A stretch of DNA of 50,548 bases from Natronorubrum halalkaliphilum (GTDB taxonomy: Archaea > Halobacteriota > Halobacteria > Halobacteriales > Natrialbaceae). The translations under genes were made by a program, and so were the position numbers. Positions 1-50,548 of this stretch are shown piece by piece. Position 1 is the stretch's first letter, and each line of letters opens with the position of its first letter. The notes beneath the pieces were generated by a model. That model did not search any database. It saw only the letters and a list, made by a program, of their open reading frames with translations, and was not told the origin of the DNA. The stretch lies in assembly GCF_009834785.1 (NCBI RefSeq), contig NZ_WUYX01000013.1:97820-148367 (forward strand), in the 5' to 3' direction.

Positions 1-1
1 G

Positions 2-964
2 GAAGCCGAGGACGAGCAAGAGGAAGAAGCCGAGGAAGAAGAAGCGGAAGAAGAGGAGGCCGAAGACGAGCAAGAAGAAGCCGAAGAGGGAACGGAAGAC
101 ACCGGCGAACTCGTCGAAGACGATCGTGAAGAGGGTCACGCCGACGATGCCGAAATGGTGTACGAGGGCGACGACGCCTCCGGCGTCTTGCACCTCGATC
201 TCGACGGCTTGTTCCTCGACCTGCTCGGCCTCGAGGTCAACCTGAACCCGGTCCAGCTCGACGTCTCGGCACGGCCGGGCGAGAACAACCTGCTCGGGAA
301 CCTGCTGTCCGCGGTGACGGGCCTGCTCGACGGCGCGATGTCGATTCCGGACAAGATCAAATCGGCGCTGAGCAAGCCGATGGAGATGCTCAGCGGCCTC
401 GTCGAGAAACCGAAGGAGTTCCTCAGCGGATTGTTCGAGAAACCGAAACAGCTGCTCACCGCGGTCGTGAACAAGCCGAAGGAATTGCTCAGCAAGCTCT
501 TCGGAATCGGCGGCGAGCAAGCGGAGAGCGCCGTGGAGAAAGCCGAAGAGGGTGCGGCGGAGTCCGGCGGCCGAATCGCCTCGTTCTTCAGTTGGCTGAA
601 AGGGGTCGTCACCAAGCCGGTATCGTGGCTCGGCGGACTCTTCGGCACCGGTGCGGACGGTGAAGCCGAGGAGGAAGCGGCAGAAACCGAAGACGGCGAG
701 CCAGCCGAGGCCGACGACGAAGAGGCCGAAGCCGATACGGATGAGGCCGAAGACGCGGCGGACGAATCTCCCGGTCGGATCTCCGCCGCCGGCAGCTGGC
801 TGAAAGAGAAGCTCCTCGGGCTCATCCCCGGCTTCCCGATCGAAGACCTCGTGGCGACGATCGTCAGCCAGGTCATCGAACAACTGATCGAGCAGCTAGA
901 ACCGGAGAGCGAACAGGACGAATCGGGCGACCAATCCGAAGCAGCATCACAGGCCGGAGCCTAA
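2..964 (+). CDS. Acidic repeat protein with amphipathic 11-residue repeats, 5' end outside window
   Basis: Function unknown. The reading frame is open from base 2, so the true start lies upstream; an internal ATG at 155 is not a convincing start because the acidic Glu-rich stretch before it is in the same frame. Order seen: Glu/Ala-rich acidic region (2-150), a hydrophobic Leu/Gly/Asn-rich segment (190-340, LGNLLSAVTGLLDG), four tandem 11-residue units beginning Lys-Pro (374-505), a Trp/Phe-containing amphipathic stretch (580-650), a second acidic region (660-770), then a hydrophobic/amphipathic C-terminus ending in acidic residues. The LGNLL...GLLDG segment resembles, from memory, a short motif seen in many uncharacterised bacterial proteins. 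It lies 2 bp before the next acidic gene and is probably cotranscribed with it. The amphipathic repeats suggest surface or membrane association, which is inference. Confidence 0.75.
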   Translation, partial: EAEDEQEEEAEEEEAEEEEAEDEQEEAEEGTEDTGELVEDDREEGHADDAEMVYEGDDASGVLHLDLDGLFLDLLGLEVNLNPVQLDVSARPGENNLLGNLLSAVTGLLDGAMSIPDKIKSALSKPMEMLSGLVEKPKEFLSGLFEKPKQLLTAVVNKPKELLSKLFGIGGEQAESAVEKAEEGAAESGGRIASFFSWLKGVVTKPVSWLGGLFGTGADGEAEEEAAETEDGEPAEADDEEAEADTDEAEDAADESPGRISAAGSWLKEKLLGLIPGFPIEDLVATIVSQVIEQLIEQLEPESEQDESGDQSEAASQAGA

Positions 965-966
965 TC

Positions 967-1479
967 ATGAGTGACGAATCCGAATCAGTGACACAGCGTA
1001 TCGACTACGAAAAGATCACCGACAACATCGACGTCGACGACCTGATCGAGGGCACCCAGTGGGAAGACGAAATCGACGAAGACCAGCCGCTCGGGGAGGC
1101 CCTGGGCGGCCAGATCGGTGCCCTCGTCGGACAGAAGGTCGGCGAGTCCATCGGCCGAACGATTGGCGATATGGTCGTCGACGAACTGTTCAGTCCCGAC
1201 GAGGAGCCAGCGGACGAGGACGAAGCGGAGGCTGAAGAGGACGAGGACGAAGAGTCCGACGCAGAAGAAGGCGAGGAAGAAGCGGAAGACGAGGATGAGG
1301 ACGAAGAAACTGACGCAGAAGAAGGCGAGGAAGAGGCGAAAGACGAGGATGCCGACGAAGGTGAGGGGACAGACGAGTCCGACGCCGAAGGCGAGGACGA
1401 ATCCGAGGAGACGGACGAAGCGGAGAGCCAGGACGAATCCGCGGACGACGATGCGGACAGTGAGGACGAGGAGGAATGA
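967..1479 (+). CDS. Acidic glycine-zipper protein, unknown function
   Basis: A 170-residue protein of unknown function. Residues 1-40 are acidic but varied. Residues about 45-75 carry a glycine zipper (GGQIGALVGQKVGESIGRTIGD), in which glycines recur every three to four residues, typical of packed or oligomeric membrane-inserting helices. The remaining 90 residues are almost only Glu, Asp, Ala and Ser and are expected to be disordered. It starts two bases after the upstream stop codon, so the two are translationally linked. The next gene carries a second version of the same zipper. No signal peptide, metal site or catalytic motif is visible. An opposite-strand open frame here is only the mirror of the repetitive codons. 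Confidence 0.75.
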   Translation: MSDESESVTQRIDYEKITDNIDVDDLIEGTQWEDEIDEDQPLGEALGGQIGALVGQKVGESIGRTIGDMVVDELFSPDEEPADEDEAEAEEDEDEESDAEEGEEEAEDEDEDEETDAEEGEEEAKDEDADEGEGTDESDAEGEDESEETDEAESQDESADDDADSEDEEE

Positions 1480-1527
1480 CGATGCGACCGAATCAGCCTT
1501 CCAGCACCGGATCGCTCCCCCCGGCCC

Positions 1528-1534
1528 GAGGTGA
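1528..1534 (+). promoter_or_regulatory. Shine-Dalgarno site deciding a start
   Basis: GAGGTGA matches the 3' end of haloarchaeal 16S rRNA and sits five bases before the ATG at 1540. The in-frame GTG at 1531 lies inside this site, so the ATG is the better start. Confidence 0.6.
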
Positions 1535-1539
1535 GCGCG

Positions 1540-2553
1540 ATGAGTGAGGCCGGGTTGAAACAGCTGGTCGCCGAGGAGGTAAGCGACCAACTCGAGGTCA
1601 GCGATATGCTCGGCGACGGCAGCCTCGAAGACGGGCTCGACGGCGGCGAAATCGGAGCCGCGGTCGGCCGCGAGTTCGGCGAACGCGTCGGCCGCGAGTT
1701 CGGCGCGGCGATCGGTCGCGGGATCCACGAGTCGATCGCCGAGGGCCTCGAAGAGGAGAAAGACCGCAAAGAGCTCCAGTCCGATCTCAAGTCGGCGATC
1801 CGCGATGCCATCACGCAGACCGTCGAAGACAACGAGGCCAAGGATTCGGTCCAGTCGCTGGCCCAGGACGTTACCGACGGAAGTAGCGTCGAGGGGCTTC
1901 TCGAGGGCGATGCGGACGAAAGCGAGAGTGAAGGCGAGCCCGAGAGTGCCGAGGGTGCCGAAAGTGAGGGTGACAGCGAGAGCGGCGGTGCGCAGGCGGC
2001 AGTCGAGTCGGTCGCCCAGGAAGTCAGTGAGGCCAGCGGCCTCGATGACGTTCTCGAGAGCGAAGACGAATCCGAAGCCGAAGATGCAGACGAGTCCGAA
2101 GACGAGGCGGCTGAATCCGAGGACGACGCCGAAGACGAAGCGGACTCCGCCGAGGATGCGACGGATGACGATGACGAGGGTGAAGACGACGCCGAAGCCG
2201 ACGAGGACGAGTCCACGGAGACGGAGTCGGAAGACGACGCCGAAGAGGAACCTGAGGCCGAGGACACCGAGGAAGACGCGGCGGACGAGTCCGAAGACGA
2301 GGCGGCCGAATCCGAGGACGACACAACCGAAGAAGCGACCGACGACGAGCCGTCGGTCGAGGACATCGAGGACCTCCGGAAGGATACCCTCAAGGACTTC
2401 CTCGGCGTGATGTCCTACGAGGACCTGCAGTCGGTGGCCAAAGACGTCGACGTGAAGGCGAACCTGAGCCGCGAGGAGATGACCGAAGAGATCATCGCGA
2501 CGGTGACGGACGACGAGGAAGACGAGTCGGAGGCGGAAGCGGAAGCCGAGTAG
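1540..2553 (+). CDS. Acidic protein with glycine zipper and SAP/Rho-N-like C-terminus
   Basis: A 337-residue protein of unknown function. Residues about 25-70 hold a glycine zipper (GGEIGAAVGREFGERVGREFG), followed by a charged helical stretch to about residue 110. The centre is a very acidic Glu/Asp/Ser tract interrupted at 1981-2049 by GGAQAAVESVAQEVSEASG, a module that recurs in the next gene. The last 60 residues regain ordered composition (LRKDTLKDFLGVMSYEDLQSVAKD), with two short helices that look like a SAP or Rho-N-type helical hairpin; that comparison is by eye only. The start at the ATG is chosen because of the Shine-Dalgarno site just before it. Same strand and close spacing put it in one operon with its neighbours. 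Confidence 0.75.
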   Translation: MSEAGLKQLVAEEVSDQLEVSDMLGDGSLEDGLDGGEIGAAVGREFGERVGREFGAAIGRGIHESIAEGLEEEKDRKELQSDLKSAIRDAITQTVEDNEAKDSVQSLAQDVTDGSSVEGLLEGDADESESEGEPESAEGAESEGDSESGGAQAAVESVAQEVSEASGLDDVLESEDESEAEDADESEDEAAESEDDAEDEADSAEDATDDDDEGEDDAEADEDESTETESEDDAEEEPEAEDTEEDAADESEDEAAESEDDTTEEATDDEPSVEDIEDLRKDTLKDFLGVMSYEDLQSVAKDVDVKANLSREEMTEEIIATVTDDEEDESEAEAEAE

Positions 2554-2690
2554 TTCGGTTACCGTCTTCGAATCGTCGAGTCTCCAGCGGCGGGCGAGAC
2601 GGAAATCGGAGCGGCGAATCGGCGACCGAACGGGGAATCGTGGACCGTGAACGATGACCGAGCGACGACAGCGAGAGACGGACGAGACAC

Positions 2691-3668
2691 ATGAGCCAGG
2701 ACCTTCACGAACGGGTGAGCGAGATACTGAACGACGCCGAGACCGCGAGCGGGTCGATGATCACCGACGAGAACGGCGAGTCGGACGAGACCGACTTGCT
2801 CGAGACCGCCGACCGGGCGAGCGACCTCCTGGACTCGGCCGAACCCGACGCGCTACTCGAGGCGGTCGGGCTGGACGAACTGCCGGACGGCAGCGAACCC
2901 GACTCGATCCCGGCGGCCATCGCGCGGGGCGATCCCGAGCAGGTCGAGGAGCTACAGCGGCTGCTCCGGCTAGCGAATCTCGCCGACGGAGACGAGGACG
3001 GCGCGCTCGAGGGGGCTGCCGGTGCGATACGGCAGTCGATTGCCGATAGCGAGGAGCGCGATGAAGACGAGGCGGCAGCCGAAGACGAAACGCCAGCCGA
3101 AGAAAGCGGTGAAACGGAGGGCGAGGACGACACGGACGAAGAAAGCGAAAGCGACGGGAGCGTCGTCCGAGACGCGATCGAGTCGGTTACCGCCGACGAA
3201 ACCGACGAGTCCGAAAGCGAGAACGGCGGGGCTCGAGCGGCCGTCGAGTCGGTCGCCGAAGGCGTCAGCGAGGCCAGCGGGCTCGACGATGCGTTCGGAG
3301 GTGACGATGACGACGGAGCCGAGACCGATGCGGACGACGAGTCGGACGGCGACCTCGGCGAACAGCTTCGATCGGCGATGGAATCGACGGTTTCGGACGT
3401 CGGCGACGACCTCGGGGGACTGCAAGAGCGACTCCAGAGTGCAAGTGCTAGTTCCGTTGGTGGTGAGACTGAGTCCGACGACGAGGCCGAAGCAGAAGCC
3501 GAAGCAGACGAGGACGACGGACTCATCGACTCGGGGCTCGGATCGGATCAGGACCGCGGTACCGCCTCGGGAAGCGGAACTCGCCACTCGACGATGGCGC
3601 CGCCGCCGTCGGAACGCGCGGACATGAAGGGGACCGCGCGTCACTCGACGATGCCGGATAAGCACTGA
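2691..3668 (+). CDS. Acidic protein with duplicated RHSTM C-terminal tail
   Basis: A 325-residue protein of unknown function. The N-terminal 110 residues are helical and moderately acidic, with several DLLD/ALLEAVG segments. A Glu/Asp/Ser-rich middle follows, containing GGARAAVESVAEGVSEASG (3225-3290), nearly the same as the module in the preceding gene. The tail is strikingly different: about 30 basic-to-neutral residues with the unit GT-x-RHSTM twice, separated by a Pro-rich linker (APPPSERADMK). Such a duplicated short tail suggests a binding or sorting signal, which is inference. It is the last of the acidic run; the next gene has its own promoter-like region. Confidence 0.75.
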   Translation: MSQDLHERVSEILNDAETASGSMITDENGESDETDLLETADRASDLLDSAEPDALLEAVGLDELPDGSEPDSIPAAIARGDPEQVEELQRLLRLANLADGDEDGALEGAAGAIRQSIADSEERDEDEAAAEDETPAEESGETEGEDDTDEESESDGSVVRDAIESVTADETDESESENGGARAAVESVAEGVSEASGLDDAFGGDDDDGAETDADDESDGDLGEQLRSAMESTVSDVGDDLGGLQERLQSASASSVGGETESDDEAEAEAEADEDDGLIDSGLGSDQDRGTASGSGTRHSTMAPPPSERADMKGTARHSTMPDKH

Positions 3669-3747
3669 TCGTCGCTCGAGTCACGCGACTCCGCCGCCGT
3701 CGAAACGCAACACTGCGAAACGCATGCAGGAGACCGCTGAAGCCTTA

Positions 3748-3771
3748 TCCGGACCGCCGTCGTCCGGACCG
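3748..3771 (+). promoter_or_regulatory. Direct repeat at a promoter, candidate operator
   Basis: TCCGGACCG occurs at 3748-3756 and again at 3763-3771, 15 bp apart, between a TATA-like CTTATCC (about 3743-3749) and the ATG at 3773. The second copy covers the expected transcription start of a leaderless mRNA, so a bound protein could block initiation. Operator function is inferred. Confidence 0.35.
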
Positions 3772-3772
3772 T

Positions 3773-4252
3773 ATGACGAGACACGTTAGCGAGACGCAGG
3801 TTCGCCACTGGCTGGACGAGACGGCGGTCCGTAGCGTGACGGCACACTCCGACGAAGACACCGAGTTCAACCTCCAGGTCGAACTCTCACAGCTTCCGGT
3901 TCACGTGATCAAAGAGGAGGAGTTCGGCCCCGTCCGAATCGTCGGTCGGAGCGGGTTCGACACCGAACGGACCAAAGAGTTGCTCCGTGACGACCAGAAC
4001 CGGGGCGAACTCCTCGAGTACATCGGCCCGATGCTGGCGGCGACGCCGGGGTTCTACACGTTTCTCGACCCGAACGGGGACTCCTGCCGACTGCAACGGG
4101 CGGAGACGGTACAGGTCGAGTATCGGCTCTACCCGGACGAAGCCCGTCAGCAGGCGTTGATGGACGGCATCATGTCGATCGCGACGAGCATGCGCTACGT
4201 TCGGAACGTCGTCGCGGTCGTCGGTGCGCGAGCGCCGGCCGACGATGCATAG
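3773..4252 (+). CDS. DUF2299-like archaeal protein
   Basis: A 159-residue soluble protein of unknown function. The N-terminal pattern (VRHWLDETAVRSVTAHSDEDTEFN) and the hydrophobic beta pattern that follows resemble the archaeal DUF2299 family as I remember it; this needs a profile search. No catalytic motif is visible. Composition is ordinary, unlike the acidic genes upstream. The ATG lies just downstream of a TATA-like box, which points to a leaderless transcript. It may belong functionally to the acidic cluster because it follows it on the same strand, but the 104-bp gap with its own promoter means this is only a possibility. Confidence 0.6.
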   Translation: MTRHVSETQVRHWLDETAVRSVTAHSDEDTEFNLQVELSQLPVHVIKEEEFGPVRIVGRSGFDTERTKELLRDDQNRGELLEYIGPMLAATPGFYTFLDPNGDSCRLQRAETVQVEYRLYPDEARQQALMDGIMSIATSMRYVRNVVAVVGARAPADDA

Positions 4253-4262
4253 CGGCGGCGGG

Positions 4263-4478
4263 CTACTCTTCTCGCGAGTCGTCGAGGAAGAGCCGGATCC
4301 CCATCACCGGAATGAACAGGAAGAAGGCCAGCAACATCGTGCCGACGAACCCGGTGTTGAGAAACTGCGGTGAGAGCTCCGGCGTGAGTATCAGCGACGC
4401 AATGAGAAATCCGCCGCCGACCGATACCGCCAGCAGGATGAGCAGATCCGTGCGATTGACCGGGACTTCGTCCGTCAT
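4263..4478 (-). CDS. Small membrane protein, two transmembrane helices
   Basis: A 71-residue protein with two hydrophobic segments (LILLAVSVGGGFLIASLIL and TGFVGTMLLAFFLFIPVMGI) joined by a short Pro-containing loop, and a charged C-terminus DDSREE. Start chosen at the ATG giving MTDEVPVNR; a longer form begins eight codons upstream (4502). It converges with the preceding gene with only 10 bp between stops. Function unknown. Confidence 0.65.
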   Translation of the reverse strand: MTDEVPVNRTDLLILLAVSVGGGFLIASLILTPELSPQFLNTGFVGTMLLAFFLFIPVMGIRLFLDDSREE

Positions 4479-4650
4479 ACGAGACACTACGAGTCGCGAC
4501 ATATAGTGCTACGAGATTTCGATGCGTCGTCGATCGCAGCGTCGGTGAGAGGTATCGCCGGCGCTGGTTCCGAAGCCGCGGTCTCCGGCCGGTAGCTGGC
4601 CGGTTGTCGGAGGGCGAACATTTACCTCCGCCGTCGTACCACAGGACAGT

Positions 4651-5148
4651 ATGACACTACTCGTGCCCTTCGACGGGTCGGACCTGGCGAGAAAAGCGCT
4701 CGAGAAGGCCGCCGCCTTTGGCGAGTTGCTGGACGAGGAGGTCGTCGTGGTGACGGTGATCCCCGACGACGCCGAGTACGCGCGGGACCGGGGCTGGATT
4801 ACGGAGGGGGAACCGTTCGATCCGGACGCCATCGAAACGGGGATCCGAGCGCGAGCTGAAGAGATCGATTCGGAGGCGACGTTCCGGACCGAGCGCGTCA
4901 ATTCCGACGAACCGACCGCGACCTCGACCACGAACGTCGTCCGGGAAATCCGACGCATCGCCGGCGAAATCGAGGCCTCGGTGGTCTTTATCGGGTCGGA
5001 AAACGCGGGCTCCGTGATCGCTCCGCAGTCGAGCGTCGGCAGCCCTGTCGCCAACGACCAGCGCTACGACGTCTACGTCGTCCGCGAGCCCGGCGAAGCG
5101 CTCGATCCCGAGGACATCACTGACATCGATTCGACCGACGGACTATGA
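4651..5148 (+). CDS. Universal stress protein family protein
   Basis: A 165-residue protein with the UspA fold signature: a first strand and loop LLVPFDGSDLARKALEKA, a central VVVVTVIPDD strand, and a late EASVVFIGSENAG segment. The family's ATP-binding end motif is normally GSxGxSxV/S; here it reads GSENAGSVIAPQSSVGSPVA, which is degenerate, so nucleotide binding is uncertain. Usp proteins act in the cytoplasm in stress adaptation and often accompany transporters. It precedes, by 228 bp, an antiporter whose C-terminal half is also Usp-like. Haloarchaea carry many paralogues, so no specific role can be given. Confidence 0.85.
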   Translation: MTLLVPFDGSDLARKALEKAAAFGELLDEEVVVVTVIPDDAEYARDRGWITEGEPFDPDAIETGIRARAEEIDSEATFRTERVNSDEPTATSTTNVVREIRRIAGEIEASVVFIGSENAGSVIAPQSSVGSPVANDQRYDVYVVREPGEALDPEDITDIDSTDGL

Positions 5149-5376
5149 GCATCGCGACGCCGAACCCGGTCGACTGGGCAACGTTTTGCGGTCGAAACGG
5201 ATGACCCGATCGGAGCGGAGTATCGGAGTTTGATACGAGCGAAGTCGAATCGGGGATATCGAAACCGAGGGCCGTTAGTATGCGGACGTGACAGTCTCGA
5301 GTAGAAACGTGTCGATACAGGTTCGAACGGTTGTGACGAACGGACGTCGTCGAGTGCCCGACGGAGCGATCGGACC

Positions 5377-7416
5377 ATGATCCCGGCGGCGCTGTCGCTC
5401 CCGATCGACGATCCGATCCTCATCTTCGGGCTGGCGATGATCGTCTTTCTGGTCGTCCCGCTGGTGCTGGGTCGGTACCGGCTCCCGGGGATCATCGGCA
5501 TCATCGTCGTCGGCGCGGTCATCGGCCCCAACGGGCTGGGCGTGCTCGAGCGCGACGAGACGATCGTCCTGCTCGGCGAGGTCGGCATCGTCTACCTGAT
5601 GTTCGTCGCGGGCCTCGAGATCAACCTCGCCCAGTTCATCGAGTACAAGGATCGGAGCATCGTCTTCGGGCTCCTTTCGTTCGTCATCCCGCAGGCGATC
5701 GGGACCGTCGTCGGCTACTACGTCCTCGGGCTCTCGGTCGGTGCCGCAGCGCTGTTCGCCGCCATCTTCGCTTCCCACACCCTGCTCGCGTACCCGGTCG
5801 TCAACCGACTCGGGATCACGAAGACCGAGAGCGTCACGGCGACGATCGGCGGCACGATCATCACCGATACGCTCGCGTTGCTCGTCCTCGCCGTCGTCAT
5901 CGCCGGCGCGGACGGCGAACTCGGGGCCGGCTTCTGGCTCGAACTCGCGGGCGGACTCGCGCTCTTTTTCGCGGGCGTCTGGCTGCTCGTTCCCCGGATC
6001 GGCCGCTGGTTCTTTCGGACCGTCGACCAGGAGAGTTACTTCGAGTTCCTATTCGTGATGGCCGTCCTGTTCGTCTGTGCCTACCTCGCCGAACTCGCCG
6101 GCGTCGAGTACATCGTCGGCGCGTTCCTCGCCGGCCTCGTGCTCAACCGTCTGATCCCCGAGAGCGGACCCCTGATGAACCGCATCGAATTCGTCGGGAA
6201 CGCGCTGTTCATCCCGTTCTTCCTGCTGTCGGTCGGAATGCTCGTCGACGCTCGGGTGCTGACCGACGGCCTCGACACGCTGTCGATCACCGTCGCGTTC
6301 GTCGGCCTCGTGCTCACGACGAAGTACGCCGCGGCCTGGGTGACCGCACGCCGATACGGCTACTCCCACGACGAGACGATGACGATGTTCGGACTCTCGG
6401 TCGGTCAGGCTGCGGCGGCGCTCGCGATCGTTCTGATCGGATTCGACGCGGGCCTGTTCGGCGAGGCCATGCTCAACGCCGTCGTGCTGATGATCCTGGT
6501 CGTCAGTGTCATCAGCCCCGCCGTCGTCGACCGCTACGGACGGGCGATCGTCCGCGCGTCCGAGCACACCGAGTACGATCCCAGAAACGCGCCACAGCGG
6601 GTCATGGTTCCGTTCTCGCGCGAGTCTCAGTACCGCGAGCGACTGCTCGATCTCGCCCTGATCGTCCGCGAGGCCGGTGACGATCAGCCGCTGTACACCC
6701 TGAGCGTCGCCCAGCCAGGCTCTCGAGCCGAAGCCGACATCGCCGAGATCGAATCGTCGCTCGAGGAGACCGAGGCCTACACCGCCGGAGCCGAAGTCCC
6801 CCTCGAGCGCCAGACCCGGGTCGAAGGGAACGTCGCCTCGGGGATCATTCGGGCGATCCTCGAGAATCGGATCACGACGCTGATCATCGGCTGGGACGGG
6901 GCGCCGCGCCACCAGCGCGTGTTCGGCGACGTCATCGACCAGGTGCTTATCCGGACGAAACAGCTCGTGTTGGTCTCTCACGTGCGCCAGCCCCTGAACA
7001 CGACGGGCGAGGTCGTGGTGATCCTGCCGCCGGGGATCGACCACAACGACGGGTTCTACGAGGCCGTACACACGATCGAACACCTCGCGGAACAGGTCGG
7101 TGCGCCGGTCCGGGGCCTCGTCGTGGACCGAAACCCCGATCAGTTCGAGCGCCTCTTCGATATGGTCTCCCCCGACGTTCCGGCGACGTTCGAGCGGGTG
7201 GACGACTGGAGCGCCGTCTCCGCCCGTCTGCGCGACGACATCGACGAGACGGACCTCGTCGTCACGATGAGCGCCCGCCGGGGAACAATGGGCTGGCATT
7301 CGGAACTTCGGACGCTCCCGACGACGGTCTCCGAGGAGACCGACGGCAACTTCATCGTGATCTATCCGGCCGTCGGCGAGCGAAGCGACGATCGACAGTT
7401 CCTCCAGTTCCGATGA
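5377..7416 (+). CDS. CPA2-type cation:proton antiporter with Usp-like C-terminal region
   Basis: A 679-residue membrane protein. Residues 1-390 form about 12 transmembrane helices of the KefB/NapA-type sodium(potassium)/proton exchanger domain, with [21 protein letters not shown] near the start and [15 protein letters not shown] in the region expected to carry the ion path. From about residue 405 it becomes hydrophilic and resembles tandem universal-stress-protein domains ([12 protein letters not shown]; later ILEN-R-TTLIIGW), a layout known for several archaeal antiporters and thought to be regulatory. It exchanges monovalent cations for protons at the cell membrane; the ion cannot be told from sequence. 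The start is the first ATG before the first helix. Confidence 0.9.
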
Positions 7417-7509
7417 CCGTTCGGGCGGCCTGCGGCCGTGGGAGGACCCCGTTAAAAAAGCTCGCGAGGCAACGCTTATTCCGGTGCCTGCCCTCGATTC
7501 GGACGAAAT

Positions 7510-9486
<1,977 letters not shown>

Positions 9487-9581
9487 GTAGCCGATCGGCT
9501 GTTTCGGACTATCAACTCTCGCGAAGCCTTCTTCGTTCTGGTATCGGCGTTAGCACCGGCAGCGGGTTCTGATAGCGGACC

Positions 9582-9591
9582 GTGTCGACAC
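9582..9591. promoter_or_regulatory. 10-bp palindrome in a promoter
   Basis: GTGTCGACAC, a perfect palindrome, lies just before AATTATG and about 30 bp before the ATG at 9624. It could be an autoregulatory operator; this is a guess from position. Confidence 0.2.
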
Positions 9592-9623
9592 AATTATGTT
9601 CGCGTCACTGGAAAGGGCGAAAT

Positions 9624-11885
9624 ATGAGTCTCGAGGAGCCCGACTCGACGGTGCTCTCGCGCGAACAGTACGAGTCGCTCCTCGACGCCGCCGAAACGTA
9701 TCGTGAGGCGCTCGTCGTCCGGCTCTGCGGTGACGTCGGGCTCCGTCCGACGGAGCTCACCGCGCTCACGATCGACGACGTCGAACAGGTCCGGATCGAT
9801 CCGCCGCGATATCTGATTCGGGTGCCGGCCGTCGGCGACGGGGACGGCAGAACGGCGTACCTGCCGACACGAATCGAGCGGGAACTGCGGCGATACGCGC
9901 GGAGCAACGGACTGTCGCCCGACGACCGGATCTTTTCCGTTACCGCGCGACGCCTCCAGATGCTGGTGTCGGACGTCGCCGACCGGGCCGGCGACCTGTT
10001 CGACCAGCCAGCGCTTACCGACGCATCCACGAGCGATCTGCGGCAGTATTTCGCCCGGCGGGCGCTCGTCGACCACGCGGTCAACCCTCGAGTCGTCAAG
10101 GCCGCCGGCGGCTGGCGGAGTTTCGAAGCGCTCGAGCCGTACCTGCCCGAGCCGGCGGACGCGGAGATCGTCGACGCCTTCGACGCGCTCGAACGAGCGA
10201 CGGGAGCCGGGCACGGGCATGGACACGGACAGCGTCGCGGTCGCTCGGGAACACAGCCCGGCTCGGCCGTGAGCGACGACAGCGTGGTCCGCCTGCTCCT
10301 CGCCGCGAGCGACCGATACGCCCTCATCCGCCTCGACGCCGACGGCTACGTCGAGCGCTGGAACCGAAGCGCGGCGTCGATGTTCGGCTACCGAGCCGGC
10401 GAAATCGTCGGCACGCACGTCTCGACGTTCTACACGGACGAGGCCGTCGACGATGGCGTCCCCGAGCGGACGTTAGCGGCGAGCCTGGAGGAGTCCGGTT
10501 ACGAGGACGACGGCTGGCGCGTTCACGAGGACGGGTCGCGATTTCGGGCGACCGAGGTCATCTCCCCGCTGCGGGACGATCAGGGACGCCACCGCGGCTT
10601 CGCCGTCTTCGTCCGCGACGTCTCGGCGTCCCACGACGAACTCGAGTCCGTCCGGTCGCGCCGCGACGAACTCGAGCGACGGGATGCCGTCGCCCGGGCC
10701 TACCGATCCGTCACGCGATCGCTGTTCGAATCGACGGACCACGAGGAGATCGAGACGAAGACCTGTACCGCGCTGACCGAGGGGGAGGCCTACGCGTTCG
10801 CCTGGATCGACCGAGCGACGCTCTCGGATCGACAGCGAGCGTGGCGCGCCTCGAGCGGGATCGAACCGAGCGAGGTCGATCGACTGGTTCCGGCGGAGTG
10901 GCGAGCGGACGAACCGCCGACCGACGACGGCGACGCCGCGGTCTCGGTCGCGACCGACGTGAGCCTCCCGGTCGAACGCGGGCCCGGAGAGCGCGGCGAC
11001 CGCGAGGACGACGGCGGCGTGCTCGCACGCGTCCCGCTCGTCTACGGCGACACGGTGTACGGCACGCTCTCGGTCGCGACCGACGGCGTCTCCGATTTCG
11101 ACGCGGACGAACGCCGGTGGCTCGAGACGATCGGCCAGCAGGTCGGCTACGCGATCGCCGCGGTTCGCCGGCGCAACCTCCTGCTGTCCGACCGCGTCGT
11201 CGAACTCGAGATCGATTGCCGGGACGCCGACTCCTTCTTCGTCGACGCCGCGCGGCGACTGGGCTGTCGGTTCGAACTCGACTCGCTCGTCCCGGTTTCG
11301 GAGACGACACAGCTGTACTACCTGCGCCTCGAGGGGGCGTCGCCGGCCGACCTCTTCGATCTCGCGGCGGACGACCCCGGGATCGACGACTGCCGACTGG
11401 TCGAGACCGACGAGGACGGCTGGCGCGTCGAGTTCGTCGTCGACGGCTCCTCGCCGGCGTTGACGCTTACCGAGTACGGCGTGACCGTCCTCGAGGCCGT
11501 CACCGAGGACGGCGTGACGACGATCACGGCCGAGTGCGCCGCCGACGCCGACCTGCGGACGATCGTCGCGGGCCTTCGCTCCGCGTTCCCCGACTCCGAA
11601 CTGGTCGGAAAGCGCGAGGCCGAACGGACCGTCCAGACGGCCCGCGAGTTCCAGGAAGGCCTCGAGGACCGACTGACCGATCGCCAGGAAGCGTCGCTCC
11701 GAGCGGCCTACTTCGGCGGCTACTACGACTGGCCCCGCGAGAGCACGGCCGAGGAGATCGCCGACGCGATGGGGATCTCCTCGCCGACGTTGCACAACCA
11801 CCTCCGAAAGGGCCAACACGAACTCTTACGGACGTTCCTCGACGATCCGACCGGGAGCGGGGCCGAGGTCGCGGAACAGGACTAA
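9624..11885 (+). CDS. Bat-like sensor/transcription regulator (integrase-like, PAS, GAF, HTH-10)
   Basis: A 753-residue cytoplasmic regulator of the bacterio-opsin-activator family. Residues 1-190 look like a tyrosine-recombinase catalytic domain (GLRPTELTALTIDDV with Arg41; SDLR at 137-140; GGW at 162-164; Tyr173), but the histidine of the HxxR box is Ser, so recombinase activity is unlikely. A His/Gly-rich linker follows. Residues about 220-345 are a PAS domain (WNRSAASMFGYRAGEIVG), then a coiled linker, a GAF domain (about 360-520) and an HTH-10 DNA-binding domain near the end (ESTAEEIADAMGISSPTLHNHLRKG). The start is the ATG at 9624; an upstream ATG at 9597-9599 region gives no better signal. 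Lying between two acs genes, it probably controls acetate use; this is inference. Confidence 0.85.
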   Translation: MSLEEPDSTVLSREQYESLLDAAETYREALVVRLCGDVGLRPTELTALTIDDVEQVRIDPPRYLIRVPAVGDGDGRTAYLPTRIERELRRYARSNGLSPDDRIFSVTARRLQMLVSDVADRAGDLFDQPALTDASTSDLRQYFARRALVDHAVNPRVVKAAGGWRSFEALEPYLPEPADAEIVDAFDALERATGAGHGHGHGQRRGRSGTQPGSAVSDDSVVRLLLAASDRYALIRLDADGYVERWNRSAASMFGYRAGEIVGTHVSTFYTDEAVDDGVPERTLAASLEESGYEDDGWRVHEDGSRFRATEVISPLRDDQGRHRGFAVFVRDVSASHDELESVRSRRDELERRDAVARAYRSVTRSLFESTDHEEIETKTCTALTEGEAYAFAWIDRATLSDRQRAWRASSGIEPSEVDRLVPAEWRADEPPTDDGDAAVSVATDVSLPVERGPGERGDREDDGGVLARVPLVYGDTVYGTLSVATDGVSDFDADERRWLETIGQQVGYAIAAVRRRNLLLSDRVVELEIDCRDADSFFVDAARRLGCRFELDSLVPVSETTQLYYLRLEGASPADLFDLAADDPGIDDCRLVETDEDGWRVEFVVDGSSPALTLTEYGVTVLEAVTEDGVTTITAECAADADLRTIVAGLRSAFPDSELVGKREAERTVQTAREFQEGLEDRLTDRQEASLRAAYFGGYYDWPRESTAEEIADAMGISSPTLHNHLRKGQHELLRTFLDDPTGSGAEVAEQD

Positions 11886-12150
11886 CGGAACGTCCGCGAG
11901 CGCACGGCCGAGATTCGCACTAATCCTCTAGAGTGGTGTCCGGGGGAGAGCGAGAACCGACTCTCGATCGACCCTCGCGGCTCACGGCCGTCCGTCGCGC
12001 GACCGATCCGGGCCCGAGACAACCCCGTATAATCGGATATAGCCTCCTTATACAGTCAGTATCGCCGAGGTGTTCACCGGGTTCGGGGCCCGATTTTGTA
12101 CAACTAGATGGAGCACTTACGATGCTCGTTGTGTTTTGGGTTGGTGTATC

Positions 12151-14127
12151 ATGTCACAGGAGGATGCCAACCTCGAGGCTCGTCTCGAGGAACAGGAAAC
12201 GTTCGAACCGCCCGAGTCGTTCGTCGAACAGGCGAACGTCACGGATCCGGCGATCTACGAGGAGTTCGAGGAGAACTGGCCCGAATGCTGGGAGCGCGCC
12301 GCAGACCTGCTCTCGTGGGACGAAGAGTACGACACCGTCCTCGAAGACGGTGACGCGCCGTTCTACGAGTGGTTCACCGGCGGCGAACTGAACGCGTCGT
12401 ACAACTGTCTCGATCGCCACGTCGAGGAGGGCCGCGCCGACAGCGCGGCCATCGAGTGGGAGGGCGAACTCGGCGAGACGCGAAGCTACACCTACGCCGA
12501 ACTGTTGGACGAAGTCGAGGACTTCGCGGCGACGCTGCGCGACCTCGGCGTCGAGGAGGACGACGTCGTCACCCTCTACATGCCGATGATTCCGGAGTTG
12601 CCGATCGCCATGCTGGCGTGTGCCCGCATCGGCGCGCCACACAGCGTCGTCTTCGCCGGTTTCTCGGCCGACGCGCTCGCGACCCGGATGAACTCGGCCG
12701 AAAGCGAGTATCTGGTCACCTGCGACGGCTACTACCGTCGCGGCGACGCGCTGGATCACATCTCGAAGGCCAACGAGGGCCTCGAGGGCGTCGAGCACGA
12801 GGTGTCCGACGTCGTGGTTGTCGACCGACTGGGCGACGACCTCTCCCACGACCTCGCGGACAACCAACACGACTACGACGAACTGGTGGCCGACCACGAA
12901 GGATCGACGGTCGAGCCCGTTTCCCGCGACGCGGAGGACATGCTGTTCCTGATGTACACGTCGGGGACGACCGGGAAGCCCAAGGGCGTGAAACACACGA
13001 CCGGCGGCTATCTGGCCTACACCGCCTGGACGAGCCGCGCCGTCCTGGACATCGAAGCCGACGACACCTACTGGTGTTCGGCCGATATCGGCTGGATCAC
13101 GGGCCACTCCTACATCGTCTACGGGCCGCTCGCACTGGGCACGACGAGCGTGATGTACGAGGGAACGCCGGATTATCCCGACAAGGATCGACTCTGGGAG
13201 ATCGTCGAGAAGAACGACGTCGACATCTTCTACACCGCGCCGACGGCTATCCGCGCGTTCATGAAATGGGGCGAGGAGTACACCGAGAACCACGACCTCT
13301 CCTCGCTGCGACTGCTCGGCACCGTCGGCGAGCCGATCAACCCGCGGGCCTGGAAGTGGTACTACAAACACATCGGCAACGAGGAGTGTCCCATCGTCGA
13401 CACCTGGTGGCAGACCGAAACTGGCGGCATGATGATCACCACGCTGCCGGGGATCAACGAGATGAAACCCGGCTCTGCGGGGCCGCCCCTGCCGGGTATC
13501 GACGCACGGATCGTCGACGCACAGGGTGATGAGGTTTCGGCCGGCGAGGCCGGCTACGTCACGGTCAACAACCCGTGGCCCGGGATGCTCCGAACGCTGT
13601 ACAACAACGACGAGCGATTCATCGAGGAGTACTGGCAGGAGTACTCCGACGAGGGGTCCGACGAATGGGTCTACTTCCCGGAAGACGGCGCGAAAATCGA
13701 CGACGACGGCTACATCACCGTCCTCGGCCGCGTCGACGACGTCATCAACGTCTCCGGCCACCGCCTCGGCACGATGGAGATCGAATCGGCCGTCGTCGGC
13801 GTCGAAGGGATCGCCGAAGCCGCCGTCGTCGGCGGCGACCACGAGGTCAAAGGCGAGGCCGTCTACGTCTACGCCATCTCCGAAGACGGCACCGAGACGG
13901 ACGAGGAACTCGAGGAACGCGTCGTTGAGGGCGTCCTCGATTCGATCGGCCCGATCGCGAAACCGGAGGAAGTGATCTTCACGCCCGAACTGCCGAAGAC
14001 GCGGTCGGGCAAGATCATGCGCCGCCTGCTCGAGAACATCGCGAGCGGCGACGAACTGGGCAACACGTCGACGCTTCGGAATCCGGAGGTCGTCGACGAG
14101 ATCGCCAAACAGGCCGAGGGAGACTAA
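12151..14127 (+). CDS. acs: Acetate-CoA ligase (AMP-forming), paralogue 2
   Basis: A 658-residue acetyl-CoA synthetase, the same length as the copy at 7510 and collinear with it. It has the ATP loop YTSGTTGKPKG (residues 269-279), WWQTETGG, canonical hinge and CoA region GRVDDVINVSGHRLGT and C-terminal PKTRSGKIMRR with Lys621. The ribose-binding segment reads YFPEDGAK: the Asp is kept but the usual Gly before it is Glu. The start is the ATG giving MSQEDANLEARLEEQ, an acidic N-terminus normal for halophiles; an in-frame ATG 81 bases upstream lacks coding character. The 265-bp upstream region has several TATA-like stretches (GTATAATCGGATATAG, about 12027-12042). It is followed by a symporter for its probable substrate, acetate. 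Confidence 0.93.
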   Translation: MSQEDANLEARLEEQETFEPPESFVEQANVTDPAIYEEFEENWPECWERAADLLSWDEEYDTVLEDGDAPFYEWFTGGELNASYNCLDRHVEEGRADSAAIEWEGELGETRSYTYAELLDEVEDFAATLRDLGVEEDDVVTLYMPMIPELPIAMLACARIGAPHSVVFAGFSADALATRMNSAESEYLVTCDGYYRRGDALDHISKANEGLEGVEHEVSDVVVVDRLGDDLSHDLADNQHDYDELVADHEGSTVEPVSRDAEDMLFLMYTSGTTGKPKGVKHTTGGYLAYTAWTSRAVLDIEADDTYWCSADIGWITGHSYIVYGPLALGTTSVMYEGTPDYPDKDRLWEIVEKNDVDIFYTAPTAIRAFMKWGEEYTENHDLSSLRLLGTVGEPINPRAWKWYYKHIGNEECPIVDTWWQTETGGMMITTLPGINEMKPGSAGPPLPGIDARIVDAQGDEVSAGEAGYVTVNNPWPGMLRTLYNNDERFIEEYWQEYSDEGSDEWVYFPEDGAKIDDDGYITVLGRVDDVINVSGHRLGTMEIESAVVGVEGIAEAAVVGGDHEVKGEAVYVYAISEDGTETDEELEERVVEGVLDSIGPIAKPEEVIFTPELPKTRSGKIMRRLLENIASGDELGNTSTLRNPEVVDEIAKQAEGD

Positions 14128-14184
14128 CTCGGCCGATTTCTTCTACTACTGAGCGAGAGCCGACCAATACAGAGCACACGGAAT

Positions 14185-14598
14185 ATGTCAGATAATAACG
14201 AACACGATTCGACCGAGACGTCAGATCCAGTCGAGACGGACGGCGGCGTCGCGACGGAAGCGTACCTCGATAAGGAAATAAACATCTTCAAGCCGGCGAC
14301 GCCGTTCATGCGAGACCATCTCCGAGTAATCTGGCTCTCGTTTATCGCGTGGATCCTCGTCGTCTTCGGCCCGACGACGGCGACGTTTCTCGCACCGGAC
14401 CTGATGACCGGGACGGAGGTTTTGGGCGGGTTCCCGCTCCACTTCTTCCTGGCCGCGATCTTCACGCCGCTTGCTGCCCTGTTGCTCTCGGTCGCCTACG
14501 CGATGCAGCGCGACCGACTCGACACCAAGTACGGCATCTCCCACGAGGAGGAAGTAGAGTCCGGCGGCACCGTCGCTGCCGACGGAGGTGAAGAATGA
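14185..14598 (+). CDS. DUF4212 sodium/solute symporter small subunit
   Basis: A 137-residue membrane protein. After an acidic 30-residue N-terminus come two transmembrane helices (VIWLSFIAWILVVFGPTTATF and FFLAAIFTPLAALLLSVAY) and the family ending YAMQRDRLDTKYGI. DUF4212 proteins are the small partner of VC_2705-type sodium/solute symporters and are normally encoded just before them, as here. The stop overlaps the start of the large subunit in ATGA, which ties translation of the two. Located 57 bp after acs, it is probably in the same transcription unit. Confidence 0.92.
   Translation: MSDNNEHDSTETSDPVETDGGVATEAYLDKEINIFKPATPFMRDHLRVIWLSFIAWILVVFGPTTATFLAPDLMTGTEVLGGFPLHFFLAAIFTPLAALLLSVAYAMQRDRLDTKYGISHEEEVESGGTVAADGGEE
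14584..14591 (+). promoter_or_regulatory. Strong Shine-Dalgarno before overlapping start
   Basis: GGAGGTGA is a full-length match to the 16S rRNA anti-Shine-Dalgarno sequence and lies three bases before the ATG at 14595, inside the end of the small-subunit gene. It supports coupled, high-level translation of the symporter large subunit. Confidence 0.65.
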
Positions 14599-16268
14599 TC
14601 GAAGCGATCGACCCGGTTATCCTGCAAGAAACCGCCCTCGACGTCGGAGAGTTCAAGCTCGTTCCGGCGCTGACGGTGGCCGCAATGTTGCTGTTGTTCC
14701 TCGGCGTCGGCTACTTCTTCCGCGTCGCCGCGGTCGACGAACTGTGGGTCGCCGGTCGATCCATCGGTTCGATCGAGAACGGGATGGCAATCGGTGCCAA
14801 CTGGATGAGCGCCGCGTCGTATCTCGGCGTCGCGTCGCTGATCGCGCTTTCGGGATACTTCGGACTCGCGTACGTCGTCGGCTGGACGACGGGCTACTTC
14901 ATCCTCCTGATCTTCCTGGCGGCGCAGTTCCGCCGGTTCGGGAAGTACACGGCCCCCGACTTCGTCGGCGACCGGTTCTACTCCGATTGGGCGCGGGGCA
15001 TCGCCGCGTTCACCACGCTCGCGATCGCCTTTACCTACGCAATCGGGCAGGCCAGCGGGATGGGACTGATGGCTCAGTACATCTTCGGCATCTCCTACGA
15101 GGCCGGCGTGATCATACTGATGGCCGTTACCATCGGATACGTCGCCCTCTCGGGGATGCTGGGGACGACGAAGAACATGGCCATCCAGTACGTCATCCTG
15201 ATCATCGCGTTCACGCTCGGTCTCTACGCCGTCGGCTGGACGCAAGGCTACTCGACCGTCTTGCCGTACCTCGAGTTCGGGAGCGAGGTCTCGGCGGCGG
15301 CCGAAATCGAGACCCAGTTCGTCGAACCGTTCGCGAACGCGGGCTACTACGCGTGGATCGCCTTGGCCTTTAGCCTGATCGTCGGGACCTGTGGATTACC
15401 GCACGTCCTCGTCAGGTTCTATACGGTCGACAACGAGCGGACCGCCCGCTGGTCGACCGTCTGGGGTCTGTTCTTCATCTGCCTGCTGTACTGGGGGACG
15501 GCTACCTACGCCGCGTTCGGCGGCCTGCTCTACGACAGCGAGGTGACGAACGGCGGTGGATTCGCCGGCGACGGCGGCATGTCCGGTTCTGAGGCCGACG
15601 CCCTCGTCGTGCTGACCGCCCAACTCGCCGACCTGCCGACGTGGCTCGTCGGGTTCGTCGCTGCCGGCGCGGTCGCCGCTGCACTCGCGACGACTGCCGG
15701 ACTGTTCATCACCGCCTCCTCGGCGGCGGCCCACGACATCTACACCAACCTCTACAAGGAAGACGCGACCCAGCGCGAGCAGATGCTCGTCGGCCGCGCG
15801 ACGATCGTCGGGATCGGGATCCTCGTCGCGCTGATCGGGCTGAACCCGCCGGCGCTCATCGGCGAACTCGTCGCGATGTCGTTCGCGATCGCCGGAACCG
15901 TCTTCTTCCCCGTGTTCTTCCTCGGTCTCTGGTGGGAGAACACGACTCGCGAGGGCGCGCTCGCGGGCATGCTCGTCGGGATCTTGCTCTCGTTCGGTGC
16001 AATCCTGAACGACACTGCGATCCCGATGTATACCGGCGTCGAAGAGGCGGTCATCCCCGGAGTCGCAACCTACCTCCCGGGAACGTCGTCCGCACTGATC
16101 GGCGTGCCGGTCGTCTTCGCCGTCATCATCGTCGTCTCGGTGGCCACGGACGAACCGCCACAGGAGATCAAACGCCTCGTCCGTCAGTGTCACAGCCCGG
16201 AGCCGATGCAACAGATGGAATCCGCCGAAGACGCCGCCGCTGACGGCGGCACCCCCGCAGACGACTAA
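14595..16268 (+). CDS. Sodium:solute symporter large subunit, probable acetate uptake
   Basis: A 557-residue SSS-family transporter with about 13 transmembrane helices. Family features include VDELWVAGRSIGSIENGMAIGANWMSAASYLG near the N-terminus and the later GTCGLPHVLVRFYTVDN, the SSS signature region with GLPH. It couples solute entry to sodium at the cell membrane. Monocarboxylates such as acetate are the likely substrate because it is encoded directly after acetyl-CoA synthetase and resembles ActP-like permeases; the sequence alone does not prove this. It starts within the end of the small-subunit gene. The C-terminus is acidic and Ala-rich. Confidence 0.92.
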   Translation: MIEAIDPVILQETALDVGEFKLVPALTVAAMLLLFLGVGYFFRVAAVDELWVAGRSIGSIENGMAIGANWMSAASYLGVASLIALSGYFGLAYVVGWTTGYFILLIFLAAQFRRFGKYTAPDFVGDRFYSDWARGIAAFTTLAIAFTYAIGQASGMGLMAQYIFGISYEAGVIILMAVTIGYVALSGMLGTTKNMAIQYVILIIAFTLGLYAVGWTQGYSTVLPYLEFGSEVSAAAEIETQFVEPFANAGYYAWIALAFSLIVGTCGLPHVLVRFYTVDNERTARWSTVWGLFFICLLYWGTATYAAFGGLLYDSEVTNGGGFAGDGGMSGSEADALVVLTAQLADLPTWLVGFVAAGAVAAALATTAGLFITASSAAAHDIYTNLYKEDATQREQMLVGRATIVGIGILVALIGLNPPALIGELVAMSFAIAGTVFFPVFFLGLWWENTTREGALAGMLVGILLSFGAILNDTAIPMYTGVEEAVIPGVATYLPGTSSALIGVPVVFAVIIVVSVATDEPPQEIKRLVRQCHSPEPMQQMESAEDAAADGGTPADD

Positions 16269-16277
16269 CCAGTACCC

Positions 16278-16736
16278 ATGTACGATACGATACTCATTCC
16301 CACCGACGGAAGCGAGGTTGCAGAGAACGCTGTCGATCACGCGCTCGATCTCGCAGCGAAGTACGACGCCGCGATCCACGCCCTGTACGTCATCGATACG
16401 AGCGCGATGGACGTCGGCCTCGGCACCGAACAGGTCGACCGCATTCGACAGGGCAAGTACGACGAGATGCCCGAGGTGCAACAGCGAGCCGACAAGGCGA
16501 CCGGCAGCGTCGCAAAGCGAGCGCGCGAACAGGGTCTCGAGGTTACCGAATCCGTCGTCGCCGGCCGACCGCACGACCGAATCGCGGACTACGCCGACGA
16601 CCATGGCGTCGACCTCATCGTCATGGGGTCGGCCGGCCGCGGCGGCGTCAAACGCGTCCTGCTCGGCAGCGTCGCCGAACGAACGCTCCGGACGACGGAC
16701 ATCCCCGTCCTCGTGGTGGACATCCGCGAGGACTAA
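16278..16736 (+). CDS. Universal stress protein UspA family
   Basis: A 152-residue protein with complete family motifs: MYDTILIPTDGSEVAENAVDHAL at the start and the ATP-binding end GSAGRGGVKRVLLGSVAERTLR. It is the ATP-binding type, unlike the more degenerate protein at 4651. It begins 9 bp after the symporter stop and is very probably cotranscribed; Usp genes next to SSS symporters are common in haloarchaea and may tune transport. The last base of its stop codon is also the first base of the 82-bp palindromic element. Confidence 0.93.
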   Translation: MYDTILIPTDGSEVAENAVDHALDLAAKYDAAIHALYVIDTSAMDVGLGTEQVDRIRQGKYDEMPEVQQRADKATGSVAKRAREQGLEVTESVVAGRPHDRIADYADDHGVDLIVMGSAGRGGVKRVLLGSVAERTLRTTDIPVLVVDIRED

Positions 16737-16817
16737 TACGGATTGCTGTAACTATGTACCGCCGATCACCAGGGACGGGGTCGGTGATCGGCGGTCATTG
16801 ACTACAGTAAACCGTAT
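16736..16817. repeat. 82-bp palindromic element, copy A
   Basis: An imperfect inverted repeat with two 35-bp arms and a 12-bp centre (16771-16782, AGGGACGGGGTC). Ends are ATACGGATTGCTGTA on the left and, on the opposite strand, ATACGGTTTACTGTA on the right; the inner 13 bp of each arm (ACCGCCGATCACC) are perfectly complementary. Two more copies lie at 49218 and 50356. It sits between converging genes, directly on the stop codon of the stress protein gene, so its RNA could fold at the 3' end of that mRNA. It is too small to encode a protein; a MITE-like non-autonomous element is the simplest reading. Confidence 0.85.
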
Positions 16818-16926
16818 AAGCCCGCGGCTCGAGACCGGTTTCCTCCTGTTTTTCGTTTCGGACACTCGAGGGTAATCTCGGAGACAGACGTCCCTCAAAG
16901 ACCCGTCTCGACTACCGCCGTCGTCG

Positions 16927-17142
16927 CTATCGGTCGGACGTCGCCATCTCGAGGCTCGCAAAGAAGACGAAGTACGCGGCGATTCCCGCGAGCATGAGCA
17001 TGTAGTAGGCCCAGTCGGGGCCGTCGAGAACGCGAAAGAGGAGATCGACCATCGTCACCCAGACGATCGCAAACACCAGATCGACCAGCAGTCCCCATCG
17101 GTCCTGGCGCACCTCCTGAATCCACTCGCGAACGCTCGTCAT
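16927..17142 (-). CDS. Small membrane protein, two transmembrane helices
   Basis: A 71-residue protein, MTSVREWIQEVRQDRWGLL then two hydrophobic segments (VDLVFAIVWVTMVDLLFRVL and YYMLMLAGIAAYFVFFASLEM). The ATG at 17142 is chosen since the 34 codons before it are Arg/Ser-rich and non-coding in character. No family is recognised. It converges with the stress protein gene across element copy A. Confidence 0.65.
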   Translation of the reverse strand: MTSVREWIQEVRQDRWGLLVDLVFAIVWVTMVDLLFRVLDGPDWAYYMLMLAGIAAYFVFFASLEMATSDR

Positions 17143-17310
17143 CGAGCGCTCACCGTTTCGCGTCCGAACGCGGTCATTACGTGGGCGTTTCGCAAGGGTT
17201 CCCCAAGAGCCTATCGACGCACCGGCGGCCGTGGATGGCCGCATTCGCTCGAGTCTCGAGTCTCAAATATCGGGCCTCGAGTCTCGAGTCGACCTCCGTT
17301 CGACTACCGA

Positions 17311-17793
17311 TCACTCCTCCCAGTACGCCGTCTCGTCGTCGATGTTGTAGTAGCCGTGAAACGACCGCTCGTCGCGGCCCCCCGGCGGCGAGCCGGCGAA
17401 GACGCCGAATTTCTCCATCTCGGGATAGATCGTGACGTCCGGTTCGTTCATCGTCGAGAGCATCAGGTATCGGAGCGGTTCGTCGCCGTCGTTGACGATC
17501 CGGTGGCCGCCGCGCTCGTCCGCGGGTAAGGTCGCGAAGTCGCCCGCCGTCAGCGGCTCCTCGCCGTCCGCAGCGATGAGGAGTCCATCGCCCGCCAGCA
17601 CGTACAGCGCTTCCTCGTTCGCCGTGTGGTAGTGGTAGGGCCACGAGCGCATCCCCGGCGGGAGTTCGTAGAGGCTACAGCCGAGGTCGTCGGCACCGAC
17701 CGCGCTCGAGAGTTCTTTGCGGCGAAACGCCGTGTCTTCCGGTTCGGGGTCGTACTCGGTCCACTCGAGATCGGATTCGTTGATCTGCTCCAT
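17311..17793 (-). CDS. Cupin-domain protein
   Basis: A 160-residue single-cupin protein. Cupin motif 1 is present with His54, His56 and Glu60/61 (GMRSWPYHYHTANEEALYVLAG), and motif 2 with GDFATLPADERGGHRIVN (His97), so all metal ligands are kept. The C-terminal 50 residues (EKFGVFAGSPPGGRDERSFHGYY) match, from memory, a group of short cupins often annotated as quercetin-dioxygenase-like; substrate unknown. A TATA-like CTTATACT on the minus strand (about 17818-17825) lies 25-30 bp before the ATG, indicating a leaderless mRNA divergent from trm56. Confidence 0.88.
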   Translation of the reverse strand: MEQINESDLEWTEYDPEPEDTAFRRKELSSAVGADDLGCSLYELPPGMRSWPYHYHTANEEALYVLAGDGLLIAADGEEPLTAGDFATLPADERGGHRIVNDGDEPLRYLMLSTMNEPDVTIYPEMEKFGVFAGSPPGGRDERSFHGYYNIDDETAYWEE

Positions 17794-17855
17794 CCCCTGT
17801 TACCGAAACAGGTCAACAGTATAAGACTTTCCGGACTCGAGAGGGCAGCAACCCA

Positions 17856-17897
17856 TTCGCCGCGGCGAAGCCCAACATCCGCTCGCAAAGCGAGCGG
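17856..17897. repeat. Two adjacent palindromes between divergent genes
   Basis: TTCGCCGCGGCGAA (17856-17869) is a perfect 14-bp palindrome, and CCGCTCGC-AAA-GCGAGCGG (17879-17897) is a hairpin with an 8-bp perfect stem and AAA loop. They lie between the start of the cupin gene and the start of trm56 and could be regulator sites or part of a small structured RNA. Nothing links them to a known protein. Confidence 0.4.
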
Positions 17898-17968
17898 TCG
17901 TTCGACCCAGCGAGGTATTTCAGGTCGAAAACGAAACCCCCTAACCTCGCCCGAGAGTGTACTCGAGC

Positions 17969-18517
17969 ATGCACGACGACTCCGAAGTCGCCGTCCTTCG
18001 ACTCGGCCACCGCCCCGGCCGGGACGAGCGGATGACGACTCACGTCGGTTTGACGGCGCGGGCGCTGGGTGCCGACCGCGTTCTGCTCCCCGACAACGCC
18101 GGCCAGTCGCTCGACACCGTCGCGGACATCACCGACCGCTTCGGCGGCCCCTTCGACGTCGAACTCACGGACTCGCCGCAGGGAATCATCCGCAACTGGG
18201 ACGGCCGAGTCGTCCATCTCACCATGTACGGCGAGCGCGTCCAGGACGTCGAACGCGAGATTCGAGCCGCACACCGGGACGACGGCGAGCCGATTCTCGT
18301 CGTCGTCGGCGCCGAGAAGGTCTCGTTCGACGTCTACGAGGCGGCTGACTGGAACGTCGGGGTTACCAACCAGCCACACTCCGAAGTCGCTGGCCTGGCC
18401 GTCTTCCTCGACCGGCTGTTCGAGGGCCGGGAACTCGAGCGCGAGTGGGTCGACGCCGACCAGCGGGTGATTCCGATGGCGACCGGAAAACGCGTCGAAC
18501 CGGTCGACGAGGAGTAG
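17969..18517 (+). CDS. trm56: tRNA (cytidine(56)-2'-O)-methyltransferase
   Basis: A 182-residue SPOUT-class enzyme that methylates the 2'-hydroxyl of C56 in the T-loop of archaeal tRNAs with S-adenosylmethionine. Recognised from the N-terminus VAVLRLGHRPGRDERMTTHVGLTARALGA, the central TMYG segment and the knot region ILVVVGAEKVSFDVYEAADWNVGVTNQPHSEVAGLAVFLDRLF. Length fits the family (about 180). The start is the ATG at 17969; a GTG four codons upstream is the alternative. It is a single-gene unit on the plus strand. Confidence 0.95.
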   Translation: MHDDSEVAVLRLGHRPGRDERMTTHVGLTARALGADRVLLPDNAGQSLDTVADITDRFGGPFDVELTDSPQGIIRNWDGRVVHLTMYGERVQDVEREIRAAHRDDGEPILVVVGAEKVSFDVYEAADWNVGVTNQPHSEVAGLAVFLDRLFEGRELEREWVDADQRVIPMATGKRVEPVDEE

Positions 18518-18691
18518 CTACCGGCGGAAGACGAGCGCCGACAACGGCCCGGGAGGCGGATACGGCGTCTCGAGCGAGCCCTCGAGTCGGTCGCGTAGTC
18601 GCGACGAGACTCCTCGAATAGTTATCATAAAATGAACCGCACCACCTGGTAACGGCTATGGGAGTCGGAGACCGTCTCGAATCCGCACCGA

Positions 18692-19618
18692 CTACGCGGC
18701 GGCTCGCGTGGTCGAAACGAGATAGACGCCCACGGCCATCACGATGCCGCCGAGGACGAACCGGGAACCGAGCGATTCGCCGAGTACCATCGCTCCGAAG
18801 AGCGCGCCCACGACCGGCTGCACGAAGAAAAACGCAGAGATGACGCTGGCGTCGACGTACTCCATCCCCTTGTACCAGAGATACCACGCCGCAGCCGTAC
18901 CGAGCAGCCCGAGGTAGAGCACCGCGACGACGAGCCCTGGCGTCGGCTCGATCGCCCGGAGCGAGGCGTCGGTCGTCGCGATCTCGAGTGCGACGAACAC
19001 GGCGAGGATCGGTACCGCGACGACGCAGGAGTAGGTCGCTGTCTCGAGGGCGGAGTAGCGGTCGATCAGGGGTTTCCCCCAAACCGTGTAGAGCGCCCAG
19101 GTCGCGCTCGCAACCAGAAGCATACCGATTCCCGCGGTCGCAGCGCCGGCGAGCTCCGAAAGTCGGTACTGACCCGTCAGGACGACGACCGTCCCGGCGG
19201 TCGCGATCGCCATGCCGATCACCAGTCGGGCGGAGAGCCGCTCGCCGAGCAGCGTCACCCCCAACAGGATCGTGAAAATCGGCGTCAGGACGGTGATGAG
19301 CGATCCCTGGCTCGCCGTCGTCAGCGCGGTGCCGAGGAACTGCGTCGCGAGCGACGCGGCTACCGCGGTACCGAGGGCGGCGAATCCGAGCAGGTCGCGC
19401 CGGGAGAACTGTCGGCGCGGATACGTCACCCGAACGACGGCCAGCAGCGCGACCGCGCCGACGACGACCCGCATGAACGCGAGCGTCAGCGGCGGAACGG
19501 CGTCGAACCCCCACTTGCTCACGACGTAGAGCCCGCCCCATAGCGCCGCCGCGGCGAGGGGGGCGAGTGCGAAGAGATACGTCGATATGACCGATCGCGA
19601 AACCGAGTTCCAGCTCAC
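18692..19618 (-). CDS. EamA/DMT-superfamily transporter
   Basis: A 308-residue membrane protein with ten predicted helices in two EamA repeats, the second ending in the family pattern (LGLLGTAAAWYLWYKGMEYVDASVISAFFFVQPVVGALFGAMVLGE). Members export metabolites, drugs or amino acids; the substrate cannot be assigned. The start is a GTG (MSWNSVSRSV), the only candidate before the first helix. It lies downstream of the HTH-10 regulator gene on the same strand, 45 bp away, so the regulator may control it. Confidence 0.9.
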   Translation of the reverse strand: MSWNSVSRSVISTYLFALAPLAAAALWGGLYVVSKWGFDAVPPLTLAFMRVVVGAVALLAVVRVTYPRRQFSRRDLLGFAALGTAVAASLATQFLGTALTTASQGSLITVLTPIFTILLGVTLLGERLSARLVIGMAIATAGTVVVLTGQYRLSELAGAATAGIGMLLVASATWALYTVWGKPLIDRYSALETATYSCVVAVPILAVFVALEIATTDASLRAIEPTPGLVVAVLYLGLLGTAAAWYLWYKGMEYVDASVISAFFFVQPVVGALFGAMVLGESLGSRFVLGGIVMAVGVYLVSTTRAAA

Positions 19619-19663
19619 AGTCGTACGAGGGGTCCCGCGAGGATACTCCCTCCCGTTAGGATG

Positions 19664-20389
19664 TTAACCTCGCGTACGATCCCGTCGATCAGTCGACTCG
19701 AGCGTCGCCACCGTCGGTACCAGCAGCTTGCGCTCGGCACGCCGGAGGGTCTTCGAGACGGCGGCGTCCGAGACGTCGAGCGTCGCGGCGAGATCGCCCA
19801 GCGTCGCCACGCGGGGCACGTCGTAGTAGCCGGCGTCGACGGCCCGTCGGAGCGTCTCGCGTTCGGTCGGCGTCAATCGGCGGGCTCCCTCGAGTACCGT
19901 CGCGCCCACGCTCTCGGCCCGGACGTCCTCGAGGACAGTTGCCGGGTCCAGTCGGCGACGGTCCCGGACCTCGTACTCGTCGTCGTGGGTTTCGAGGGTC
20001 GCGAGCGCGCGGTCGGCGGCGGCTTCGTCGTCAAACCCGATCTCCCAGCGTTCGCTGCCGTCGGCGTTCTCGAAGGGGCCGGTGAGGTAGCCGCCATGGC
20101 CGATGACGGTTCCCATCATCTCGGTTGTGCCCATCGTGAGCCGCGCCCGAGCCGTGTGGCCCTGCTTTGTGAGTAACTCGAAGGAATCGGTCTCGTCGTG
20201 GGATCGGATTCGCTCCAGCCCGCGTTCGACGGCGGTTCGGCTGCTCCCTTCGGCGAGGATTCGAAGCTCGAGTCGCGCCCGGTCGTGGTGGTAGTGCCAG
20301 TGGGGCGTGACGAAGGCCACGTCGTACTCCGCGCTCGCCGCGCTCAACGGGCAGTCACACTGCCGGACCGAAAGCGCGAGGCTGATCAT
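19664..20389 (-). CDS. HTH-10 (bacterio-opsin activator type) regulator
   Basis: A 241-residue transcription regulator without PAS or GAF domains. The N-terminal part (HWHYHHDRARLELRILAEGSS onwards) resembles the ligand-binding region found before HTH-10 in small haloarchaeal regulators. The C-terminus has the typical HTH-10 array: LTPTERETLRRAVDAGYYDVPRVATLGDLAATLDVSDAAVSKTLRRAE. Four Cys/His-type residues near the N-terminus (CDCP, HWHYHH) could bind metal, but this is not established. It probably controls the downstream transporter. Confidence 0.85.
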   Translation of the reverse strand: MISLALSVRQCDCPLSAASAEYDVAFVTPHWHYHHDRARLELRILAEGSSRTAVERGLERIRSHDETDSFELLTKQGHTARARLTMGTTEMMGTVIGHGGYLTGPFENADGSERWEIGFDDEAAADRALATLETHDDEYEVRDRRRLDPATVLEDVRAESVGATVLEGARRLTPTERETLRRAVDAGYYDVPRVATLGDLAATLDVSDAAVSKTLRRAERKLLVPTVATLESTDRRDRTRG

Positions 20390-20555
20390 GCGACCGCTTC
20401 ACGCCCGAGCGCTAATCCAGTTGCGGTCCGCGGTGCAGCAACGCGAGAGAGGTGTCGTCCTCGATCCCAATCTGGATACCGACACCGACCTCGAGCGGCC
20501 ACACTACTGTCGGCACCGCTGGTGCAGAGTGAAAACGGGTATGAATATGAAGTAT

Positions 20556-20863
20556 GAGTGCGGAAGCCGCGATTGCCCGGCGTTCCGGCCGGGGGAATCC
20601 CGGTTGCCTTCTCCACCCCGCGACCCGTCGAGCGACAGGTGTCCGGCGGTCCACTGCTCGCTTCCGCGCCTGATGGGCTGTCGCCGGCTAACCACGGTGG
20701 GACGTCCCTGCGGACGACCATCGTGGACCGCTGTCCCCGACGGACGAGGCTTCCACGTTGGCTCCCGGGGCCCCGGCCGGTCTGACCGGACGCCCGCGGT
20801 GTTCGGTCCCCGCTAATGACCATAGCGCGGGTAGTGAGCAGGGCCAAACTGCCCGACCTATCC
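20556..20863 (-). ncRNA. ffs: Signal recognition particle 7S RNA
   Basis: The RNA scaffold of SRP, which binds SRP19 and SRP54 and targets nascent proteins to the membrane. On the minus strand the 5' region reads TAGGTCGGGCAGTTTGGC, similar to haloarchaeal 7S 5' domains. Helix 6 carries a GCAG (GNAR) tetraloop at 20708-20711 on a stem CCACGATGG/CCACCGTGG. Helix 8 shows the diagnostic CAGGCGC-GGAA-GCGAGCAG with its GGAA loop at 20662-20665, the SRP54 site. Long GC pairs (CCGGTCAGACCGG / CCCCGGCCGG) form helix 5. Ends are estimated from structure and the promoter, plus or minus about 10 bases. Open frames through this stretch are not genes. Confidence 0.85.
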
Positions 20864-20882
20864 AGTTCCCTGTAGGGGGTAG

Positions 20883-20892
20883 AAACTTAAGG
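20883..20892 (-). promoter_or_regulatory. TATA box of the 7S RNA gene
   Basis: On the minus strand TTAAGTTTCT stands about 24 bp before the estimated 7S RNA 5' end, the normal archaeal TATA distance. Confidence 0.5.
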
Positions 20893-21021
20893 ACCTTTCG
20901 TCTCCGTAATCGAAGTCGGGCGTGAGGATCCTCCCGTGCGAACCAGGAGGATGCGCGAACGGGAGGCGACACGCCCGCGGGTCCTCGAGTTCGAATTCGA
21001 TCGATTTCGCTAACTGCGTAA

Positions 21022-21780
21022 TCAGCGGTCGGTCGATCGATTCCACTCGTCGTCCGTCGACGAGCCCCAGTCGTCGGTCTCCGATCGGTCTTCGACGCCC
21101 GCCTTCGAATCCCGAAGTTGAGTGAACGCGACCGCGGTCGTCGCGTACACGAAGATACCGCCGATCGCAGTTCCGATCTGCGAGATCAACACGCCGAGAA
21201 CGCCGCCGACGATTACCATCGCAATGGTAAACGGGATCGAGATCGCGATAGTGATGAGGACGACGCCGACGCCGAGACCGAACAGTCCGAGTCGGTTCCC
21301 GGACGTAAGCGACCAACTTCGCTTCATGGCGGTGACGAAGTCGTCGTCTTCTACCGCGACGTAGACGTCGAAGAACCACAGCGCGACCAGCAAGAAGAGG
21401 CCGGGAACGATGAGGAAGACGAATCCGATCGCGACCAGCAAGGTGAAGATGATCAGTCCGACGAACACGTTCAGGAACGCCCACACTGGCCGGTTACGCA
21501 GGGCGGCGTCCGGGATGGTTTCGGTCTCGTCGGTTACGAACGTTCGGAGGGCAACGATCAGTAGGTACAGTCCTGCTAAGGACGTTAGAACGCTGATGAG
21601 GCCACCGATAACCGGCGCGTCGATAATCGGCTCCGGTTCCATCCCCGTCTGGACGCCGCTTGGCGTGAAGAGCGTCTGGACCGCCAGGAGTACGTAAAAC
21701 GCGGCCGCGAGTACGAGCCCGTTCTTGGCCAGCGTCCGTTCGATTCCACCGGTGAGCGCGTCGGAGACGCGAAATGACAT
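21022..21780 (-). CDS. Multi-helix membrane protein, YckC/GDPD-membrane-like
   Basis: A 252-residue protein with about six transmembrane segments and a hydrophilic tail (DRSETDDWGSSTDDEWNRS). The pattern VPGLFLLVALWFFDVYVAVEDDDFVTAMKRSWSLTSGNR is that of a haloarchaeal membrane family related to the membrane domain of glycerophosphodiester phosphodiesterase/YckC-like proteins; no catalytic residues are visible. The ATG at 21780 is preferred to one two codons upstream because a TATA box (minus strand CTATATATG, about 21808-21816) fits a leaderless start there. Function unknown. Confidence 0.75.
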   Translation of the reverse strand: MSFRVSDALTGGIERTLAKNGLVLAAAFYVLLAVQTLFTPSGVQTGMEPEPIIDAPVIGGLISVLTSLAGLYLLIVALRTFVTDETETIPDAALRNRPVWAFLNVFVGLIIFTLLVAIGFVFLIVPGLFLLVALWFFDVYVAVEDDDFVTAMKRSWSLTSGNRLGLFGLGVGVVLITIAISIPFTIAMVIVGGVLGVLISQIGTAIGGIFVYATTAVAFTQLRDSKAGVEDRSETDDWGSSTDDEWNRSTDR

Positions 21781-22152
21781 ACGCAATCCCTTCCAACGGA
21801 TTACATATATAGGTAGGTATTTTCATATTACGGGACGGCGATCGATACGAACTCGGCTTCGAACCCCGGCGTGTCGACCGTAAGAGCGAACTCGTGTCCG
21901 CTTCGTACAGTTCATCGTTGCTGCTCCCTCGCTCACCGGACAGCCGAGAGGACGTGTCGCGGCCTTGCGTCCGGGTGCGTGCTATCGGTCGGAGCATCAT
22001 TGCTGATACCTCGAGTCAAAGCGGAGATCGTGTACAGTTCGGAACCGAGTTCCCAACCCGCGGTGTTTGTGAACGGACAACGATCTCCTTGCTCACTGCC
22101 GTTCACGCAACAGAGGAAAAGGCCCATTAGTTAGCCGACACATCCCCAACGT
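21781..22152. other. Intergenic region, 372 bp
   Basis: It holds the TATA box of the minus-strand membrane protein near its left end and the promoter of the DUF5798-like gene at its right end. Between them I see no convincing gene, RNA fold or repeat; short frames there have poor codon bias. Confidence 0.6.
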
Positions 22153-22485
22153 ATGGGACTTGGAAGCACTGCAAAGAAGATTCAGGGACTGTCCGACCGC
22201 GCCGAAGCGATGTACAAACAGGTCCAGCAACTTCAGCAACGAATCGTCGGGCTGGAAGAGGAGATGGACGACACCCACGACACGGTCAAACGGCTCGACC
22301 ACCAGCTCACCGAGCAGCGCGCCCTGCTGCTTGCGATGGCCGAAGAACAGGGGATCGACGGCGAGGAAATCCTGGCCGAAGCGGCCATCGACGAGGCCGA
22401 ACTGGAGGAGGAAGCCGAAGACGGCGACTCGAGTGACGCCGACGACACAGCGGCGAGTGAAGCGACCGACGCAACCGCCGAGTAA
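22153..22485 (+). CDS. DUF5798-like coiled-coil protein
   Basis: A 110-residue cytoplasmic protein. Residues 1-65 are a coiled coil with heptad hydrophobics (LSDRAEAMYKQVQQLQQRIVGLEEEMDDTHDTVKRLDHQL), followed by a short helix (LLLAMAEEQGIDGEEILAEAAIDEAEL) and an acidic Ala/Glu tail. This matches the haloarchaeal DUF5798 family as I know it; function is undescribed. It is a single-gene unit 104 bp before the cysteine-synthase-like gene. Confidence 0.8.
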   Translation: MGLGSTAKKIQGLSDRAEAMYKQVQQLQQRIVGLEEEMDDTHDTVKRLDHQLTEQRALLLAMAEEQGIDGEEILAEAAIDEAELEEEAEDGDSSDADDTAASEATDATAE

Positions 22486-22589
22486 CCCGGACGCACCGAT
22501 TTTCACGGCGCCGTTTTGAACCCGGACACTGGTGTCCGGTGAACGGAAGAAGACAAGACCTAACAATAGGGGCAACTTTTGCCAAGACG

Positions 22590-23570
22590 ATGACGACCCA
22601 CGAGCAGCCGGTGGATTCGGTGCTCGAGACGATCGGTCGGACGCCGCTCGTTCGACTCCGAGACGGCCCCGAGGACGTCCGAATCTACGCCAAACTCGAG
22701 ACGTTCAATCCGGGAGCTAGCATCAAAGACCGCATCGGACGGTACATTCTCGAGCGTATGTTAGACCGCGGTGACGTCGCCGAGGGCGGGACGATCATCG
22801 AGCCCACGGCGGGCAACACGGGTATCGGCTTGGCGATCGCCGCCAAACAGCTCGGCCTCGACGCGATTTTCGTCGTGCCCGAACGCTTCAGCATCGAAAA
22901 GCAGCAGCTGATGGCCGCCCTGGACGCCGAGATCATCAACACGCCGACGGACGCGGGCATGGGCGGCGCGATCGACCGCGCCCACGAACTGGCCGACGAA
23001 CTCGACGACGCCGTCGTCCCCCAGCAGTTCGCGAACCCGCTCAACACGGAAGCCCACTACGAGACGACCGGTCCCGAGATCTACGAGGCGCTCGACGGCG
23101 CGGTCGGTGCCGTCGTCGCCGGCTGTGGCACCGCGGGCACGCTCATGGGGATCGCACAGTACGGCCTCGAGCAACACCCCGAAACACACGTCGCGGCCGT
23201 CGAACCCGAGGGCTCGCTGTACGGCGAGGTACTCGGCGACGACCGCGAGGAGGGCGAGTACAAAACGGAAGGGATCGGCACCCACAACGTCGACACGAAC
23301 GAACTGTTCGATCCCGAACTCGTCGACGCCGTCCACGCCGTCCCCGACCGGGACGCCCACGACGAACTCAAACGCCTCGCCAGCGAGGAGGGTCACCTCG
23401 TCGCCTCGAGCGCCGGAGCCGCCAGCGTCGCCGCAAAACGCGTCGCCCGGCAGATCGCCGACGGCGAACTGGACGTGCCACATGATACCGTCGTGACAGT
23501 GTTTGCCGACTCGAGCGAGCGCTACCTCTCGAAGGGAATCTACCGCTCGTTCGAGGAGTGGGACGGCTAA
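22590..23570 (+). CDS. Cysteine synthase family PLP enzyme
   Basis: A 326-residue fold-type II pyridoxal-phosphate enzyme, probably O-acetylserine or O-phosphoserine sulfhydrylase. The PLP lysine is Lys46 in NPGASIKDR; the substrate loop is PTAGNTGIG (72-80), where the classical enzymes have SSGNTG; the phosphate loop is GCGTAGTLMG. The C-terminal half (EGHLVASSAGAASVAAKRVA, TVFADSSERYLSKGIY) is typical. The altered PTAGNTG loop is closer to CBS-like members, so cystathionine beta-synthase is the main alternative. The start is the ATG giving MTTHEQPVDSVLETIGRTPL; a longer in-frame start 17 codons upstream is less likely. Confidence 0.88.
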   Translation: MTTHEQPVDSVLETIGRTPLVRLRDGPEDVRIYAKLETFNPGASIKDRIGRYILERMLDRGDVAEGGTIIEPTAGNTGIGLAIAAKQLGLDAIFVVPERFSIEKQQLMAALDAEIINTPTDAGMGGAIDRAHELADELDDAVVPQQFANPLNTEAHYETTGPEIYEALDGAVGAVVAGCGTAGTLMGIAQYGLEQHPETHVAAVEPEGSLYGEVLGDDREEGEYKTEGIGTHNVDTNELFDPELVDAVHAVPDRDAHDELKRLASEEGHLVASSAGAASVAAKRVARQIADGELDVPHDTVVTVFADSSERYLSKGIYRSFEEWDG

Positions 23571-23681
23571 GATTACGGTTACGGCTACGGCGACGGCTGA
23601 TTCGCCGCCGATCGGTCCCCGCCTTTTCGGCGACCGATCCGTGACCAGTACACTGATTACGCGCTGTTGACAGGTGGACGT

Positions 23682-24824
23682 ATGAGCCGGTCGCTTCCCG
23701 CCGTCCCCGCCGAGCAGGTTTCGCCCCCCGTTCGGTCGAAATACGAGGCCTACACCGACCAGGGCGGACTCCTCGGCGCGGTGACGTACGCTCTTACCGT
23801 CCTCGAAACCGACGACGATGAACTCGCCGCCACGCTGGCCTCGATCCCGACGCAACTCTTCGTGACGAGTAGCCTCCACGACGACGCGATCGACGAGGCC
23901 GACGCGTGGGGTGACGACCGAAAACGGCGACTAAACGAGCACGTTACCGTCGGCGATCTCGTCTTTACGGGCGTCCTCGAAGCCGCCAGTTCACTTCCCG
24001 ACGGCGTCGACCTGACGCCCGTATTAGAGACCGTTCGACGGATCGGACGGGGACAACTCGGCGAAGAACAGCTCGAGCCGGCGACGGCGACGCTCGAGGA
24101 GACCATCGCCCGCGTCGACGAGCGCGGCGCGGTCTGGGGCGATCTCGCCGTCGCTCTGATCGACGCCGTCGGCGGCTACTCGGCGACCCAACTCGACAGC
24201 CTCCGGCGAACGGCTACCAACGCGATGTTCGTCCTCACCGTCGTCGACGACGTCGCGGATCTGCCGGAGGACCTCGACAACGGCGTCGCGAACGTTCCGA
24301 TCGCGCTCACCGACGCCGATCTCACCGCTGCCGAGTCCCCGTCCCGTGCCGTCGACTCGTTTCTCGAGTCCGACGCGCCACGGCGACTCGAGGCGCTGCT
24401 CGCCGACCGACGGGCCGCGGTCGAGGCCGGCGTCTACGAGTTCGCCGATTCAGTGGATCGATCGGACGCGGCAGTTCTCGACGCGGTCTCCCGGGCGCTG
24501 TCGTGGTACTGCGAGTCGGTCTGTTCGGTTCCGGTCGAGGCGACCGTGCCGTCGGCTCGCCAGCGCGAGATTCGACGCCAGCTGACCGGCGACAAGGCGA
24601 CGAGACAGCAGTTCATCGACGACCTTCTGGCGTCTCTCCCGTTCGAGCCACACGTCGATCCAAACGCGGTCGAGAGTGCCGTCGCCGACCTCCCGGCCGA
24701 ACCGCTCGCAGAGGTCGCTATCATGCTCAGTCACGTTTCGACGGTCACCGACGGCGTCATGAGCACGTCGCTTTCGGACGCACTCGACAGCCTCGAGCGG
24801 CAGGCGAACGCGCCGCTGTCCTGA
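23682..24824 (+). CDS. Divergent isoprenyl-diphosphate-synthase-like protein
   Basis: A 380-residue all-helical protein with two aspartate motifs at the spacing of class I trans-prenyltransferases: DDAID at 67-71 (SSLHDDAIDE) and DDVAD at 189-193 (TVVDDVADLPEDLDNG). The arginines normally following the first motif as RRG are not in the usual place (DDRKRRLNEH instead), and the C-terminal 170 residues do not look like ordinary GGPP synthase. It may be a lineage-specific prenyl synthase or a binding homologue in isoprenoid metabolism. The start is the ATG giving MSRSLPAVPAEQ. It stands alone on the plus strand; a UbiA enzyme lies 1.4 kb away. Confidence 0.7.
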   Translation: MSRSLPAVPAEQVSPPVRSKYEAYTDQGGLLGAVTYALTVLETDDDELAATLASIPTQLFVTSSLHDDAIDEADAWGDDRKRRLNEHVTVGDLVFTGVLEAASSLPDGVDLTPVLETVRRIGRGQLGEEQLEPATATLEETIARVDERGAVWGDLAVALIDAVGGYSATQLDSLRRTATNAMFVLTVVDDVADLPEDLDNGVANVPIALTDADLTAAESPSRAVDSFLESDAPRRLEALLADRRAAVEAGVYEFADSVDRSDAAVLDAVSRALSWYCESVCSVPVEATVPSARQREIRRQLTGDKATRQQFIDDLLASLPFEPHVDPNAVESAVADLPAEPLAEVAIMLSHVSTVTDGVMSTSLSDALDSLERQANAPLS

Positions 24825-24912
24825 TAATTCAGCCGCGTTCGTACGCGTTCGCGGCTCTGTGGTGGATCACGTTCTCAGAGCCTTCGCCGTTTACACGACA
24901 CGCGTCCGCCAC

Positions 24913-25323
24913 TCAGGCCGAACGCCGTCGGTGCTCGACCATCATACAGCGACTCTGGACGACCGTTCGCCCGTCGTCTTCGGCGCGAGCCGCCGCATCG
25001 TCGTCGCGGATACCCTGCTGAGTCCAGATGGCGTCGACGTCGTCGCGCTCGAGCGCCGAATCGACGATTTCGCTCACCTCCTCGCTGGGGCGGAAGATAC
25101 AGACGACGTCGATTTCCTCCTCGACGTCCGACAGCGCGTCGTAGACGTCTCGTCCGAAAATCTCGTCCGCGAAGGGGTTGACCGGGATCACGTCGTAGCC
25201 GTGGTCGAGCAGGTACTTCGGCACGTCGTGGGCCGCCTTCCCGGGCGTACTCGAGCAGCCGACGACGGCGATGGTCTCGTGGGCGAGGACATCCTCGAGG
25301 TCGTCCGTGATATCATCGGACAT
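24913..25323 (-). CDS. CoA-binding domain protein
   Basis: A 136-residue Rossmann-like protein of the CoA-binding (YccU) family. Motifs are IAVVGCSSTPGKAAHDVPKYLLDHGYDVIPVNP near the N-terminus and AIWTQQGIRDDDAAARAEDDGRTVVQSRCMMVEH at the end, where a Cys ends the final strand as in the family. It probably binds CoA or an acyl-CoA in the cytoplasm; no reaction is known. It follows the KaiC-like gene on the same strand, 78 bp downstream. Confidence 0.9.
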   Translation of the reverse strand: MSDDITDDLEDVLAHETIAVVGCSSTPGKAAHDVPKYLLDHGYDVIPVNPFADEIFGRDVYDALSDVEEEIDVVCIFRPSEEVSEIVDSALERDDVDAIWTQQGIRDDDAAARAEDDGRTVVQSRCMMVEHRRRSA

Positions 25324-25401
25324 AGTCGGCTCGAGCTACGGGCTCGGTCGTGAAACGTTTCGGGGTCCGGGCAGGGCTCACATGGGCCGGTATTCGGTCG
25401 G

Positions 25402-26034
25402 TTAGCTCGAGAGACCGGCCGTCCGAATAACGGGTTCTTCGCCGTCGTTGTTCTCCTCGAGTTCGATGACGGCGTCGAACAGCTGTTTGAGCGTGTTCAT
25501 CGTCTGATCGTCGTGGCCCGTCGAGTCGATGACGTAGACGCCCATGGCGTCCGCACTCTGGATCCGGCCCGTAAAGACGTGGAGAAACCGGAACACGGTC
25601 TGCAGGTTCGAGTACATGAGCAGCGTCGAAATGGAGTGTAACAGCACCCGATTTTCGGTCAGCCCGCGCGTTTCGTAGAACTCCTGCAGGAACTCCGAGA
25701 GCTTGATGCCGATCCCGGTCATGTCGACGGGCGAGGACGCGTACTTGATCCGCGGGTCTTCGTCGACCGCGCCGATCCCACTCTGTTTCGTGACGCAGTC
25801 GACGACGCCGATGTTGGCCTCGATGTGGGGGTCGACGGAGTCGGAAAACGTCTTGAGAACCTTGTCAGCACCGTCTTTGGTCGTGACGACGATCGATCCG
25901 TTCCCCTGCTGGGCACCGCTCGCGAGGATATCGAACGCGATCTGTCGCTTACCCGTCAGTGGTGGGCCCGTAATAAGCAGGTTCGTCCCAGGATCGATCT
26001 CAGTGTCCGGTCGGACATCTGCAAGGTCATACAT
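25402..26034 (-). CDS. KaiC/RAD55-like RecA-fold protein
   Basis: A 210-residue RecA-superfamily protein of the haloarchaeal RAD55/KaiC-like group. The Walker A loop is GPPLTGKR (residues 23-30), with Arg where Ser or Thr normally binds magnesium, and the Walker B region VLLHSISTLLMYSNL has no acidic end, so ATP hydrolysis is doubtful. Such single-domain proteins are thought to act in signalling or gene regulation. The upstream region (26095-26160) is AT-rich and holds its promoter. There is no HTH domain. Confidence 0.8.
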   Translation of the reverse strand: MYDLADVRPDTEIDPGTNLLITGPPLTGKRQIAFDILASGAQQGNGSIVVTTKDGADKVLKTFSDSVDPHIEANIGVVDCVTKQSGIGAVDEDPRIKYASSPVDMTGIGIKLSEFLQEFYETRGLTENRVLLHSISTLLMYSNLQTVFRFLHVFTGRIQSADAMGVYVIDSTGHDDQTMNTLKQLFDAVIELEENNDGEEPVIRTAGLSS

Positions 26035-26216
26035 GCCAGATACTCACATCCATCTGCAGCCAGACTGATATCCGCTGCTGGCCTGCTGGCTACTCCGGCG
26101 TATACTATTGAGATATGGTATCCAGCATATATTCCTTTTGATTAGTCGATTACTACTGATGGCGATTTGGGGTGGTAACAGGAAGCCGTTGGGAACGAAA
26201 CCCGACGATGACCGGG

Positions 26217-27071
26217 TCAGAGGATCGTCGGAGCGACACCGGCTGCGCGACCGACGATAAACGCCAGCGCGGCGAGGAACATGCCGTACTTGAGGTGTGA
26301 TTGCCCAGCCGTCGGATCCTCGAAACTCTCGTAGGCCGCATAAAGCATGACCGCGTCGGCCGGGATCACGACGACCAGATACGCGACGCCGAAGTACGCG
26401 AGCAGATACGGGACCGGACTCGCGACGACACCGACCACGAGCAAGCCGGCAGCGACCCCCAGCGCGCGCCGCTCGCCGATCGCGATCGGAAGCGTGTTCA
26501 GTCCCTCCTCTCGGTCGCCCTCGACGTCCTCGACGTCCTTGATGATCTCCCGGGTCAGCGTCGCGATCGCCGAGAGCACGAAGAGGACCACCGCGGGCCC
26601 GATATCGCCCACGGCCGCGGCCCCGAAGAGGAACGTACTCCCGACGAGATAGGCAACCAGCGCGTTTCCGAGCCCGGGCAGCCCCTTGAAGAACTCGGTG
26701 TAGGCCACCAGCGCGAGGAGATTGATTCCTGCGATGACGATCGCCGGTACGGGTAAGAAAAGCGCGAGTGCGACCGCGCCGAGGAAAAGGACGATACTGA
26801 ACGCGAGCGCGCCCCGCGGGCTCACCGCGCCGCGAGGAATGGCTCGATCGGGCTGGTTGATCCGGTCGATCTCCCGATCGAAGTAGTCGTTGATCGCGTT
26901 TCCGGCACCGACCGCCAGCCCCGTCGCGGCGACCGCCGCCCCGACCTCAAGCGACGAGTCAGCAATTCCACCCGCGACGAACGCGCCGATGAACGTCAAC
27001 ACGCTCGCCGCGATCACGTTTATCGGTCGCGTCAACTCGAGTAACCCACGACCCGTCTCACCCGCTGTCAT
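26217..27071 (-). CDS. UbiA prenyltransferase, probable digeranylgeranylglyceryl-phosphate synthase
   Basis: A 284-residue membrane enzyme with nine helices. It carries both Asp motifs of UbiA proteins: NAINDYFDREIDRIN (residues 58-72) and KDVEDVEGDREEG (177-189). The wording RAIPRGAVSPRGAL and TLPIAIGERRAL is that of archaeal geranylgeranylglyceryl-phosphate geranylgeranyltransferase, which adds the second C20 chain in membrane lipid synthesis. Length fits the family. It follows the small DUF7511-like gene by 42 bp on the same strand. Another UbiA substrate such as a quinone ring is possible but less likely. Confidence 0.88.
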   Translation of the reverse strand: MTAGETGRGLLELTRPINVIAASVLTFIGAFVAGGIADSSLEVGAAVAATGLAVGAGNAINDYFDREIDRINQPDRAIPRGAVSPRGALAFSIVLFLGAVALALFLPVPAIVIAGINLLALVAYTEFFKGLPGLGNALVAYLVGSTFLFGAAAVGDIGPAVVLFVLSAIATLTREIIKDVEDVEGDREEGLNTLPIAIGERRALGVAAGLLVVGVVASPVPYLLAYFGVAYLVVVIPADAVMLYAAYESFEDPTAGQSHLKYGMFLAALAFIVGRAAGVAPTIL

Positions 27072-27113
27072 GAACGGGACTGCTCAGTCGGGGTGGTTAA
27101 ACGGTACGATCCG

Positions 27114-27296
27114 CTATCGCCACTCCTCGAGATTGCACAGCGTGTCGGCGTCGATCGAAAGCCACTTGCTCACCCGATCGTCGCCGGTCGCATCCGCGGG
27201 GACGGCCGTCCAGACCTCCTCGTCGTCGGTCAGCAACTCGAGCGGTGCGTCTACAGTCTGGCCGTCGTCCGGAACGGGGCCCTCGTTCACCGTCAT
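27114..27296 (-). CDS. Small DUF7511-like protein
   Basis: A 60-residue acidic protein. The second half (VWTAVPADATGDDRVSKWLS...LCNLEEWR) matches the pattern of a haloarchaeal small-protein family (DUF7511, from memory): a PADA motif, a tryptophan in KWLS, and a Leu-Glu-rich end. Function unknown. It precedes the UbiA gene by 42 bp on the same strand and is probably cotranscribed. Confidence 0.65.
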   Translation of the reverse strand: MTVNEGPVPDDGQTVDAPLELLTDDEEVWTAVPADATGDDRVSKWLSIDADTLCNLEEWR

Positions 27297-27417
27297 GGAT
27301 GGGTGTTTGCGACGGACGGCAAAGACCCCGGGAGCCGATTTTCATCGACTGAGAAGTTCCGGCGGGGAGTGACTCGAGGTGTGGTGATGGGTGTCGAAAG
27401 CGCCCCGAATCGAGTAA

Positions 27418-27425
27418 CTTATACG
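27418..27425 (+). promoter_or_regulatory. TATA box of tRNA-Arg
   Basis: CTTATACG is centred about 28 bp before the first base of the mature tRNA, as expected for an archaeal tRNA promoter. Confidence 0.5.
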
Positions 27426-27449
27426 GGACCGAGGGAAAGCAGGTAGTGC

Positions 27450-27524
27450 GGGCGCTTAGCTCAGTCTGGACAGAGTACTTGGCTTCGGACCAAGCTGTCG
27501 CGGGTTCAAATCCTGCAGCGCCCA
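27450..27524 (+). tRNA. tRNA-Arg(UCG)
   Basis: A full cloverleaf of 75 bases. The acceptor stem GGGCGCT pairs with AGCGCCC and the discriminator base is A. The D-arm is in TAGCTCAGTCTGGACAGAG, the anticodon stem is CTTGG/CCAAG with loop CTTCGGA (anticodon TCG, arginine), and the T-arm is CGGGTTCAAATCCTG. CCA is not encoded, and no intron is present. It reads CGA and probably CGG codons. Confidence 0.96.
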
Positions 27525-27796
27525 TCCTTCTTCCACTCGGTGCGAATCCAATACCCTGCATCGGGACGTATTTCCATCTTTTGTACGCGGATCCGGGCCG
27601 GTACGCGAATCTCTCGAGAGTCAACTACCGGAGCGAGCATCGTGATATCGGTGGGACTCGCGTGAGCGACAGACACGGCATTCGAGACGGCCAACGGAGC
27701 CGAGAACTGGAGCGTACGGACCGCCGGTCGAGGGCCTGAAAGCCGGGTTGACCGCGACTTCGCACGGTTCTCGAGGCGGACGCCGAAAACCCCGGC

Positions 27797-28477
27797 TTAC
27801 TTCTCGAAGGGCGTCCCGTCGACTCGTTTCGCTCCTTCGGAGTCGTGGACGACGATGTCGCCGGCGTCGGGGGCCGCGGGTTCGTAGGCGTCCCGGACGC
27901 CGATCGCTTCCTCGAGTTCTCGGATTGCGCGCTCTTTTAACCCGCGGGCGAGTTCTTCGGCGTCCTCGCGAGCGATGTCCCGGCCAAGCCCTTCGCACTC
28001 GTGGGCGCGAACCATTCCCGCCTCGTCGACGGCCTCGCCCATCGGCTGGCTGGTTCCCGCGAGTGCGACGCTGAAGGGGTACGTCCGGCAGATTAGCGGC
28101 CGGTCGTCGTGGGCGACGCAGGCACCGACGCCGTCGTCGGTTTCCTCGTAGAACGTACAGTCCCCGCAGCTGTCGGTCTGGAGCGCCCACTCGAACGTTT
28201 CGCCCTCGAGATCACCGTCTTCGGTCGCCGAGAGGCCGTACGGCATCGGGCGGGCGACGTCGCGCCAGTCGTAGTCGCCTTCGACGCCGTCACTCGCCTC
28301 GAGAGTGCGTACCTCGTCGGGGAACACGGTCGCCGTGTGGTCGTCCGTCTCTTCGCCCTCCCCCTTGCAGCAGGCTCCACAGCGGGTACACTCGAAGCCG
28401 ATCGACTCGATAGCGTCCGCGAGATCGGCGACGGCGAGCTGACGAGCTTGGTCGAGTTCGGCCTCGAGCGATTGCAC
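27797..28477 (-). CDS. YkgJ-family cysteine cluster protein
   Basis: A 226-residue protein with the zinc/iron-sulfur cluster pattern of the YkgJ (UPF0153) family: CTRCGACCKG at residues 30-39 (Cys30, 33, 36, 37), CGDCTFY in the middle, then GACVAHDDRPLICRTYPF, which supplies the remaining ligands. Function is not established; a metal-binding redox role is usually assumed. The start is the GTG at 28477 (MQSLEAELDQARQ), because the 21 codons before it have no coding character. It follows the hydrolase gene by 29 bp and is likely in one operon with it. Confidence 0.88.
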   Translation of the reverse strand: MQSLEAELDQARQLAVADLADAIESIGFECTRCGACCKGEGEETDDHTATVFPDEVRTLEASDGVEGDYDWRDVARPMPYGLSATEDGDLEGETFEWALQTDSCGDCTFYEETDDGVGACVAHDDRPLICRTYPFSVALAGTSQPMGEAVDEAGMVRAHECEGLGRDIAREDAEELARGLKERAIRELEEAIGVRDAYEPAAPDAGDIVVHDSEGAKRVDGTPFEK

Positions 28478-28506
28478 ACCCGATGGTAGGTGCCGATGCG
28501 GAAAAG

Positions 28507-29292
28507 TCAGTCGCTCGGGACCGCTTGCTCGCCGTCCCACGCGACGTGCCCTTCGACGGCGAGTTTCTCCAGATGCGCCGCGACGGTCGCTCGCGCGAGA
28601 TCGCGGACGCCGGAGAGATCCTTCTCGTAGGCCGTCTCGAGGATCGTCTCGAGCGTTTTCCCACCGGCTGCAACCCCCTCGAGAATCCGCCGTTCGCGTC
28701 GTTTTCGGTGGGAAAGCAGCCGTTCAAGGGTTTCACGCGGTCTCTCGATCGCAGGTCCGTGTCCGGGCCAGAGTAGCGGAGGATCGATCGCCCAGAGCCG
28801 CCGCAGTGTGGTGACGTACGCGCGCATGTCGCCCTCGGGTGCGCCGACGACGACGCTGCCCTCGCGGACGGCACAGTCACCGCACAGGATCGGGCCGTCA
28901 CGACCGACTTCGATGGCGATGTGGTCGGGTGCGTGTCCCGGTGCGTCGCGGATCCGAACGGAGTCGTCACCGAGGGGAATCGTCCGTCCCGGTTTAACGG
29001 TCCGGTCGGGCTCGGTGCCCGTCGCATCGACGAATCGGTCGGTCCGACCGTATCGGGCCCAGACCGTTGCAGCGGTCTCCTCGGCGTAGGCTGAGACGGC
29101 ACCGACGTGGTCGGGATGGGTGTGCGTGAGAAGAATGTGTTCGACGGATCGTTCGTCGACCAGTCGGTCGAGTACGTCGGTACGTGCCGCGGGATCGACG
29201 AGTACGGCCGGATCCCGTCCGAGCAGATAGGCGTTAGTCTCTCCGGTGGGGGCTCGCGTCGCGACCGGGACGGAGCACCGAGTAACATCCAT
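28507..29292 (-). CDS. Metallo-beta-lactamase-fold hydrolase with winged-helix end
   Basis: A 261-residue LACTB2-like protein. The metal motif is THTHPDHVG (His57, His59, Asp61, His62), with later ligands in GHAPDH, CGDC and WPGHGP. The C-terminal 60 residues form the winged helix known from this group (KTLETILETAYEKDLSGVRDLARATVAAHLEKL). It probably hydrolyses a thioester or a nucleic acid; the substrate is unknown. The start is the ATG in MDVTRCSVPVATR. A related but different protein is encoded at 43397. Confidence 0.9.
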   Translation of the reverse strand: MDVTRCSVPVATRAPTGETNAYLLGRDPAVLVDPAARTDVLDRLVDERSVEHILLTHTHPDHVGAVSAYAEETAATVWARYGRTDRFVDATGTEPDRTVKPGRTIPLGDDSVRIRDAPGHAPDHIAIEVGRDGPILCGDCAVREGSVVVGAPEGDMRAYVTTLRRLWAIDPPLLWPGHGPAIERPRETLERLLSHRKRRERRILEGVAAGGKTLETILETAYEKDLSGVRDLARATVAAHLEKLAVEGHVAWDGEQAVPSD

Positions 29293-29418
29293 ATCTCGAG
29301 GTATCGGCGAGCGAAAAAGTGTGTGTCGGCAGGGCGGCGGTGATGGTGACGGTGACACCGACGTCGGCAAACGATCCCATCTCACTCCCGGATCGATGCG
29401 GACCGTGATGCCGGCCGA

Positions 29419-29700
29419 TCAGTGTTTGAGGTAGTACACCTGTTTGCGGGCGTCGCGGAAGCTGTACCGGGAGCCGACGAGGCCGACGTCCTCGAGTCGG
29501 TTCAGCGCGTAGCGAACGGTACGGTCGGGGAGCAGCGACTCCTCGGCGAGTTGGCCCTGCGAGAGCGGCGAATCGGTTTCGAGAACCTTCGCGACGAGTT
29601 TCGCACTCGGTGGCAGGTCGCAAAGACGGTCGCGGTATTCCTCTTTCGACAGCGTTTCTTCGGCGGCGACGCCACGGTCCTCGGCTGTACTCATGCTCAT
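29419..29700 (-). CDS. Winged-helix MarR-type transcription regulator
   Basis: A 93-residue DNA-binding protein almost entirely made of a winged helix: LPPSAKLVAKVLETDSPLSQGQLAEESLLPDRTVRYALNRLEDVGLV, followed by a wing ending DARKQVYYLKH. It belongs to a common haloarchaeal group of small regulators of unknown target. The start at 29700 has a close alternative two codons later (29694). TATA-like CATATAGG on the minus strand (about 29738) lies upstream. Confidence 0.88.
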   Translation of the reverse strand: MSMSTAEDRGVAAEETLSKEEYRDRLCDLPPSAKLVAKVLETDSPLSQGQLAEESLLPDRTVRYALNRLEDVGLVGSRYSFRDARKQVYYLKH

Positions 29701-30035
29701 ACCTATATCGGCGGAATCGGCATTGGTAAACCTTCCCTATATGTAGATACGAACAGTCCTGTTTGTATAAGGTGTATGAATGAGGTATTAACACAGGTTG
29801 TGGGATTGCCGCTCCGTCTCCCGGTTGGGTTTATATGCCCTTTCTCGATCTCGATGCAGCGCTCCGAACGAGTGTCTATCGTTCTCGAGAGGCGATACGT
29901 CCGATGCCGAGGATAGCCTCCGTGGAATTGTTTTATTACCAATGAATTCTTTCCGGTATTTCAACCCGTCAATCGGTCGCTTGCCGATAGACTCCAGTAT
30001 CGTTTTATCCTCCGGCTACTGTAGTTGCGCCCAGT
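29701..30035. other. Intergenic region between divergent genes, 335 bp
   Basis: It contains the promoter of the winged-helix gene (left) and a TTTTATC TATA box (about 30003) for the methyltransferase (right). In between, a plus-strand TTTATATG (about 29829) and a T-rich TTGTTTTATTA (about 29930) could bound a short transcript of about 80 bases, but I see no stable fold. A 46-codon frame from 29776 is possible yet has poor codon bias and is not called. Confidence 0.4.
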
Positions 30036-30743
30036 GTGAAAGGACAGGAGTGGTACCAGGCCGACGACGTCGCCGAGGAGTACGACGACAAGCGCTTCTC
30101 CAAGGGCGGACAGCTGATCGACCGCCGGGAGAAAGAAGCCGTCCTCGAGGCGATTATGCCCGTCGAGGACCGGAACATCCTCGAGATCGCCTGTGGTACC
30201 GGGCGGTTTTCGGTGATGCTTGCCGAGCAGGGCGCTGACGTCATTGGACTCGATATTTCGGCGGCGATGTTACAGCAGGGGCGCAAAAAGACTCAGGACG
30301 TGGCACTCGAGGGCACGCTCGAGTTCCTGCGGGGTGATGCGGGACGGCTGCCGTTCCCGGACGACCACTTCGATACCGTCATCGCGATGCGGTTTTTCCA
30401 CCTCGCGGACGATCCGGAGGGGTTCCTCGAGGAGATGCGCCGCGTCTCCCGGGAGCAAATCGTCTTCGACACGTTCAACCGGTTTAGCGCCCGCAGCGTG
30501 TACAACTGGGCGCTGCCGATGGGTTCGAGACTCTACTCGAAGAGCGAGGTGGCCGTCTTGCTCGCGAAGACCGACCTGACGCTGGTCGACGTTGAGGACG
30601 ACTTCATCGCTCCCTACGGGCTCTACCGTTCGATCCCGAACGCGCTCGCGTCACCGATCCGCGCAGTCGACAAGGCGGTCGGCGAGCTGCCGGTGACCGA
30701 CCACCTCGCGTCGGTGTCGTACTGGAACACGCGGGTTCGATAG
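30036..30743 (+). CDS. Class I SAM-dependent methyltransferase
   Basis: A 235-residue enzyme with the UbiE/type-11 pattern: ILEIACGTGRFSVMLAEQGADVIGLDIS (SAM loop, residues about 48-75), GDAGRLPFPDDHFDTVIAMRFFHLADDPEGFLEEMRRV. The substrate is unknown. The start is a GTG about 30 bp after a TATA box, fitting a leaderless mRNA. The next plus-strand gene is a glycosyltransferase, but a 207-bp repeat element stands between them. Cell-surface glycan or lipid modification would be plausible, but this is only context. Confidence 0.88.
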   Translation: MKGQEWYQADDVAEEYDDKRFSKGGQLIDRREKEAVLEAIMPVEDRNILEIACGTGRFSVMLAEQGADVIGLDISAAMLQQGRKKTQDVALEGTLEFLRGDAGRLPFPDDHFDTVIAMRFFHLADDPEGFLEEMRRVSREQIVFDTFNRFSARSVYNWALPMGSRLYSKSEVAVLLAKTDLTLVDVEDDFIAPYGLYRSIPNALASPIRAVDKAVGELPVTDHLASVSYWNTRVR

Positions 30744-30840
30744 CGACGGATAGCAGGTCCGTCCGCACTTCCAACCCGCGCCGAGCGGTAGAAACTGCAC
30801 CGATCGGCACGTCCGTCACTGTAGGGTTCTCGCGACGCTG

Positions 30841-31047
30841 CCATAGTAACAATTGGAACTGTTTACACACCGACCCCACTCGCTTGCGGGTCGGTCACTC
30901 CGCGTCTGCTCACGTCGGCGTGCCGCCGTTCGTGCGGTTCGCGGGATCGGTGATCCCACGCTATTCGCGTCTCCGCGATTCTCGCGTCCTCGAACCGGGC
31001 TCCCATCGTGCGATCGGGTGTGAACTGAGTTCCAGTAGCTACTATAG
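30841..31047. repeat. 207-bp MITE-like element with imperfect terminal inverted repeats
   Basis: The left end CCATAGTAACAATTGGAACT and the right end, read on the minus strand, CTATAGTAGCTACTGGAACT agree at 15 of 20 positions, and both are followed after a few bases by CACACC. The interior has a GACCC...GGGTC hairpin and no credible frame. It fills most of the 400-bp gap 30744-31143. The structure is that of a non-autonomous inverted-repeat element; no clear target-site duplication is visible, so its exact ends are uncertain. Confidence 0.6.
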
Positions 31048-31143
31048 CCCTCGGTGGAGTGTCACTACTCTCGCTTTCTTGTCACTATCACGCGCGGCGG
31101 TAAACCCCCCTAATTTTACTATCGACGAATTCAACCACGTGGT

Positions 31144-32043
31144 ATGGAGCTCTCGGTAGTCGTCTCGACGCTCAACGACCGGGAGCAGTTGCTATCGTGT
31201 CTCGACGCGCTCGCGGAACGGACGCCCGCATCGACGGAAGTGATCGTCGTCAACGGCCCCTCTTCGGACGGAACGTCCGGCGTAGTCCGTGAACGCACCG
31301 ACGTCGACGTGCTCGTCGAAATCTCCGAGCGCAATTCGAACGTGTCGCGCAACGCCGGACTCGGGACTGCGACGGGTGAGGTCGTCGCCTTCCTCGACGG
31401 CGAGTACGCGATCGAACACAGCTGGTACGAGGCCGTCGAGCGGTCGATCGCCAACGGGACGGATATCGTTACCGGGCCCGTGACCGGCAGAAACACCGAC
31501 CGCGAACTCCGGGAGCCACGGAGGGTCGCCGGTCGCAGCGTGATCCACTTCGACGGCGACAACGTCGCCTTCGATCGGACCGTCCTCGAGGCCGTCGACG
31601 GCTTCGACGAGTATCTCGAAGTCGGCGGGGAGCGGGACTGTGCCCACCGCGTGGCCGGTCTCGGCTTCGACACCACCTGGGACGCCGAGATGGCCGCCAG
31701 ATGCGAGGTCGGCACCGACGGCGGCCAACCCGACACCGACTGGGGCGCGACCTACCGCTCGCTGACCTACCGACTCGCAAAGAACTACGGCCCGCGGCCG
31801 ACGGTCTTGGCCCGCATGATCGGCAGCGCCCTCCGCGACGGGGCCGCGGGTGCCCGCGGGGTCGTCGCCGGCGACGAGACGCCGACGGGTTGGATATCCA
31901 ACGGAACCAACGTCGTCTCGAACGCCGTTTGCGGGATCCGGGACGGACTCGGCGCGCGCTACAGCGATCGTTCGGCACAGCGGAATCCGAACGGGCTCTC
32001 GGTGCGACACGACCGAGCCGTTCACGTCTACGATCGGCGATAA
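31144..32043 (+). CDS. Family 2 glycosyltransferase
   Basis: A 299-residue GT-A fold enzyme. Seen: MELSVVVSTLNDREQLLSCLDAL (nucleotide-sugar strand), VIVVNGPSSDGT, RNAGLGTATGEVVAFLDGEY (where DGE replaces the usual DxD metal motif) and GERDCAHRVAGLGF in the acceptor region. It lacks membrane helices and probably acts on the cytoplasmic face, perhaps in S-layer or archaellin glycosylation, which in haloarchaea uses many GT2 enzymes. A TATA-like TTTTACTATC precedes the start by about 25 bp, after the repeat element. Confidence 0.88.
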   Translation: MELSVVVSTLNDREQLLSCLDALAERTPASTEVIVVNGPSSDGTSGVVRERTDVDVLVEISERNSNVSRNAGLGTATGEVVAFLDGEYAIEHSWYEAVERSIANGTDIVTGPVTGRNTDRELREPRRVAGRSVIHFDGDNVAFDRTVLEAVDGFDEYLEVGGERDCAHRVAGLGFDTTWDAEMAARCEVGTDGGQPDTDWGATYRSLTYRLAKNYGPRPTVLARMIGSALRDGAAGARGVVAGDETPTGWISNGTNVVSNAVCGIRDGLGARYSDRSAQRNPNGLSVRHDRAVHVYDRR

Positions 32044-32168
32044 CGGTGACGAGACGGTCACGGATCGGTCACAGAACGATTACGGGGTGGACGCTGGGCG
32101 CTATCGCCGTGGGGAACAGGTCCGAGAGAACTCTCACTGTCTCGAGAACGAGTCTGAAAACCGGCGCG

Positions 32169-32951
32169 TCAGTTCCCTTCGAGCACTTCGTAGGAGACGT
32201 CTGCATCGCGGAGCGTGTCCGTGACCCGGCCGACTTCGTCGGTCGTGACAACGGCGGTCACCGCGAGCCCCCGTTCGGCCCCCTCGGCGGCGACCTCGCC
32301 GGCGGCGAACGTGAGGGCCGGCTCGGTTCCGGCCTGTCGGCAGGCGACGACGGCTTCGACGCCGGTCGCGACGACGCGGTCGGCGTCGGCACAGGCGTCG
32401 GTAACGGTCTCCTCGGTGACGGCGCGACTGCCGCCGGTTCGGACGGTCGGTATCTGCAGGACCGTCACGGAGCCGGGCTCTAAGTCCATGACGCCCTCGA
32501 AGCTCGTGACGCCGACGTCGGTGCCGGCCTCGGCATCGGTCGTGGCGACGCCGGTCGCCGGCCCCTCGCTGCCGGGAGTCGCGTGGAGCAGGCCGTCTTG
32601 GATCGAGAGCGAGACGGTTTCGCCCTCTTCGATATCGTCGGTTGCGATGTAGGCCGCCTCGCTCATCGCGCCCAGGACGTCCCCGGTCACGTGGTCGGCG
32701 AAGCGGCGAACGTCGTCTGCGGTCCGAAAGAGCCAGTCGACGCCCTCCTGTGTGACGCGATACCGCGAGCGCCCCTCTTTCTCGACGAGGCCGTCGTCGA
32801 CGAGTTCGCGAATGTACTCGCTGACCGCCTGACTCGTCACGCCGACTTCCTCGGCGATCTCTCCCTGGCTGACGGCGGGCTGGCGTTCGGCGATCTGGAC
32901 GAGAATCCGAAACCGCGTCGCGGCCCGCTTGTTGTCGAGGACGTCGACCAT
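32169..32951 (-). CDS. Winged-helix regulator with C-terminal sensing domain
   Basis: A 260-residue archaeal regulator. The N-terminal winged helix is clear (RFRILVQIAERQPAVSQGEIAEEVGVTSQAVSEYIRELVDDGLVEKEGRSRYRVTQEGVDWL). The remaining 170 residues are a Val/Thr/Ala-rich alpha/beta domain seen in conserved archaeal proteins of this layout, probably for ligand binding. No target is known. It is transcribed away from artA, so the 183-bp region 32952-33134 is a divergent promoter region. Confidence 0.87.
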   Translation of the reverse strand: MVDVLDNKRAATRFRILVQIAERQPAVSQGEIAEEVGVTSQAVSEYIRELVDDGLVEKEGRSRYRVTQEGVDWLFRTADDVRRFADHVTGDVLGAMSEAAYIATDDIEEGETVSLSIQDGLLHATPGSEGPATGVATTDAEAGTDVGVTSFEGVMDLEPGSVTVLQIPTVRTGGSRAVTEETVTDACADADRVVATGVEAVVACRQAGTEPALTFAAGEVAAEGAERGLAVTAVVTTDEVGRVTDTLRDADVSYEVLEGN

Positions 32952-33134
32952 GTGCTAGGTCTTTGACGACCGTCCAAAAAAGAGCCTCGGTCGCCGTCGC
33001 CCGTCTTCCGCCGGCTCGCGTCGCTCGAGCGACCGGATATCGTCGCCTCGGCCCGCGAAACGCGATCGGCTCTCGACCGCAAAGCGGCGTTCGCGAGGCG
33101 TCAAGTTGATAGCAAGAGCGTGCTTCAGTCTTCC

Positions 33135-34166
33135 ATGAATATGGCGTCCGTATCCGCCGCGACCGACGCCGCGTCGGTCGTTGGCCTCGAGAGCGCAGGT
33201 GCGACCGCACTGACGCCGGCAATCCTCAGTTCAATACAGCTGACGGATATGTTGGCGTGGGTCGCAGTCGCCGCGTTCTTCGGCGCGTTAGTCCTCCGGT
33301 GGCAGGGTGCACTCGAGCCGGCGCGCTATCTCGCGACGGGGGCCTGGGTCACCTTCGGTGGCTTCTGGCTGACGATGGTGCCCTACTACTATTACGAGAT
33401 GCAAAGTCCCCTGCAGACGATTCTGGCCCTCGCCGCGCTCCCGCTGTGTGCCTACACCGGCTATCTCCTCTGGGGGGGCCGCGACTCGCTGTTCCTCCTG
33501 ACGAAAGCCATCGCGTTCATGGGCTTGATCTATCTGCCCGCGGAAACGATCCCGGTGTTCCGAGCGTGGTTGATCGAAACGACCGCGGTCCAGACACACT
33601 ACGGAATGGAACTGCTCGGTCACAGTCCCGGTCTGAGCGAGGGTGCAAACGGCTACCAGAGCCGATTTAACTTCGACTCCGACGAAACGGTAACCGGTCG
33701 GACGACCTACATCATCCTCGCCTGTACCGGCATCGGTAGCATGGCCATCTTCGGCGGGCTGGTCGCCGCGGTAAAGGCCCCGCTCAGACGAAAGGTCACC
33801 GCGTTCGCGCTGGCGATCGGGGTCATCTGGTTCCTCAACCTCCTCCGGAACGTCTTCATCGGCCTGGCCTCGCCGTGGGGCTGGTTCCAGCAGGACTGGC
33901 TCGTCTCGTTCATGGTCACCTACATGGGAGCCGAGGAGAGTCGCGTCTCCTTCCTCGTGGCCCACAACTACATCGCCCAGTCGCTGTCGATCGTTGCCCT
34001 CCTCGGGATCACCTACCTTCTCGTGAAGATCGTCCCCGAAATCTTAGAACCCCTGGAGGACGTCCTCTTCATCCTCACCGGCAACGAGTACGATCTGCTC
34101 GAGGCGCTCGGCGCGGACGATATTCGGGCCGACGGCGGTTCCGAGCGCGCTGACAGCGAGCGATGA
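33135..34166 (+). CDS. artA: Archaeosortase A
   Basis: A 343-residue membrane transpeptidase with about eight helices. It recognises PGF-CTERM tails of surface proteins such as the S-layer glycoprotein, removes them and helps attach the protein to a membrane lipid. The catalytic triad of the family is present: Cys197 in ILACTGIGSM, Arg238 in LLRNVFIGLASPW and His277 in VAHNYIAQSLS. The start is the ATG at 33135; a GTG at 33120 and an ATG two codons later are alternatives. It is followed after 13 bp by a phosphoesterase gene. No PGF-CTERM substrate is encoded in this window. Confidence 0.95.
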   Translation: MNMASVSAATDAASVVGLESAGATALTPAILSSIQLTDMLAWVAVAAFFGALVLRWQGALEPARYLATGAWVTFGGFWLTMVPYYYYEMQSPLQTILALAALPLCAYTGYLLWGGRDSLFLLTKAIAFMGLIYLPAETIPVFRAWLIETTAVQTHYGMELLGHSPGLSEGANGYQSRFNFDSDETVTGRTTYIILACTGIGSMAIFGGLVAAVKAPLRRKVTAFALAIGVIWFLNLLRNVFIGLASPWGWFQQDWLVSFMVTYMGAEESRVSFLVAHNYIAQSLSIVALLGITYLLVKIVPEILEPLEDVLFILTGNEYDLLEALGADDIRADGGSERADSER

Positions 34167-34179
34167 CGAATCACCGACA

Positions 34180-34911
34180 GTGACCACCGTCGATCTCCCC
34201 GTCTCGCCGATCGAACGCGTGCTCTTCGTCCCCCAAGCCGACGCGCTCGTCGTCGCCGACCTCCACCTCGGGAAGGCCGCCGACTCGAGTATCGACGCGC
34301 CGATCGACGACGGGGCTGACGTTCGCGACCGTCTCGAGTCCCTCCTCGCTCGCACCGACCCCGACACAGTCGTCGTCGCGGGCGACGTACTCCACTCCTT
34401 CCGGGGGGTTCCCCGCGGCGTCGAACGCGAACTTTCCGCTCTCGAGGACTGCGTCGACGCGGCCGGCGCGTCGTTCGTCGTCACGCCTGGCAATCACGAC
34501 GCGATGCTCGAGGACGTGTTCGACGGACCGACGGCGAGCGAGTACCGCCTCGCGGATGGCGAGACGGTCGTCTGTCACGGCCACGAACGACCCGAACTGG
34601 AGGCGACGCGGTACGTCGTCGGCCACGATCACCCGGCACTCTCCGTCGAGGGGCGCAAACTGCCGTGTTTTCTCTACGGGCCGGATGCGGCCGACGGAGT
34701 CGGGGACGAAGCGCAAGCCGAAGCCGACGTCGTCATGCTTCCCGCCTTCACGAGGCTCGCCGCGGGGGCGACGGTCAACGGCATGCGCGCTCGAGACTTT
34801 CAATCGCCGCTGGTTTCCGACGCGGACCGGTTCCACCCGGCCGTCTGGGACGACTCGAGCGAGGAGCCGCTATGGTTTCCGCGGCTGGGAGAGTGTCGAC
34901 GGCTGTTGTGA
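34180..34911 (+). CDS. Metallophosphoesterase
   Basis: A 243-residue calcineurin-like phosphoesterase with all metal-binding blocks: ADLHLGK (Asp27, His29), VVAGDVLHS (Gly67-Asp68), TPGNHD (103-106), CHGHE (131-135) and GHDHP (147-151). It belongs to the archaeal group of putative phosphoesterases often found near DNA-repair helicases; its substrate is unknown. The start is a GTG, 13 bp after artA on the same strand, so the two are probably cotranscribed. Confidence 0.92.
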   Translation: MTTVDLPVSPIERVLFVPQADALVVADLHLGKAADSSIDAPIDDGADVRDRLESLLARTDPDTVVVAGDVLHSFRGVPRGVERELSALEDCVDAAGASFVVTPGNHDAMLEDVFDGPTASEYRLADGETVVCHGHERPELEATRYVVGHDHPALSVEGRKLPCFLYGPDAADGVGDEAQAEADVVMLPAFTRLAAGATVNGMRARDFQSPLVSDADRFHPAVWDDSSEEPLWFPRLGECRRLL

Positions 34912-34933
34912 CCGCGACCGTTCGTCGAACGGG

Positions 34934-35092
34934 CTAGCACCGCCGCAGCCATCGGATAATCGTGTCGCCGAATCGATGGGCCACTAACACGACGAGAGCG
35001 GCCGCTGTGAGCGAAATGCTCACCGCGGCGACGAACAGTCGGGTGAGCCGGCGGTCCACCGCTTCGGGTCGCTGTGTGCCTCTGCGTGACAT
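34934..35092 (-). CDS. Single-helix small membrane protein
   Basis: A 52-residue protein: basic N-terminus MSRRGTQRPEAVDRRLTR, one hydrophobic helix LFVAAVSISLTAAALVVLVA, then HRFGDTIIRWLRRC. The positive ends and single helix suggest a small membrane protein. The ATG is preceded by a promoter region that overlaps the heptamer arrays. The longer opposite frames here are shadows. No family recognised. Confidence 0.55.
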   Translation of the reverse strand: MSRRGTQRPEAVDRRLTRLFVAAVSISLTAAALVVLVAHRFGDTIIRWLRRC

Positions 35093-35151
35093 CTCCTTGG
35101 CTTGTACTCCCGCAAAGGGATAGCTGGTCGTGCCCGATCGAACGATCCGGC

Positions 35152-35232
35152 GGGTTGAGGGTTGATGGTCGAGGGTCGAGGGTTGAGGGTCGAGGGTCGG
35201 TTCGAGGACGCGACGGGCGACGGGCGACGGCC
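35152..35232. repeat. Two heptamer tandem arrays
   Basis: Seven consecutive 7-bp units of GGG-T-(T/C)-GA type fill 35152-35200 exactly (consensus GGGTYGA, one unit begins T and the last ends G). After 11 bp comes a second array of three GACGGGC-type heptamers (35212-35232). The arrays end just beyond the stop of the FAD enzyme gene and lie upstream of the 52-residue protein. Confidence 0.75.
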
Positions 35233-35238
35233 GACGAA

Positions 35239-36540
35239 CTACCGAGACAGATCCTCGAGCACCGCCTGGGCCGCGTCTCGACCGCTTCGCATCGCACCCT
35301 GGATCGACGACCAGCGGGTGTAGTCGCCCGCCAGATAGACGCTCCCCGCCGGATCTCGAGCGTCGGGCAACCCCTCGTGAATCCCCGGTGGCTGATCGAA
35401 CTGGGCGAACGGAATTCGGTCGGTTCGAAGCGTCTCGAGTTCGTCGAAGCGCCCCTCGGGAAACCACGACTCGAGCGCGCGTCGCGTCCGGTCGGCCAGT
35501 TCCGCCTCGGTCGCCTCAGGTTCGCCCAGATAGGTCGCGCTGAGAAGCGTCGCATCGTCCGGAGCGTACTCGGGCGCGACCGCGCTGTGGGGCACGACGT
35601 GATTCGGTCCGTCGTCGCCGTCGCCGGCCGCGTTCAACAGGAGTCGCTTTCCGGTGTCGAGATCCCGCCGGCCGGGGAGCGCGTAGTACTGGGTGACGCA
35701 GGCTCGTGCATCGGTCGGGATCGACTCGAGGCCGGTCAGGCCGCGAGCACTCGGCGGGTCGGTCGCGACGACGACGGCGTCTCCTTCGTGGGTCGTGCCG
35801 TCGGCCGCCGTGACGGTCACCGACGCCCCCTCGCTCGAGATCGACTCGACCACCACGCCGGTCTCGATCTCCCCGCCGACCGCCCGCACGCGATCGGCCA
35901 GCTGTGCCGGGATCGCTCCCATCCCCGCGGCCGGGACCGCAGCCCCGCCCGCCGCGAGCATCGCGAACGTGTACTCAAACACGTGACTCGAGGTCGACAG
36001 CGACCGATCGAGGGTGATCCCGCCGTAGAACGGCGCGACGAAGCTGTCGATGAACCCGTCGGAAAACCCGCGGTCGCGAAGGAAGGTCTCGATCGACGTG
36101 TCCGTATCGGCCCCGATCCCGTCGAAAAACTGATCGGGGTCGGCCCCCCGCAACTCCCACCAGAGGCGAGCGACGCGGAGTCGGTCGCCCATCGTAATAT
36201 CAGGGTTCAATATCGTCGCGGGGAGTGAACTCGGTTGCTGGCGCGGATCGGCGAGCACAGAGCGGTGATTCGGCCTCGCGATCGTCGCCCCCGAAGTGAA
36301 CCGACGCAGATCGAGGGCCTCGAGGTCCAGTTCCCGCTTCACCGCGGGATAGGCGGGAAAGAGCACCTGGAAGCCGCGATCGAACCGATACCCGTCCCGC
36401 TCGATCGTCCGGACCCGTCCACCGACCGTCTCACGGCGCTCCAGGAGCGTTGCGTCGAGCCCGGCGCCGGCGAGGTGGCGCGTCGCGACGAGGCCGGCGA
36501 GTCCGCCGCCGACGACGAACACCCGTGGCGTCGTTTGCAT
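35239..36540 (-). CDS. FAD-dependent amine-oxidase-family oxidoreductase
   Basis: A 433-residue flavoprotein. The N-terminal dinucleotide motif is FVVGGGLAGLVATRHLAGAGLDATLLERRETVGGRVRT, and the C-terminal FAD motif is VYLAGDYTRWSSIQGAMRSGRDAAQAVLEDL. The family includes protoporphyrinogen oxidases, phytoene desaturases and carotenoid isomerases; the overall pattern (RGFQVLFPAYPAVKRELDL) is shared by haloarchaeal and bacterial homologues of unclear substrate. A carotenoid role would fit the organism, but no carotenoid gene adjoins it. The start is the ATG giving MQTTPRVFV. Confidence 0.87.
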   Translation of the reverse strand: MQTTPRVFVVGGGLAGLVATRHLAGAGLDATLLERRETVGGRVRTIERDGYRFDRGFQVLFPAYPAVKRELDLEALDLRRFTSGATIARPNHRSVLADPRQQPSSLPATILNPDITMGDRLRVARLWWELRGADPDQFFDGIGADTDTSIETFLRDRGFSDGFIDSFVAPFYGGITLDRSLSTSSHVFEYTFAMLAAGGAAVPAAGMGAIPAQLADRVRAVGGEIETGVVVESISSEGASVTVTAADGTTHEGDAVVVATDPPSARGLTGLESIPTDARACVTQYYALPGRRDLDTGKRLLLNAAGDGDDGPNHVVPHSAVAPEYAPDDATLLSATYLGEPEATEAELADRTRRALESWFPEGRFDELETLRTDRIPFAQFDQPPGIHEGLPDARDPAGSVYLAGDYTRWSSIQGAMRSGRDAAQAVLEDLSR

Positions 36541-36780
36541 ACGCCCCCATCGGTCCGAAGCCCGTAAAACCGTGGACCTACCCATGCAGATGCGGCCGAT
36601 AGCCGGGGTTGGGTAACGGGACAACCGAACCCAACCGCGTGCAGTGCCGAAACAAACGCAACCGTTCATCTAAGCGCGTCGCCGTTCGCCCGCAACGGCG
36701 GCTACAACCGGACGGAACCGAGGGCGTATGGCTCCAATATGCGGAAATCGCTGTGACTTCGCGCGGATGCGCTACGGATG

Positions 36781-36915
36781 CTACAGATCCGTGAGCACGC
36801 GCAGCGCGAGTCCCGTAAGGATCAGGAGGATTCCGGCGATCGTTGCGAACGGCGGAATCGGGACTGGGAGTAGGACGATACCGATGACGATAACGATCGT
36901 CGAAATGCGGACCAT
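36781..36915 (-). CDS. 44-residue small membrane protein
   Basis: A short frame MVRISTIVIVIGIVLLPVP...PPFATIAGILLILTGLALRV ending LTDL, with two hydrophobic segments separated by PVPIPPF. Codon third positions are G/C-rich and the residue pattern is that of a real small membrane protein, so I call it despite its size. It lies alone in the 491-bp region between the FAD enzyme and the lactonase-like gene, divergent from the latter. Function unknown; a transporter-associated or toxin-like role cannot be judged. Confidence 0.6.
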   Translation of the reverse strand: MVRISTIVIVIGIVLLPVPIPPFATIAGILLILTGLALRVLTDL

Positions 36916-37031
36916 ACCGTACGGGCAACGGACTGATAGGTATGGTTACGGCAGGCATACACAGCGAGGTGCCGTTCGGCCGACGACCCGCCGTGCCGAC
37001 ATTTATCACTCGCGACGCGGAGTACTCCCCT

Positions 37032-37823
37032 ATGGTTTCTGCGACCATTACGCCGATCGAGCGGGGCACGATCACCACCGACGCCAATAACATCATCGAG
37101 GGAACCACACTGGGAACGGCCCACGAACCGAATCCGGATACGATCATGGCCGAAGGCCCGGTCTACAACCTCGTGATCGACCACCCCGAGGCGACGATTC
37201 TCTGGGACACCGGCTCCCACCCCGAGGCCGATTCGGGCCACTGGCCCGCCGAACTCTACGCCGCTTTCGAACACACGGGAGTGAGACCGCTCGAGGACGA
37301 CCTCGCCGACGCCGGCTACGAACTGGACGACATCGACGCGGTGATCCAGACCCATCTCCACCTCGATCACGCCGGCGGCCTCTACGCCTTCGAGGGCACC
37401 GACACGCCGGTCTACGTCCACAAGCGCGAACTCGAGTACGCCTACTACAGCGCCAAGACGAGCGAGGGCGCCGACGCCTACATCCCCGGGGACTTCGACC
37501 GCGACCTACACTGGCGGCCGGTCCATCGGGATCGCGAACAGCACTTCGCGGACCTCGAGTTCGTCCGCCTGCCGGGCCACACGCCCGGCCTGCTCGGCGT
37601 GCAACTCGATCTCGACGACGCGGGGACCGTTATCCTCGCCGGCGACCAGGCCTACACGCGGGCGAACTATCACGACGGACAGCCGATGGGCGGCAGTCTG
37701 CTCTGGAGCAAACGCCACTGGCTCGAGAGTCTGCAACTGGTTCGAGACCTCGAGCGACGCCACGATGCAACCGTCGTCTGTGGCCACGACGGGGACGACC
37801 TCGAGACGCTACAAAAACTGTAA
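37032..37823 (+). CDS. N-acyl-homoserine-lactonase-like metallo-beta-lactamase-fold hydrolase
   Basis: A 263-residue enzyme of the AttM/AiiA-like branch of the metallo-beta-lactamase fold. The metal motif is THLHLDHAGG (His108, His110, Asp112, His113), followed by LPGHTPG, the Asp in ILAGDQAY and the final CGHD. Family members open lactone rings; in an archaeon the real substrate may be another lactone or ester. The start is the ATG giving MVSATITPIERG, about 25-30 bp after a TATA-like ATTTATC. It is not obviously linked to its neighbours. Confidence 0.88.
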   Translation: MVSATITPIERGTITTDANNIIEGTTLGTAHEPNPDTIMAEGPVYNLVIDHPEATILWDTGSHPEADSGHWPAELYAAFEHTGVRPLEDDLADAGYELDDIDAVIQTHLHLDHAGGLYAFEGTDTPVYVHKRELEYAYYSAKTSEGADAYIPGDFDRDLHWRPVHRDREQHFADLEFVRLPGHTPGLLGVQLDLDDAGTVILAGDQAYTRANYHDGQPMGGSLLWSKRHWLESLQLVRDLERRHDATVVCGHDGDDLETLQKL

Positions 37824-37915
37824 CCCGCGTGGGACCGACTGCGGCCGCGGTTGCGACCTCGACTCCGAGCGGCGGTGACCGGTACGGTTTTTGCGGTGCC
37901 GGAACCCGTACCGGT

Positions 37916-38374
37916 ATGGGATCGCCAACGGAATCCGCCGAAGCCGAGTTCCAACCGTTTTTCCAGAACCGCGTTCGATTCGCCGAAACAGACCAGCAGG
38001 GAATCGTCTTCTACGGCGAATATTTCACGTTTCAGGACGAGACCGTTTCCCAGTTCTTCCGAGAGATCGGCTACGGCTACGAGCGGATGGCGGCCGACGG
38101 CTGGCAGACCCACGTCGCCAACACGGAGTTGAACTACCGCGACGCGGCCGAGTTCGGCGACGTGCTCGTCAACGAACTGCGGGTCGTCGAGATGGGGTCC
38201 GCGAGTTTCACGTTCGAGTACCGCGTCAAACGGAACGCCGACGGCGGTCTCCTCGCCGACGGCATGGTCACCCACGTTGCCGTCGACCTCGAGACCGAGG
38301 AGACCAGGCCGGTTCCCGACGCGTTCCGCGAGGCCGTCGCAGCGTTTCAGGGTGGACTCGAGACCGACGGCTAA
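37916..38374 (+). CDS. Hotdog-fold acyl-CoA thioesterase
   Basis: A 152-residue 4HBT/YbgC-type thioesterase. The catalytic Asp region is RVRFAETDQQGIVFYGEYF (canonical FxDTDxxGxVYxxxY), followed by the long hotdog helix and LNYRDAAEFGDVLVNELRVVEMGSASFTFEY. It cleaves short or aromatic acyl-CoA in the cytoplasm. The ATG at 37916 starts right at the family's N-terminus; the 29 codons before it are non-coding in character. It lies 92 bp after the lactonase-like gene and may be independent. Confidence 0.9.
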   Translation: MGSPTESAEAEFQPFFQNRVRFAETDQQGIVFYGEYFTFQDETVSQFFREIGYGYERMAADGWQTHVANTELNYRDAAEFGDVLVNELRVVEMGSASFTFEYRVKRNADGGLLADGMVTHVAVDLETEETRPVPDAFREAVAAFQGGLETDG

Positions 38375-38465
38375 CGTCGGTTGGACTCGACGGCTCGAGT
38401 CGAGTCATCCGCCCTCTTGGTGCTCGATATTTGCCACTCTCCGAAAAACCCGTTCCGCGCCGTCG

Positions 38466-39185
38466 TCAGTGAACGCCGACGTACGCCTCGCGAACGTACT
38501 CGTTGTCGTGGAACTCCTCGTGGGTTCCCGCCAACTCGATCTCCCCGGTTTCGATCAGCGAGAGCCGGTCGGCGTGACGCAGCGCGAACGTCGAGTTCTG
38601 TTCGGCGAGCAAGATCGTCAGCCCCTCCTCCTCGTTCAGCGTCGTGAGTGCCTCGCCGATGTCCTCGATGATGACCGGCGCGAGTCCGAGCGTCGGCTCG
38701 TCGAGCATCAACACTTCGGGATCGCTCATCAGCGCCCGTCCGACGGCGAGCATCTGCTGTTCGCCGCCGCTCATGGTCTCGGCCTCCTGTTCGCGGCGTT
38801 CGTCGAGCCGCGGGAACAGGTCGTAGACCATGTCGAGATCGTCCTGAACCGCATCGCGGTCGTCACGGAACTGCGCCCCCATCAGGAGGTTCTCGTGGAC
38901 CGAAAAGAACGGGAACAGGTCCCGATTTTCGGTGCAGTAGATCAGCCCGCTCTCGACGATTTCCCGTCCGCTTACGGTCGAGAGATCCGTGCCGTCGTAC
39001 CGGATCGTCCCCTCATAGTCGATGAAGCCGGCGACGGCGTTCAGCATCGTCGTCTTGCCGGCCCCGTTCGGTCCGATCACGCCGTATATCTCTCCCTGCT
39101 CGATCGACAGCGAGACGCCCTGTAGGGCGTGTGACTTGCCGTAGTAGACGTTGAGGTCCTGAATGTCGAGGATCGTGTCCGTCAT
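38466..39185 (-). CDS. livF: Branched-chain amino acid ABC transporter ATPase LivF
   Basis: A 239-residue ATPase of a high-affinity branched-chain amino acid-type importer. Walker A is GPNGAGKTT, the signature is MSGGEQQMLAVGRAL, Walker B is VLMLDEPTLGLAP and the H-loop is LLAEQNS, where Gln replaces the switch His pattern usual for LivF. It overlaps the livG stop codon by one base and is the last gene of the five-gene operon. Confidence 0.93.
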   Translation of the reverse strand: MTDTILDIQDLNVYYGKSHALQGVSLSIEQGEIYGVIGPNGAGKTTMLNAVAGFIDYEGTIRYDGTDLSTVSGREIVESGLIYCTENRDLFPFFSVHENLLMGAQFRDDRDAVQDDLDMVYDLFPRLDERREQEAETMSGGEQQMLAVGRALMSDPEVLMLDEPTLGLAPVIIEDIGEALTTLNEEEGLTILLAEQNSTFALRHADRLSLIETGEIELAGTHEEFHDNEYVREAYVGVH

Positions 39186-39913
39186 TATAGTCCCTCCCCT
39201 GCGAGGTACGCTTCCTGGACGCGTTGGTTCTCGGCGATCTCCTCGGGGGAGCCCGCCGCGAGCATTTCACCGTTGTTGAGGACGACGACGCGATCGACGA
39301 GGTTCATCAACCCGCCCATGTTATGATCGACGACGACGATCGTCATCCCCTCCTCGCGGAAGCGCTCGATCTGACCCGCGAGCTCGTTGATCTCGGCCTG
39401 ATTCATCCCCGCGAACGGCTCGTCGAGCAACAGCATCTCCGGCTCCGTCGCCAGCGCCTTGGCGATCTCGAGCCGCCGGACGTCCGCGTGGGGCAACTCG
39501 TCGGGCATCTCCTGGAGTTTGTCCTCGATGTCGATCCGCGCGGCGTACTCGTAGATCTCTTCGTCGCTCGCGCCGCCCCGGAGCGAGCGGATACTGTTCG
39601 GCAGCGTGAACAGCTTGATGTTCCCTGCGACGGGGTAGAGATCGATCGGGTTCGACTCCTGTGAGACCCGTGAGAGTCCCTTGTTGACGATCTCGTGCGT
39701 TTTGTCGTCGGTGATCGCGTCGCCGTTGAACTGGATCGTCCCCTCGGTGACGTCGTAGATGCTCATGATGCAGTTGAACACCGTCGACTTGCCCGAGCCG
39801 TTCGGCCCGATCAGTCCGACGATCTCGCCCTGTTCGACGTCGAGCGAGAAGTCGTCGACGGCGACGAGTCCGCCGAACCGTTTCGTCAGGCCGTCGACCT
39901 CGAGTACGCTCAT
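39185..39913 (-). CDS. livG: Branched-chain amino acid ABC transporter ATPase LivG
   Basis: A 242-residue ATPase, partner of LivF. Walker A is GPNGSGKST (residues 36-44), Q-loop SRVSQES, Walker B LLLDEPFAGMN and H-loop VVVDHNM. The signature that should resemble LAYGDQRRLE reads LPHADVRRLE (140-149), without the conserved glycine; see findings. It overlaps livM by the ATGA arrangement (39910-39913) and livF by one base, so translation is coupled. Confidence 0.92.
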   Translation of the reverse strand: MSVLEVDGLTKRFGGLVAVDDFSLDVEQGEIVGLIGPNGSGKSTVFNCIMSIYDVTEGTIQFNGDAITDDKTHEIVNKGLSRVSQESNPIDLYPVAGNIKLFTLPNSIRSLRGGASDEEIYEYAARIDIEDKLQEMPDELPHADVRRLEIAKALATEPEMLLLDEPFAGMNQAEINELAGQIERFREEGMTIVVVDHNMGGLMNLVDRVVVLNNGEMLAAGSPEEIAENQRVQEAYLAGEGL

Positions 39914-41055
39914 TCGTTCTCACCTCGAACGGCGCCGAGACGGTGCCAGATCATCCTGAACAGGCCGTCGCGTGCGAACACGAGCACGAGCAAGACGAGC
40001 CCCCACAGGAAGAGATACCGGACTGGCGTCGAGAACCCGTGAAGTACCTCGTGGTTGAGGAACTCGAAGAGGAATGCGCCGCCGAGCGGGCCGAGGATCG
40101 AGCTCATCCCGCCGATGACGGCCATCGCGATCATCTCGATGCTGTTGTCCACGATGACGAAGGTGTGGGGGTCGACGTTGCCGGTAAACCCGACGAGCAA
40201 CACCCCGCCGATCCCCATCGGGATCGAACTGAGCGCGAACGACCAGATCTTGAACTTCGTGGGATTGATGCCGGCGGCCGAAACCGCCGATTCGTTCTCC
40301 CGGATCGCGACGAGGATCATCCCGAGGTTCGACCGCGCCATGAACGTCAGCGCCAGCGCGATGAGCAACATCGGGACGAGCATGTAGTAGTATCGCATCG
40401 TCGGATCCCAGGTGAACACGTCCGGACTGCTGAACCCGGGAATGCCGCCGAGCGAGGTGAACGCGGTCGTCAGCCTGTAGAACAGGAGCACGGCGACGAA
40501 CGTGATCAGCGAGAAGTACGGCCCCTCGAGTCGGAGCGAGGGCAGCGCGATCAACAGTCCGAGCACGAGGGCGGCCAGGACCGAAATCGGTGCGGTGATC
40601 CACAGCGACAGCTCCGGGTTGACGTGGACGAGCAGCAGCGCCGTCGTGTAGCCGGCGGCCGCCGAGAGAACCGAGTGACCGAAACTGATGTAGCCGGTGT
40701 AGCCGCTCTGGATGTCCCAGCTCATGGCGAAGATGGCCCAGATGCTGGCGAGGGCCAGCGTTCGCAAGAGGCTGCCGCTGACGAGCGGCGCCCAGAGCCC
40801 CGCGGTGAGCAAGGCGATAAGCGCGCCGAAGATGAGCGCGAACTGTAGTCCGGTCATCTCTCCGAAGTACGTCCCCAGCCGCCGATTGTAGCCGTCTGCA
40901 ACTGGCTGGAGCGCTCGGTCGACCGGTGCGAGGAGTCGATCGAGTGTCTGCCCGATCGGCAACAGGACGTTCCGTCGGACCGAACCGGCCACGTCCTCGA
41001 TACGACCGGGAACGGTACTGAGTATCGTTCCGAGTAGTAGAATCGTACTAATCAT
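39910..41055 (-). CDS. livM: Branched-chain amino acid ABC transporter permease LivM
   Basis: A 381-residue permease with about ten helices. The core begins about residue 70 (LQFALIFGALIALLTAGLW), with the family segments YISFGHSVLSAAAGYTTAL, GLLIALPSLRLEGPYFSLITF and the EAA-like RENESAVSAAGINPTKFKIWSFALSSI. The first 65 residues form an extra N-terminal part with one hydrophobic segment (MISTILLLGTILSTVPG) and a charged linker. It overlaps livH by 8 bases (41048-41055). Confidence 0.92.
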   Translation of the reverse strand: MISTILLLGTILSTVPGRIEDVAGSVRRNVLLPIGQTLDRLLAPVDRALQPVADGYNRRLGTYFGEMTGLQFALIFGALIALLTAGLWAPLVSGSLLRTLALASIWAIFAMSWDIQSGYTGYISFGHSVLSAAAGYTTALLLVHVNPELSLWITAPISVLAALVLGLLIALPSLRLEGPYFSLITFVAVLLFYRLTTAFTSLGGIPGFSSPDVFTWDPTMRYYYMLVPMLLIALALTFMARSNLGMILVAIRENESAVSAAGINPTKFKIWSFALSSIPMGIGGVLLVGFTGNVDPHTFVIVDNSIEMIAMAVIGGMSSILGPLGGAFLFEFLNHEVLHGFSTPVRYLFLWGLVLLVLVFARDGLFRMIWHRLGAVRGENE

Positions 41056-41941
41056 GGACGAACTCCCTCCCGTAGAGGCCCTGGGGCAGGTACAACAGGA
41101 ATATCGCGAGGACGACCAGCGACAGAATTCCTCTGAATCCCTGTCCCACGAAGGTAACCGTGAACTGTTCGAGGAATCCGATGAAATACGCCGCAACAAC
41201 GGACCCCTTGATCGATCCGATACCGCCGATGACGACGATAATGAACGCCAGCGCGAGCGGGTTGAGCCACATGAGCGGCGTCGCACTGCCCGTCGATCCC
41301 AGGAAGATGCCGGCGATTCCCGCCAGCGCTCCGGCGATGAGCCACGTCTTTGCCCGGACCGAGTGCAGATCGACGCCGGTCAGTTGGGCGCCGCGTTCGC
41401 TCATCGAAGCCGCGAGAATCGACCGTCCATCGTCGGTCTTGGTAATGTAGAACCAGAGGAGCCCGATCGCGATCCACGAGACGACGAACCCGGCGAACTG
41501 AACGTACCGCGGCCTGGCATTGATCCCGAAGGGCTCGAGGTTCAGGGCACCCGATATCAGGGTCATCCCCATCGGGGTGTCTCCGAACAGATAGATGACG
41601 AGTTCGGTCGAGGCGACTGCGACGACGACCGTCGCGAGGAACGTGATGACGACGTTGTCTTCGACCCAGCGCACGAGCACCTGATACAGACCCCACGACA
41701 GGACGGCGACGGCGACGACCGTGACCGGGAACGCGATAGCCGGATGCAGCGCAATCCAGGAGACGGTCGTCTCCCTGACGAGGATTCCGAAGATGTACGC
41801 GCCAGCCATGATCAGGGCACCGTGGGCGAGGTTCAGAATGCCGCCGACGCCGAAGATCATCGTGAAACCGATGGCGATCAGCGCGTAAATCGCACTGATC
41901 ATCGCGCCCTGTAGCACTAATGTGCCGATATCTCCGAGCAT
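41048..41941 (-). CDS. livH: Branched-chain amino acid ABC transporter permease LivH
   Basis: A 297-residue permease with about eight helices. It has the LivH N-terminus (LQGAMISAIYALIAIGFTMIFGVGGILNLAHGALIMAGAY), the cytoplasmic coupling loop SERGAQLTGVDLHSVRAKTWLIAGALAGIAG and the end GGIGSIKGSVVAAYFIGFLEQ. It starts 3 bp after the livK stop. With LivM it forms the membrane channel. Confidence 0.93.
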   Translation of the reverse strand: MLGDIGTLVLQGAMISAIYALIAIGFTMIFGVGGILNLAHGALIMAGAYIFGILVRETTVSWIALHPAIAFPVTVVAVAVLSWGLYQVLVRWVEDNVVITFLATVVVAVASTELVIYLFGDTPMGMTLISGALNLEPFGINARPRYVQFAGFVVSWIAIGLLWFYITKTDDGRSILAASMSERGAQLTGVDLHSVRAKTWLIAGALAGIAGIFLGSTGSATPLMWLNPLALAFIIVVIGGIGSIKGSVVAAYFIGFLEQFTVTFVGQGFRGILSLVVLAIFLLYLPQGLYGREFVHD

Positions 41942-41944
41942 TGC

Positions 41945-43279
41945 TTACTGCATCCAGTGGGGCATCTGGTGTTCGGCGGTCTGATGCTGTTCGGGGTAGA
42001 CACACTCGATGTCTCCCTCCGGCGTCCACTGGGTCATCGGGAAGTTCGTGATCGTTCCGTCGTCTCCGCGCTCCTCCTCGACGTCGTGTGGGTAGTCGGA
42101 GTCTTCGCCGTAGAAACTGATCTGCCCGGCGACGCCGGTGAAGTCGATCTCGAGCATCTCGTCGACGAACTCGTCGAGATTGTCTCGCGTGTTCGTCGTT
42201 CCTATCGCGTCGACGACTTCTCCGAAGATGGAGATGCCGTCGTAGGTGTTGAAACCCATGTACATCGGCGCTTGCGTCGGTGGCTCGTCCTCGCCTTCAT
42301 AGCGCTCGGCGTAGTCCTGGACGAACGGTTGCGTTCGATCCGTGATCGGCGAGACGCCGGCGGCACCGGACTGTGAGGTCGTCTCGTAGCTCGCGGCACC
42401 TTCCGTGGCGGCGTGGTACACCGGCAACATTCCGGCGACGTGGATGCCTTCGATCCCGAATTCGTACTCGGCTTCGTGCCAGATTCCCAGCATCTCCCCG
42501 GCGTTGATGTGAGCGAAGAACCGGAGGATGTAGTCCGCACCCGATTCGTTGACGTCGCTCAGCACCGGAGCGAGGTCGTCGATTTCGATCGACAGGGCGT
42601 CTTCGAGCACGATATCGATGTCCCGCTCGGCGAGCAGATCCGGTACGTGTTCGCCGAACGGCTCCGTCCACGCGGCGTTGTCGCGGAGGAAGGCGACTTC
42701 GTCCCAGCCGTGTAACTCCGAGAGGTACTCGCAGTAGTCCGCGATCGACTCCGACTGGAAGTCCGAATTGATCGGACCGATGCGAAACACGTTCTTGAAC
42801 TCCTCGTAGTCGTCGCCGACGAAGTCCGTGATCAGCCCGGGGTCGGCCGAGCCGGTGATCATGAACGGGACATCGAACTCCGCGGTAAGATCCAGAATCG
42901 ACTGCGTCGTTTCGGAGTTGAACGTCCCGACGAGCAGGTCGACGTTTTCCTGCTGGATGAGTTCCTCTGTCACGTCCTGTGCTTCGGACGGTTCGGTTCG
43001 CGTATCTCTCGTGAGGAGTTCGGCTTCCTCGCCGTCGAACCCGCCGTTCTCGTTGATCTCGTCGACGGCCATCTGTGCCGTTCGATCGGAACCGACCCCG
43101 AGCGGGTTGTCCATCGGTGCGAGATGACCGATCGTGAGCGCTTCGTCCTCACCCCCAAGACAACCGGCGAAGGTAGTCGCGACAGCCCCTGCACCTGCGG
43201 CCCCCAGAAACGTTCGCCGTCCGACGGCTCCGTTTCCATCTTTTCCCGGATCCCGGTTATTGTTATCTTCGTTAGCCAT
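41945..43279 (-). CDS. livK: Branched-chain amino acid ABC transporter substrate-binding lipoprotein
   Basis: A 444-residue periplasmic-binding-protein-type lipoprotein. The N-terminus has a twin-arginine signal (GRRTFLGAAGAGAV, Arg21-Arg22) and a lipobox FAGC with Cys40, so it is exported folded by Tat and lipid-anchored, the usual haloarchaeal route. The mature part (LTIGHLAPMDNPLGVGSDRTAQMAVDEINENGG) is the Leu/Ile/Val-binding fold type I; real substrates of this group also include amides and urea. It is the first gene of livKHMGF. The TATA-like ATATTTATT on the minus strand (43330-43338) lies about 50 bp before the ATG. Confidence 0.92.
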   Translation of the reverse strand: MANEDNNNRDPGKDGNGAVGRRTFLGAAGAGAVATTFAGCLGGEDEALTIGHLAPMDNPLGVGSDRTAQMAVDEINENGGFDGEEAELLTRDTRTEPSEAQDVTEELIQQENVDLLVGTFNSETTQSILDLTAEFDVPFMITGSADPGLITDFVGDDYEEFKNVFRIGPINSDFQSESIADYCEYLSELHGWDEVAFLRDNAAWTEPFGEHVPDLLAERDIDIVLEDALSIEIDDLAPVLSDVNESGADYILRFFAHINAGEMLGIWHEAEYEFGIEGIHVAGMLPVYHAATEGAASYETTSQSGAAGVSPITDRTQPFVQDYAERYEGEDEPPTQAPMYMGFNTYDGISIFGEVVDAIGTTNTRDNLDEFVDEMLEIDFTGVAGQISFYGEDSDYPHDVEEERGDDGTITNFPMTQWTPEGDIECVYPEQHQTAEHQMPHWMQ

Positions 43280-43329
43280 TGTGAGTCACTGAGTTACCGA
43301 TTCTCACACACCAGTTTCTATTCCCCGTT

Positions 43330-43338
43330 AATAAATAT
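43330..43338 (-). promoter_or_regulatory. TATA box of the liv operon
   Basis: The minus strand reads CATATTTATTAAC here, a good archaeal TATA element for the liv operon. Its distance to the livK ATG allows a 5' leader of about 25 bases. Confidence 0.5.
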
Positions 43339-43396
43339 GCGGGTTGTTGGCACGAACCGATGGAGGAGTATGAACGTATTAAAGGATCTGTGTAGG

Positions 43397-44419
43397 CTAC
43401 GTGGTATCGGGGATCACGGTTTCCGGATCGACCGCTCGATCGACCAGTCGATACTCGCCGCCCTCGAGGGCGACCACTCCTTCGTGACGAAGGTGATCGA
43501 GATGCGCGAACGCTTCGCCGGGGCCGTGGACGATGTGAATCCCCTCGAGGTCGCCGAAGAGTCGAGCACTCACCGTCCAGGGATCCGCCGGACCGTGATC
43601 GCGGAGCAGATCGAGAATCGTCTCAGTTCGTTCGCGATGGTGCTCGATAATCGTCGTGATCCGCTCGGTCGGTTCGTCGATCGGATCCCGGTGGCCGGGC
43701 CAGACGCGCTCGTAGGAGCGATTCGCGAGACGCGCCAGCGACTCTAGATACCGCTCGAGCGGGCGCTCGACGCGAAGATCGGCCCCGCCGACGTTCGGCG
43801 TGTACACGGGCAACACGGCGTCGCCGACGAACGCCTCCCTCCCGGTTTCGGCGGCCGCGCTATCCCCGGGGGGTGTCTCCGGCCCACCGATGGGCTCGAA
43901 ACAGCAGAGTCCGGCCGAATGACCGGGTGCGTGGACGGTTTCGAGGGTTCGACCACCGACCTCGAGAACCGTTCCGTCCTCGATCGGCGTCACGTCGGCG
44001 GGGGCTCCTTCGATGTGAGAGAACTGTTCGTGCAACGCCTGGACTTCCTCGCGCGAGGCTTCGGGAACGCCCCACTCCTCGAGGACGTCGCGGCGGCGGT
44101 CCTCGACGGCGGCCACCGCGTCGGGATCCTGTTCGACCAGCGGCGCATCGGCTTCGTGGACGTAGACCGTCGCGCCGCTTTCGGCCTGAATGTCCCCCGC
44201 TAACCCGGCGTGATCGACGTGAAAGTGCGTGAGCATGATATCGTCGATATCGGTGAATTCGTACCCCCGCGTTGCCAGTCCGTCGCGGAGGTCGCCTCGG
44301 ACGGAGTCCGTGGCGATACCGGTGTCGACAAGCGCGAGCGCGTCGCTCTCGTCGTCGGCGAGGACGTACGCGTTATTTCGTCCTTCGAACTCGTCGTTTC
44401 CCAGCGAAATGCGATCCAT
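43397..44419 (-). CDS. Metallo-beta-lactamase-fold hydrolase with winged-helix end
   Basis: A 340-residue hydrolase. The metal motif is THFHVDHAGL (His65, His67, Asp69, His70), with APGHSAG, FVGDAVLP and VWPGHRDP as further ligands. The last 90 residues form a winged helix (TETILDLLRDHGPADPWTVSARLFGDLEGIHIVHGPGEAFAHLDHL). An insertion around residues 85-130 (DRRRDVLEEWGVPEASREEVQALHEQF) resembles the lid of acyl-thioester or lactone hydrolases in this group. The start is the ATG at 44419; a GTG five codons upstream is the alternative. It lies downstream of gatB with 103 bp between. Confidence 0.88.
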   Translation of the reverse strand: MDRISLGNDEFEGRNNAYVLADDESDALALVDTGIATDSVRGDLRDGLATRGYEFTDIDDIMLTHFHVDHAGLAGDIQAESGATVYVHEADAPLVEQDPDAVAAVEDRRRDVLEEWGVPEASREEVQALHEQFSHIEGAPADVTPIEDGTVLEVGGRTLETVHAPGHSAGLCCFEPIGGPETPPGDSAAAETGREAFVGDAVLPVYTPNVGGADLRVERPLERYLESLARLANRSYERVWPGHRDPIDEPTERITTIIEHHRERTETILDLLRDHGPADPWTVSARLFGDLEGIHIVHGPGEAFAHLDHLRHEGVVALEGGEYRLVDRAVDPETVIPDTT

Positions 44420-44522
44420 GCCGACTACCGACACGAGTTCCGCTAATAATTCGCATGGTCGCGGAACGTCGCTGTCAACTTCCCAACTAGATTGGTCGCC
44501 GAAAATCGATCCGAGTCGTCGA

Positions 44523-46019
44523 TTACCCCTCGAGTTCGGCGCGCAGCAACTGGTTGACGTCGCCGGGGTCCGCGCTGCCGCCGGTCTTCTGCATGACCTG
44601 TCCTACGAGGAAGTTGATCGCGCCATCGTCGCCCGACTCGTAGTCCTCGACGGCGTCGGGATTCTCGTCGATGGCCTCGACGACGGCGTCCTGTACCTCG
44701 TCCTCACCGGTCTTGCCGAGCCCCTCGTCTTCGACGATTTCGTCGGGCCCCTTCTCGTCGTCGAGCATGGATCGAAGCACCGTCTCACGGGCGTTTTTCG
44801 CCGTAATCTCGTCTTCGGCGACGAGTTCGACGAGTCGCTTGACCGCCTCGAGTCGCCCCTCGAGGTCCGCGATCTCCATGTTGCGGTAGTTGAGTTCGCC
44901 AAGCAGGTTGTCCGCAACCCAGGTGGCGGCGAGGTCCGGGTCGTACTCGCCGGCGACGTCCTCGTAGAAATCCGCGACCTGTTTCGTCGAGGTGAGCTTC
45001 GAGGCGGCCTCCTCGCTCAACTCGTATTCGTCCTGGAACCGCTCGCGACGCGCCGAGGGGAGTTCCGGAATCGAAATCTCGTCTTTCCAGTCCGAGACGC
45101 GCAGCGGCGGCAGATCGGCCTCTTCGAAGTAGCGGTAATCCTTCTCTTCTTCCTTCGAGCGCATCGACACCGTGATGCCCCGACTCTCGTCCCAGTGGCG
45201 GGTCTCCTGTTCGACCGCGCGACCGCGTTGAATCGCGTTCTTCTGGCGAGTCTCCTCGTAGGCCAGCGCCTTCTGAGCGCCCTTGTGACTCGAGATGTTC
45301 TTGACTTCGGTGCGGTTGGCCGCTGCCAGCGCCTCCGCGCCGATCTCGGTGACGTCGTCGCTCTCGATCTCTTCGTCGGGAATGATCGAGAGGTTGGCGT
45401 CGATGCGCAGGCTGCCGTCCCGTTCGGCGTCGAAGACGCTCAGGTACTCGAGGACCTCCTCGAGTTCGGCGAGGAACGCCCGAACCTCGCTCGGGCTGCG
45501 GAAGTCCGGGGCGGTGACGATCTCCATCAAGGGCGTCCCCGCCCGGTTGTAATCAACCAGGGTGTACTCCGCGGAATCGATGCCGCCACCGCCGCCGACG
45601 TGTTGCAGGCTGCCCGGGTCCTCCTCGAGGTGGGCGCGCTCGATCGTGACGTTGCGTCGGTCGCCCTCGACGGCGACCTCGAGTGTCCCCTCCTGACAGA
45701 TCGGTTCGTCGTACTGGGTGATCTGGAAGTTCTTGGGCAGGTCGGGGTAGTAGTAGTTTTTGCGGTGGAAGCGGGTCTCTTCGGGGATGTCGGCGTCGAT
45801 CGCCTTCCCGATCTTGACGGCCGCTTCGACGGCGGCCTCGTTCAGTACCGGCAGGGCGCCGGGTAGGCCGAGACAGACCGGACAGACGTTCGCGTTGGGT
45901 TCGTCGGTTTGTTCGGTCGAACAGCTACAGAAGATTTTCGTATCGGTCTCCAACTGGACGTGGACCTCGAGGCCGATGACGGTCACGAGGTCGCCCTGCT
46001 GGACGGTCTGGGCAGTCAT
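44523..46019 (-). CDS. gatB: Aspartyl/glutamyl-tRNA amidotransferase subunit B
   Basis: A 498-residue subunit of the GatCAB complex, which amidates misacylated Asp-tRNA(Asn) and/or Glu-tRNA(Gln) in the cytoplasm. Seen: IGLEVHVQLETDTKIFCSC, the paired-cysteine zinc site (CSCSTEQTDEPNANVCPVCLGLPG), FHRKNYYYPDLPKNFQITQYD (catalytic cradle) and the C-terminal YqeY-like tail ending VGQVMQKTGGSADPGDVNQLL. The length is normal. gatA and gatC are not in the window. It is divergent from the halorhodopsin gene. Confidence 0.96.
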   Translation of the reverse strand: MTAQTVQQGDLVTVIGLEVHVQLETDTKIFCSCSTEQTDEPNANVCPVCLGLPGALPVLNEAAVEAAVKIGKAIDADIPEETRFHRKNYYYPDLPKNFQITQYDEPICQEGTLEVAVEGDRRNVTIERAHLEEDPGSLQHVGGGGGIDSAEYTLVDYNRAGTPLMEIVTAPDFRSPSEVRAFLAELEEVLEYLSVFDAERDGSLRIDANLSIIPDEEIESDDVTEIGAEALAAANRTEVKNISSHKGAQKALAYEETRQKNAIQRGRAVEQETRHWDESRGITVSMRSKEEEKDYRYFEEADLPPLRVSDWKDEISIPELPSARRERFQDEYELSEEAASKLTSTKQVADFYEDVAGEYDPDLAATWVADNLLGELNYRNMEIADLEGRLEAVKRLVELVAEDEITAKNARETVLRSMLDDEKGPDEIVEDEGLGKTGEDEVQDAVVEAIDENPDAVEDYESGDDGAINFLVGQVMQKTGGSADPGDVNQLLRAELEG

Positions 46020-46132
46020 TGGGGGCGATTCGGGCCGGGCGGGGTAAAACGTAACGGGACGGACCTACGTCAGGGGGCAACGAACTCGTTATGTTCAGAG
46101 CCTCTGTCGACCTCGATAAGCGGCCCGAAGGC

Positions 46133-46147
46133 CCCTTACTAGTATGG
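46133..46147 (+). promoter_or_regulatory. Bat-type upstream activator site of hop
   Basis: CCCTTACTAGTATGG agrees with the remembered Bat site of Halobacterium bop-regulon promoters (ACC-NN-ACTAGTT-N-GG) at 10 of 12 defined positions. It begins 55 bp before the hop ATG, nearly the same distance as in bop, with the TATA region around 46160-46168. Confidence 0.6.
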
Positions 46148-46187
46148 CCACATTGTCAATTCGATACGGTCGAATGTGTCGAAATAG

Positions 46188-47042
46188 ATGCAAACAATTC
46201 ACACACTAGCGACAACCACCCAGCAGATCGTTCTCCAGGCACCGGAGACGCAGGCGGAAATCTTCGAGTACGTCTTCGACGACACGCTGCTCGCGCTGTC
46301 GTTCGTGGTCAACATCGCGCTCGCAGGGTTGACGATTCTGTTTATCGTCGCGATGGGTCGGGGGGTAACGGATCCGCGAGCCAATCTCATCCTCGTCGCG
46401 ACGATGCTGATATCGGTCGTCTCGATCTCGAGCTATACGGGGCTCGCCTCCGGACTTACGATAAGTTTCATCGAGATGCCCGCGGGTCATCCGCGGGCCG
46501 GCGAAGAGGTGCTGACCATGTGGGGGCGCTATCTCACCTGGACGTTCTCGACGCCGTTTATCCTCATCGTGCTCGGGTTGATCGCGGGATCGAACCTGAC
46601 GAAGATCATGACGACTTGCGCGTTTACGATCGCGATGTGTGTGACCGGTCTGGCCGCCGCACTGACCACCTCTTCGCTGGTCATGCGCTGGTGGTGGTTC
46701 GTGATCAGTTCGCTGTTCTTCCTCGTAATCGTCTACATCATCATGGTTGACTGGACGGCCGAAGCCGAGAAGACGGGGACCGCCGACCTGTTCAACACGC
46801 TGAAAATTCTCACCGTCGTCGGCTGGTTCGGCTACCCGATCCTGTGGGGACTCGGCGTCGAGGGGATCGCCGTGCTCGACGTCGCGATCACCTCGTGGGG
46901 CTACAGTGTCCTCGACATCATCACGAAGTACATCGTCACCGGGCTGGTCGTCCTCTACGTCGCCAAGGAGCCTGAGTCGATCACCGCGGGTCTCGACTAC
47001 GGCTCGACCCGCAAGGCCGTCGCGACGACGAGTGACGACTGA
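46188..47042 (+). CDS. hop: Halorhodopsin, light-driven chloride pump
   Basis: A 284-residue seven-helix retinal protein that imports chloride in light. Helix C reads MWGRYLTWTFSTP: Arg114, Thr117 and Ser121 stand where bacteriorhodopsin has Arg82, Asp85 and Thr89, the chloride-pump pattern; the Asp96 position is Val128, where halorhodopsins I recall have Ala. Helix G has TSWGYSVLDIITKY with Asp243 and the retinal Schiff-base Lys247. The segments FIEMPAGHPRAGEEVL and FTIAMCVTGLAAALTTSS are halorhodopsin-specific. It is followed by crtY and blh, which make its retinal, and is preceded by a Bat-type site. Confidence 0.95.
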   Translation: MQTIHTLATTTQQIVLQAPETQAEIFEYVFDDTLLALSFVVNIALAGLTILFIVAMGRGVTDPRANLILVATMLISVVSISSYTGLASGLTISFIEMPAGHPRAGEEVLTMWGRYLTWTFSTPFILIVLGLIAGSNLTKIMTTCAFTIAMCVTGLAAALTTSSLVMRWWWFVISSLFFLVIVYIIMVDWTAEAEKTGTADLFNTLKILTVVGWFGYPILWGLGVEGIAVLDVAITSWGYSVLDIITKYIVTGLVVLYVAKEPESITAGLDYGSTRKAVATTSDD

Positions 47043-47084
47043 CCCGGACGCAACTGACCCGATACTGGCCTCCAGCTCCATCCG

Positions 47085-47876
47085 ATGACACCTCCGCTCA
47101 CCTACCTCGGTTTCCACCTCGTCTTCACGCTCCCGCCGATCGCCCTGCTGAGCTGGCTCGCCGTCAGACGCGAGCGGGCCCGGTGGAACTGGCAGGCGAT
47201 CTCGGGGTTCGTCGTTCTGGTCGCGCTAGCAGTGGTGTACACCACACCGTGGACGAACGCATTGATCCCAGAGGGCGTCTGGTGGTACGGCGAGGGTGCC
47301 GTTATTGCGACGGTCTGGTACACCCCCATCGAGGAGTACCTCTTTTTCGTCCTCCAGACGGCGCTTACGGCGTTCTGGCTCTTTCACCTGCTCGAGGTCG
47401 CCGACGTCTCGCTCGACCTCCCGATCAGTCACCGCGTCGTCGGCGTCCTCGCCGGCACAGCAATCTGTCTCGCCGGCTGGCTCCTGCTCGGTTCGACGTC
47501 GACGTTCTATCTCGGAGCGATTCTGGTCTGGGCCGGCCCGATCCTCGCGATCCAGTGGGGGTTCGGTCTCACCTACCTCGTCCGCGCGAGACGACAGGTG
47601 TTACTCGCGATCGCCGTTCCGACGCTATACCTGTGGTTCGCCGACTGGGTCGCGATCTCGCTCGGCATCTGGATGATCTCGGAGACGCACACGATCGGCA
47701 TCAGCGTCGCCGGTCTGCCGCTCGAGGAGATGCTGTTCTTCCTGGTGACGAACGTCTTCATCGTTCAGGGGATCGTCCTCTACGTATGGGTTATCGACCG
47801 CCTGAGCGTGCATCCGACCGGTTCACCGTTCCGATCGGTCTCGAGGCGACTCGACGGCTGGCCGCTCGATGACTGA
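47085..47876 (+). CDS. crtY: Lycopene beta-cyclase, CrtY (CarR/heterodimeric-fused type)
   Basis: A 263-residue membrane enzyme that cyclises lycopene to beta-carotene. It is the archaeal fused form of the CrtYc/CrtYd-type cyclase, with two similar halves each carrying the P-x-E-E motif: TPIEEYLFFVLQT (first half) and GLPLEEMLFFLVTN (second half). About seven helices. It starts 42 bp after hop and overlaps blh by 8 bases, so the three are one transcription unit. Confidence 0.95.
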   Translation: MTPPLTYLGFHLVFTLPPIALLSWLAVRRERARWNWQAISGFVVLVALAVVYTTPWTNALIPEGVWWYGEGAVIATVWYTPIEEYLFFVLQTALTAFWLFHLLEVADVSLDLPISHRVVGVLAGTAICLAGWLLLGSTSTFYLGAILVWAGPILAIQWGFGLTYLVRARRQVLLAIAVPTLYLWFADWVAISLGIWMISETHTIGISVAGLPLEEMLFFLVTNVFIVQGIVLYVWVIDRLSVHPTGSPFRSVSRRLDGWPLDD

Positions 47877-48942
47877 GCCGACGGCCTCGAGCGCGCCCGA
47901 GACAGAGATGACAGCCAGTGTCGCACGTCGGGTCGCCGCCCGAATCGCGCTTACCGGTGGCGTCGCGATCCTCGTCGTCGGTGTGGTCATCGCCGCCGCA
48001 GCCGACTCGATCCCGCTGTGGGCACAGCTGCTTCCGTTCGCGGCGAGCGTCCTCGTCCTCGGGTTCCCCCACGGCGCCGTCGATCACCTCGTGCTTCCCC
48101 GTGCGCGCAGTCGCCCAATCACCCCTCGCGACCTGGCGTTCGTCGGTAGCCTGTACCTGGTCGTCGGCGGCCTGTATGCGATCGTCTGGTGGCGCGCACC
48201 CGCGGCCGCGTTCGCGGCGTTCATCGCACTGACGCTCGTCCACTGGGGACAGGGCGACGTCTACGCACTCGTCGCGCTCGCGGGTGCGGACCACCTCCGA
48301 ACGCGGGCGGTCCGCGCGCTGACAGCGTTCGTTCGCGGCGGAATCCCGATGCTCGTCCCGCTGATCGCGTTTCCGGCCGAGTACGCCTTCGTCGCACAGG
48401 CGCTGGTGGGACTGTTCGATCCCGCCGCAGCGACCGCTCTCGAGCCCGCATTCACGCTCGAGGCACGCTTCGCCGTCGGCGCTTTCCTCGCGACGGCGAT
48501 ACTCGGGTCGCTCGCGTTCGGCCTTCATAGAGCCGACGACCGCGGCCCCTGGCTGCTCGATGCCGGCGAAACGCTCGGACTGGTCGCGTACTTCGCGGTC
48601 GTACCGCCGATCCTCGCCATCGGGCTGTACTTTCCGTTCTGGCATTCGCTGCGACACATCCTCCGGGCGATGCTGCTCGACGGCCAGACGAGCGGACGCC
48701 TCGCTCGGCGTTGTTTCGCTGGCGCGTTCAGCCGGTTCGCTCGCGACGCTGCGCCGCTGACCGCCGGCGCGCTGGTGCTGTTCGCCGTTCTCGCACTCGC
48801 GATACCGACGACGCCGGCGACTCCCGCCGATTTGCTCGGGCTCTATCTGGTAGGGATCGCGGTACTGACACTCCCCCACGTCGTCGTCGTTACGCTGCTC
48901 GACCGACGGATCGGACTCTGGACGCCGCGCTCGCGGTCGTGA
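47869..48942 (+). CDS. blh: Beta-carotene 15,15'-dioxygenase, Brp/Blh family
   Basis: A 357-residue multi-helix membrane enzyme that cleaves beta-carotene to two retinal molecules. The iron-ligand histidines of the family are visible in FPHGAVDHLVLP, VHWGQGD and FPFWHSLRHILRAM, plus LPHVVVVTLLD near the end. It begins with an acidic hydrophilic stretch; the ATG at 47869 overlaps the crtY end, and an internal ATG at residue 14 is an alternative. It completes the hop-crtY-blh cassette. Confidence 0.93.
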   Translation: MTEPTASSAPETEMTASVARRVAARIALTGGVAILVVGVVIAAAADSIPLWAQLLPFAASVLVLGFPHGAVDHLVLPRARSRPITPRDLAFVGSLYLVVGGLYAIVWWRAPAAAFAAFIALTLVHWGQGDVYALVALAGADHLRTRAVRALTAFVRGGIPMLVPLIAFPAEYAFVAQALVGLFDPAAATALEPAFTLEARFAVGAFLATAILGSLAFGLHRADDRGPWLLDAGETLGLVAYFAVVPPILAIGLYFPFWHSLRHILRAMLLDGQTSGRLARRCFAGAFSRFARDAAPLTAGALVLFAVLALAIPTTPATPADLLGLYLVGIAVLTLPHVVVVTLLDRRIGLWTPRSRS

Positions 48943-49217
48943 AGGAATTAACCACCGACGCCGGAGCACCGCTCGGACGCCCCGAACCCGCGGTGTGGAA
49001 CGCCTCGGCGTCTGCGTCACAGCGGCCGCCACCGATCCGCTCTTACACCACCGTGGTGACTCGACCGCCGTGCCGACGAATCGGTTAGGACGGCGGTCCC
49101 GAGAATCGAGGATCTCTCGCGGTCGGAACGGCTTGCTCAGTTCCTCGCTGATCTCCGTTGGGAGTTCCGCCTCGAGATTATCGAATTCCGCGGCGTCGCT
49201 CTCGATGACGGGCCTTC
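48943..49217. other. Intergenic region, 275 bp, possible gene remnant
   Basis: No intact gene. On the minus strand 49090-49210 translates as an acidic, protein-like segment (ESDAAEFDNLEAELPTEISE, then KPFRPREILDSRDRRPNRF), and the plus strand over the same bases also stays open. Neither has a start or a family match I know. It may be the leftover of a gene cut by the palindromic element at 49218. Confidence 0.35.
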
Positions 49218-49299
49218 ATACGGTTTACTGTAAGTCATTTCCAGCGTAACCGCCGCCCGGGTCGCGGTTGCGCCGGTAAATCGTTACAGCAATCCGTAT
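49218..49299. repeat. 82-bp palindromic element, copy B (inverted)
   Basis: Same length and plan as copy A, but in the opposite orientation: ATACGGTTTACTGTA at the left and ATACGGATTGCTGTA (minus strand) at the right. The first 15-17 bases of each end are identical to copy A; the interior and the 12-bp centre (49253-49264, CCGCCCGGGTCG) have diverged. The last base is the first base of the dys stop codon on the minus strand. It lies between converging blh and dys. Confidence 0.8.
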
Positions 49300-50273
49300 C
49301 AGAGGTCGAACGCGCCCGCAACGAGCAGCGGGAAGACGAGCGTCGCCTCCGCTTCGATCTGGGTGTAGTTCGTCTCCGTGTCCTTGATCTTCCCCCACGA
49401 GACCGCTTCGTTCGGCGGCGCGCCCGACAGCGAGCCGTCCCCTTCCATCCCCGTCGAAATGTAGACGACGTAATCCGCGCCCCCGCGGAAGAGGTTCGTC
49501 ATGATCGCGTGGTGTTTCGGGACGCCGCCGCCGACCGCGATCAGACCGGTGGTATCCGCCAGCAGCCCGTCCTCGATCAACGAGTCGTAGTCGTCGAGAA
49601 TTTCGATGCCGACCTCCGAGTCGTACCCCTGCCGATAGTAGTAGAGGAAGTTCCCGACCTCGGCGTCGGTCAGCGCCGGGCAGTACACCGTCACGTCGTT
49701 GTCGGCAGCCTGTTTCAGGACCGAATCCTCGTCGTCGAGGGTCTCGCCCAACTCGCGGGCGAACGCCGTTGGCGTTCGCACCTTCTCCTCGGCGAAGAAG
49801 TCGTCGAAGAAGTCGTAGAGGTACTCCTCGAGCCAGACGTACCGGTCGGAGGGGACGAAGATGTTGCCGAGCCGGTTGATTCCGCGCTCCCGGAGTTCGG
49901 CCTCGTCCGCGTTCCACTCACCCATCTTGAACGGTTTCGCCGTTTTGATAACGTCCTCGGTCAGCGAACCGGACGTCGTGATCAGCACGTCGACGTAACC
50001 CTCGCGGATGAGGGCCGCGACGACCTCGCGCAGCCCCGACGAGATGATGTTCGAGGTGCAGGTCAGATAGATCGTCGCGTCCTCTTCTTGCATCCGCTCG
50101 GCGATGTCGATCGCCTCCGCGAGCTGTGTCGCCTGAAAGCCGGTCGTCTCGTAGGATTTAAGCAGATCCTGAAAATCGAACTCGCCGCGGAAATCGTAGC
50201 CCCGAACGTCCGCCGTCGACAGCTCCTCTTCGGTGTCAGGTACGACGTGGTCGCGGGATTCGTCTTCGCTCAT
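49299..50273 (-). CDS. dys: Deoxyhypusine synthase
   Basis: A 324-residue NAD-dependent enzyme that transfers the aminobutyl group of spermidine (or agmatine-derived equivalents in archaea) to a lysine of translation factor aIF5A. Seen: LTCTSNIISSGLREVVAALI (NAD site), TTSGSLTEDVIK, GGGVPKHH, YISTGMEGDGSLSGAPPNEAVSWGKI with the catalytic Lys295. The start is the ATG at 50273; the 28 codons upstream in frame are basic and non-coding in character. It is flanked by element copies B (3' side) and C (5' side). Confidence 0.95.
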   Translation of the reverse strand: MSEDESRDHVVPDTEEELSTADVRGYDFRGEFDFQDLLKSYETTGFQATQLAEAIDIAERMQEEDATIYLTCTSNIISSGLREVVAALIREGYVDVLITTSGSLTEDVIKTAKPFKMGEWNADEAELRERGINRLGNIFVPSDRYVWLEEYLYDFFDDFFAEEKVRTPTAFARELGETLDDEDSVLKQAADNDVTVYCPALTDAEVGNFLYYYRQGYDSEVGIEILDDYDSLIEDGLLADTTGLIAVGGGVPKHHAIMTNLFRGGADYVVYISTGMEGDGSLSGAPPNEAVSWGKIKDTETNYTQIEAEATLVFPLLVAGAFDL

Positions 50274-50355
50274 ATACATAGATACGCGGGACGCGTTTTG
50301 AATGGCTCGTGATCGATCCCGAGTCTGAGCTGCGTTACCAAACGTACAGTGACTC

Positions 50356-50437
50356 ATACGGATTGCTGTAACTATGTACCGCCGATCACCGACCCCGTCC
50401 CTGGTGATCGACGGTCATTGACTACAGTAAACCGTAT
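50356..50437. repeat. 82-bp palindromic element, copy C
   Basis: Same orientation as copy A. The left 35-bp arm is identical to copy A and the right arm differs at one base (50411). The 12-bp centre (50391-50402, GACCCCGTCCCT) is the exact reverse complement of the centre of copy A. It lies 26 bp past the stop of the truncated gene at the window end and 82 bp upstream of the dys start. Confidence 0.85.
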
Positions 50438-50463
50438 CAGTAGCCGCGACGATCCCGACGGCG

Positions 50464-50547
50464 CTACCGCGCCGCCTCGAGTTCCTCGAGGGCCTGAGGG
50501 TTCTCGATGCTGCCCATATCGCCCAGATCCTCGCCCGTGTAGGTCGC
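50464..50547 (-). CDS. C-terminal fragment of a probable acyl-CoA synthetase
   Basis: The last 27 residues of a minus-strand gene that continues beyond the window: ATYTGEDLGDMGSIENP followed by QALEELEAAR and a TAG stop. The GEDLGD-x-x-S-I-E-NP pattern is that of the extreme C-terminus of AMP-forming acetyl/acyl-CoA synthetases, after the catalytic lysine (compare SGDELGNTSTLRNPEVV in the acs at 12151). The identification rests on this short tail only. Confidence 0.5.
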   Translation of the reverse strand, partial: ATYTGEDLGDMGSIENPQALEELEAAR

Positions 50548-50548
50548 C

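Follow-up and report, generated by a model that had tools for sequence, protein, structure and literature searches.

Four tandem genes encode extremely acidic proteins

The window, a stretch of 50,548 nucleotides from Natronorubrum halalkaliphilum, carries on its + strand four tandem open reading frames, g1 to g4, at the positions given in a first-pass annotation of the same DNA.

2–964, + strand: g1, 3′ part, with acidic tracts, a Leu/Gly module, 11-residue repeats and C-terminal amphipathic helices
182–334, + strand: conserved Leu/Gly module of g1 (51 columns, 20 invariant: GVLHLDLDGLFLDLLGLEVNLNPVQLDVSARPGENNLLGNLLSAVTGLLDG)
374–505, + strand: four 11-residue amphipathic repeats of g1, of the KPxxxLxxLxx type
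770–898, + strand: C-terminal amphipathic helices of g1, kept outside the genus, with P228 and E230 invariant
967–1479, + strand: g2, with a small N-terminal domain, a glycine zipper (about 1093–1167) and then an acidic tail
1540–2553 (start 1531/1540), + strand: g3, with a glycine zipper (about 1645–1737), an acidic linker and a SAP-like end
about 2350–2514, + strand: C-terminal three-helix SAP-like end of g3
2691–3668, + strand: g4, acidic, a GvpI paralogue as judged by profile comparison
about 2796–2984, + strand: helical domain of g4
3576–3665, + strand: doubled RHSTM tail of g4

The start of g1 lies outside the window, 384 bases before its first position (G000:C22:97436). The 5′ part of g1 spans a 10-N assembly gap within an acidic repeat, so the length of g1 is approximate.

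The fraction of Asp plus Glu was 0.28 in g1, 0.50 in g2, 0.40 in g3 and 0.31 in g4, compared to 0.185 ± 0.030 (maximum 0.26) in 39 neighbouring open reading frames, in agreement with the description of four consecutive, extremely acidic proteins (28–50% versus 18.5%). Low-complexity windows made up 9% of g1, 29% of g2, 24% of g3 and 0.1% of the neighbours. There were none in g4 (0%), which is thus acidic yet not low-complexity by that measure. The ordered modules that had been described (Leu/Gly segment, 11-residue repeats, two zippers, SAP-like end and doubled RHSTM tail) were all real, and modules are indeed shared between genes: the segment GGA.AAVESVA..VSEASGLDD is common to g3 and g4. Profile-profile comparison indicated that the glycine zippers of g2 and g3 are homologous and that the two proteins form their own family. 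The C-terminal end of g3 was predicted with confidence to fold into three helices.

The repeat units of g1 (KPMEMLSGLVE KPKEFLSGLFE KPKQLLTAVVN KPKELLSKLFG) had a pronounced helical hydrophobic moment compared to shuffles (p about 0.0002); their number differs among species and is zero in many orthologues. The predicted structure of g1 was poor (mean pLDDT of 60, with the module unstructured), and a search of solved structures using the module gave no match. The module may resemble secreted proteins of the NLLGNLLCAVAGLLD type known from bacteria; plasmids searched with such a query gave no match and did not confirm the resemblance.

Scans of Pfam and NCBIfam with all four proteins and with single modules found no significant family, and we found no description of the g1–g4 unit in the literature, consistent with the proposal that the system is undescribed. 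A link to gas vesicles is invisible to library profiles, and comparative genomics was needed to see it.

The unit is conserved and found with gas-vesicle genes

Gas vesicles are hollow protein floats of salt-loving archaea, and GvpC is their classic outer coat protein. The g1–g4 gene set and its order were kept in all 33 loci read, from more than 20 genera and with varying flanks. This conservation is far beyond chance and bears out the suggestion that the genes form one functional unit. Additional members had been expected upstream; a PQQ/WD-type gene and then a cobalamin cluster lie 5′ of g1 instead, so the unit does not extend in that direction. A tie to the cobalamin cluster was rejected, since the flanking genes vary across many genomes and it is the presence of gvp genes that the unit follows.

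Among 125 genomes of the family, g1 was present in 110 and gvpA in 112, and none had g1 without gvpA (Fisher, 7e-16). Among 391 haloarchaeal genomes, the g1 module was found in 130 and gvpA in 162, and all 130 genomes with the module carried gvpA. The co-occurrence with gas-vesicle genes that the first-pass annotation had proposed to check was strict, in that the module never occurred without gvpA, and the intracellular compartment that it had envisaged appears, from co-occurrence and linkage, to be the gas vesicle.

In most Natrialbaceae the unit is far from the main gvp cluster, in trans. Elsewhere the two are linked: the g1 module lies no more than 4.2 kb from gvpA in at least 16 genomes, and unit genes are in or beside the gvp cluster at L087, L140, L138, L135–L137, L139, L141, L142, L145 and L073. 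All four genes are directly 3′ of gvpO in a related species (G115, L087). There is linkage in other families too: at L140 all four adjoin gvpO and are convergent with it, and at L073, L136, L139, L141 and L145, g1 and a zipper gene are between gvpH and gvpI, with 4-nt overlaps at L073.

Loss of the unit accompanied loss of gvp genes. In one genus, three genomes without gvp genes are each sister to a genome with the unit, and in each the unit is gone from the syntenic site; one of the three retains decayed pseudogene fragments of g1 and g3. Two genomes (G001 and G013) have gvp genes and no unit, and G066 retains g2–g4 and has lost the g1 module. The gvp region of a Halalkalicoccus plasmid (L101) has no unit in its annotation.

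g4 is related to GvpI

Comparison of g4 with GvpI (hhalign) gave a probability of 99.6% (E = 7e-23, 257 columns), and the g4 HMM also matched GvpI genes at 45–64 bits. The acidic controls, g3 with GvpI and g1 with GvpA, scored about zero, indicating that the likeness is not due to composition. The gvpH–gvpJ interval holds a separate, long GvpI gene (L086, 6080–7084) that is not g4. By the profile match and this position, g4 is a paralogue and not the orthologue of GvpI. GvpI binds GvpH, GvpF and GvpL, and its loss leads to very long vesicles (PMC7688916).

The unit and GvpC are mutually exclusive

The gvp clusters in question lack gvpC and gvpDE (PMC4390858, PMC3403918), and several Natrialbaceae with gvp clusters have been reported to be vesicle-negative (PMC4390858). 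GvpC was found in 14 genomes, the g1 module in 130, and both in none (hypergeometric, 9e-12), and the two alternate inside two genera. The genomes with the module that were tested had no clear GvpD and gave only weak distant matches. Six of the 14 GvpC genomes also had no clear GvpD and these six had no g1 module, indicating that the exclusion tracks GvpC rather than GvpD. Neither GvpC nor the g1 module was found in 18 of the 162 gvp genomes; replacement of GvpC is thus not obligatory. A GvpA-like or GvpC-like sequence for g1 was ruled out by profile comparison: hhalign found no homology to GvpC (probability of 0.05%), and none was detectable to GvpA.

A probable gas-vesicle accessory unit

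A role for g1–g4 in gas vesicles is strongly supported at the level of sequence, by their conservation as a unit, their co-occurrence, linkage and co-loss with gvp genes, the homologies between g4 and GvpI and between g2 and g3, and the exclusivity with GvpC. We believe that g1–g4 are probably a gas-vesicle accessory unit, as a rule encoded in trans, and that this unit does the work of GvpC; the replacement of GvpC function is our inference. The unit would supply this function where the gvp cluster has no GvpC. g1 may use its conserved Leu/Gly module and its amphipathic helices to bind the vesicle shell or the growing ribs, its long acidic tracts would be turned towards the high-salt cytoplasm, and the zipper proteins g2 and g3 may self-associate and scaffold g1. 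Through its HST[MV] tail, g4 could dock the unit onto the assembly complex of GvpF, GvpL and GvpH, and it might help to set vesicle length and shape. Counting against this reading are the missing homology of g1 to GvpC and GvpA, the orthologues of g1 that have no 11-residue repeats, the poor predicted structure of g1, the 18 gvp genomes with neither GvpC nor the module, the exceptions G001, G013 and G066, and the reports of vesicle-negative Natrialbaceae; in addition, the exclusivity with GvpC may stem from two cluster lineages and not from replacement.

An assembly role is the alternative that deserves most weight, although we consider it rather unlikely. The proteins would be extra chaperone or nucleation factors that act beside GvpF–M during assembly and form no coat on the vesicle once it is finished; the absence of GvpC would be a separate matter. 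The position of the genes between gvpH and gvpI at five loci outside the family, in the accessory operon and not the gvpA-N-O arm, fits such a role, as do the relationship of g4 to an accessory protein and the possibility that zipper and acidic proteins act like chaperones. However, the strict exclusion of GvpC, which holds also within genera, is not predicted by an assembly role alone. The unit might also be a passenger, co-inherited with one gvp cluster lineage and without action on vesicles; the exclusivity could mark two such lineages, and some gvp genomes have no unit. A passenger role is very improbable, given that a distant unit was still lost with the gvp cluster, three independent times in one genus and decaying in place, and that g4 is a GvpI paralogue.

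The unit could instead control gvp expression in place of GvpD and GvpE, with g3 binding DNA through its SAP-like end, which fits the lack of a clear GvpD in the module genomes tested. We find this improbable: the module is absent as well from the six GvpC genomes that have no clear GvpD, and the matches to the SAP fold are not significant. In addition, a conserved element 5′ of g1 had one genomic site at up to three mismatches and no convincing site near gvp genes, and thus gave no signal of a regulon common to the unit and gvp genes. Least credible of all is a reading along the lines of the first-pass annotation, in which a new condensate, a membrane-coating assembly or a compartment for storage has no relation to gas vesicles. 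The acidic disordered tracts and amphipathic modules behind it are real, but the module occurred without gvpA in 0 of 391 genomes and is directly linked to gvp genes. The first-pass annotation had counted a link to gas-vesicle accessory proteins against its own proposal, and it is to these that the paralogy of g4, the restriction to gvp genomes and the linkage to gvp clusters lead.

Extending the accessory-unit reading, haloarchaea may have two alternative means of reinforcing and sizing vesicles, a GvpC coat or an unrelated multi-protein system of g1, zipper proteins and a GvpI paralogue that replaces GvpC, usually in trans. We offer this only tentatively.

Gas vesicles serve as a model protein organelle and as a tool for ultrasound and antigen display. 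The g1–g4 unit adds to their parts list four unannotated proteins that are mostly encoded outside the gvp cluster, and its g1 signature module is present in about a third of the haloarchaeal genomes sampled. If g1 replaces GvpC, it would be a second engineerable coat. If there are two systems, the 11-gene clusters without GvpC, sufficient according to the literature, would be incomplete without the unit. The haloarchaeal parts list has been treated as clustered gvp genes (PMC9501494), and vesicle building, or its reported absence, in Natrialbaceae clusters without gvpC and gvpDE (PMC4390858) can now be tested with the unit in mind.

Comparison with known systems

For the SAP-like end of g3, the structures of DEK and of plant SAP domains were matched below significance, and neither profile (Pfam, E = 0.18) nor structure (Foldseek, E about 9, rmsd of 0.9–2.1 Å over 41–49 columns) gave a significant match. 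g2 has a weak zipper-like match to the glycine-zipper families PF13488 and PF13441 (E of 0.05–0.3), and its 14.1 bits are below the Pfam gathering cut-off of 25.

Like GvpC, g1 has amphipathic helical repeats that vary in number between species; g1 is acidic and is restricted to gvp genomes without GvpC. The two differ in that they have no sequence homology, the repeats of GvpC are long whereas those of g1 have 11 residues, and only g1 has a Leu/Gly module, membership in a four-gene unit and a usual location in trans. In Natrialbaceae gvp clusters, the long GvpI has the helical domain and the repeated [H/Y]ST[MV] tail of g4, and Halobacterium GvpI has this tail too. g4 lacks the last tail block, RxYGxRF, that is present in GvpI, and it is a second copy encoded in trans, with both forms found within one genome (L086 and the window).

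Conservation of the four-gene unit

The genes of the unit are strongly acidic and are kept together in a constant order. They lie as follows, the window itself being G000:C22:97820-148367:

2-3668, + strand, g1 to g4 in tandem
C22:97436, start of g1, outside the window, with only the acidic 5' part of the gene beyond the edge

Aspartate plus glutamate make up 0.28, 0.50, 0.40 and 0.31 of g1, g2, g3 and g4, against 0.185 +/- 0.030 in 39 neighbouring ORFs, and low-complexity windows are numerous in g1, g2 and g3. The first-pass annotation was right about the acidity, and every module it had named was found. g2 is a homologue of g3 (hhalign 98.6%). The C-terminus of g3 has three confidently predicted helices, and its SAP matches were sub-significant. 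The g1 structure model was of poor quality.

Conservation of gene order in other haloarchaea, a check proposed earlier, was borne out in the loci read: g1-g4 were all present in identical order in 33 of 33 (>20 genera), and Halostagnicola sp. A-GB9-2 has this order too. The flanks differed among these loci, with cobalamin, UspA and acyl-CoA synthetase neighbours in some and not in others. In the conserved Leu/Gly segment of g1 (the module), 20 of 51 positions were invariant among diverse genera and one relative from another family. Second, diverged copies of the module occur in one stretch (L143), with no gvp or unit genes nearby within the stretch read, and as second matches in G023, G087, G315, G375 and G392. 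A weakly DUF2299-like gene (3773-4252) lies directly 3' of the unit and is kept beside it in several relatives.

A 10-N assembly gap in an acidic repeat of g1 (L009:17812-17821, on the stretch read across the edge) adjoins window base 1, which makes the edge a scaffold join and leaves the length of g1 uncertain. Further members had been suspected upstream; a PQQ/WD-type protein gene and a cobalamin cluster are there instead, and thus no additional members precede g1. A short distance 5' of g1, outside the window, is the element GCAYACGCAAGSSMAAYYACCACA (L009:17384-17407), which is strongly conserved before g1 in most Natrialbaceae and, with up to 3 mismatches allowed, has a single genomic site. 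It is probably the promoter of the unit, though its conservation exceeds that expected of a promoter.

Association with gas vesicle genes

The first clue to gas vesicles was a weak tblastn match to the family consensus of the g1 module, inside a gas vesicle cluster on a Halocatena salina plasmid. There, three unannotated genes with 4-nt overlaps, encoding a g1 relative, a glycine-zipper protein and a GvpI-type protein, lie between gvpF-G-H and gvpJ-K-L-M. This arrangement prompted us to test whether the unit tracks gas vesicles.

The unit occurred only with gvpA. Of the 125 Natrialbaceae genomes, 112 carried gvpA and 110 carried g1, the latter never without gvpA (Fisher 7e-16, which assumes independent genomes, untrue here; kinship is addressed by the co-loss comparison below). 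One g1-positive, G013, counted solely at E 7.7e-4, its module profile being negative. All 13 gvpA-less genomes, three of them incomplete assemblies (G121, G123, G124), also lacked g1; G001 and G066 had gvpA and no g1. Among 391 haloarchaeal genomes, the module was in 130 and gvpA in 162, and the proposed co-occurrence held for 130 of 130 module genomes (42 of 42 outside the family).

Comparison within genus g16 indicates that gvp genes and the unit were lost together three times independently. In a small two-protein tree, where some support values are modest (0.72-0.97), each of the three gvp-less genomes (G054, G063, G070) has its own sister genome bearing both, and none of the three has an intact unit at the conserved site. 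G054 retains a 5' fragment of g1 without the module and frame-broken pieces of g3. Separately, G066 (L168:8600-9306) keeps a gvp cluster and g2-g4, but both the module and the C-terminus are gone from its g1, which makes it a natural deletion of g1.

In some genomes the unit is physically linked to gvp genes, the module being 1.5-4.1 kb from gvpA in at least 16. In G115 (L087) the whole unit follows gvpA-gvpO:

12468-13388, g1
13385-13912, g2
14026-14766, g3
14785-15654, g4

Elsewhere g1-g4 all lie beside gvpO, convergent (L140); gvpO is adjoined by g1, sometimes with a zipper gene (L135, L137, L138, L142); or g1 and a zipper gene lie between gvpH and gvpI (L073, L136, L139, L141, L145). At L147:8988-11090, g1 and a g3-type gene are transcribed away from a GvpI-type gene, and the stretch read there contains no gvp cluster. 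In the window's genome the gvp cluster (M L K J I H G F divergent from A N O, without gvpC) is on another contig (C32, L086), so the unit acts in trans there.

g4 is a GvpI paralogue

g4 is a second, trans-encoded GvpI paralogue. It aligned with GvpI over 257 columns (hhalign 99.6%, E 7e-23), and equally acidic controls (g3 with GvpI, g1 with GvpA, g1 with GvpC) scored about zero. The C-termini are:

Halobacterium GvpI, KNPAAHSTMP...RNSHSTVP...ERLYGQRL
long Natrialbaceae GvpI, SRNPTAASTMP...ARHSTVP...RIYGRRF
g4, RHSTMAPPPSERADM...RHSTMP

Long GvpI had been noticed in Natrialba magadii, this paralogue had not (PMC3403918). Long GvpI is encoded in Natrialbaceae gvp clusters at L086:6080-7084 and L103:6290-7201; the Natronorubrum bangense record labels it 'hypothetical protein' despite its gvpH-gvpJ position and GvpI tail. 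In Halocatena marina, a GvpI-type protein made longer by an additional N-terminal part is encoded 3' of two gvpO genes (L099:11952-13061).

Relation to GvpC and known gas vesicle proteins

The module and GvpC excluded each other. GvpC was found in 14 genomes (E < 1e-14), all gvp-bearing, and the module in none of them (hypergeometric 9e-12, valid only for independent genomes, which these are not). Two genera hold both types: g32 (module in G134, GvpC in G140) and g44 (module in G387, GvpC in G153 and G161). Six of the 14 lacked a clear GvpD and still had no module; hence the exclusion follows GvpC, not GvpD, which favours the unit as a GvpC substitute. The main rival is an assembly factor; a regulator is less likely.

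No Pfam or NCBIfam profile describes the unit, and we found no open-access paper that does. Published tables of Natrialbaceae clusters were built from clustered genes alone (PMC4390858, PMC9501494). gvpC is listed for these clusters in PMC9501494 and missing from them according to PMC4390858 and PMC3403918; we detected none in the sampled Natrialbaceae except one weak match.

We infer that the unit binds the shell and replaces GvpC. g1 would sit on the vesicle shell, the zipper proteins g2 and g3 would form a scaffold, and g4 would serve in docking and length control. The known GvpI binds GvpH, GvpF and GvpL, and vesicles become extremely long when it is deleted (PMC7688916).

Follow-up and report, generated by a model that had tools for sequence, protein, structure and literature searches.

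Within the window, by which we mean the entire stretch of 50,548 nucleotides analysed here (G000:C22:97820-148367, from a genome of 4.56 Mb in 72 contigs), a cassette of three plus-strand genes lies divergent from gatB. It begins with hop (46188..47042), which encodes a halorhodopsin-type rhodopsin of 284 aa (PF01036, E 2.5e-45), continues with the lycopene cyclase gene crtY (47085..47876; 263 aa; PF18916, E 6.4e-06, 27.1 bits at a cut-off of 27), which is conserved after hop in relatives, and ends with a blh/brp-type gene for a beta-carotene 15,15'-dioxygenase of 357 aa (47869..48942; PF15461, E 4.1e-80) that overlaps crtY by 8 bp. Upstream of hop, on the same strand, stands the 15-base site CCCTTACTAGTATGG (46133-46147), whose inner 14 bases (46134..46147) form the dyad CCTTACTAGTATGG, composed of the half-sites CCnnAC and GTnnGG and matching the pattern CCnnACnnGTnnGG at 8/8 positions; its first base lies 54 bp from the hop ATG (46188). 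It is followed on the plus strand by a weak TATA-like stretch, TGTCAATT (46154..46161), in register with a TTYA/TTTA element that relatives carry 8-12 bp after the box, and by CGAA (46171..46174), a possible -10-type promoter element that by eye matches the relatives' C-n-AA columns 39-42 with a shift of one position. A location just upstream of a TATA-like element and about 50 bp before the start codon is the placement of the bop UAS, and the statement of the initial annotation that the site stands at the same distance from the start codon as in bop holds to 1 bp, the bop box of the Halobacterium-like locus L142 being found at 53 bp.

The hexamer ACTAGT occurs once in the window, against 3.1 copies expected by chance, so that the hexamer by itself is no evidence, and we rejected it as a stand-alone argument. 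Longer versions of the site are more informative: CCNNACTAGTNNGG has two exact copies in the 4.56 Mb genome, one of which is the site before hop, CCNNACNNGTNNGG occurs 88 times per strand versus 37 for the same pattern read backwards, and CCNWACNNGTWNGG occurs 15 times versus 7 for its control, an approximately twofold excess. Of the other 14 CCNWACNNGTWNGG sites, most are located within ORFs or precede genes without an evident link to phototrophy. Measured against ACCcnactagTTnGG, which we take to be the bop UAS consensus, the window site agrees at about 10/13 positions, where the initial annotation had given 10 of 12.

The dyad recurs before rhodopsin genes of other genomes. In a first survey of 59 halorhodopsin loci from public genomes, 34/59 had an exact copy in the 200 bp that precede the hop match, and only 26 other exact copies occurred in the same 700 kb searched. 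Inclusion of further genomes yielded 193 rhodopsin promoters. Removal of redundancy, judged for hop by shared 8-mers, left 98 hop and 42 bop promoters; promoters with less than 160 bp of upstream sequence were dropped before counting, and the labels hop and bop follow whichever query scored higher. A perfect dyad was found within 200 bp upstream in 41/98 hop promoters versus 0.42 after shuffling, with six rearranged control dyads scoring 0-2 in the same 98 promoters, and in 7/42 bop promoters versus 0.17 after shuffling; 14 more of the 42 bop promoters carried a 7/8 box, where 3.4 were expected. A motif-blind enumeration of gapped eight-base words in 25 gapped layouts returned CCnnACnnGTnnGG as the top word in both sets (41/98 hop, 7/42 bop), the next best hop word being present in 19 promoters; for the far region the top word was CG-rich (24/97). 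The site noted before hop is therefore real, a perfect dyad conserved before hop in many relatives, and its reading as a Bat-type site is well supported.

The 41 boxed hop promoters also share a common anatomy. Counted from the first box base, an in-frame start is reached after 52-59 bp in all 41, and after 54-59 bp in 40/41; the corresponding distance is 52-56 bp in 7/7 perfect-box bop promoters. At box positions 3-4 and 11-12, 85-95% of the hop boxes have A or T. Between 8 and 12 bp beyond the box comes a second element, TTTA, TTCA or similar, with T at column 23 in 98% and A or T at column 25 throughout (100%); it would represent the TATA position, given a transcript start at or near the ATG. 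A third cluster, about 15 bp before the ATG, has C in column 39 in 76% and A in columns 41-42.

A perfect box was absent from 57/98 non-redundant hop promoters. No box was seen in the three Halobacterium-like hop promoters (L173-L175), in Haloarcula-like hop promoters, at hop of the bop-hop-crtY-blh clade or in three Halonotius loci (L055, L056, L058) in which a Bat gene adjoins hop; the labels 'Halobacterium-like' and 'Haloarcula-like' were assigned from bacteriorhodopsin identity and context. As the box is missing from hop of several clades, attachment of the element to hop is lineage-specific. Seven of the box-less hop promoters (L012, L014-L016, L018, L023, L037) carry a recurring element of the approximate form TCCGnnTCGGGaCGGA before TTTATG, about 40-55 bp before hop, which may represent the site of a different regulator or a core element there.

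The same dyad stands before further genes of rhodopsin and carotenoid synthesis. In the Halobacterium-like locus L142 it precedes bop as CCATACTGATTGGG (7/8, 53 bp before the ATG) and crtB1 as CCAAACTGGTGGGG (8/8), with bat and brp located between the two, and in other genera bop has a perfect box as well (L220, L221, L225, L226, L227, L231). The window site has 8/8 positions of the dyad common to the bop, crtB1 and crtY boxes. Among 22 loci with a crtY match, 17 have hop directly followed by crtY, and these bear on the point, raised by the initial annotation, that absence of the site in relatives with the same cassette would speak against its claim: a perfect box stands at hop in 7, at crtY instead in 8, and at neither gene in 2 (L020, with a 7/8 box at crtY, and L023), so that conservation at hop itself was confirmed for a part of the relatives only. 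The eight crtY boxes lie 90-102 bp before crtY, in a clade whose hop is preceded by a second rhodopsin gene. In 17/59 loci a Bat-type gene is found no more than 6 kb from hop. Boxes also stand before several other genes: an SRPBCC (polyketide-cyclase-like) gene that adjoins bat in L003, L005 and L024 (domain-scanned in L005, named from sequence only in L024), a phytoene-desaturase-like gene in L049 (likewise named from sequence only), and short HTH_10 regulator genes near hop in L034 and L049, of which the former has a DmsR_N domain and the latter owes its name to sequence only.

Besides hop, crtB on contig C45 is the only carotenoid gene of the own genome for which a candidate box was found; there CCCGCCTAGTAAGG (7/8) is followed by GATAGC-TATTTTATA, 83 bp before the ATG. 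For comparison, 30 crtB loci were fetched of 64 listed matches in 61 genomes of the family. In these 30 Natrialbaceae loci, boxes within 150 bp upstream were perfect in 18/30 and scored 7/8 in 6/30, the common form in the family being CCCYACTAGTGAGGG..TATTTTATA. A Bat paralogue of the type encoded on C45 adjoins crtB in 21/30 loci and is absent from 9/30, four of which still have an 8/8 box (L251, L256, L260, L263); across the 30 loci, box score did not clearly track the presence of the adjacent paralogue. The crtB box is also present in genomes without hop, such as G211, and is thus independent of halorhodopsin. Elsewhere in the own genome, no exact box was found at the Bat gene on contig C6, the match to a blp-like gene was only 21% identical, and the sites listed for contig C40 include no exact dyad near the two other rhodopsin-type genes. 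These latter genes lie close together (G000:C40:58095-61338), beside methyl-accepting transducer-like genes.

On the basis of its presence before hop, bop, crtB1, crtY-blh, a bat-side gene and crtB, we infer that the site before hop is an element of the Bat-UAS type; membership of hop-crtY-blh in a Bat-type regulon is very likely here. The passages of PMC1885257 and PMC3184054 considered here describe light and low oxygen as the conditions under which Bat induces bop, and the reported Halobacterium Bat regulon, according to the relevant passages of PMC1885257 and PMC1447603, comprises bop, brp, bat and crtB1; these passages on the regulon contain no statement that hop belongs to it. Literature searches, whose scope did not extend to Baliga and DasSarma 1999, 2000 and Baliga et al. 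2001, returned no published hop box. The window site resembles the Halobacterium Bat UAS in dyad frame, start spacing (53 versus 54 bp), weak TATA and association with rhodopsin and retinal-synthesis genes. It differs in driving, by our reading, a chloride pump together with crtY-blh, in being a perfect dyad whereas the Halobacterium-like bop box is 7/8, in standing before hop, which has no box in Halobacterium-like genomes, and in a cassette that is devoid of a bat gene. The Bat UAS, known from the Halobacterium bop regulon, is seen here in a sharper, two-fold symmetric form: at hop in many genera, at crtY in loci whose hop is without it, and at crtB beside a Bat paralogue in most Natrialbaceae loci examined.

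As to the protein that would bind the dyad, the own genome has 25 matches to a hop-linked Bat. In an unrooted tree of 33 rows, from which 7 short or duplicate rows were left out, the protein from C6, 665 aa long, and the Bat of Halobacterium-like L142 are sisters (support 99/97), which makes the former the Bat orthologue of this genome. The protein that the initial annotation had put forward as a candidate (regulator at 9624, encoded at 9582..11885 on the plus strand) is an HTH_10/BAT paralogue with an integrase-like N-terminus; it falls inside a group of 11 own paralogues (99/98) and is 28% identical to the Halobacterium-like Bat. The C45 paralogue is the first branch on the paralogue side, just outside this group (98/97). 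PAS, GAF, BAT and HTH_10 domains were detected among the five proteins scanned, the integrase-like domain only in the 9582 protein, with the order integrase-PAS-GAF-BAT-HTH_10. In a stretch of 15 residues from the second HTH helix, compared by eye with the hop-linked Bat of L005, identities amounted to 13 for the C45 paralogue (RSTFHQHLRTAERKL versus RQTFHQHLRAAERKL in the hop-linked Bat), 11 for the C6 protein, 9 for the Halobacterium-like Bat and 6 for the 9582 protein. The C6-type Bat occurs at 605 bits or more in 45/61 family genomes, and 18 of these 45 carriers are without hop; it is a core gene, and we rejected the notion of a rhodopsin-specific regulator for it. HTH likeness, the place beside crtB and this lack of rhodopsin specificity lead us to rank the C45 paralogue first, as a candidate regulator with a little less than an even chance, although its position on the paralogue side of the tree speaks against it, and the C6 orthologue second, as a possible but rather less probable one. 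For the 9582 protein the candidacy did not survive: it groups with distant paralogues and its HTH is unlike those of hop-linked Bats, making it a highly improbable regulator of the cassette. Its gene adjoins one that, from sequence only, would be named acetyl-CoA-synthetase-like.

A side observation concerns the LOV/PAS motif of these proteins. Photoactive LOV domains have the motif GXNCRFLQG. Many hop-linked Bats (Bat genes within 6 kb of hop: L003, L005, L031, L039, L055-L058) read GRNPR(F/L)LQG in the LOV/PAS motif and have thus often lost the photoactive cysteine; the motif is GANHRFLQG in the Halobacterium-like Bat and GRNCRFLQG in the own C6 Bat.

Several other explanations of the dyad have to be weighed. 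Another HTH_10 protein, one of the DmsR/NarO kind that responds to oxygen only, could recognise it, in which case hop would answer anoxia and not light. A motif reported before denitrification genes, CGAAYATDKTYG, for which Bat-like HTH_10 proteins are suspected in the part of PMC11218638 drawn on here, is in register with CnnACnnGTnnG. L034 (with DmsR_N) and L049 have short HTH_10 genes near hop that are preceded by boxes of their own, and a DmsR-like gene is found near the C6 Bat gene in L233. The two kinds of site share an ACnnGT-like core, the register and HTH_10 regulators, but the flanks are GA/TC in the denitrification motif and mostly A/T pairs here, and the genes behind that motif serve anaerobic respiration. 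By eye the window site agrees with CGAAYATDKTYG at 7/12 positions and has TT/AT where the discriminating places of that motif have GA/TC, for which reason we rejected its assignment as a NarO-type denitrification motif; in addition, the same dyad form precedes bop and crtB1. We therefore regard control by a DmsR/NarO-type protein as improbable. The common register of CGAAYATDKTYG and CnnACnnGTnnG nevertheless suggests a shared frame for the sites of the HTH_10 regulator family. Two dyads resembling the denitrification motif, CCGAACACGTTCGG and CCGAACGGGTTCGG, are present about 490 bp apart on contig C44 (96102-96115 and 96591-96604; L104, L105), where they adjoin ThiS-like and radical-SAM genes.

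The dyad lies right beside the TATA position, which would also suit a BRE-like core element of strong haloarchaeal promoters, with no regulator involved. Such an element would not be expected to show two-fold symmetry, to be as rare as the dyad is (88 per strand, and two copies of CCNNACTAGTNNGG, in 4.56 Mb) or to be missing from hop of other clades, and we give this explanation very little weight. Hardly more credit, if anything a shade less, is due to a repressor operator: palindromes close to promoters are compatible with either role, but the dyad lies upstream of TATA and start and not over them, and the site of the same type at bop is reported, in the passages of PMC1885257 and PMC1447603 at hand, as an upstream activator sequence. 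A chance match, for which the lack of enrichment of ACTAGT alone might be cited, is practically negligible in view of the fixed spacing and of 41/98 hop promoters with the dyad versus 0.42 after shuffling, and was rejected.

Taken as a whole, the best explanation, in which we have good though not full confidence, would be that a Bat-family activator (HTH_10) recognises the 14-bp dyad and drives hop-crtY-blh. The activator would bind the dyad, presumably as a dimer, just upstream of the weak TATA, and activation would yield a hop-crtY-blh transcript with a short leader or none, which would bring on the chloride pump and the final steps of retinal synthesis at the same time; crtB would be co-regulated via its own 7/8 box, and light and low oxygen are the putative signals. 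More tentatively, haloarchaeal HTH_10 regulators might use one dyad frame, CnnACnnGTnnG, in which pairs 3-4 and their mirror images set apart the rhodopsin/carotenoid regulon from that of anaerobic respiration, and a crtB-side regulator might have taken over the halorhodopsin operon here, so that a single box would tie pump synthesis to chromophore supply; we consider this possible, not probable. The distribution of the dyad makes the regulation of haloarchaeal phototrophy testable, and the dyad can serve as bait in assigning part of the numerous orphan regulators that resemble Bat.

Another observation in the window, at 49271-49302, 50353-50384 and 50409-50440, is that of short stretches flanked by the repeat ends CATACGGATTGCTGTAA and TACAGTAAACCGTATCA. 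Similar ends occur near a rhodopsin gene on C40 (L061), and the repeats look like a small repeated MITE-like element.
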